Positions 1 to 34,322 of a DNA stretch of 34,322 nucleotides are shown in pieces (positions within the stretch are counted from its first letter, which is position 1; each line of letters opens with the position of its first letter). Source of the stretch: Methanosphaera stadtmanae (GTDB lineage Archaea; Methanobacteriota; Methanobacteria; Methanobacteriales; Methanobacteriaceae); the NCBI GenBank assembly GCA_015062825.1, contig SUTR01000007.1, positions 28,260 to 62,581 of the forward strand, given 5' to 3'. Position numbers and translations under genes: made by a program. Below the pieces are notes generated by a model, which was given only the letters and a program-made list of their open reading frames with translations, made no database searches and was not told where the DNA came from.

Positions 1-56
1 AAAAAAATATTGGAAAAACAGGATATGAAATAGAATATTTAAATATGAAATTATAA
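1..56 (+). CDS. Possible 3' end of an upstream gene (partial)
   Basis: A plus-strand frame open from the window edge (codons from base 3) ends at TAA 54-56. Its last residues read GKTGYEIEYLNMKL, a mixed composition that looks protein-like rather than the N/K/I noise usual in the AT-rich gaps. The other two plus frames stop at 28 and 33. The product cannot be identified from 17 codons, and the call rests only on composition and frame openness. Confidence 0.3.
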   Translation, partial: KNIGKTGYEIEYLNMKL

Positions 57-134
57 AGATATAAATAGAAAAAACATAGATAAAAATAAAAGAATTTAAT
101 GACTAGACATCTGATAAATAGAGGAGAAGATAAT

Positions 135-626
135 ATGGATATTATAGAAAAAAAAATACCAGAACAAAAAGTAGCATATGTACCTCATATTGATAGTTTC
201 AGCAAACTTCCAGAATTTATTGAAGAAGTTGCAGATTTAATTAAAGAAAATGGATTGGAAGCAGTTGGATTTCCATACGGATCCTATGACAATGACCTAG
301 AGGAACATGCCGAAAATGATCAGATCTTTGAGGTTGGAATGCCAATTAAGGATTTCTATAATGACGGCAAACCAGCAGGTCGTATGGGCAAATTAGGACT
401 TAAAGAAATAACTGAACACACAGTACTTGCAGGACGACACTTCGGTTCACATAAAAACTTTAATGAAAGCATTAAAGAAATGGTTAATTATGCTCTGGAA
501 AATCATTATGATATTGTAGGACCAATTACAGAAATTTACATACCTGCAAATCCAGATACGCCTATCGAACAGACACAGACTGAAATTCATTTACCTGTAA
601 TATATATGGGCCCAAAAAGAGATTAA
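135..626 (+). CDS. GyrI-like / effector-binding domain protein
   Basis: A 163-residue protein resembling the stand-alone GyrI-like (AraC effector-binding) small-molecule binding domain. Visible signs are the N-terminal KIPEQKVAYV strand, a central G-F-P-Y-G-S-Y segment, the V-L-A-G-R-H-F-G strand and a C-terminal E-I-Y-I-P-x-N-P-D-T-P motif followed by a T-E-I-H-L-P-V strand. No DNA-binding domain is attached, so it may bind a small molecule or act as an accessory protein; the ligand is unknown. The start at 135 is chosen because GAGGAG (121-126) lies 8 bases upstream; a longer frame from 99 has no ribosome binding site. It stands alone, and a hairpin plus T-tract terminator overlaps its stop codon. 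Family assignment is by motif pattern only. Confidence 0.72.
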   Translation: MDIIEKKIPEQKVAYVPHIDSFSKLPEFIEEVADLIKENGLEAVGFPYGSYDNDLEEHAENDQIFEVGMPIKDFYNDGKPAGRMGKLGLKEITEHTVLAGRHFGSHKNFNESIKEMVNYALENHYDIVGPITEIYIPANPDTPIEQTQTEIHLPVIYMGPKRD

Positions 627-660
627 ATACAATTTAATCTTATAAAACTTTTTTTAGAAG
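620..660 (+). terminator. Hairpin + T7 terminator overlapping the stop codon
   Basis: AGATTAAA (620-627) and TTTAATCT (633-640) form a perfect 8-bp stem with a 5-base loop. The stop codon TAA (624-626) lies in the first arm. A run of seven T follows (649-655), in the context AAACTTTTTTTAGA that recurs after two other plus-strand genes near 9679 and 13796. Confidence 0.7.
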
Positions 661-1237
661 ATAATTAAAAATAAACTCCAGAAAATAAGCAGATTATTCT
701 AAATTTATTATATGTACTGATTTTAAACTATAATATTAAAAAAAAAGTTATGTAGTGTGATAGAACTAATTTAAAAAGTCCTATTTAAAGTATTAGCTAT
801 AACATTCACTTGCTCAGGTATTAAATTGTGTAGATTTATTCCCCTTATGAAAAAGAATGAAAATTGTATTTAAAATCAATTAACAAAATCTTTTTAGATT
901 AAAAAAATTTTGAAAATTATACTATATAACTAAGCATGAATTTTAAACCTTGCTTTTCTTTCAAATCTTAAATACATTTGCATTCTCATATAGCTAATTA
1001 ACTAATATAATATTATGTCTTACTTAATATATAAAATTAGGCTTTGGAAATTAGGTAGATGAAATTATAAAAATTACAGATGAATTGTCTATAATATATT
1101 TAATTATGAAATTTATAGATAATTATTGTAATTATTGCATCAAATTTCTTAAAAATTGAAAATAATAAAAATTTAATTGTTTATATTTAAATTTAATAAA
1201 AATAGATTAAAATAAGATATCATTTAATTATTAAATG
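661..1237. other. AT-rich gap without a convincing gene
   Basis: Convergent space between the GyrI-like gene and aIF5A. No gene or RNA was recognised. A minus-strand open stretch of about 80 bases (roughly 771-850, no start codon) reads INLHNLIPEQVNVIANTLNR just before a stop, which looks more protein-like than its surroundings and may be a remnant of a lost gene. Confidence 0.35.
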
Positions 1238-1278
1238 AAAAAAAAAGTAAGAGAAAGAATAAGAAACTGTTTAGTTTC
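1238..1278 (-). terminator. aIF5A terminator, hairpin at the stop codon + T9
   Basis: On the minus strand GAAACT and AGTTTC (1263-1278) form a 6-bp stem with a 4-base loop. The aIF5A stop TAA begins in the first arm. A pyrimidine-rich stretch ending in nine T (1238-1246 as A on the plus strand) follows. Confidence 0.6.
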
Positions 1279-1669
1279 CACCTTTTGTTCTCATGATTTT
1301 CATATTACCCATAGCTTCGATGTATTCTACTTCTTTACCTTCTGCAAGGTCATCTTTTAAATCATCAGGGATAGGTAATTCTATTGTTTCATAAGTTTCT
1401 AAGTCCATTAATTGTACTTCTGGACCCATTAAAGCTAATACTTGTCCTACTCTTTTATCAATAATAGGAATATCCACTTTTGCGTTTACAGGTTTTACTA
1501 AACTTCTTTTTTGATTGTCGAAAAGTCCTACAGCTTCGATACGTGCTTTTGCTGCCCCGTGTTTACCAGGTGATGATGTTGAAATACTGGTAATTTTAGA
1601 AGCTTCTCCACCTAATACTAAATATTTTCCTTCTTTTAAAGTTTTAATCTCAACTACTTTTGTTGCCAT
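1271..1669 (-). CDS. eif5A: Translation initiation factor aIF5A
   Basis: A 132-residue archaeal IF5A, the EF-P/eIF5A homologue that binds the ribosomal E site and relieves stalling at difficult peptide bonds. The N-terminal SH3-like domain carries the signature loop [10 protein letters not shown]; Lys36 in that loop is the residue modified to deoxyhypusine/hypusine in this family. The C-terminal half is an OB fold (residues about 72-132). Length is normal for archaea. The ATG is preceded by AGAGGGA, a good ribosome binding site. No deoxyhypusine synthase gene lies in the window. The gene is monocistronic: a T9 terminator follows it and a long gap precedes it. Confidence 0.96.
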
Positions 1670-2156
1670 AAAAAATTCCCTCTAAATAAATTTATCTACT
1701 ATGATTAAACTAATTCATTAATCTAAAAGCTTTATAACTAACTACTATTAGATTTGATACTTAAAAAAGTAATTATTAAGTAATGAAAATAATCATGTTA
1801 ATCAAAATAATTTAACGTATAATATATACATTTTAGTAATAATATAATTTATGTTTAAGGTAATTAATAAAGATTTGCTATGATGAATTTTTACATTCTG
1901 CTAAAAAGAATTCAAGAATAATAAACAGATTATAAAAATGAGCAATAAATGAATACAACCCCTGAAGATCATCATTTTGATAAATGGTATGCTAGAATAA
2001 GTAAATAACAAATAAATAATTAAATAATAAATACAGAAACAAATTACTCCTTATCTTTTTGTTTATTCATTCTAATCCTTAATGAATGATGATTTTAAAC
2101 AACATTACTTCTTAATTTATTATATCCCTAACAAATTTAACCATATCTTTAATAAT
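1670..2156. other. Intergenic region upstream of aIF5A
   Basis: AT-rich region holding the aIF5A promoter (not resolved) and no recognisable full gene. A 19-codon plus-strand ORF at 1949-2008 reads MNTTPEDHHFDKWYARISK. Its residue mix (His, Trp, Tyr, Pro) is unlike background, but it has no ribosome binding site and may be a fragment. Confidence 0.35.
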
Positions 2157-2294
2157 TTAAATATTTTTCCCAGATTTATTAAGGTACTTTTTAAATATAT
2201 CAAAAACAGAATCCACAGAAATGTATTCCAACACAACCACATCCACAAGATTATTATTCTGAATAATTTTTATCAGAAAAAATAATATTAACAT
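2157..2294 (-). pseudogene. Small ORF or decayed gene remnant, 45 codons
   Basis: A minus-strand ORF of 45 codons from an ATG at 2294. After a hydrophobic start it reads LVDVVVLEYISVDSVFDIFK, then KYLNKSGKNI and a stop. Codons such as GTG, GTT, GAT and TCT give a normal protein-like composition, unlike the opposite strand, whose 67-codon ORF (2082-2285) is an N/I/F-rich shadow. Past the TAA the same frame continues as IIKDMVKFVRDIIN before another TAA, suggesting a longer gene broken by in-frame stops. There is no clear ribosome binding site, since ATG-TAG precedes the start. No family recognised. Confidence 0.33.
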
Positions 2295-2487
2295 CTACAT
2301 TCCATAAAGTGTCTTAAATGATTGATATTAATCTAATGATTAAACTAAATGTTTAAATAATACAAAAAAATGAATAAATAATAATAGATATATACTTTGA
2401 AAGATTAATATATTAATGGTATTTAGAAAAATAATTAAGACATAAGTACTATTATTTAACACATTATAAATTATAGGAGTAATTTAT

Positions 2488-3108
2488 ATGCTTATAAATA
2501 TTAACAGAAACAAACTCCATGAGATGCAAAATTCTTGGTATACATGGAGAAATAATGCAAGTACCACCACAATGGTTCTTTTATCATTTGCATTTGCATG
2601 CTTTACAGGCCTTATGGCACAAGTTACTCTAGCAGTACCATGGAGTCCTGTACTCATTACCTTCCAGACATTTGCCGCACTTCTTGCTGGTGTCTTTTTA
2701 GGTAGCAGATATGGTGGACTTAGTATGATTTTATACACACTTCTAGGTATTGCTGGAATGCCATGGTTTACAAATATGAATCATGGACTTGAATTCATAT
2801 TCCAGGCTAGTGGTGGATATATCATTGGATTCATATTTGCAGCAGTATTTATTGGTTATGTATTTGACCATTATGTTAATGCAAGAAAACCAATCCAATG
2901 TGTAGTATTGATGCTCATTGCAAACTTTGTATGTATATACATCCCAGGTTTAATCGGATTATACCATGCTATGCTTGTAAAAACTGGCACTCCTCTAAGT
3001 ATTGGTCAATTATTATTTATGGGACTAGTACCATTTATTGTGGGAGACTTAATTAAAATTGCTATTGCAAGCGGTATTACAACATCAATATTACCAAAAG
3101 AAGAATAA
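2488..3108 (+). CDS. bioY: Biotin transporter substrate-binding subunit BioY
   Basis: A 206-residue membrane protein of the BioY (ECF transporter S component) family, which captures biotin and works alone or with an ECF energy module. The family pattern is visible: Q-V-T-L-A-V-P-W-S-P-V-L-I-T-F-Q-T-F-A-A-L-L-A-G near residues 46-70, then L-G-S-R-Y-G-G and about six hydrophobic helices, with the R/K-rich loop after residue 125. No ECF ATPase or BioN gene is adjacent, so it either acts alone or shares an energy module encoded elsewhere. The start is supported by TAGGAG (2474-2479). A perfect AT palindrome, ATTAATATATTAAT, lies at 2404-2417 upstream; a role in regulation is unproven. Confidence 0.9.
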   Translation: MLININRNKLHEMQNSWYTWRNNASTTTMVLLSFAFACFTGLMAQVTLAVPWSPVLITFQTFAALLAGVFLGSRYGGLSMILYTLLGIAGMPWFTNMNHGLEFIFQASGGYIIGFIFAAVFIGYVFDHYVNARKPIQCVVLMLIANFVCIYIPGLIGLYHAMLVKTGTPLSIGQLLFMGLVPFIVGDLIKIAIASGITTSILPKEE

Positions 3109-3132
3109 AATTCTTAACTTTTATTCTTTTTT
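3101..3132 (+). terminator. BioY terminator, 10-bp stem over the stop codon
   Basis: AAGAATAAAA (3101-3110) pairs perfectly with TTTTATTCTT (3119-3128) around an 8-base loop, and T continues to 3132. The stop codon TAA (3106-3108) is inside the first arm. A shorter alternative stem AAGAAT/ATTCTT also exists. Confidence 0.7.
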
Positions 3133-3191
3133 AATACAAAGAATAACATCCAACTATTTTTTAAAAAAAAGAGAATTATAGGTTTATGAAA

Positions 3192-4151
3192 TTATAAATC
3201 CATTGAGGAATTGATTTCAGATTGTGCCTTTCTAATGTTTTGATTACGGCTAACTGTTGCACCATCATATAAATCCTTAAGTGTGTGCATGTCTACACTT
3301 GTATAGATTTGTGTTGTACTAAGATTACTATGCCCTAGTAATTGCTGAATAGCCCTTATATCAACACCATTTTTCAATAGATGTGTTGCAAAAGAGTGAC
3401 GTAATATGTGAGGTGTAACCTTTTTAGTTATATTTGCACGTTCTGCATATTCCTTTATCATCAGCTGAATATATCTTGGAGTTAATGTCTTATTTTTTTG
3501 ACTTACAAACAAGTATTCGTTTTCTACAGGACGTTTTTCAAGATATTCATGTATTAAGTTTAATGTATTGTCATCAAATATTACTATACGATCCTTGTCA
3601 CCTTTACCACGTACCCTGATTGTACGTTCATGTTCATCTATAGCTACTATTTTAAGTTTTATAAGCTCTGATACACGTAGTCCCGTAGAATATAATAATG
3701 TTAATATTAATTTATTTCTTAGCATGGATATATTCTGGGGATTTGTCTTTTTAGGATCATAATCATCATCACGTGCATGCAATAAATCATATACTTCCTG
3801 TTCATTTAATGATTTTGGAAGGGATTTTGTCCTTTTTGGAACATGAATTTCATCTGTAATATTAAGTTGTGCAAATTCAAAGAATTTCTTTAAGACTACT
3901 GTTACAAGATAAAGGTAATTTGGAGTTACTTCTTTATCACGTTTCAAATGTTGCAAATATTTTTTGAATGTTCTTAAAATACTTCTTTCATCCTTAATAT
4001 TCTTTTGTGATAATAGGAAGTGGTGAAAACTATGCAATATTGAACTATATGTTTTTAACGTATTGGAAGAATAACTTTGTATATCCATCTCCAGAATATA
4101 ATCTTCAATTGTTTCCTCAAATGCTATTTCTTCAAGATATTCATTAGTCAT
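3192..4151 (-). CDS. xerA: XerA-type tyrosine recombinase
   Basis: A site-specific recombinase of the XerC/XerD/XerA family, which resolves chromosome dimers at dif-like sites in archaea. In the 319-residue form the N-terminal SAM-like core-binding domain spans about 10-100. The catalytic residues are present: Arg159 (STGLRVSEL), Lys183 (RGKGDKDR), His248 and Arg251 ([12 protein letters not shown]), His274 (LGHS) and Tyr283 (QIYTSV). The start at 4151 is preferred over an ATG 15 bases further upstream because GTGAT lies 3 bases before it, the 3' part of an extended anti-SD match. It lies downstream of dnaG on the same strand, but a terminator separates them. Nothing marks it as part of an integrated element. 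Confidence 0.88.
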
Positions 4152-4175
4152 TTTATCACATTCCAATATCGCTTA

Positions 4176-4187
4176 TTAATATTATAA
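4176..4187 (-). promoter_or_regulatory. Possible TATA box of xerA
   Basis: On the minus strand TTATAATATTAA lies about 25-36 bases upstream of the chosen xerA start and directly after the T9 run of the dnaG terminator. Spacing would give a very short leader. Weak evidence in such an AT-rich region. Confidence 0.3.
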
Positions 4188-4221
4188 AAAAAAATGTCAA
4201 TAAGAGTATATTATACTCTTA
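4186..4221 (-). terminator. dnaG terminator, perfect 21-bp palindrome + T9
   Basis: Plus-strand TAAGAGTATA (4201-4210) and TATACTCTTA (4212-4221) are perfect inverted arms around one base. On the minus strand the first three bases of the palindrome are the dnaG stop codon TAA. Six bases later comes a run of nine T (4186-4194 as A on the plus strand). As RNA this folds into an 8-bp stem with a 5-base loop followed by U9. Confidence 0.75.
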
Positions 4222-5757
4222 ATCTGATTTGGTTATTATTTTAATGGTTTCAGGTTTTTTAACTACTTCACTCATTTTTATTGCTACTAAACATTCGATA
4301 TTTTTTTCTTTGGATAAATCAACCAATCTTTGACTTATAATACCATCAAAGATTACCATATTGATATTATCTGTTGATGTTTTGATTTCATTATATATTG
4401 TTTCAACTTTTACTTCTTTAATTAGATTGAAGTTTGCATCCAATAATTTACCATTTCCTGTTGATGATATTTCATCCAATATTTTAAGACATTTACTTTG
4501 TTTTGTCTGTTTGGTATTGTCTTCTGTATTATCAACAGATTCTTCTTTAGCATTTACTTCTTCTAATTCCTTTTTATTGTTTTGAAGATCTGAATCAATA
4601 TCTTGACTTTTATCTTCATCAACTTTGTTTATTTTTTCTATAAAAGTTTCATTTAAATCATTTTTTACATCATCATTGTTTTCAATCTGCATTTCTTCTT
4701 TGAATTTGTTGTTTTGATTTTTTATCTGTTTGTATTCAAATGATAATTTTGTTTCCTGAATATGTTTATCTGATTGTTTTTGATTATAATTGCTGTTTTT
4801 ATCATCATTTTTGGTTATTTTGTTATCGTATTGTTTGTTGTTTGTTTTTGTATGAAATTTATGATTGTTGTGATTGTAATTTGCATGATTTGTAATTTTA
4901 TCTACAGATGTCTTGTTTTTTAGTGCATGTATTACCTGGTCTTTATCAAGATATTCAACTTCCAATCCTCTTGGTGCTCTTGTTACATAGTCAATGTCAC
5001 CAACTTGTAGAAGTTCTTTGAGTATTAAGTCTCCTCCCCTGTCTCCATCAAGAAATGCTGTTACAGTTCTTTCTTTTGTTAATTCCACTACAGTTTTTGG
5101 TACATTGACGCCCTCAACTGCTATGGTATTTTTTATACCATATTTTAGTAAATTTAACACATCAGATCTACCTTCTACTATAAGTATTGCATCTGACGTT
5201 GGAGTGTTTGGGCCTGCAGGAAGATTATCTTCACCATATTCTATAATTTCAGGTCTTCTTATTGAATCTTTTACTTCATCTATCATCCGTGAACTTTCTG
5301 GTGTAAACTCTTCCATCATGTTTTTATATAATTCTTTTGCCCTTTCTACAATAGTTCTTCTTTTTACAGCCCGTACATCCTCGATCTTTGTTATTCTAAG
5401 GGTTGCCTCACAAGGTCCTACCCTATTAATTGTCTCAAGTGATGCTGCAAGTATTGTTGTCTCTATCCTATCAAGGCTTGATGGTATAATTACTTCACCT
5501 CGTGTTCTTCCAGATTTATTGGTCATATCCACTTTTATTCTACCGATACGACCTGTTTTTTGAAGTTCCCTTAGGTCAAGACTGTCACTTAATAATCCTT
5601 CTGTCTGACCAAATATTGCTCCTACAACATCTGGTTTTTCAACGAATCCTTTAGCATTTATTTGTGAATGTATTAAATATTTTGTAGTTGTAACTTCATC
5701 CTTTACCATGTAATAATAATCTTCATCATCATGATATTTGGCATTTTTATGTGTCAT
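4219..5757 (-). CDS. dnaG: Archaeal DnaG primase (Toprim protein)
   Basis: A 512-residue archaeal DnaG. In archaea this Toprim protein has RNA primase activity and is also a core subunit of the RNA-degrading exosome. The N-terminal archaeal DnaG domain spans about 1-180 ([21 protein letters not shown]). The Toprim domain spans about 188-265 with the catalytic/metal motifs EGRSD (195-199) and DGDRGGD (237-243). Residues about 281-422 are a low-complexity N/K/D/Q/E-rich linker, and the C-terminal domain resumes at about 423 (CLKILDEI...LLDANFNLI). Archaeal homologues are usually about 410-450 residues, so the linker accounts for the extra length. The start at 5757 is chosen because AGGCGAT precedes it; an upstream ATG adds 14 atypical residues. 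xerA lies downstream but is separated by a terminator. Confidence 0.95.
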
Positions 5758-6046
5758 ACTATCGCCTTTTATTAGATTAATGTTTAAATCATAATGCAAG
5801 CAAAGTAGATGAAATTTTTTTAATTACATAATATTTTTTTTTATGAGTTGATGCATTTTACATCAATATTAACGTTATCATTAGTATATTTAGGTTAAAC
5901 AATCAAGTAATCAGATTATTTAACATGTAATAATAATAAGATAAAATACTTCGTTATATATTACACAATATTATTTTTAGGAGATATGATATATTAATGT
6001 ATGTATCAACAATTACTAAAAAAAATATTATAGAAAAAAATACAAA

Positions 6047-6056
6047 TATATTTATA
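6047..6056 (+). promoter_or_regulatory. Possible TATA box of the DUF211 gene
   Basis: ATATATTTAT lies about 42-51 bases before the DUF211 ATG. A start site about 25 bases downstream would leave a short leader containing the ribosome binding site GGAGGATTT (6081-6089). Position and context fit; AT-richness makes it uncertain. Confidence 0.35.
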
Positions 6057-6097
6057 TTAAAAACGATTATATTTTTAAATCGGAGGATTTATAACAA

Positions 6098-6388
6098 ATG
6101 GAAAACGCACTAATAAGAGTAGTTTTAGATATTTTAAAACCACATAGCCCATCACTTCCTTCTTTTGCTTTATATTTAAGCAGTTTGGATGGAGTAGATG
6201 GAGTAAATATAACATTAATGGAAATTGACAAAGATACAGAGAATGTAAAAATTACTATGGAAGGTAGTGATCTTAAATATGAACAAATAAGAGAAGCAAT
6301 TGAACATTACGGTGCATCCGTCCATAGTGTAGATGAGGTTGTTGCTGGTAGAAAATTAGTAGAAGAAGTAACAACACCACAAGATTAA
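6098..6388 (+). CDS. DUF211 domain protein
   Basis: A 96-residue protein of the archaeal DUF211 family, a small ferredoxin-like fold. The characteristic start is I-R-V-V-L-D-I-L-K-P-H-x-P-S-x-P-x-F-A, followed by D-G-V-D-G-V-N-I-T-L-M-E-I-D and a second half around I-R-E-A-I-E-H-Y-G-A-S-V-H-S-V-D-E-V-V-A-G. The repeated beta-alpha-beta pattern and acidic sites fit proposed oligomeric, metal-binding roles, but no biochemical role is established to my knowledge. GGAGGA lies upstream of the ATG. The gene is divergent from dnaG with a roughly 340-base shared upstream region, and the RraA-like gene follows after 58 bases and might be co-transcribed. Confidence 0.88.
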   Translation: MENALIRVVLDILKPHSPSLPSFALYLSSLDGVDGVNITLMEIDKDTENVKITMEGSDLKYEQIREAIEHYGASVHSVDEVVAGRKLVEEVTTPQD

Positions 6389-6397
6389 GATTTAATC
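6383..6397 (+). terminator. Hairpin over the DUF211 stop codon
   Basis: GATTAA (6383-6388) and TTAATC (6392-6397) form a perfect 6-bp stem with a 3-base loop; the stop TAA is the end of the first arm. The only T-run nearby is five T at 6420-6425, so termination may be weak and the next gene may be read through. Confidence 0.4.
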
Positions 6398-6446
6398 AAA
6401 TAAGATAATCAAATATTGAATTTTTCATTTATATAATATTAGGAAA

Positions 6447-7124
6447 ATGGTAATAATGTCCAAAGGAAAAATTACACCTAAAAATATTTTAAACAAAAAC
6501 AAAAAATCAAAAATCACTTTAGAAAACATTTTAGATAAGGCAAGTACTGATAATATATCTGATGCTTTAAAAAGTATTTGTGGAAGAAATGGAGTAATAT
6601 CAGGTATCAAACCATTGAATAAAAATACAAAGATCATTGGACAGATTAGAACTGCCTATACTAATTCTAGTGATTGGGGTACATGCATTAAAGCAATTTA
6701 TTCATGCCAAAAAGATGAAATATTATTTATTAATTGTTCGGATACAGAACATGCTGTTTGGGGTGAACTTGCAAGTAAAGCTGCCATGAAACAGGGCATT
6801 AAAGCAACTGTGATTAATGGTGCTACAAGAGATACTAAAGAAGTATTGGAATTAGGTTTTCCTTTATTTTCTAAAGATTATATGCCAAATGCAGGGTATC
6901 CTATGAATAACGGTGTTATTGGTGAACGCTTATCTATTGAAAATAATATTATTGTTAATGGTGATTATTTGATAGGTGATTATGATGGAGTAGTTATTAT
7001 TCCTAAAGAACATCTTGATGAAGTGCTTGAAGAAGTTAATAATGTAGTAAACTTTGAGAAATCTGTATCAGATGAATTATTAAATACTAATAAAAATTTA
7101 GATGATATTTTAAATATCGAATAA
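6447..7124 (+). CDS. RraA-like / HMG-aldolase superfamily protein
   Basis: A 225-residue protein of the RraA-like fold (the family once named dimethylmenaquinone methyltransferase, now known to include RNase E regulator RraA and 4-hydroxy-4-methyl-2-oxoglutarate aldolases). The core is visible: NISDALKSICGRNGVISGIKP, then W-G-E-L-A-S-K-A-A-M-K-Q-G-I-K-A-T-V-I-N-G-A-T-R-D (substrate/metal-site region with the conserved Arg-Asp), and G-D-Y-D-G-V-V-I-I-P near the end. About 25 Lys/Asn-rich residues precede the core. Methanogens often carry this domain fused to hexulose-6-phosphate synthase; here it stands alone. The enzyme activity cannot be told from sequence. Two starts compete: ATG 6447 (AGGA only 2 bases upstream) and ATG 6456, which has better spacing. 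Confidence 0.8.
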   Translation: MVIMSKGKITPKNILNKNKKSKITLENILDKASTDNISDALKSICGRNGVISGIKPLNKNTKIIGQIRTAYTNSSDWGTCIKAIYSCQKDEILFINCSDTEHAVWGELASKAAMKQGIKATVINGATRDTKEVLELGFPLFSKDYMPNAGYPMNNGVIGERLSIENNIIVNGDYLIGDYDGVVIIPKEHLDEVLEEVNNVVNFEKSVSDELLNTNKNLDDILNIE

Positions 7125-7354
7125 ATTTAACAGTTAATTTCAGCCCCTCCTTTTTTTATTTTTTAATAATTAAAAATACTTGATATAAATTTAAAGAAGG
7201 ATTTATTTATAAAAAATAATTCTTTATATTTAAATACTAAAAAGACATAAAAAAAGATTAGTATATAAAGGTATCCAAAACTTTAAATATAATGAAAACA
7301 AATATTAAAGTAAATAGTAATAAGGTTAAAAAACCATTTTTACTAAAATAAAAT
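7125..7354 (+). other. Gap with C-rich/T-rich stretch after the RraA-like gene
   Basis: Just after the stop, CAGCCCCTCC is followed by seven T and then six T (about 7141-7162), a likely transcription end signal. A similar C-rich then T-rich run follows TFB (9601-9630) and the BASS gene (13782-13808). The rest is AT-rich with no recognised feature. Confidence 0.45.
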
Positions 7355-7477
7355 ATGAAAGATGATAAAAAAAGAAAAGGAAAACATATAAAATTATATG
7401 CAATTAAATCATCAATATATGAACTACCCAACAAAATTCAAAATCCTAATGACTACTATTTTATAAACAACTATTGA
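7355..7477 (+). CDS. Hypothetical small ORF, 40 residues
   Basis: ATG 7355 to TGA 7477 reads MKDDKKRKGKHIKLYAIKSS and ends NPNDYYFINNY. It is lysine-rich at the start with an aromatic tail. There is no Shine-Dalgarno sequence, but the neighbouring gar1 also lacks one. No family recognised; it may be a chance ORF in purine-rich sequence. Confidence 0.22.
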   Translation: MKDDKKRKGKHIKLYAIKSSIYELPNKIQNPNDYYFINNY

Positions 7478-7561
7478 TACATTCAAATAACATCCACACA
7501 TTTTAGATGAAAATTAATTATATTTAAAAAAAAGTTTTCCATAAAAACAGATTATAGAAAA

Positions 7562-7846
7562 ATGACTAAGAAAAAAAATAAATTACAAGAATTGGGAGTT
7601 ATTAGCCATATTACAAGTACAAATAAACTAATAATCCCCTCAAATAAAACTCCACGAATAGGAACAACATTAGTTAACAAGAATAGACAAGCAATAGGCA
7701 GAATAAATGACATAATTGGACCTACAAAAAATCCATACATATCAGTTAAAACAAATCATAAATTCAAAAAAATAAACGTTGGAGAAAAAGTATATTTACC
7801 ACCAAAAAATAAAGGAAGGAGGATGAGAAAACGGCAGGCATACTAA
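7562..7846 (+). CDS. gar1: H/ACA RNP protein Gar1
   Basis: A 94-residue archaeal Gar1, the beta-barrel subunit of H/ACA ribonucleoproteins that binds Cbf5 and helps turnover in RNA-guided pseudouridylation. Features seen are [30 protein letters not shown], then [19 protein letters not shown], and a basic tail. No ribosome binding site precedes the ATG; AATTATATTT about 40 bases upstream may be a TATA box, so the leader would be very short. gar1 directly preceding TFB is a common archaeal arrangement. Its last codons overlap a strong GGAGG (7818-7822) belonging to the next frame: AGG AGG ATG encodes Arg-Arg-Met of Gar1. Confidence 0.92.
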
Positions 7847-8484
7847 GAAGAAAACGAAAATACGGGAGACCAAGAAAAACATCAAAAAGATTAAAAGATG
7901 ACAGAAAAAAAGAAGAAGAAAAACCACCCGTAGAAGAAACAATCACTGAAGAAGAAAACACCGAAGAAGAGGAAGAAGAGGAAGAAGAGGAAGAAGAGGA
8001 AGAAGAAGAAAAAAACACCAAAAAAACTACAAAAAACAAAAAAGTCAAAAAAGAAGATAAAAAACCTAAAAAACGAGGAAGACCAAAAAAGAAAACAACA
8101 GACAAAGAAAGCGAAGATGACAGCAAACATACAACAACCATTCTAGAAAAACAAGAACCACCTAAAAAACGTGGCCCTGGAAGACCAAAAAAAGAGAAAG
8201 AACCAGAGAAAAAGAAAAAACGAAAAGCAGGAAGACCAAAGAAAAAAACAACAGAAACAGCCGATAAAAAAGAAACCAAAAAAAGAGGCCCAGGAAGACC
8301 AAAGAAAAAAACAACAGAAAAAACAACAAAAACCACTAAGAAAAAATCAGGAAAATCAAAGAAAAAAACTGAAAAAGAAACTGAAGAAAAAGCAAAAAGC
8401 AAAAAATCAACCAATCCACTAATAGGTATCATAGACAACATAAAAACTTCCAAAAAAGATGATGACGATACAAATGATGACGAT
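7831..8484 (+). other. AT-hook rich extension in frame with TFB, no canonical start
   Basis: The TFB frame is open without interruption from 7813 (TAA at 7810-7812) to the TFB stop. Between 7813 and 8484 there are 224 codons with no ATG, GTG or TTG. The translation is not noise. It contains five AT-hook cores: Y-G-R-P-R-K (7861-7878), K-R-G-R-P-K-K-K (near 8071-8094), R-G-P-G-R-P-K-K (near 8170-8193), A-G-R-P-K-K-K (8227-8247) and R-G-P-G-R-P-K-K-K (near 8284-8310), plus a degenerate S-G-K-S-K-K-K (8347-8367). A run of 16 Glu (7963-8010) and an Asp-rich end precede ATG 8485. GGAGG at 7818-7822 is 8 bases before ACG 7831, which would give (M)[15 protein letters not shown]. Inference: the extension is translated by ACG initiation or by a -1 frameshift from gar1, or else one base is wrong in the sequence. 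Confidence 0.6.
7963..8010 (+). repeat. GAAGAAGAG tandem repeat encoding poly-Glu
   Basis: Four exact copies of the 9-mer GAAGAAGAG are followed by four GAA, giving 16 Glu codons in the TFB frame. Slippage in units of 3 or 9 would change the length without breaking the frame. Confidence 0.8.
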
Positions 8485-9600
<1,116 letters not shown>

Positions 9601-9690
9601 GACTCCTCTCATCCCCATCCTTTATTTTTTAGACAGTTATTACAATAATTTAGAAAAAAAAGAATAAAATAGCCCGTAAACTTTTTTTAG
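9601..9690 (+). terminator. Pyrimidine-rich termination region of TFB
   Basis: CTCCTCTCATCCCCATCC is followed by TTTATTTTTT (to 9630) just past the stop. A second element AAACTTTTTTTAGA lies at about 9679-9692. No stable hairpin was seen, so this resembles the U-tract type of archaeal terminator. C runs are rare in this AT-rich DNA. Confidence 0.5.
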
Positions 9691-9753
9691 AAGAGAATAT
9701 TACTTCAATAAAAGTTTTGAAAAGCGTTATTTGAAAAAAAAAGAAAGAAAAAA

Positions 9754-9948
9754 TTAGAATGGTTTAATTACAAAGAATATATAAACTACAATAAATATTA
9801 CAGCTAAAACAAGTAACATTTTTCTCTGTTTACTTACCTGTTTCTGTTTAAGCTGATATGCTTCCTGACATTGATCAGAACAAAAAGATTCTTCCATAGG
9901 AATTGGTCTTCCACATATTGCACAATGTCTATGAGCTTCTACTGCCAT
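9754..9948 (-). CDS. DUF2116-type zinc-ribbon membrane protein
   Basis: A 64-residue protein. The N-terminal half carries C-A-I-C-G-R-P-I-P ... S-F-C-S-D-Q-C-Q-E, a four-Cys zinc ribbon of the DUF2116 type. A short basic stretch (KQKQVSKQRK) leads to a single C-terminal transmembrane helix (about residues 45-62), so the ribbon probably faces the cytoplasm. The start at 9948 is chosen because GGAGG lies 8 bases upstream and directly follows the pyrH stop codon; an in-frame TTG further upstream lies inside pyrH. It is the second gene of a pyrH operon. The function is unknown. Confidence 0.85.
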   Translation of the reverse strand: MAVEAHRHCAICGRPIPMEESFCSDQCQEAYQLKQKQVSKQRKMLLVLAVIFIVVYIFFVIKPF

Positions 9949-9961
9949 AAAATAATCCTCC

Positions 9962-10636
9962 CTACTGATTAACAATTAAGGTACCTATAGGTTTACTAAT
10001 AGCTGTTCGTACATTTTCAGGATTATTACCATTAACTATTACAGTTTTAATATTAGAACGTTTAATAATACCTATAGCTGTTTTATCTATAAATTCATAA
10101 GTTCCTGCTTTATTATCATTAGTTGATACAATTTCTAATAATTTATCAGGAGTTACTTGACTAAACATTTGTGCATCATCAAATTTGTTTGGATCCTTAT
10201 CATATAATCCATCAACACTTGTAGCATTAATTACTAAATCTGCATCCACATATTCTGCCAAGATACTGCTTACAGCATCAGTACTATGAGCAGGTTCTGT
10301 TCCACCCATTATAACAATTTTACCTGTTGCTGAATATTCAAGAGCTTCTTGGAAGTTTTCAGGAATAGCCGGATATGCAACATCACGAAGTGCAAGTTGC
10401 AATAATTTTGCATTAATTCTAGTTACCTGTATTCCAATATCATCACATATTGATTCTGACAATCCCATATCCCTAACAACACTTATATATTCACGTGCAG
10501 GTCTTCCTCCACCTACAACTATAAATATTTCATGTTCCTTGTTAATTTCATTAATTATTTTAGCATATTCTTCAAACTTCTTATTATCATATTCCTTAAG
10601 TAAAATTGATCCGCCAATTGCAATTACTATACGCAT
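9962..10636 (-). CDS. pyrH: UMP kinase, archaeal type
   Basis: A 224-residue amino acid kinase-family UMP kinase that phosphorylates UMP to UDP in pyrimidine nucleotide synthesis. Motifs: N-terminal I-A-I-G-G-S-I-L-L (phosphate loop), [31 protein letters not shown] (UMP/acceptor site), and [16 protein letters not shown]. The short length and the GGGRPARE motif fit the archaeal hexameric form rather than the bacterial one. GATGGAG precedes the ATG. Thirteen bases separate its stop from the start of the zinc-ribbon gene, so the two are one operon. The shared upstream region with aRF1 contains an inverted repeat (TGCAATA/TATTGCA, 10753-10780). Confidence 0.94.
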
Positions 10637-11057
10637 TAAAACTACTCCATCAAATAAATTAAACTAATGAAAATATTCAATCTTCATGTATACACAATCA
10701 TAAGAAAAAATATTATAATAAAGTAATTTATTATTATTAAATATTTATCTAATGCAATATTGATATATTTAACTATTGCAAGAAAAAATCAATAGAATAA
10801 AATACTAAGATAAACATAAATTATAATAATAAAAAATTATTTAAAAAAACCTTACGATAAAAAAATATTAAGGTTACGATTTCTATGAACGTGTAACAGA
10901 TTACCAACAATAAAAAATGGGAATACAACAATTTAAGAATAACCGCCAAATTAAAAAAAAAGCAAGTATTCCAGAAGTATCTGTTCGACATGAATTTACA
11001 ATAATTAATCATTTAAACATTTTAATATAAAATTTATAATTATTTAGAGGGATTATT
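10637..11057. other. Divergent intergenic region between pyrH and aRF1
   Basis: Contains promoters for both genes, not resolved. An inverted repeat TGCAATA (10753-10759) / TATTGCA (10774-10780) with a 14-base AT spacer lies about 117 bases upstream of pyrH and could be an operator. The right half holds a possible decayed coding fragment, listed separately. Confidence 0.4.
10872..11030 (+). pseudogene. Possible decayed coding fragment
   Basis: One plus-strand frame reads GYDFYERVTDYQQ, a TAA, then KMGIQQFKNNRQIKKKASIP and EVSVRHEFTII before stopping at 11028. The residue mix and the single internal stop suggest the remnant of a gene, possibly of a mobile element, rather than random AT sequence. 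The family cannot be named. A hydrophobic 63-codon ORF on the opposite strand is its complement and is less protein-like. Confidence 0.22.
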
Positions 11058-12293
11058 ATGAGTGATATATCATCAAAAGAAATGTATGAAGTAAAGAAAA
11101 CACTCAAGGAATTAGAAGATAAAAAAGGAAGAGGAACTGAACTTGTAAGTGTATACATTCCACATGATAAACAAGTAAGTGATGTTAGAAAACAAATGGT
11201 AGATGAAATAGGACAAAGTTCTAACATTAAGAGTAAACAGACGAGAAAAAATGTACAATCAGCAATAGAAGTAATTATACAAAGATTAAAACTATTCCCA
11301 CAACCACCCGAAAAAGGACTGGTAATGTTTGTAGGAATGATACCAAAAGGAGGACCAGGAACAGAAAAGATGGAAACATATGTATTTGAACCACCAGAAC
11401 CAGTACAAACATACATATACCATTGTGACAGTCAGTTCTTCCTTGAACCATTAAAACAGATCATCGAATACAAGGAAGTATATGGAGTCCTTGTACTTGA
11501 CCGTAAAGAAGCAACAATAGCAACACTTAGAGGAAAAAGACAGGATATCATAAAAACATTGACTAGTGGAGTACCTGGAAAACATAAGGCTGGAGGACAA
11601 TCACAAAGAAGATTTGATCGTGTAATTGAAGATGAAGCACATAAGTTCCTGAAACGTATAGGAAACCATACCAATGAGGCTTATCTACCAATAGGTGATG
11701 AACTAAAAGGTGTACTCATAGGTGGTCCAGGACATACCAAAAACGATTTTGTTGAAGGAGATTACCTTGACTACAGAATAAAGGACAAAGTAATTAACAT
11801 AGTTGACACATCTTATACTGGAGACTTTGGAATACGAGAAGTTATAGATGAATCAACTGATACACTTGAAGAAATGGACATAATGCGTGAAAAGAAATAT
11901 ATGAAAAAATTCCTATCAGGACTCATATCAGATAGCGGATTATCCACATATGGAGAAAACCAAGTCAGACAAAATCTACAAATGGGAGCAGTAGAAACAT
12001 TACTCCTATCTGAAAATCTAAAATCAAACAGACAAACATACCAATGCCCATCATGTGACACAATAGAAGTCATCACTACCAAACAACATCAAAACCCTCC
12101 AGAAAAACAATGCCCTAACTGTAATGAAAAGATGAATATCATCAAGACCCAAGAAACAACAGAAGAATTAATTGAACTAGCAGAAGAAGTAGCAACCGAA
12201 GTGGAAATGATATCCATTGAAACAGAAGAAGGAACACAGCTAGACCGTGCATTTGGTGGAATAGCAGGCATACTAAGATATAAAGTAAACTAA
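11058..12293 (+). CDS. prf1: Peptide chain release factor aRF1
   Basis: A 411-residue archaeal/eukaryal class 1 release factor that reads all three stop codons and triggers peptide release. The N-terminal domain carries NIKS (56-59, stop codon recognition). The middle domain carries GGQ (179-181) in the stretch [16 protein letters not shown]. The C domain includes a four-Cys mini-domain (CPSC ... CPNC, about 334-357). Length is typical of archaeal aRF1. GAGGGAT precedes the ATG. It is monocistronic: an inverted-repeat terminator overlaps its stop, and BASS lies 0.5 kb away. Confidence 0.97.
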
Positions 12294-12336
12294 TATTGAT
12301 AGTTACAATTCACCACCATATCTTTTTTCCATTTTT
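12285..12336 (+). terminator. aRF1 terminator, bulged stem over the stop codon
   Basis: GTAAACTA (12285-12292) pairs with TAGTTAC (12300-12306), with one bulged A and a 7-base loop. The stop TAA (12291-12293) is at the loop edge. T6 (12323-12328) and T5 (12332-12336) follow in a pyrimidine-rich context. Confidence 0.55.
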
Positions 12337-12816
12337 AATAAAATATATTTTTAAAGTTTCAAACAAATCCAATCTACCAACCCACAAAAACTATTATTTT
12401 CAAAAAAAAATCCGATACATATATACATTTAATGATAATTAATTTTACAAATGAATAGCAGTAAAGATATATGAAGAATTAAGTTAAATTAAAATAAATA
12501 AAAAGTAATTTACTATCATAATTATTAATGGTTAAATATATTAAAATAAGAGTTTGGATTGGTTGATAAATTGCACTGGAAATATTAATTATCAAAAAAC
12601 AATTTTGAAACGAATCTGTAAAAAATTCTTCATAATCAAGAAAATATTTCAATATACCAATTCAAATTTTATTTTTAACTAAAACCTAATAAATAAATAT
12701 GATTAAAAAAAATAATTCTATTTGTTAGATTTAATTTAGAGAACAATATTATGAATATTAAATGATTAAAATCATTTTATAAAATTATTTTAATTATAAA
12801 ATAAATAAATAGTTTC
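12337..12816. other. AT-rich gap upstream of the BASS gene
   Basis: No gene or RNA recognised. TTATAAAATAAA at about 12794-12805 sits about 20 bases before the BASS ATG and may be its TATA box, implying a leaderless or nearly leaderless mRNA, in keeping with the absence of a ribosome binding site. Confidence 0.35.
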
Positions 12817-13779
12817 ATGAAAAGAATATTCCAATTAATTGAAAAATATTTTGTTGTTATAATTTTACTAACGGTTGTTATAACATTTTATTATCCAAAT
12901 ACATTCAAATGGGTAATGGGCAGTATCTACGGAACCAATACCATGAATATATTATTGGGAATCATACTATTTGGAATGGGAACTACACTTAAACTAGATA
13001 ATTTCATAAATGTACTTAAAAGACCCCGAGAAATATTGACTGGTATTTCTATCCAGTACATCATAATGCCCCTACTTGCATTCTGTTTAGCAAGGATATT
13101 TTCATTAAATGAAGCATTGACTATCGGTTTAATATTAGTCGGAACAGTGCCTGGTGGAACAGCATCAGACGTAATAACATTTCTTGCAAAAGGAGATCTT
13201 GCATTATCAGTATCACTAACAGCAATCTCAACAGTAATATCACCAATCTTAACACCACTGATTACATTATTGTTGATTGGAAACCACATCACATTTAATC
13301 CATTAACCATGTTTATATCAATTGTGGAAATAGTGATTGTTCCAATAGCACTTGGTTTAATCATTAACTATAAAATTCCAAAATTTACAGAAAGGTTGAA
13401 AAAATATTTACCTGTAGTTTCATCCATTGCAATTTGTCTGATTATTGGAGGCGTGTTAGGAACCAATAAAGCAGCAATTATGACCACTTCATGGATAATA
13501 CTTGTTGTCATTATCCTACAATACATACTTGCTATAAGTATAGGTTTGATTGTAAGTTATTTATCAGGAATGAAAACAAAACAATCAATTACAATAGCTA
13601 TTGAATTAGCATTCCAAAATTCTGGACTATCAACCAGCCTGGCAAAAACTCACTTCCCAAATCTAACACTTGCAACAGTACCCGGAGCATTATATTCAGT
13701 ATGGCAGAATATTGCAGGAGCCGTATTGGCAGCAATATTTAAAAAATATGTGAAAGATGATGCTGAGAACATCGAATAA
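12817..13779 (+). CDS. Bile acid:sodium symporter (BASS) family transporter
   Basis: A 320-residue polytopic membrane protein with about nine to ten hydrophobic helices and the BASS/SBF signature. Helix 1 is followed by I-L-F-G-M-G-T-T-L-K-L-D-N-F and K-R-P-R-E-I-L-T-G. Then comes G-L-I-L-V-G-T-V-P-G-G-T-A-S-D-V-I-T-F-L-A-K-G-D-L-A-L-S-V. The crossover helix E-L-A-F-Q-N-S-G-L-S-T-S-L-A matches the Glu/Gln sodium-site region of bacterial ASBT homologues. Substrates in this family include bile acids, pantothenate and other organic anions, so the name does not prove bile acid uptake. No ribosome binding site is seen before the ATG. It stands alone with long gaps on both sides, which would fit later acquisition. 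Confidence 0.88.
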   Translation: MKRIFQLIEKYFVVIILLTVVITFYYPNTFKWVMGSIYGTNTMNILLGIILFGMGTTLKLDNFINVLKRPREILTGISIQYIIMPLLAFCLARIFSLNEALTIGLILVGTVPGGTASDVITFLAKGDLALSVSLTAISTVISPILTPLITLLLIGNHITFNPLTMFISIVEIVIVPIALGLIINYKIPKFTERLKKYLPVVSSIAICLIIGGVLGTNKAAIMTTSWIILVVIILQYILAISIGLIVSYLSGMKTKQSITIAIELAFQNSGLSTSLAKTHFPNLTLATVPGALYSVWQNIAGAVLAAIFKKYVKDDAENIE

Positions 13780-14083
13780 CTAATTCTCCCCCTTTAAACT
13801 TTTTTTTAGATGCAAAATAATGCAAAGAAAAAATAATAACTATCACTTTATTCAAATACAACACCATTATTAAATCCAAAACAATTAAAACAATATAAAT
13901 AAACATTTTTAGCAAAAAGTACTAGGAATAATGAAAATTTAAAAAAAGTGAAACTCAAAAAAAAGCTAATAAAAATCTTGTTTTCATCAATAAAATTGTT
14001 AAGTTAAATAAAAACCGAAATAACATTGACATTAATATTAAAAAAAAATCTGTAAAAATAAAATAATAATCATAAAAAGTATA
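13780..14083. other. Gap with BASS termination signal
   Basis: TTCTCCCCCTTTAAAC is followed by eight T (about 13798-13805), a likely BASS terminator; a small stem GAAT/ATTC spans the stop codon. The rest up to tRNA-Ser is AT-rich, with several A7-A8 runs and no recognised gene. Confidence 0.45.
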
Positions 14084-14167
14084 CGCCGAGAATGGGATTC
14101 GAACCCATGCGGGCAAACGCCCACCGGATCTCAAGTCCGGCTCATTACCTGGCTTTGATATCTCGGC
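14084..14167 (-). tRNA. tRNA-Ser (UGA)
   Basis: On the minus strand the acceptor arm GCCGAGA pairs with TCTCGGC and the discriminator is G. The anticodon stem CCGGA/TCCGG holds loop CTTGAGA with anticodon TGA, reading UCA. The long variable arm (GGGC-GTTT-GCCC) confirms a class II serine tRNA, and the T arm GGGTTCGAATCCC is standard. CCA is not encoded. It lies 66 bases downstream of rpsJ on the same strand but has its own TATA-like box. Confidence 0.95.
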
Positions 14168-14191
14168 TAATAAAAAGAAAATTATAAATCT

Positions 14192-14223
14192 ATTACTATA
14201 TAAGTTAGTAATGATTTATATAC
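14192..14223 (-). promoter_or_regulatory. tRNA-Ser promoter with inverted repeat
   Basis: On the minus strand a TATA box GTATATAAAT (14214-14223) is immediately followed by ATTACTA-N7-TAGTAAT (14192-14212), ending 24 bases before the mature tRNA 5' end. The expected start site falls at the promoter-distal edge of the repeat. Equivalent layouts occur at the other two tRNA units. Confidence 0.5.
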
Positions 14224-14233
14224 TTATTGGTAA

Positions 14234-14542
14234 TTAAGCTTTAAGCTCAATTTCAATACTTACATTATCTGGAACATTTACTTTCATAACTTGTCTCATA
14301 GCTCTTTCATCAGCTTCAATTCCTACAAGACGTTTATGAATTCTTAATTCCCATTTTTCCCAGGATGCTTTTCCTTCACCATCAGGACTTTTTCTGGTAG
14401 GTACTACTAATTTTTTAGTAGGAAGTGGGATAGGACCAGATAAATCGACACCAGTTCTTTCAGCGATTTGTTTTAATTGTTCACATACATCAGCTATTTT
14501 TTCTGGGTCTGTTCCGGTTAATTTTATTCTAGCTTTGTTCAT
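14234..14542 (-). CDS. rpsJ: Ribosomal protein uS10
   Basis: A 102-residue 30S head protein S10. Signature features are the N-terminal [24 protein letters not shown] (the long loop reaching into the head), and W-E-L-R-I-H-K-R-L with [13 protein letters not shown] at the end. GGGAGAATTTG lies before the ATG. It is last of the elongation-factor block, as in many euryarchaea. The tuf terminator upstream suggests rpsJ also has its own promoter or depends on readthrough. Confidence 0.97.
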
Positions 14543-14706
14543 TCAAATTCTCCCTATTATAAATAATCAAACAACTGCTTTAGATTCCTAAATATAATAA
14601 CTCTTCAAGTAACACATGAAAAATATAGGTTAACATGTTGTTAAAATATTACAATAATTAAATTATTCCATTTAAAAGTAGTTATCACATGGGAATCTAA
14701 TAATTG

Positions 14707-14737
14707 AAAAAAAATTAATAAGTAAAAGTTAATTTAC

Positions 14738-14742
<5 letters not shown>
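14707..14742 (-). terminator. tuf terminator, 10-bp stem over the stop codon + T8
   Basis: On the minus strand AATAAGTAAA (14742-14733) pairs perfectly with TTTACTTATT (14726-14717) around a 6-base loop, followed two bases later by eight T (14707-14714 as A on plus). The tuf stop TAA (14738-14740) is inside the first arm. Confidence 0.8.
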
Positions 14743-15979
<1,237 letters not shown>

Positions 15980-16067
15980 TATATTTCCTCCATATTTTAA
16001 AAAATGTGTTTTGAATATAACTTATAAATCAGGAACTATCATTTCATATAGTGTGATTTATAATCGT
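15980..16067 (-). promoter_or_regulatory. Candidate tuf promoter and leader
   Basis: On the minus strand GATTTATAAGTTATATTC (about 16013-16030) could be the TATA region, giving a leader of about 15-20 bases with the GGAGG site. A second candidate, GATTATAAATC at about 16055-16065, lies further upstream. The two cannot be told apart from sequence. Confidence 0.35.
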
Positions 16068-16173
16068 TAGCAAGCCGATTGCTAGATTATTTATCTAGAG
16101 AACGTCCTCTAACATTGTAATAAAGAAATGTATTAATACAAAGAAATATAACAGGGAATTTGTTATATTCCCT
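16068..16173. repeat. Cluster of hairpins upstream of tuf, three mutually exclusive
   Basis: Four perfect inverted repeats: A, TAGCAA-GCCGA-TTGCTA (16068-16084); B, CTAGAT-TATTT-ATCTAG (16082-16098); C, TAGAG-AACGTC-CTCTA (16096-16111); D, AGGGAAT-N7-ATTCCCT (16153-16173), with an extra lone ATTCCCT near 16255. B shares bases with both A and C, so either A and C, or B, can form. The segment is less AT-rich than the rest of the gap. Confidence 0.55.
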
Positions 16174-16366
16174 TGTAAAATATATTTCATATTATCTTTA
16201 GTTACATTAATTTATTATCAATAATATTGTTTTTTAGTAATTATTGTATATATAATTCCCTATTAATATACTTTATGATGTTTGAGTATAATAATTAAAA
16301 AATTATTTTATTAGAAAAAGCTTAATTTATAATTTGGACTGTTAAAATTGTTAGATAAATAATTAT

Positions 16367-16423
16367 AATTTTAAAAATAAAGAAAAAGAAAAAATAAGTA
16401 TAATGTATGTTTAATATACTTAT
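16367..16423 (-). terminator. fusA terminator, 9-bp stem over the stop codon
   Basis: On the minus strand ATAAGTATA pairs with TATACTTAT (16394-16423) around a 12-base loop; the fusA stop TAA lies in the first arm. A U-rich tract TTTTTCTTTTTCTTTATTTT follows. Confidence 0.75.
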
Positions 16424-18612
16424 CCGATGTAGTGATCAGGTCCGTATGGTTGTTCACTTAATCCTTTTCTTTGTCTTATTTCTTTTACAATTTGGTTTTG
16501 TAATTCTCTTGGGATTCTTTCAAATCCGGAGTTTTCAGTAGACCAGATACAACGTCCTTCTGCTGCTGATCTTATATCTCCAGCAAATCCAAACATTTCA
16601 GCTACAGGTACTTTTGATTCGATAGTTGACATATCTCCTTCTTGACCCATTTCTACGATTTGTCCTCTTCTGTTTTGGATTTCACGTGTAGCTGCTCCCA
16701 TGTAGTCTTGTGGTACACTTATGTATACTTTTTGCATAGGTTCCATGAGAGTTGGTTGTGCAAGCATGATTGCTCCGAAAATTGCTTTTCTTATAGCTGG
16801 TAATACTTGTGCTGGTCCACGGTGTACTGCATCTTCGTGAAGTTTTGCATCCATAAGGTTTATTCTGATTCCCATTGCTTTTTCATTTGCTAATGGTGCA
16901 CTATCTAATGCACTTTCAAATCCTTCAAGTAATAATTCTTTGATTTCTGCTAAGTATTGGATACCACGAGTTTGGTTTACGAATACACAGTGTTTGTATA
17001 CATCCCATACACGTTTTGCATCGTCTTTGTCCATTCCAGCATCTTGGAATTTTTTAGCTTCTTCTTTACCTTTTACCCTTCCTTCTTCAATGGTTCCTTC
17101 ATTGATTGCTTCCATTAATCCATCATCTAATGGTTCAATGTTTATGTAGAATCTGTTGTGTTTGTTAGGTGATTTACCTTCAACATTTTCTGCTGTACCT
17201 GCAATGGTTTCACGGTATACTACAATAGGTTCGGATGTTGTTACTTCTACACCTTTTTCGTTGATTCTGTAAATCATAACTTCTAAGTGTAATTCACCCA
17301 TACCTGCAAGTAAGTGTTCACCAGTTTCTTCGTTAATTTCTACTCTGATTGTTGGGTCTTCTTTACTTACTTGTCTTAAAACTTCGATAAGTTTTGGTAA
17401 GTCTTTTGTATTTTTAGCTTCTACTGCTACTGTAACTACAGGTTCAGATATGTGTTCTAAACTTTCAAATGGTGCGATGTTGTGGTTTGCATCTGTAATG
17501 GTTTCCCCTGCGATTGCACCTCTTGCACCAGTTATTGCTACAATGTTACCTGCTGGTACTGCGTCTGTGTTGATTCTTTCAGGACCCATATATACTCCTA
17601 CTTGTTGGGTTCTTGCTTTACTCATTGAACCTACGAAGAATATTTCTGATCCTTTTTCTATTGATCCACCGTATACACGTCCTGTTGCGATTTCACCTGC
17701 GTGTTTATCGATACTTACATCTGTTACCATTACTGCAAGTGGACTGGTTGAATCTGTTTTTATCATACCTTGTCCTTCTACACTTTCGATGTCACCTGAC
17801 CATACTTTAGGAATTCTGTATGCTTGTGCTACTTTTGGACTTGGTAAGTGTTCTACTACCATACCGAGGATAACTTCTTCGATTTTGATTTTTTGAGCTA
17901 ATTCTTTTTGGTTATCTTCATTACAGTATGCTATGATATCTTTGAATGTTATTCCTGTTTTTTGCATGTGTGGTACGTTGATACCCCAGTTGTGGTATGC
18001 TGAACCGAATGCTACTGAACCATCCATGATGTCTACTTTCCAGTCATCTTTGAATTGTTCTGGTGCCATGTTTTTGATTAATTTGTTTACTGTTGCAATG
18101 ATTTTAAGGAATCTGTTTTGTAATTCAGTATCATCAAGTTTTAATTCGTTGATGAGTCTGTCTACTTTGTTTATGAAAAGTACTGGTTTTACATTTTCTT
18201 TTAATGCTTGTCTGAGTACTGTTTCTGTTTGAGGCATTACCCCTTCTACTGCACATACAACTACTACAGCACCATCTACTGCTCTCATTGCACGTGTTAC
18301 GTCTCCACCAAAGTCTACGTGTCCTGGTGTATCGATGAGGTTGATGAGGTATTCATCATCTTCATATGGGTGTACCATTGATACGTTTGCTGCATCGATG
18401 GTAATTCCTCTTTCTTGTTCCTGTTCATCAAAATCTAATAATCTTTGGTCACCTGCTAAATCAGCAGATATCATACCTGCACCTGCTAAGAGGTTATCAG
18501 ATAATGTTGTTTTTCCGTGGTCGATGTGAGCTACAATACCAATGTTTCTGATATAATCTGGCTCATACATTAATTCTTTGATTTTACTTACCATTTGATC
18601 TCGTCGACTCAA
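16420..18612 (-). CDS. fusA: Elongation factor 2
   Basis: A 730-residue aEF-2, the translocation GTPase. Motifs: [10 protein letters not shown] (G1), D-T-P-G-H-V-D-F (G3) and N-K-V-D (G4). The C-terminal block L-H-E-D-A-V-H-R-G carries the His at about position 597 that is converted to diphthamide in this family. The start chosen is TTG 18612, giving (M)[13 protein letters not shown], which matches the usual archaeal EF-2 N-terminus; AAGGTGAT ends 4 bases before it. A GTG three codons earlier overlaps that site, and an ATG six codons later has none. It lies downstream of rpsG, with a terminator at its own end. Confidence 0.97.
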
Positions 18613-18762
18613 ATAAATCACCTTATTTTTTAAATATTATAATGTTGTTATTTTAGTTTTGTTTTATTTAATTTATAGTTAGGTTATTCTATAAATTGTA
18701 TATTTAAAAATTATATCTTTAAAAAAAAATAAAGAAAGAGATATAATTATAAATGTACAAGA

Positions 18763-19326
18763 TTAGTGTGCAGATCTTGCTACTCTTTCTTTTTCTTCTT
18801 TTTTCTGTACAGCGAAACTTCTGGAATCTTCGTCTGCTGCAAGTAATATTTCATCAGCTAAACATTGTGCTGCTGATTTTTTGTTTTTGAATGCAGATTG
18901 CATTGCACCTTTGGTTATGAATCCTAAGGATAAATCTACTCTTCTTTGTGGTGCTATATCAACTGCTATTTGGTAACCGATTCCACCGTATTTAATACGT
19001 GTTGTTTCTTCTCTTGGTGCTGTGTTTTCTACAGCTTTTACTAATACTTGTATAGGATTTTGTTCGGTTTTTTTGTTGATTATTTCTAAAGCATCTTCTA
19101 CAATGGAGTAAGCTTTGTTTTTCTTTCCACTGTTTCTTTCTGTTCTCATTACTTTATTCATTAATCTTTCTACAATTGATACTTTAGATTTTGCAAATTG
19201 TCTTTTTACGTGACGTCCCATAGTGTGTGGTACAACAATTTCATCTAAGCATATGTAGTTTTGTAATCCCATATCTTCTACTGTAACTTCAGTTACATCC
19301 CATTTATCAAATAGTTTAAAGCTCAT
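18763..19326 (-). CDS. rpsG: Ribosomal protein uS7
   Basis: A 187-residue archaeal S7, a primary 16S rRNA-binding protein of the 30S head. Recognisable segments are V-P-H-T-M-G-R-H-V-K-R-Q-F-A-K, V-K-A-V-E-N-T-A-P-R-E-E-T-T-R-I-K-Y-G-G-I-G-Y-Q-I-A-V-D (the beta-hairpin region), and the end of the helix bundle A-Q-C-L-A-D-E-I-L-L-A-A. AAGGAG lies 12 bases upstream of the ATG, slightly far. It follows rpsL by 30 bases, so the two form the usual str-type operon. A U-rich stretch (ending in nine T near 18720-18728) follows and may partly terminate before fusA. Confidence 0.97.
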   Translation of the reverse strand: MSFKLFDKWDVTEVTVEDMGLQNYICLDEIVVPHTMGRHVKRQFAKSKVSIVERLMNKVMRTERNSGKKNKAYSIVEDALEIINKKTEQNPIQVLVKAVENTAPREETTRIKYGGIGYQIAVDIAPQRRVDLSLGFITKGAMQSAFKNKKSAAQCLADEILLAADEDSRSFAVQKKEEKERVARSAH

Positions 19327-19356
19327 GTTAATTAAATCTCCTTAAATGTAAATTAT

Positions 19357-19782
19357 TTACCTTACTGGTTTTTCGATTTTTCCACTTACCATTTCAGATA
19401 GTGCTACATTGTTTACTTTTGTAACTTTCCATCTTACTCCAGGAATATCACCCATGGACCTACCTGATGGTCCTCCGATTCCTTCAATCATTACTTCATC
19501 GTGTTCATCGATAAAACCGATTGCTCCATCTCCTGGTGCAAATGCAGTAATTTGTTTACCGTTTTTAATTAACTGAACTCTTACACATTTTCTTATTGCA
19601 GAGTTAGGCTGTTTTGCTTCAATACCTACTTTTTCTATTACAATACCTCTTGCTTGAGGTGATCCTTCTAGTGGATCTGCTTTGATATCTAATCCGAGGG
19701 TTTTACGTTTGTATTGTGTGTCTTTCCATCGGAAGTTTTGTCTGTTATCTTTTAATTTTTTTGCTGCGAATAATCCTGGCAA
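19357..19782 (-). CDS. rpsL: Ribosomal protein uS12
   Basis: A 141-residue archaeal S12, which sits at the decoding centre. The conserved core is [19 protein letters not shown], then [14 protein letters not shown] and [13 protein letters not shown]. The start codon is TTG (19780-19782), preceded by GGAGG with 7-base spacing, and gives (M)[14 protein letters not shown] 1-base-centre inverted repeat GTAAATAATTTAC overlaps its stop codon but no T-run follows, so transcription continues into rpsG. Confidence 0.97.
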
Positions 19783-20005
19783 ATTTATTCCTCCATTTAT
19801 ACTTATTTAATTATTCTATTCCAAGTTTTTTAGTTATACATGTACTCTTAATATTGATGAAGATATTAATCGTACTTAATGCATTTTGATTTTACATATG
19901 ATAATTCATATACTTATCATCATAGTTTTAGTATTAACTGAGTTTCTTTTTAGAATTTAGGATGTGAAATTCAAATGAAATTTTACTTTCAATCCCAAAT
20001 ATAAT
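19783..20005 (-). promoter_or_regulatory. Leader region upstream of rpsL
   Basis: The 236-base gap between nusA and rpsL is unusually long for this cluster. It contains an inverted repeat ATGATAA (19898-19904) / TTATCAT (19914-19920). A promoter for rpsL-rpsG is likely here but its TATA box cannot be singled out. Confidence 0.35.
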
Positions 20006-20030
20006 ATCATAAACATGGTTATTTTATGAT
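20006..20030 (-). repeat. Inverted repeat at the nusA stop codon
   Basis: ATCATAAA (20006-20013) and TTTATGAT (20023-20030) form a perfect 8-bp stem with a 9-base loop that contains the nusA stop on the minus strand. No T-run follows, so it may be a weak terminator, processing site or attenuator rather than a full stop. Confidence 0.45.
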
Positions 20031-20459
20031 TAAATTACTAATTTCAAATTGTCTTTTAGCAAATTGTCTGGCTCGCTGAATATTCTGACCATTTTTACCA
20101 ATGGCTTTGCGTTTACTCTTTGAGTCGACATCAAGGGTAGCGATTTTATTACCTTTAGAATCAGTTGAAAAATCAATGGAAGTAATTTCAGCTGATGATA
20201 ATAAATTTTTTATAAATTCGCCGGGATCGTCAGAGTGTTCTATTATTTCAACACTCTTATCGACTGATTTTTGCATCTTAGCAATAGTACTTCCACGTTT
20301 TCCTATTGCTAATCCCATGTCTCCTTTTTTTACCAAAAAAGTAACTTTATCATGTTCGTCATCAATTATACAATCCTTAACAGTTGCATTAGTAATTGTT
20401 TCAAACAATGCAATATATCTGATTTCATTGGTTGTGAACTTGACGGACATAATATTCAT
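20019..20459 (-). CDS. nusA: NusA-like KH domain protein
   Basis: A 146-residue archaeal NusA homologue made only of the two KH domains; it lacks the N-terminal polymerase-binding and S1 domains of bacterial NusA. KH1 contains G-L-A-I-G-K-R-G-S-T-I-A-K-M and KH2 contains K-A-I-G-K-N-G-Q-N-I-Q-R-A-R-Q-F-A-K-R-Q-F. It probably binds RNA and acts in transcription elongation or rRNA synthesis. The stop of rpl30e (TAA) directly abuts this ATG, with AGGAG 3 bases upstream; a second ATG three codons in is also possible. It is translationally coupled to rpl30e. Confidence 0.95.
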   Translation of the reverse strand: MNIMSVKFTTNEIRYIALFETITNATVKDCIIDDEHDKVTFLVKKGDMGLAIGKRGSTIAKMQKSVDKSVEIIEHSDDPGEFIKNLLSSAEITSIDFSTDSKGNKIATLDVDSKSKRKAIGKNGQNIQRARQFAKRQFEISNLIIK

Positions 20460-20756
20460 TTACTCCTTTATCTCTAATATATTAGAGTCTCCAGGTTCTT
20501 GTATGATTAAAGTTGTTACTGTGAATGGTTTACCACAGATAGAACCTAAATCCACACTTGAACCATCAAATGTGTATACTGGTATATCAGATAATTTTGC
20601 ATATGTTTCAACATCATCTTTTAAAGTTTTTGGAGCGTTTGCTGCTAATACAACTAACTCTCCTTTTCCAAGTTTTATTGCTTGGATTGTTTTATTGGAT
20701 CCTAATATAACCTTTCCAGTATCAACGGCTACACGTATCCCTCTTTCTATATCCAT
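20460..20756 (-). CDS. rpl30e: Ribosomal protein eL30
   Basis: A 98-residue L30e, an archaeal/eukaryal 50S protein of the L7Ae fold. Visible motifs: I-R-V-A-V-D-T-G-K-V-I-L-G-S-N-K-T, G-K-G-E-L-V-V-L-A-A-N-A-P-K and L-G-S-I-C-G-K-P-F-T-V-T. GGAGGCACCAG with 7-base spacing precedes the ATG and overlaps the rpoA2 stop codon. Its place between rpoA2 and nusA is the standard euryarchaeal order. Confidence 0.96.
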   Translation of the reverse strand: MDIERGIRVAVDTGKVILGSNKTIQAIKLGKGELVVLAANAPKTLKDDVETYAKLSDIPVYTFDGSSVDLGSICGKPFTVTTLIIQEPGDSNILEIKE

Positions 20757-20766
20757 CTGGTGCCTC

Positions 20767-21936
20767 CTAATTGTTTTCTTTCATATTTATACCAACAGAC
20801 CCCGTACCGTGAGGTATTGGTTGTCCCACAATGACATTCTCAATAATACCTGAGAGTTGATCAACTTCTCCACGGATACTAGCGTTAAGTAAGTGTTTGC
20901 CGGTTTCCTCAAATGCTGCTCTTGCGAGTACACTTGATTTTTCACCACTAATACCATGACGTCCAATAGATTTTACAAATCCATCTACAGTCATCATATC
21001 AGCAACTAACATAATATGTCTAATATCAACACTAAGCCCTTGTTCTTCCATTGTTGTATATAACTCATGGATAATAGCATTTCTTGCTGCTTCAATTCCA
21101 AGAACTTTTTCAATTTCATAGATATCGTTAGTAGTTGTTCTGACTATGTCAACTCCTTCAATCTTGAGAATAGCTCCAATATTAGAACCTTCTGTATGAA
21201 TAACATATTCATCACCCTCAAGACGGATAACTACTTTACCAATACCTTTAACACCACTAATCTGTAGATCTCTGATTTTATCTGCAAGTAATCTTAATTC
21301 TCGAATACCATGTGCTAACTTTTCTTCATCTTTAGAAAATGTGGTTTCAAAACTCAGTACATTGTTATTTATCTTTACTTGTTTAAATGTTTTTTCAATA
21401 ATACCTGTAATTTCATTTAGGTCAAGACGTCTTTCATCAATGATATCCAAATCCAACTCAGCAGTTATTACATTATCCATATAGTTAACGTTGAATTCCT
21501 TAATAATATCATTTAAAGTAATCTTACCAATCATATTACCCATTTTACGGATAAAATCCTCATCCTTATTGTATTCTTCAGTGAAATAAATATCCATTGT
21601 AGGAGTAGATATTTTCTTACGAGCATCTACTACTTCAATAAGACGAGGAAGACCTAGAGTTACGTTTAACTCTACTACCCCTGCATAGTGGAAAGTACGC
21701 ATGGTCATCTGTGTACCAGGTTCACCCACAGATTGGGCAGCAATTGTTCCAACTGATTCTCCAGGCTCTACTTCTTCACGTTCATATGCTTCCTTAACTT
21801 TAAGAACTAAAGTTTCAAGTTCATCATCAGATAAATCATTACGATTAGCAGCATCAGTAATATCTTGAACTAATTTAATTGGAAAGTAACCTGCACCTAC
21901 TTCATCAACTACAGCTTGTACTTTTTCTAATTCCAT
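20767..21936 (-). CDS. rpoA2: RNA polymerase subunit A''
   Basis: A 389-residue C-terminal part of the largest subunit (Rpo1C). The trigger-loop/bridge region reads [28 protein letters not shown]; near the end are [12 protein letters not shown] and L-A-R-A-A-F-E-E-T. The split from A' is at the normal archaeal position. GGTGAT precedes the ATG, and only 12 bases separate it from the A' stop. No intein or insertion is seen. Confidence 0.98.
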
Positions 21937-21948
21937 TTATATCACCAT

Positions 21949-24570
21949 TTATTTACTAGTAGCATTAGATTCTAATCTAATCTCTTCAATTAATTTATCT
22001 AAATCAGCAACTTTACCATAGTCACTTCTTGCTGGATTTATTCCATCTTCACCGTACTTGAATTGTACAATTACACCATTGTTGTCACGTACAGTACCAT
22101 CTTCATGTACACTAAGGTCATGTAAAGCATTTACAAGACGCCTTTGCATATAACCACTCTGTGCTGTACGAATAGCTGTATCTACCAGCCCTTCACGTCC
22201 ACCCATAGCGTGGAAGAAGAATTCTAATGGATCTAGTCCATGTTTATAACTGCTGTTTACAAATCCACTTGCTTTTGCACCAACGTCACCCTTGTGGAAG
22301 TGCGGTAATGTACGGTCTATATAACCCCTATTAATACGTCCTCCACGAACAGCCTGTTGACCTACACAAGTTGCAATTTGAGTTAAGTTTAACATGGACC
22401 CACGAGCACCAGTAAGTGCCATGATTACTGCACTGTTACTATTGCTGAAGTAACGTTCTGCAATAACACCAGTACTGTCCCTTGCTTCCCCTAACACCTG
22501 CATGATTTTCATCTCAAGTGTTTCACGTAAGCTACGTCCTGGTAATGCTTCAAGTTCTCCATCCTCATAAACCTGAATAAGATTTTCAACCTGTTGATTA
22601 GATTTTTCTAATTGTTCTGCAATTCTTTCTTCAGCTTCACGAGGAATTTCTTCATCAGCTGTACCTGTGGTGAATCCTCTTTGCATTACACCACCAAATA
22701 CTGCAAGTTTAGTTGCATGATCAAGGAAGTATCTTGCTTCACTTGCACCGAATTGTTTTACGATTGCATCAAGTATTTTTCCACTACCTGATCCATATCC
22801 TTTATCATCAACTACACCCTGTAGTAACTGACCATTACTTATTACTACATAAGCATCATATTCACAGTTTTCAGCCTTACATTCTTCACATTTTCGACAG
22901 ATTTCTGCCTTATATACAAGGTTTAACTTGTCTGGAAGCAGTAAACTGAAAATTTCCTTACCAGTCCATGGTTCACCTTTAGCTTCTGGAAGTGGCATTT
23001 TTGAACGTTTGACAATCTGCAATGCTTTGTCTTCTTCAAATACTGTGTCTTTATGCGTAAGTAAATATGCACCTGTAATGTGATCGTGAATAGCACCAAT
23101 AATTGGTCCACCATAACGAGGTGATAAGATATGTTCTTGTACCTTCATTATGTCATTTGCTTCTGCACGTGCTTCTGGTGTCTGGAATACGTGCATGTTC
23201 ATTTCGTCTCCATCGAAGTCTGCATTGTAAGGTGGACATACACATAGATTTAATCTGAATGTCTTATATGGTAATACTCTTACTTCGTGTGCCATCATTG
23301 ACATACGGTGAAGTGAAGGTTGACGATTGAATAAGACTATGTCTCCATCAATAATGTGTCTTTCAACAATGTATCCTGGTTCTAAGTTTTCCATTGCAGT
23401 TTCCTTAGTTTCATCATAAACTCTTATTTTACGTCCATCAGGTCGTATAATATAGTTTGCTCCAGGATGTACATTTGAACCGTTTTTGATGTATTCTTTC
23501 ATCTTGTCAATGTTCCATTCTGTTACAGTAATAGGTACTGTAATTTCCTTAGCTATCATCTCTGGAACTCCAACCTCATTTATACTAAGGTTTGGATCTG
23601 GTGAGATAACTGTACGTGCTGAGAAGTTTACACGTTTACCTGCAAGATTACTTCTGAATCTTCCTTCTTTTCCTTTAAGACGTTGAGCCAAGGTTTTTAA
23701 AGGACGTCCTGATCTATGTCTTGCCGGCGGTACTCCAGATGCTTCATTGTCAAAGTAGGTTGTTACGTGATATTGCAATAATTCCCACAAGTCTTCAACA
23801 ATAAGTTGTGGAGCTCCTGCTTCCATGTTTTCTTTTAGTCTCTGGTTGATACGTAAAATATCCACAAGTTTGTGTGTAAGATCATCTTCAGATCTTTCAC
23901 CAGTCTCCAACGTAATTGAAGGTCTTACCGTTACTGGAGGTACTGGTAATACTGTTAATACCATCCATTCTGGTCTTGCAACTTCCTTGTTTATTCCCAC
24001 ATAGATATAATCATCTTCCGGAATATTTTCAAGTCTTTCACGTACTTCACTTGCTGTGAGTTTATAGTTACCTTCAACAATGGATATTGGTTTGTCAATC
24101 TTTATTTCTTCTTGAACTTCTTCACAATGAGGACATTTTTCCTTTTTAGCAGCTACATGTATCTGTTTTAAGAGTTGTGAAATGTCTTCACCGTTTGCAA
24201 GTTTATTTTCCAGTTTATCTTTGTATAATGCCTTTTCAGTATCGTTTAGAAGAACTCTTCCACAGCTACGACATGTTGATCGTAATATTTTATGGATTGT
24301 ATCTGCAAATCCTACATGTATTACTGGTCTTGCAAAGTTAATGTGTCCAAAGTGTCCTTGACAATCCCCACCTTTAGAACCACATGTACGACATTTTAAT
24401 CCAGGGTCAATTACTCCAAGCCTTGGATCCATTAATCCAGCTTCGATTGGATAACCATCTTCATCATAAGTATCTGGTGTTACAATTTTAGTCACTGACA
24501 TTTTCCTGATAGTTTCAGGTGACATTAAACCAAAATCTATTTCAGATATTTTTTTAATTATTCCTTTCAA
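21949..24570 (-). CDS. rpoA1: RNA polymerase subunit A'
   Basis: An 873-residue N-terminal part of the largest subunit (Rpo1N). It carries the clamp zinc sites (C-R-T-C-G ... C-Q-G-H-F-G-H, C-R-S-C-G, C-P-H-C), R-F-R-S-N-L-A-G-K-R-V-N-F-S-A-R-T, and the catalytic Mg motif N-A-D-F-D-G-D at about residues 449-455, followed later by G-A-R-G-S-M-L-N-L-T-Q. The start codon is TTG (24568-24570) with GGGAGG 8 bases upstream. Length is normal for Methanobacteriales. It follows rpoB1 by 25 bases in one operon. Confidence 0.98.
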   Translation of the reverse strand: MKGIIKKISEIDFGLMSPETIRKMSVTKIVTPDTYDEDGYPIEAGLMDPRLGVIDPGLKCRTCGSKGGDCQGHFGHINFARPVIHVGFADTIHKILRSTCRSCGRVLLNDTEKALYKDKLENKLANGEDISQLLKQIHVAAKKEKCPHCEEVQEEIKIDKPISIVEGNYKLTASEVRERLENIPEDDYIYVGINKEVARPEWMVLTVLPVPPVTVRPSITLETGERSEDDLTHKLVDILRINQRLKENMEAGAPQLIVEDLWELLQYHVTTYFDNEASGVPPARHRSGRPLKTLAQRLKGKEGRFRSNLAGKRVNFSARTVISPDPNLSINEVGVPEMIAKEITVPITVTEWNIDKMKEYIKNGSNVHPGANYIIRPDGRKIRVYDETKETAMENLEPGYIVERHIIDGDIVLFNRQPSLHRMSMMAHEVRVLPYKTFRLNLCVCPPYNADFDGDEMNMHVFQTPEARAEANDIMKVQEHILSPRYGGPIIGAIHDHITGAYLLTHKDTVFEEDKALQIVKRSKMPLPEAKGEPWTGKEIFSLLLPDKLNLVYKAEICRKCEECKAENCEYDAYVVISNGQLLQGVVDDKGYGSGSGKILDAIVKQFGASEARYFLDHATKLAVFGGVMQRGFTTGTADEEIPREAEERIAEQLEKSNQQVENLIQVYEDGELEALPGRSLRETLEMKIMQVLGEARDSTGVIAERYFSNSNSAVIMALTGARGSMLNLTQIATCVGQQAVRGGRINRGYIDRTLPHFHKGDVGAKASGFVNSSYKHGLDPLEFFFHAMGGREGLVDTAIRTAQSGYMQRRLVNALHDLSVHEDGTVRDNNGVIVQFKYGEDGINPARSDYGKVADLDKLIEEIRLESNATSK

Positions 24571-24595
24571 CTATTAATCCTCCCTAGTAAATGTG

Positions 24596-26407
24596 TTATG
24601 CTTTATCCTCTAATACAAGATTTGGAGATATACATAGTGATTTAAGTTCATCTAATAATAATTTAAATGCATATGAAATTTCTACTGGGAATGTTTCTGT
24701 TTCTCCACAGATTGCACAGTAAGTTCTGTCACGTATTTTATCCCTTACTGCAAGTCTTCCACAGTCACCACATATCAATGCTTCATATTTATCTGATTCA
24801 TCAAGTAATCTTTCTTTAAGTGATAGTGCAGCTCCGTGTGCGATTAAACAGTCACGTTCCATTTCTCCAAACCTAAGTCCTCCTTCTCTTGCCCTACCTT
24901 CTGTTGGTTGACGGGTGAGTACCTGTACTGGACCTCTGCTTCTTGCATATACTTTATCTGAGGTCATGTGGTGGAGTTTCTGGTAGTATGCTACACCTAC
25001 AAATATTTCTGCTTTGAATCGTTCACCAGTTATACCATTGTATAGCTGTTCACGACCATGTGTTTCAAATCCATTTTCTTTAAGTAAACGTTTGATTTCT
25101 TCCTCTGGAACTCCAGTAAATGGTGTTCCATCTATACGTTTTCCTTCCATACAACCTGCTTTACCAGCAAGCATTTCTATAATCTGTCCAATAGACATCC
25201 TTGAAGGAATTGCGTGAGGATTTATCATTAAATCAGGACACATTCCATTTTCATTGAATGGCATGTTTTCTTGTGGTACTATAAGACCAAGTACCCCTTT
25301 CTGTCCGTGACGAGATGCGAATTTGTCTCCATATTCAGGTTGTCTGTGATCACGTACTTTGACTTTTGCAAGTTTACTTCCTTCTATTGTTTCAGTAAGC
25401 ATTACTTTGTCTACTATTCCATGTTCACCATGACGTACTGTTACACTTGTTTCACGTCTACGTTCTGCTACTGTACCGAATTCATCTACATCTTCAAGGA
25501 ATCTTGGTGGAGATGTTTTTCCTATAAGTACATCACCAGAATTTACTTGTACTTCTGGATTGATTAATCCGTCTTCATCCAGGTTTTTATAGACTTCTTC
25601 TGAACGGTATCCTTTGACCATATTTTCAGGATATTCAAAGTGGTCTTCTTGACCTCCAGGATATCTTCTTTCGGATGCTTCATATGATCTGAAGAAGGAT
25701 GATCTTCCAAGTCCTCTTTCTAATGCTGCTTTGTTCATAACAAGAGCATCTTCCATGTTACATCCTTGGTATGAAAGAATTGCTACTACAAAGTTTTGAC
25801 CGGATGGTCTTTTATCATAGTCTGTTGATTCCATACTTTTTGTTTTGACTACTGGCATTTGAGGCTGATGCAATAGATGAGCTCTTGTATCAGTTCTTAG
25901 ATTATAATTTGATACATATAATCCTAATGCCTGCTTTGTCATACCTGCTTCCATTGTGTTCCTCGGTGAGGAGTTGTGGTTAGCATATGGAATGATTCCT
26001 GCACAAATACCAAGCATTGTTGAAGGATCTATTTCAAGGTGTGTATGTGCCTCGGTTAGGTCTTCTTCAAACATTGCGATGTATGCATTTTCTTCTTCTT
26101 CTGCATCAATGTATTCTATGATTCCATCATGAATAAGGTCGAACCATTTCAATTGTCCTGCAACTACTTTGTCAATTATTTCATCAGTTAGTTTTGATTT
26201 TCCATCTTCAACTATTACTAATGGTCTTCTTGCACGACCTGGATCTGTAAATATAAATATTTCCTTATTTTCTTCATAATAGGTAATATTTAATTCATTT
26301 GTTAACTCATTAGATCGTCTTTTAGCTTTAACTTCTTCAACGAATGCTTCTGGTTCTTCAGTTGTTCCAATTAATTTACCATTAATATATACTTTAACTG
26401 TTGCCAT
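24596..26407 (-). CDS. rpoB1: RNA polymerase subunit B'
   Basis: A 603-residue C-terminal part of the second-largest subunit. Motifs: G-Y-Q-G-C-N-M-E-D-A-L-V-M-N-K-A, E-Y-G-D-K-F-A-S-R-H-G-Q-K-G-V (active-site region), and the zinc ribbon C-G-D-C-G ... C-A-I-C-G near the end. AAGGAG precedes the ATG. The split of B into B'' and B' is typical of methanogens and their euryarchaeal relatives, which supports the taxonomic placement. The spacer to rpoB2 is 21 bases. Confidence 0.98.
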   Translation of the reverse strand: MATVKVYINGKLIGTTEEPEAFVEEVKAKRRSNELTNELNITYYEENKEIFIFTDPGRARRPLVIVEDGKSKLTDEIIDKVVAGQLKWFDLIHDGIIEYIDAEEEENAYIAMFEEDLTEAHTHLEIDPSTMLGICAGIIPYANHNSSPRNTMEAGMTKQALGLYVSNYNLRTDTRAHLLHQPQMPVVKTKSMESTDYDKRPSGQNFVVAILSYQGCNMEDALVMNKAALERGLGRSSFFRSYEASERRYPGGQEDHFEYPENMVKGYRSEEVYKNLDEDGLINPEVQVNSGDVLIGKTSPPRFLEDVDEFGTVAERRRETSVTVRHGEHGIVDKVMLTETIEGSKLAKVKVRDHRQPEYGDKFASRHGQKGVLGLIVPQENMPFNENGMCPDLMINPHAIPSRMSIGQIIEMLAGKAGCMEGKRIDGTPFTGVPEEEIKRLLKENGFETHGREQLYNGITGERFKAEIFVGVAYYQKLHHMTSDKVYARSRGPVQVLTRQPTEGRAREGGLRFGEMERDCLIAHGAALSLKERLLDESDKYEALICGDCGRLAVRDKIRDRTYCAICGETETFPVEISYAFKLLLDELKSLCISPNLVLEDKA

Positions 26408-26428
26408 TATATTTCTCCTTATAAAAAT

Positions 26429-27940
26429 TTATTCTAAGTTATGATCTAATGGTGTGATTAAATCCATTGCTTGAATATCTTTTTCGATTTCTTTCAATGG
26501 ATAACCTTCAGATATTTTTGTAATTACTGCAAGGTTTTTTACCAATCCACAGTTTGGTCCTTCCGGAGTTTCGTTTGGACATATTTTTCCAAATTGTGTT
26601 GGATGTAAATCTCTTGCTTCGAAGTGAGGTTGACTTCTAGATAATGGACTTACTACACGTTTAAGGTGTGATAATGTTCCCATGTAACTAGTACGGTCTA
26701 ATAACTGACTGACCCCTGCTCTTCCACCTACCCAATTACCTGTAGCAATTGCATGTTTAATGTTTTCAGTAATTACATCAGATCGAACTGCCTGTTTAAC
26801 AGATGGTTCTTTTCCACGTGAAAGGCTACGTTCTAATTGATAAGTCATATCTCTGGTTAATGATGTGAATGCTACTCTGAATAAGTCTTCCATCAAATCT
26901 CCAGAAACTCTTAATCTTTTATTAGCATAGTGGTCCTTATCGTGTGGTTCACGTTCTCCATTTATTACTTGTAGCAGCATGTCAGTCATTTCTGCCAAGT
27001 ATATAGCTTTATCTATACGATCTTCTGGAGCAACACCCACGTGTGGTAAAAGATAACGATCAATTACATCTTCTGCTCTTTTAATTCTGTATTCTTCAGT
27101 CATTCCTTTTGCTACACGGTTTCCTATGTATTTAACAGCATCATATTGAGTGTTAATACCTGTTGTCTGTATATCATCAATTAATAGGAATTGAGTGTTT
27201 ATATCATCAGATACACTGTTTACTAAATCCACATCTTTTTCAAATCCAAGTGCTCTTAGTAATATTACAAGTGGTATCTCACCAGGTACATAAGGGAATG
27301 AAATTCTTAAGAATACTCCTTTTTTATGTGGTTTTCTATACTCTAAGTTAATTCTTGCACGGAATCCACTTTTTATAGAAGTTACTACTGCTCTTGCACG
27401 TCTGTCTTCTTTATCTTTTTCACTTTGTTCTAAGATAATTTTATTTGGTGCAATTTCTTCCATTGTTACAATAGCTCTTTCGGAACCATTTACAATAAAG
27501 TAACCTCCAGGGTCTCGTGGATCTTCACCAACTTTCTCTAATTCTTCATCATTTAAACCATATAAGTGACATGCTTTAGATTTAAGCATTACAGGTAATT
27601 CACCTATATATACTTTTTCCATTTCATAATCTTCACTATCTCCTTTAACAAGAGCCATGTCAAGATACATGTGTGCAGAATAATTTAGATTTCTTAATCT
27701 AGCTTCTGCAGGTTCAATGATACTTTTTGAACCATCAGCTTCTTTAATGTAAGGTTTTACTATTTCAACATCACCTGTTTTAATAGTATATTCTCCATGA
27801 TCAAGAGTGATTGGTTCAGTAATATCTACAATTTCCTGGATTTTATTATCCAAAAAATCATTATATGAACGTATATGGTGATCAACGATATCATATTCAT
27901 CAAAAAATGAATCAACTAACGGCCATGCGTTTTTTGTCAT
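26429..27940 (-). CDS. rpoB2: RNA polymerase subunit B''
   Basis: A 503-residue N-terminal part of the second-largest subunit. It starts MTKNAWPLVDSFFDEYDIVD, includes G-G-Y-F-I-V-N-G-S-E-R-A-I-V and S-G-D-L-M-E-D-L-F-R-V-A-F, and ends shortly after the fork-loop block A-R-D-L-H-P-T-Q-F-G-K-I-C-P-N-E-T-P-E-G. The start 27940 is chosen because GGGAG lies 8 bases before it and the N-terminus matches the family; an in-frame ATG 84 bases upstream adds a hydrophobic stretch unlike any RpoB. It is first gene of the rpoB2-rpoB1-rpoA1-rpoA2-rpl30e-nusA operon. rpoH, normally adjacent, is about 0.9 kb away. Confidence 0.98.
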   Translation of the reverse strand: MTKNAWPLVDSFFDEYDIVDHHIRSYNDFLDNKIQEIVDITEPITLDHGEYTIKTGDVEIVKPYIKEADGSKSIIEPAEARLRNLNYSAHMYLDMALVKGDSEDYEMEKVYIGELPVMLKSKACHLYGLNDEELEKVGEDPRDPGGYFIVNGSERAIVTMEEIAPNKIILEQSEKDKEDRRARAVVTSIKSGFRARINLEYRKPHKKGVFLRISFPYVPGEIPLVILLRALGFEKDVDLVNSVSDDINTQFLLIDDIQTTGINTQYDAVKYIGNRVAKGMTEEYRIKRAEDVIDRYLLPHVGVAPEDRIDKAIYLAEMTDMLLQVINGEREPHDKDHYANKRLRVSGDLMEDLFRVAFTSLTRDMTYQLERSLSRGKEPSVKQAVRSDVITENIKHAIATGNWVGGRAGVSQLLDRTSYMGTLSHLKRVVSPLSRSQPHFEARDLHPTQFGKICPNETPEGPNCGLVKNLAVITKISEGYPLKEIEKDIQAMDLITPLDHNLE

Positions 27941-28839
27941 ATATCCATCTCCCAATACAAAAGAATTTATAATAATATTACACACTAAAAATATATTATT
28001 TAAACTCTCTTCTTTTTCAATCAACTACCAAATAATATTAAATTTTCAAAATAAATCAATAAAAAAAGTCTGATGATGCGTAAAATGTTAAACACTATCC
28101 CTGTTCATAAGTGATGGTAATTGAACAAGAATTGTCTGTCAATAAATTACATTATCAAATAGCTTCAGGAAATCTATGGTCAACAATATAGATAAGCAAT
28201 GAACAAAAAAAAGGATGATTACTTTATATATTCATCAATAGAATAATAGATTTTTTTTAGTTAAATTTTACCTAGTTTAACAGAGAGTACCCTATCAAAT
28301 AAACAGCAAAATATCATGCAAAAAAAATAAACAAACTACAGTACATGCTAAAAAACATCAATCAAATAATAACTCTATTTAAATGAAATTAATACAAAAA
28401 TCCTAAATTTATTATAATCCATCACTTAATCTAAAAATAGTCAATAAGCATTAATTGATACATATAAAATTATTTAAAAATTTCATAGATTAATTAATTA
28501 CCATAAGATAACCTATTGCTAAATTAGACATTTATATTAAATTTATTTATTATATCAAATATCATTATAAAAATTAAAACTAAATCCATCTAAATAACAA
28601 ATTAAGCTTTAATTTCTTTACTTTTTCAATAATTAATTTTAGAATAAAATATTTCAACTCCACATAATAAATTTATGTAGAAATCTAAAATCTGATAAAG
28701 GAAACATGATTTAAATTTTATTTCTATAAATTAACATATACTCACTATATATGTAGTCCATAATATAAAAAGCTACACATTCATAATGAAGTGTAATGTG
28801 ATAAAGAATCAGCTAAAAAGAATAAGATTAAAAGTTTAG
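27941..28839. other. Long gap between rpoH and rpoB2 with possible decayed sequence
   Basis: About 0.9 kb without a proper gene. At 28073-28114 a 13-codon ORF (MMRKMLNTIPVHK) ends in TGATG overlapping the ATG of a 25-codon ORF (28114-28191) that begins MVIEQELSVNKLHYQIASGN. This 130-base island is less AT-rich and more protein-like than its surroundings and may be a decayed or frameshifted gene. The rpoB2 promoter must lie at the left end. From 28250 to 28839 the sequence is AT-rich and featureless. Confidence 0.35.
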
Positions 28840-28864
28840 AAAAAAATTAATAAAAAAGATTATT
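28840..28864 (-). terminator. rpoH terminator over the stop codon + T7
   Basis: On the minus strand AATAA and TTATT (28849-28864) form a 5-bp stem with a 6-base loop, then seven T (28840-28846 as A on plus). The rpoH stop TAA is in the first arm. It suggests rpoH is transcribed apart from rpoB2. Confidence 0.5.
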
Positions 28865-29108
28865 CGCGTACGATACGATATGCGACAAATATACCAGCAG
28901 TTTCACTTTTTCGGGTAATTTTCAAAACATCCCCTACATTAGCACCTATTGCTTTGACTACTGGATCATTAGGTAATATTTTTGGAAGTTGATCTGTTGT
29001 ACTGTTTAACTCTTCAAGTACTTTTTCGGTTTCTTCATCCGATAATATAACATGTTCTGGCACTAAGTTATGTTGTAAAATATCAGTTTTCAAATTATAA
29101 TCCTCCAT
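28860..29108 (-). CDS. rpoH: RNA polymerase subunit H
   Basis: An 82-residue Rpo5/RpoH, equal to the C-terminal domain of eukaryotic RPB5. It matches the family through L-V-P-E-H-V-I-L-S-D-E-E, L-P-K-I-L-P-N-D-P-V-V-K-A-I-G-A-N-V-G-D-V-L-K-I-T-R and the end A-G-I-F-V-A-Y-R-I-V-R-E. GGAGGA lies close upstream (GAGGATTATAATTT spacing is tight). It lies downstream of the tRNA-Lys pair and is separated from rpoB2 by a terminator and a long gap. Confidence 0.97.
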   Translation of the reverse strand: MEDYNLKTDILQHNLVPEHVILSDEETEKVLEELNSTTDQLPKILPNDPVVKAIGANVGDVLKITRKSETAGIFVAYRIVRE

Positions 29109-29232
29109 TATGAAAAATTAATATTAATATAATTTATTAATTCCAAGATTAAAATATGTTTTTATTATTATAACAAAATTCTTTAAGAAATAGTTTAATC
29201 GAAATATTATATAAAATCAAGTTTAATTAAAA

Positions 29233-29306
29233 CAGGCCCGACGGGAGTTGAACCCGCGACCGCCTGGTTAAAAGCCAGGCGCTCTCCCAGACTGAGCTAC
29301 GAGCCT
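29233..29306 (-). tRNA. tRNA-Lys (UUU), copy 1
   Basis: The minus-strand acceptor AGGCTCG pairs with CGGGCCT (an A1-U72 pair and a U-G at position 5), discriminator G. The anticodon stem CCTGG/CCAGG holds CTTTTAA, anticodon TTT. The D stem is GCTC/GAGC and the T arm has GGTTCAACTCC. CCA is not encoded. It is identical over its full length to the copy at 29354-29427. Confidence 0.96.
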
Positions 29307-29353
29307 ATATGAAATAATTTTCTTAGTTAAAAACAATACTGTAATATAAAAAG

Positions 29354-29427
29354 CAGGCCCGACGGGAGTTGAACCCGCGACCGCCTGGTTAAAAGCCAGG
29401 CGCTCTCCCAGACTGAGCTACGAGCCT
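29354..29427 (-). tRNA. tRNA-Lys (UUU), copy 2
   Basis: Sequence identical to the neighbouring tRNA-Lys, separated by 47 bases. It lies 22 bases after tRNA-Asp and is probably processed from one Asp-Lys-Lys transcript. Confidence 0.96.
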
Positions 29428-29449
29428 ATTTGAAAAATAAATGTGTAAG

Positions 29450-29521
29450 CGCCGTGGCCGGGAGTCGAACCCGAGTCGCAGGCTCGACAGGCCTGCATGA
29501 TCGCCTCTACACTACCACGGC
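29450..29521 (-). tRNA. tRNA-Asp (GUC)
   Basis: The acceptor GCCGTGG pairs with CCACGGC, discriminator G. The anticodon stem CAGGC/GCCTG holds CTGTCGA, anticodon GTC. The T arm CGGGTTCGACTCCCG is standard. CCA is not encoded. It is first of the Asp-Lys-Lys group, with a promoter directly upstream. Confidence 0.96.
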
Positions 29522-29533
29522 AAATACCAATTA

Positions 29534-29560
29534 CTTACAATTGTAAGCAAGTATATAATA
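29534..29560 (-). promoter_or_regulatory. tRNA-Asp promoter with 14-bp palindrome
   Basis: On the minus strand the TATA-like TATTATATAC (29551-29560) is followed after 3 bases by the perfect palindrome CTTACAATTGTAAG (29534-29547), which ends 12 bases before the mature tRNA. A second TATA candidate, TTTATATA, lies about 20 bases further upstream. Confidence 0.55.
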
Positions 29561-29650
29561 GTTTATATTTCTTAGTATATAAATGTTTTGTATTCTATAA
29601 AATTAATTATGTCATCTTAATTAAAAGAGGACATAAATAAAATTATATAT

Positions 29651-29724
<74 letters not shown>

Positions 29725-29727
29725 AAT

Positions 29728-29801
<74 letters not shown>

Positions 29802-29819
29802 CTCTTAAAATATGTATAG

Positions 29820-29893
29820 AGCCCCAGGGGGGAATTGAACCCCCGACCGCTTGATTACAAGTCAAGCGCTCCACCAGACTGAGCTACTGAGGC
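29820..29893 (-). tRNA. tRNA-Thr (UGU)
   Basis: The acceptor GCCTCAG pairs with CTGGGGC (one G-U), discriminator T as expected for archaeal tRNA-Thr. The anticodon stem CTTGA/TCAAG holds CTTGTAA, anticodon TGT. The T arm GGGGGTTCAATTCCCCC is strong. CCA is not encoded. It is first of the Thr-Pro-Tyr unit. Confidence 0.96.
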
Positions 29894-29905
29894 GTCTACC
29901 TATAT

Positions 29906-29946
29906 TATCTGTTTTGTATGTAACAGATAGAAGTCATTTATTATTT
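29906..29946 (-). promoter_or_regulatory. tRNA-Thr promoter with 8-bp inverted repeat
   Basis: On the minus strand a TATA-like AAATAATAAAT (about 29936-29946) is followed by TATCTGTT-N8-AACAGATA (29906-29929, arms perfect), which ends 12 bases before the mature tRNA-Thr. The expected start site is inside the repeat. Confidence 0.5.
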
Positions 29947-30020
29947 AACCTCTTCATAGTATTTAAAGGTTTTGGTATAATTCCCCATAAAAAAAAGGAA
30001 ATTAAAGAAGCAAAACTAAA

Positions 30021-30059
30021 AATAAAAATTAAAAATTTTCTAAAAGATAATAGAAAATT
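30021..30059 (-). terminator. pgk terminator, 9-bp stem
   Basis: On the minus strand AATTTTCTA and TAGAAAATT (30034-30059) pair perfectly around an 8-base loop, starting 2 bases after the pgk stop codon. A T-rich stretch (TTTTTAATTTTTATTTTTAG) follows. Confidence 0.65.
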
Positions 30060-30061
30060 AA

Positions 30062-31285
30062 TTAATTCTTTTTAGCAGAATCTATCAATGCTTTAACAGC
30101 AGGTAACTCTTTACCTGATATTAAATTAATACTTGCTCCCCCACCACTACTAATATGAGTAATTCCATCACCAGAAGTCATACTGCTTGCAGCTGCTGCT
30201 AAATGGCCCCCTCCAATAATTGAAAAACCTTCAGACTCAGCCATAGCTTCCAATAATTCTTCTGTACCTTTATTAAATTCTTCTAGTTCAAACACACCTG
30301 CAGGACCATTTGCAAATAATGTCTTTGCAGTAGAAATCTTTTCTTTATATAATTCTATTGTTTTAATTCCTATATCATAAATAGGCAAATTAGGAATTTC
30401 ATCAACAGGATAATCTACACGAGAATCATTTTCTAAAATTCCAAGGTCAACTGGCAAAATAATCTTATCAGAAAATTCATCCAATAGATTTTTTGCAATG
30501 TCAATGTAATTTTCATAACCACGTTCAACTATGAAATTATAGTTAAATTCCTTTAAGTCAACTCCACTTGCCACTAGGAAAATATTAGCAACCAAACCAG
30601 TGGTTAATATATAATCTGCACGATTGGTCTTAAGAGCGTTAGCCATGACATCTATAGAATCATCTGCCTTAATACCACCTAGAACATATATCCTAGGTTG
30701 CTGTGCATTATCCAATATTCCAAATAATGAGGATAATTCTTGTTCCATGACACGTCCAGCAATTGATGGTAGAACATTTGAAAATCCTATAATTGATGTT
30801 TGTGAACGATGTGCTGTTGCAAATGCATCATTTACAAAGTAATCAGCAAGAGGTGCTAATGTTTTAACCAGATGTGTATTGGTTTGTTCTTCTATTGTTA
30901 ATTTGGGCATTTCCTCAGAATAAAATCTAACGTTTTCTAGTAGAACTATTTCTCCATTGACCATATTTGAAATGACATTAACTGCTTCTTTTGAAAATAT
31001 TGAGTCAACATACTGTACTTCAGTACCAATGATATTGGAGATTGCCAGTGCATGTTCTTTCAATGTTGTGAAATCTGATTTTCCAGGTCTACTCTGGTGT
31101 GCTAATATAACCACTTTTGCACCACGGCGTGACAATTCATCTATTGTAGTTGAATGTAATTGCATCCGAGTATCATCAAGTAAGTCACCACTTGTTGGAT
31201 CAACTGGTGAATTAATATCAACTCTTAAAAGCACAGTTTTACCTTCAAAATCATAATCATCCATAGTGTCAAATTTATATTTCAT
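30062..31285 (-). CDS. pgk: 3-phosphoglycerate kinase
   Basis: A 407-residue PGK that interconverts 1,3-bisphosphoglycerate and 3-phosphoglycerate; in methanogens it serves mainly gluconeogenesis. Motifs: V-L-L-R-V-D-I-N-S-P-V, L-A-H-Q-S-R-P-G-K-S-D-F, V-N-D-A-F-A-T-A-H-R (substrate basic patch), G-G-I-K-A-D-D-S, A-N-G-P-A-G-V-F-E, and the C-terminal nucleotide loop I-I-G-G-G-H-L-A-A-A, archaeal style in place of the bacterial GGGD. TTAGGGG precedes the ATG. It follows tpiA by 32 bases in one operon. Confidence 0.97.
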   Translation of the reverse strand: MKYKFDTMDDYDFEGKTVLLRVDINSPVDPTSGDLLDDTRMQLHSTTIDELSRRGAKVVILAHQSRPGKSDFTTLKEHALAISNIIGTEVQYVDSIFSKEAVNVISNMVNGEIVLLENVRFYSEEMPKLTIEEQTNTHLVKTLAPLADYFVNDAFATAHRSQTSIIGFSNVLPSIAGRVMEQELSSLFGILDNAQQPRIYVLGGIKADDSIDVMANALKTNRADYILTTGLVANIFLVASGVDLKEFNYNFIVERGYENYIDIAKNLLDEFSDKIILPVDLGILENDSRVDYPVDEIPNLPIYDIGIKTIELYKEKISTAKTLFANGPAGVFELEEFNKGTEELLEAMAESEGFSIIGGGHLAAAASSMTSGDGITHISSGGGASINLISGKELPAVKALIDSAKKN

Positions 31286-31317
31286 AATAATTTACCCCTA
31301 AATAATTTATTCATGAT

Positions 31318-31995
31318 TTAGATTAAACTTACCAAGTCAAGTAATGCCTCTTTCTGATTATCAGCCTTGATAATACCAGAAGCTAATAATACACCTTCTG
31401 CACCTAAATCCAATGCAGCTTTCATATCTTCACCAGTAGATATTCCTGCACCACATAATACTGAAATATCATCATTTATCTTATGAATTTCTTCCACTGT
31501 ATTTTCTACAACTTCAGGATTTGCTTTGGATACTGGTATTCCTGTTCCTATAAGTTCTGGTGGTTCTATTGCAATATAATCTGGATTGAAAGATGCTGCG
31601 GCAGCACTTGTTTTAACATTGTTTGTACACAATACGCTTGTTAAATCCAATTCTTTTGTTTTTTCTACAACAGAATCTATATCTGCCAAGGTCAATCTTT
31701 GTTCTGAATGATTAATCAATGTTCCACATACATTAGCTTCCTTTATTGCTTCAGGTAAAGTAGAACCAGTGTGTCCTCCAGGAGTAATAGGATCCATATG
31801 TTGAGAATAAACAGGTATATCTACAGCTTCAATTATATTATATAAATCTACAGCTTGAGGTGCAATTGCCATATTTACACCACTTTCCTGGCTTGCTTCT
31901 TCTACATATTTAGATAATTGTATAGCATTTTTTCCAGTTGATTCCACATATGTTTTATAATTTAGTATGATTATTGGTGTGTTATTTTTACTCAT
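31318..31995 (-). CDS. tpiA: Triosephosphate isomerase
   Basis: A 225-residue archaeal TIM, shorter than the bacterial/eukaryotic enzyme (about 250), as expected for the archaeal tetrameric form. Catalytic residues seen: Lys in I-L-N-Y-K-T-Y, His in I-N-H-S-E-Q-R, Glu in A-I-E-P-P-E-L-I-G-T-G. The phosphate-binding end is V-L-C-G-A-G-I-S-T-G and G-V-L-L-A-S-G-I. The upstream TAGG is a weak ribosome site. It is first gene of tpiA-pgk, joining adjacent steps of glycolysis/gluconeogenesis. Divergent from taw1. Confidence 0.97.
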   Translation of the reverse strand: MSKNNTPIIILNYKTYVESTGKNAIQLSKYVEEASQESGVNMAIAPQAVDLYNIIEAVDIPVYSQHMDPITPGGHTGSTLPEAIKEANVCGTLINHSEQRLTLADIDSVVEKTKELDLTSVLCTNNVKTSAAAASFNPDYIAIEPPELIGTGIPVSKANPEVVENTVEEIHKINDDISVLCGAGISTGEDMKAALDLGAEGVLLASGIIKADNQKEALLDLVSLI

Positions 31996-32146
31996 AAAAA
32001 AAACCTACTTATAATATAAATAGTGAATTAATAATTTCTAATCCACTATATTTTATTAATATATAATTATATGTTTTAAGTTATAGTAATTTTTTGATAT
32101 TATTAAATTAAATTTTTAATAAATAAGAAACAAATTATATATTCAT

Positions 32147-33094
32147 ATGTTAATTTCAGAAACTAAAAAGAAAGATTTAGAAAAAAAAGGATATAGATTT
32201 GCCGGCATTCATAATCATAGTGGTAATAAAATATGTCACTGGACACGAAAAAGTATTGTAGATGATGGAGTATGTTATAAAGAACAATTTTACGGCATAA
32301 AAAGTCATAGATGCCTACAAATGTCACCTGCAATTCCATATTGTCAACACAAATGCTTATTCTGTTGGAGAGATACGGAAATTACTAAAACATCATGGGA
32401 CACTGATGATTATGATGATCCAAAAACCATTATAGAGGATTGTATAAAAAATCAAAAACAATTATTATGCGGATTTTTTGGTAATGACAATGCCAATCCC
32501 AAAAAGCTTGAAGAATGTACAAAACCAAACAATGCAGCCATCAGCCTTGCAGGCGAACCATTATTATATCCAGAAATAAATCAATTACTAAGAGAATTTG
32601 AAAAAAAAGATTTTACAACGTTTCTTGTAAGTAATGGAGAACGTCCAGATCTTCTTTCAAAACTAGAAGATGAAGAACCAACACAATTATACATATCTCT
32701 TGATGCACCTAATGAAGAAATATATAAAAAAACGTGTCTTCCTCAAGTTGAAAATGGATGGCAGAAGTTACAAGAAAGCTTAGACTTGCTTACAACATTA
32801 GATACCCGAAAAGTTCTTAGGATAACATCCGTACATGAATTAAATATGTTGAATACTGATGAATATGCAAAGATTATTGATAAAACAGATATTGACTATG
32901 TGGAAATAAAAGCCTACATGTTTGTAGGTGACTCCAGAAATCGTCTAGAATGGGAGAACATGCCAACAACAGCACAATTGAATAAATTTGCATATGATAT
33001 TGCAGAAAAATCCGGACTTGATGTTATTGATGAAGTAGAAAAAAGTAGAGTATTATTACTTGGAGATAAAAAACCACAAAAGTATAATAACTAG
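32147..33094 (+). CDS. taw1: 4-demethylwyosine synthase Taw1
   Basis: A 315-residue radical SAM enzyme (TYW1 homologue) that builds the tricyclic imidazopurine of wyosine bases from N1-methylguanosine 37 in tRNA-Phe using pyruvate. The SAM cluster is C-Q-H-K-C-L-F-C-W-R (CX3CX2C, about residues 67-74). N-terminal conserved cysteines (near C26, C38 and C51) may form the second cluster. C-terminal V-E-I-K-A-Y-M-F-V-G-D-S-R-N-R-L fits the family. No ribosome binding site precedes the ATG, so the mRNA may be leaderless. The next gene starts 31 bases after its stop. Confidence 0.95.
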   Translation: MLISETKKKDLEKKGYRFAGIHNHSGNKICHWTRKSIVDDGVCYKEQFYGIKSHRCLQMSPAIPYCQHKCLFCWRDTEITKTSWDTDDYDDPKTIIEDCIKNQKQLLCGFFGNDNANPKKLEECTKPNNAAISLAGEPLLYPEINQLLREFEKKDFTTFLVSNGERPDLLSKLEDEEPTQLYISLDAPNEEIYKKTCLPQVENGWQKLQESLDLLTTLDTRKVLRITSVHELNMLNTDEYAKIIDKTDIDYVEIKAYMFVGDSRNRLEWENMPTTAQLNKFAYDIAEKSGLDVIDEVEKSRVLLLGDKKPQKYNN

Positions 33095-33125
33095 AACATT
33101 AATTAATATAGTAGAGGTGATAATT

Positions 33126-33998
33126 ATGAAGGGAAAAATTATTGGTATAATCATACTAATAATCATTGCTGGAGGATTATTCATACCTATAGGTTCATCA
33201 AGTAATTCTGGAACCGATTCTTCAGTAGCCGTAACATATGGAGAAACAACTTACAATAATAACAACTATAAAAGTATGGTAGATCAATACTTTGAAAACA
33301 ATGGAAATATCAACCTAAATAAGGCAAAGGAAACAGTTATAACTGCCAGTGATGTGAATAAAATTTCATCAGATATAAGTCAGAGAACATACAATTCAAA
33401 TCAAATATTTTCATGTGCAATGGTTGATTTAAGCAGTAAAAATAATCTTGACATTGATGTAGATTCATCAATTACAACAGTAACACCTAGTATGTATAAA
33501 TCCGCCCTTGAATCAGCAGGAATTACCAAAGGTCATGTAATAGTTACAAGCCCTGTAACTGCAACAGGAGAATCAGCTCTTGCAGGTGTTATGAAAGGAT
33601 ATGAAACTGCAACTGGACAGGTTATACCAGAAAAAGTCAAAGATGCAGCTAATAATGAAATATATACACAAAGTGAAGTTGTGAATAATTCCAATGTCAG
33701 TGCAGATGATGTTGCTAAAGTTATGCAGGAAGCTAAAGAGGAAGTAGCAAAAGCAAATACAACTGATTCACAAACAATTATCAACATTGTAAATAATATT
33801 GCAAGCAACAACAATATTCAAATATCAAATAATGATATTAACAACATTGCAAATAGTATACAAGAGACACAATCAGTACAAGATCAAGCATCACAATACA
33901 AAGAACAGTTATCTAATTTCGTAAATAGTGGCAAGGCACAAAATATATTTGACCAGATTATGAATACAATCCAATCATTTTTGAGCCAAAACAGATAA
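33126..33998 (+). CDS. DUF1002-type exported or anchored protein
   Basis: A 290-residue protein with an N-terminal signal/anchor (MKGKIIGIIILIIIAGGLFI) and a Ser/Asn/Gly/Thr-rich junction; there is no lipobox Cys. The body resembles DUF1002: K-E-T-V-I-T-A-S-D-V-N-K-I-S, then Y-K-S-A-L-E-S-A-G-I-T-K-G-H-V-I-V-T-S-P-V-T-A-T-G-E-S-A-L-A-G-V-M-K-G-Y-E. The C-terminal third is Asn/Gln-rich and probably coiled or flexible. The start is decided by GAGGTGAT 5 bases before ATG 33126; a longer frame overlapping taw1 has no site. It is probably outside the membrane; function unknown. It may share a transcript with taw1. Confidence 0.8.
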   Translation: MKGKIIGIIILIIIAGGLFIPIGSSSNSGTDSSVAVTYGETTYNNNNYKSMVDQYFENNGNINLNKAKETVITASDVNKISSDISQRTYNSNQIFSCAMVDLSSKNNLDIDVDSSITTVTPSMYKSALESAGITKGHVIVTSPVTATGESALAGVMKGYETATGQVIPEKVKDAANNEIYTQSEVVNNSNVSADDVAKVMQEAKEEVAKANTTDSQTIINIVNNIASNNNIQISNNDINNIANSIQETQSVQDQASQYKEQLSNFVNSGKAQNIFDQIMNTIQSFLSQNR

Positions 33999-34032
33999 TT
34001 TAGATATTTTCTAAATCTTTTTTTCTTTTTTA
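33998..34032 (+). terminator. DUF1002 gene terminator, 7-bp stem + T8
   Basis: ATTTAGA (33998-34004) and TCTAAAT (34010-34016) pair perfectly around TATTT, followed by T8 (34018-34025), C and T6. The last base of the stop codon is the first base of the stem. Confidence 0.75.
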
Positions 34033-34095
34033 AAATCATTTTATTTATTAAAAATTAGAATAACCTTTTAGAAAAATATTTAATTTTATTATAAG

Positions 34096-34235
34096 TTATA
34101 ACTAATAACTAATATGATATAATAAATAAGTAAAAAGTAATTAGAAATAAGTAATAAATTAGAATAAATAAGTTATAACTATTAATTAAAAAATGATAAG
34201 TAATAACAAATAAGTAAGAAATTATAACTAATAAC
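34096..34235. repeat. AT-rich degenerate repeats with a 14-bp direct repeat
   Basis: TTATAACTAATAAC occurs at 34096-34109 and again at 34222-34235. Between them variants of AATAAGTAA and GTTATAACT recur. No gene is seen. The stretch may be decayed copies of the tandem array that follows. Confidence 0.5.
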
Positions 34236-34239
34236 ATAT

Positions 34240-34322
34240 ATGTTATAAGAAATATGTTATAAGAAATATGTTATAAGAAATATGTTATAAGAAATATGTT
34301 ATAAGAAATATGTTATAAGAAA
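34240..34322. repeat. 14-bp tandem repeat ATGTTATAAGAAAT, at least six units
   Basis: Units begin at 34240, 34254, 34268, 34282, 34296 and 34310; five are complete and identical, and the sixth is cut by the window edge after 13 bases. There are no spacers, so this is not CRISPR. All six frames through the array are short or stopped by TAA. Confidence 0.9.

Follow-up and report, generated by a model that had tools for sequence, protein, structure and literature searches.

Gene organization at the gar1/TFB junction

The window (the whole stretch of 34,322 nucleotides analyzed here) comes from a Methanosphaera-type genome of 2.6 Mb and contains two overlapping genes, one for the H/ACA RNP protein Gar1 and one for TFB, an essential general transcription factor (Table 1). 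Gar1 was identified by a match to Pfam PF04410 (E 8e-14), and its matches to NCBIfam PRK13149 lay below the cut-off. The protein encoded downstream has the zinc ribbon (E 2e-20) and the two TFIIB repeats (E 7e-48) of an archaeal TFB, and its score of 541.7 bits against NCBIfam PRK00423.1 is well above the cut-off of 384.

Table 1. Features of the gar1/TFB junction (window coordinates)
Feature	Position	Strand	Basis or remark
gar1 (H/ACA RNP protein Gar1, 94 aa)	7562..7846	+	Stop TAA 7844-7846; Pfam match
Shine-Dalgarno (SD) AAGGAGG, inside gar1	7816..7822	+	Read from sequence
ACG, putative TFB start codon	7831..7833	+	8 nt after GGAGG; at this place ACG in 91 and ATG in 8 of 99 distinct loci
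TFB coding sequence, 589 aa if counted from ACG	7831..9600	+	Open frame conserved in intact Methanosphaera loci; domains
Basic N-terminal extension of TFB; contains an acidic run and several AT-hook-like motifs, GRP(K/R)K	7831..8703	+	Conservation
First in-frame ATG of TFB	8485..8487	+	Without SD; position not conserved
TFIIB zinc ribbon (residues 292-333)	8704..8829	+	Pfam

TFB lies in the -1 frame with respect to gar1, and the putative TFB start is overlapped by gar1 over 16 nt. A TAA at 7810-7812 precedes this frame, which is open from 7813 and free of stops to 9600. The first ATG, GTG, or TTG within it is the ATG at 8485, which is unlikely to be the main TFB start. Across the junction, the gar1 codons are AGG 7817, AGG 7820, ATG 7823, AGA 7826, AAA 7829, and CGG 7832. 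The original prediction had placed a GGAGG (7818-7822) within gar1 as the two AGG codons, a spacer of 8 nt between it and the ACG at 7831 (ATGAGAAA), and an AAAA run at 7828-7831; these coordinates and readings all hold. Directly 3' of the GGAGG there is also an out-of-frame ATG (7823-7825; GGAGGATGA). It is present in all ACG-type Methanosphaera (defined below) and many Methanobrevibacter and in none of the ATG-type Methanosphaera, and in two loci (L021/L038) it forms ATG-TAA.

Conservation of the ACG codon

We searched 152 genomes of the class Methanobacteria (a phylum-level search gave the identical 152) and, after removal of duplicates, compared 99 distinct gar1-linked TFB loci. At the place of the TFB start, the triplet is ACG in 91 and ATG in 8, and no other triplet occurs; such recurrence of the ACG is no accident. 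A codon one base off AUG thus lies at SD distance and is nearly constant in the relatives. It is exchanged with ATG only, and the adjoining codons vary: among the ACG loci the start triplet has a single form and its neighbors have 3 to 26 forms. All ACG loci also have G at positions -12 and -9 before the start.

TFB was present in every Methanosphaera genome searched, and the intact loci consist of a single long open frame of about 550 to 660 aa. The junction is of two types in this genus. Twelve of 19 species, including that of the window, have GGAGG-8 nt-ACG, mostly followed as ACG GCA GGC, with a product reading xAGILKRKKRYGRPHK; the other seven have GGAGG-7 nt-ATG GCA GGx (MAGILKRKKRLGRPRK). 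The MAGIL.. of the ATG type and the (ACG)AGIL.. of the ACG type align without gaps from the start codon onward. The comparison of close relatives suggested with the original prediction therefore yielded both a recurrent ACG and an ATG at exactly its place in sister species. One Methanosphaera assembly (L015) keeps the ACG and has an indel within an A-rich part of the extension, which splits the TFB frame.

The ACG is found as well in single-contig genomes of 1,767,403, 1,751,377, 1,243,342, 1,853,160, and 2,937,203 bp, which we take to be, in that order, those of M. stadtmanae DSM 3091, M. thermautotrophicus, Methanothermus fervidus, M. smithii, and M. ruminantium. When the ACG and ATG labels are placed on the TFB tree, the deepest branches carry ACG and four changes are needed; the ATG species of Methanosphaera do not form a clean group in this gene tree, which leaves the number of reversals uncertain. 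A complete Methanosphaera genome of 2.87 Mb contains three extra, divergent TFB-like copies (L025, L029, and L030). The paralogue L025 opens with an ordinary ATG, so the ACG feature belongs to the gar1-linked orthologue.

Start codon or consequence of the gar1 overlap

The ACG might be a mere by-product of encoding the Gar1 C terminus (x-Arg), with TFB starting elsewhere, or the end of gar1 might carry a programmed -1 frameshift site (AGA AAA CGG) yielding a Gar1-TFB fusion. Both ideas draw on the 72 loci in which the ACG lies inside gar1 as xxA-CGN with TFB in the -1 frame, as in the window; the by-product reading also draws on the absence of this overlap from all 8 ATG loci (too few independent pairs on the tree for statistics) and on the 22 loci with a canonical codon at +4. 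However, the ACG is kept in 19 loci without the usual overlap: gar1 overlaps in another frame in five ACG loci and ends 1 to 315 nt upstream of the ACG in 14 (L021/L038 read ATG TAA CT ACG), 11 of which have no ATG, GTG, or TTG in the next 8 codons. Given the 14 loci in which gar1 ends early, the ACG is explained neither by a frameshift in gar1 nor by coding in the overlap. Slippage, which the original prediction had offered as its second option, encounters the further difficulty that AAA, CAA, GTA, CTA, CCA, ACA, and GCA all precede CGN (nine different residues over the 72 loci, with the third base always A) and that a plain ATG occupies the site in sister species. With no conserved slippery site and with the upstream frame absent or closed in many loci, the sequence comparison refutes a -1 frameshift as a general explanation, and we regard it as extremely improbable. 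As for the by-product reading, in 26 ACG loci the frame lacks any ATG, GTG, or TTG from its preceding stop to the zinc ribbon, in 76 no such codon before the zinc ribbon is led by an SD, and ATG replaces exactly the ACG triplet. The gar1 codon choice at the overlap is also unusual: the Arg codon is CGN in 72 of 72 loci and CGA or CGG in 62 of these, codons that account for just 20 of 367 Arg codons across the ORFs of the window. The retention of ACG without the usual overlap, the lack of alternative starts, and this odd codon choice together indicate that the ACG tracks TFB and not gar1, and a by-product is very unlikely.

The third option originally offered was a base missing from the A run, through either assembly error or recent mutation, to which one may add C-to-U editing of the mRNA that turns ACG into AUG. 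The run at 7828-7831 and the frame-breaking indel further down the extension in L015 lend the missing base some plausibility, but the identical junction occurs in 12 of 19 Methanosphaera species and ACG in nearly all other genera. This reading fails because independent isolates and metagenome assemblies share the junction, and since complete genomes of other genera carry the ACG, a sequencing error is not the cause; we find a lost base scarcely conceivable. Editing would account for the exact exchange with ATG, but it would give no reason to conserve the C, and against it also counts that we know of no mRNA C-to-U editing in these archaea; it too is extremely improbable as the cause. Editing of ACG to AUG is described for chloroplasts (PMC9845219). 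Among the three options that had been left unranked, the one that treats ACG 7831 as a start codon with a good SD thus gained strong support from class-wide conservation and exact replacement by ATG in relatives, and the other two did not stand.

If the ACG is a start codon, the gar1 overlap would help to lock it, because ATGA in place of ACGA would introduce a stop codon into gar1; the absence of the usual overlap from the ATG loci is as expected in that case. In 22 loci (Methanothermobacter, Methanobacterium-like, and others), a canonical codon, in most cases ATG, is found four codons downstream of the ACG and could be the start. The ACG start is less certain there, and the ACG may be present in them and yet not be the main start. 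Judged from sequence, the assignment of an ACG start is firm in Methanosphaera and in most Methanobrevibacter; in the remaining Methanobacteria it is probable. For the class as a whole, we are surer of the presence of the ACG than of its use.

Rarity of SD-led ACG and translation context

We scanned two genomes for comparable sites, the presumed M. stadtmanae genome (three SD forms) and the presumed M. smithii genome (one SD form). Besides that of TFB, the two contain 40 GGAGG-N5-9-ACG sites, none of which opens a gene without a canonical start. With the GGTGA and AGGAG forms, among the first 30 sites per pattern in the presumed M. stadtmanae genome, only TFB and two further SD-ACG candidates were obtained. 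Both of these were dropped as frames that are antisense to real genes or shadow them.

The presumed M. stadtmanae genome encodes an ordinary CAU initiator tRNA and an ordinary tRNA-Thr(CGU), and no special initiator tRNA with a CGU anticodon was found in it. Initiation on ACG would therefore rest on a C-A mismatch stabilized by the SD. The anti-SD sequence GGATCACCTCC was matched only in the presumed M. thermautotrophicus and M. fervidus genomes, and in the other genomes no clear end of the 16S was obtained with a looser pattern. RNA structure around the start was unremarkable (mean z of -0.5 over 91 loci against mononucleotide shuffles).

Proposed mechanism and purpose

We consider it very probable, from the comparative evidence, that TFB is translated from ACG 7831 as an SD-placed start read by the CAU initiator tRNA. 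The strong AAGGAGG at the end of gar1 would position the 30S subunit, in part via ribosomes finishing gar1, and the ordinary initiator tRNA would start on ACG despite the C-A mismatch at the middle base. We infer both initiation at this codon and the residue inserted; the product would be a 589-residue TFB with Met first in place of Thr. In archaea, the choice of start codon is monitored by aIF1, aIF1A, and aIF2 (PMC6412873), and in an E. coli reporter the activity from ACG is 0.1 to 1.5% of that from ATG (PMC6925171). As ACG is such a poor start, TFB synthesis would be held low, and the strong SD and the bad codon together could fix it at a low fraction of the gar1 and mRNA supply, with the gar1 overlap additionally locking the codon in many species.

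Because the ACG stayed fixed while flanking bases changed, it probably serves to hold back TFB synthesis deliberately. Taken by itself, a low-expression purpose has about even chances of being right, and weak initiation would not be indispensable, as ATG-type species manage without the ACG. One might go further and see in the ACG a regulatory sensor by which TFB, and with it global transcription, tracks how stringent or how abundant the initiation machinery is (aIF1, aIF2, free 30S, and gar1 translation), in an infC-like translation-transcription loop retained since the ancestor of Methanobacteria; this combined proposal is so far unsupported, and we think it unlikely.

Relation to known non-AUG starts

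Conserved unusual starts are already known. The account in PMC9845219 of bacterial infC (IF3), which starts with AUU, cites Butler 1987 and Brombach 1987 for the loss of autocontrol when this codon is changed to AUG. Like TFB, infC is a core-machinery gene whose rare start codon limits, or in the case of TFB may limit, expression, but the codon, the domain of life, and the gene differ. TFB is a transcription factor that is not known to take part in start selection, and the infC feedback loop therefore does not follow for it. Chloroplast genes have conserved non-AUG starts (GUG and UUG) or an edited ACG that set protein levels (PMC9845219). They resemble TFB in the conservation of a non-AUG start; however, GUG and UUG are ordinary secondary starts, and the chloroplast ACG is edited to AUG. 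Fungal transcription factors of the cpc-1/GCN4 type acquire an N-terminal extension from conserved near-cognate codons (PMC5487733) and thus share with TFB a long extension without an in-frame AUG. There, however, initiation is eukaryotic and uses several near-cognate codons besides an AUG form, whereas in Methanobacteria one SD-placed ACG is the sole plausible TFB start in many species.

We found no report in the open-licence literature of an archaeal general transcription factor that starts with ACG throughout a class. If the ACG of TFB is a class-wide start, it is to our knowledge the clearest conserved start other than AUG, GUG, or UUG in archaea. Gene callers normally accept ATG, GTG, and TTG only, and TFB is therefore likely misannotated in many methanogens, at the cost of the AT-hook extension in Methanosphaera and, in at least 26 loci, of the zinc ribbon that recruits RNA polymerase. 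The ACG-type species and their ATG-type sisters also offer a clean natural experiment on archaeal start selection.

The N-terminal extension of TFB

The first 218 codons of the extension in the window can be reached from the ACG alone. Two motifs in the extension, xAGILKRKKRxGRPRK and a second one of 21 residues, are common to ACG-type and ATG-type species, and a pN/pS of about 0.5 indicates that the region preceding the first canonical start is under coding constraint. In Methanosphaera, the extension measures about 190 to 290 aa, the number of GRP(K/R)K repeats differs between species, and some species have an acidic run. Most other Methanobacteria do not have this AT-hook-like extension. 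Long TFB extensions of different appearance, preceded by GGAG-8 nt-ACG, occur in M. curvatus (L101/L128) and Methanoflexus (L102), one with KKTTKKS repeats and the other with acidic repeats. N-terminal extensions of TFB thus seem to have arisen more than once.
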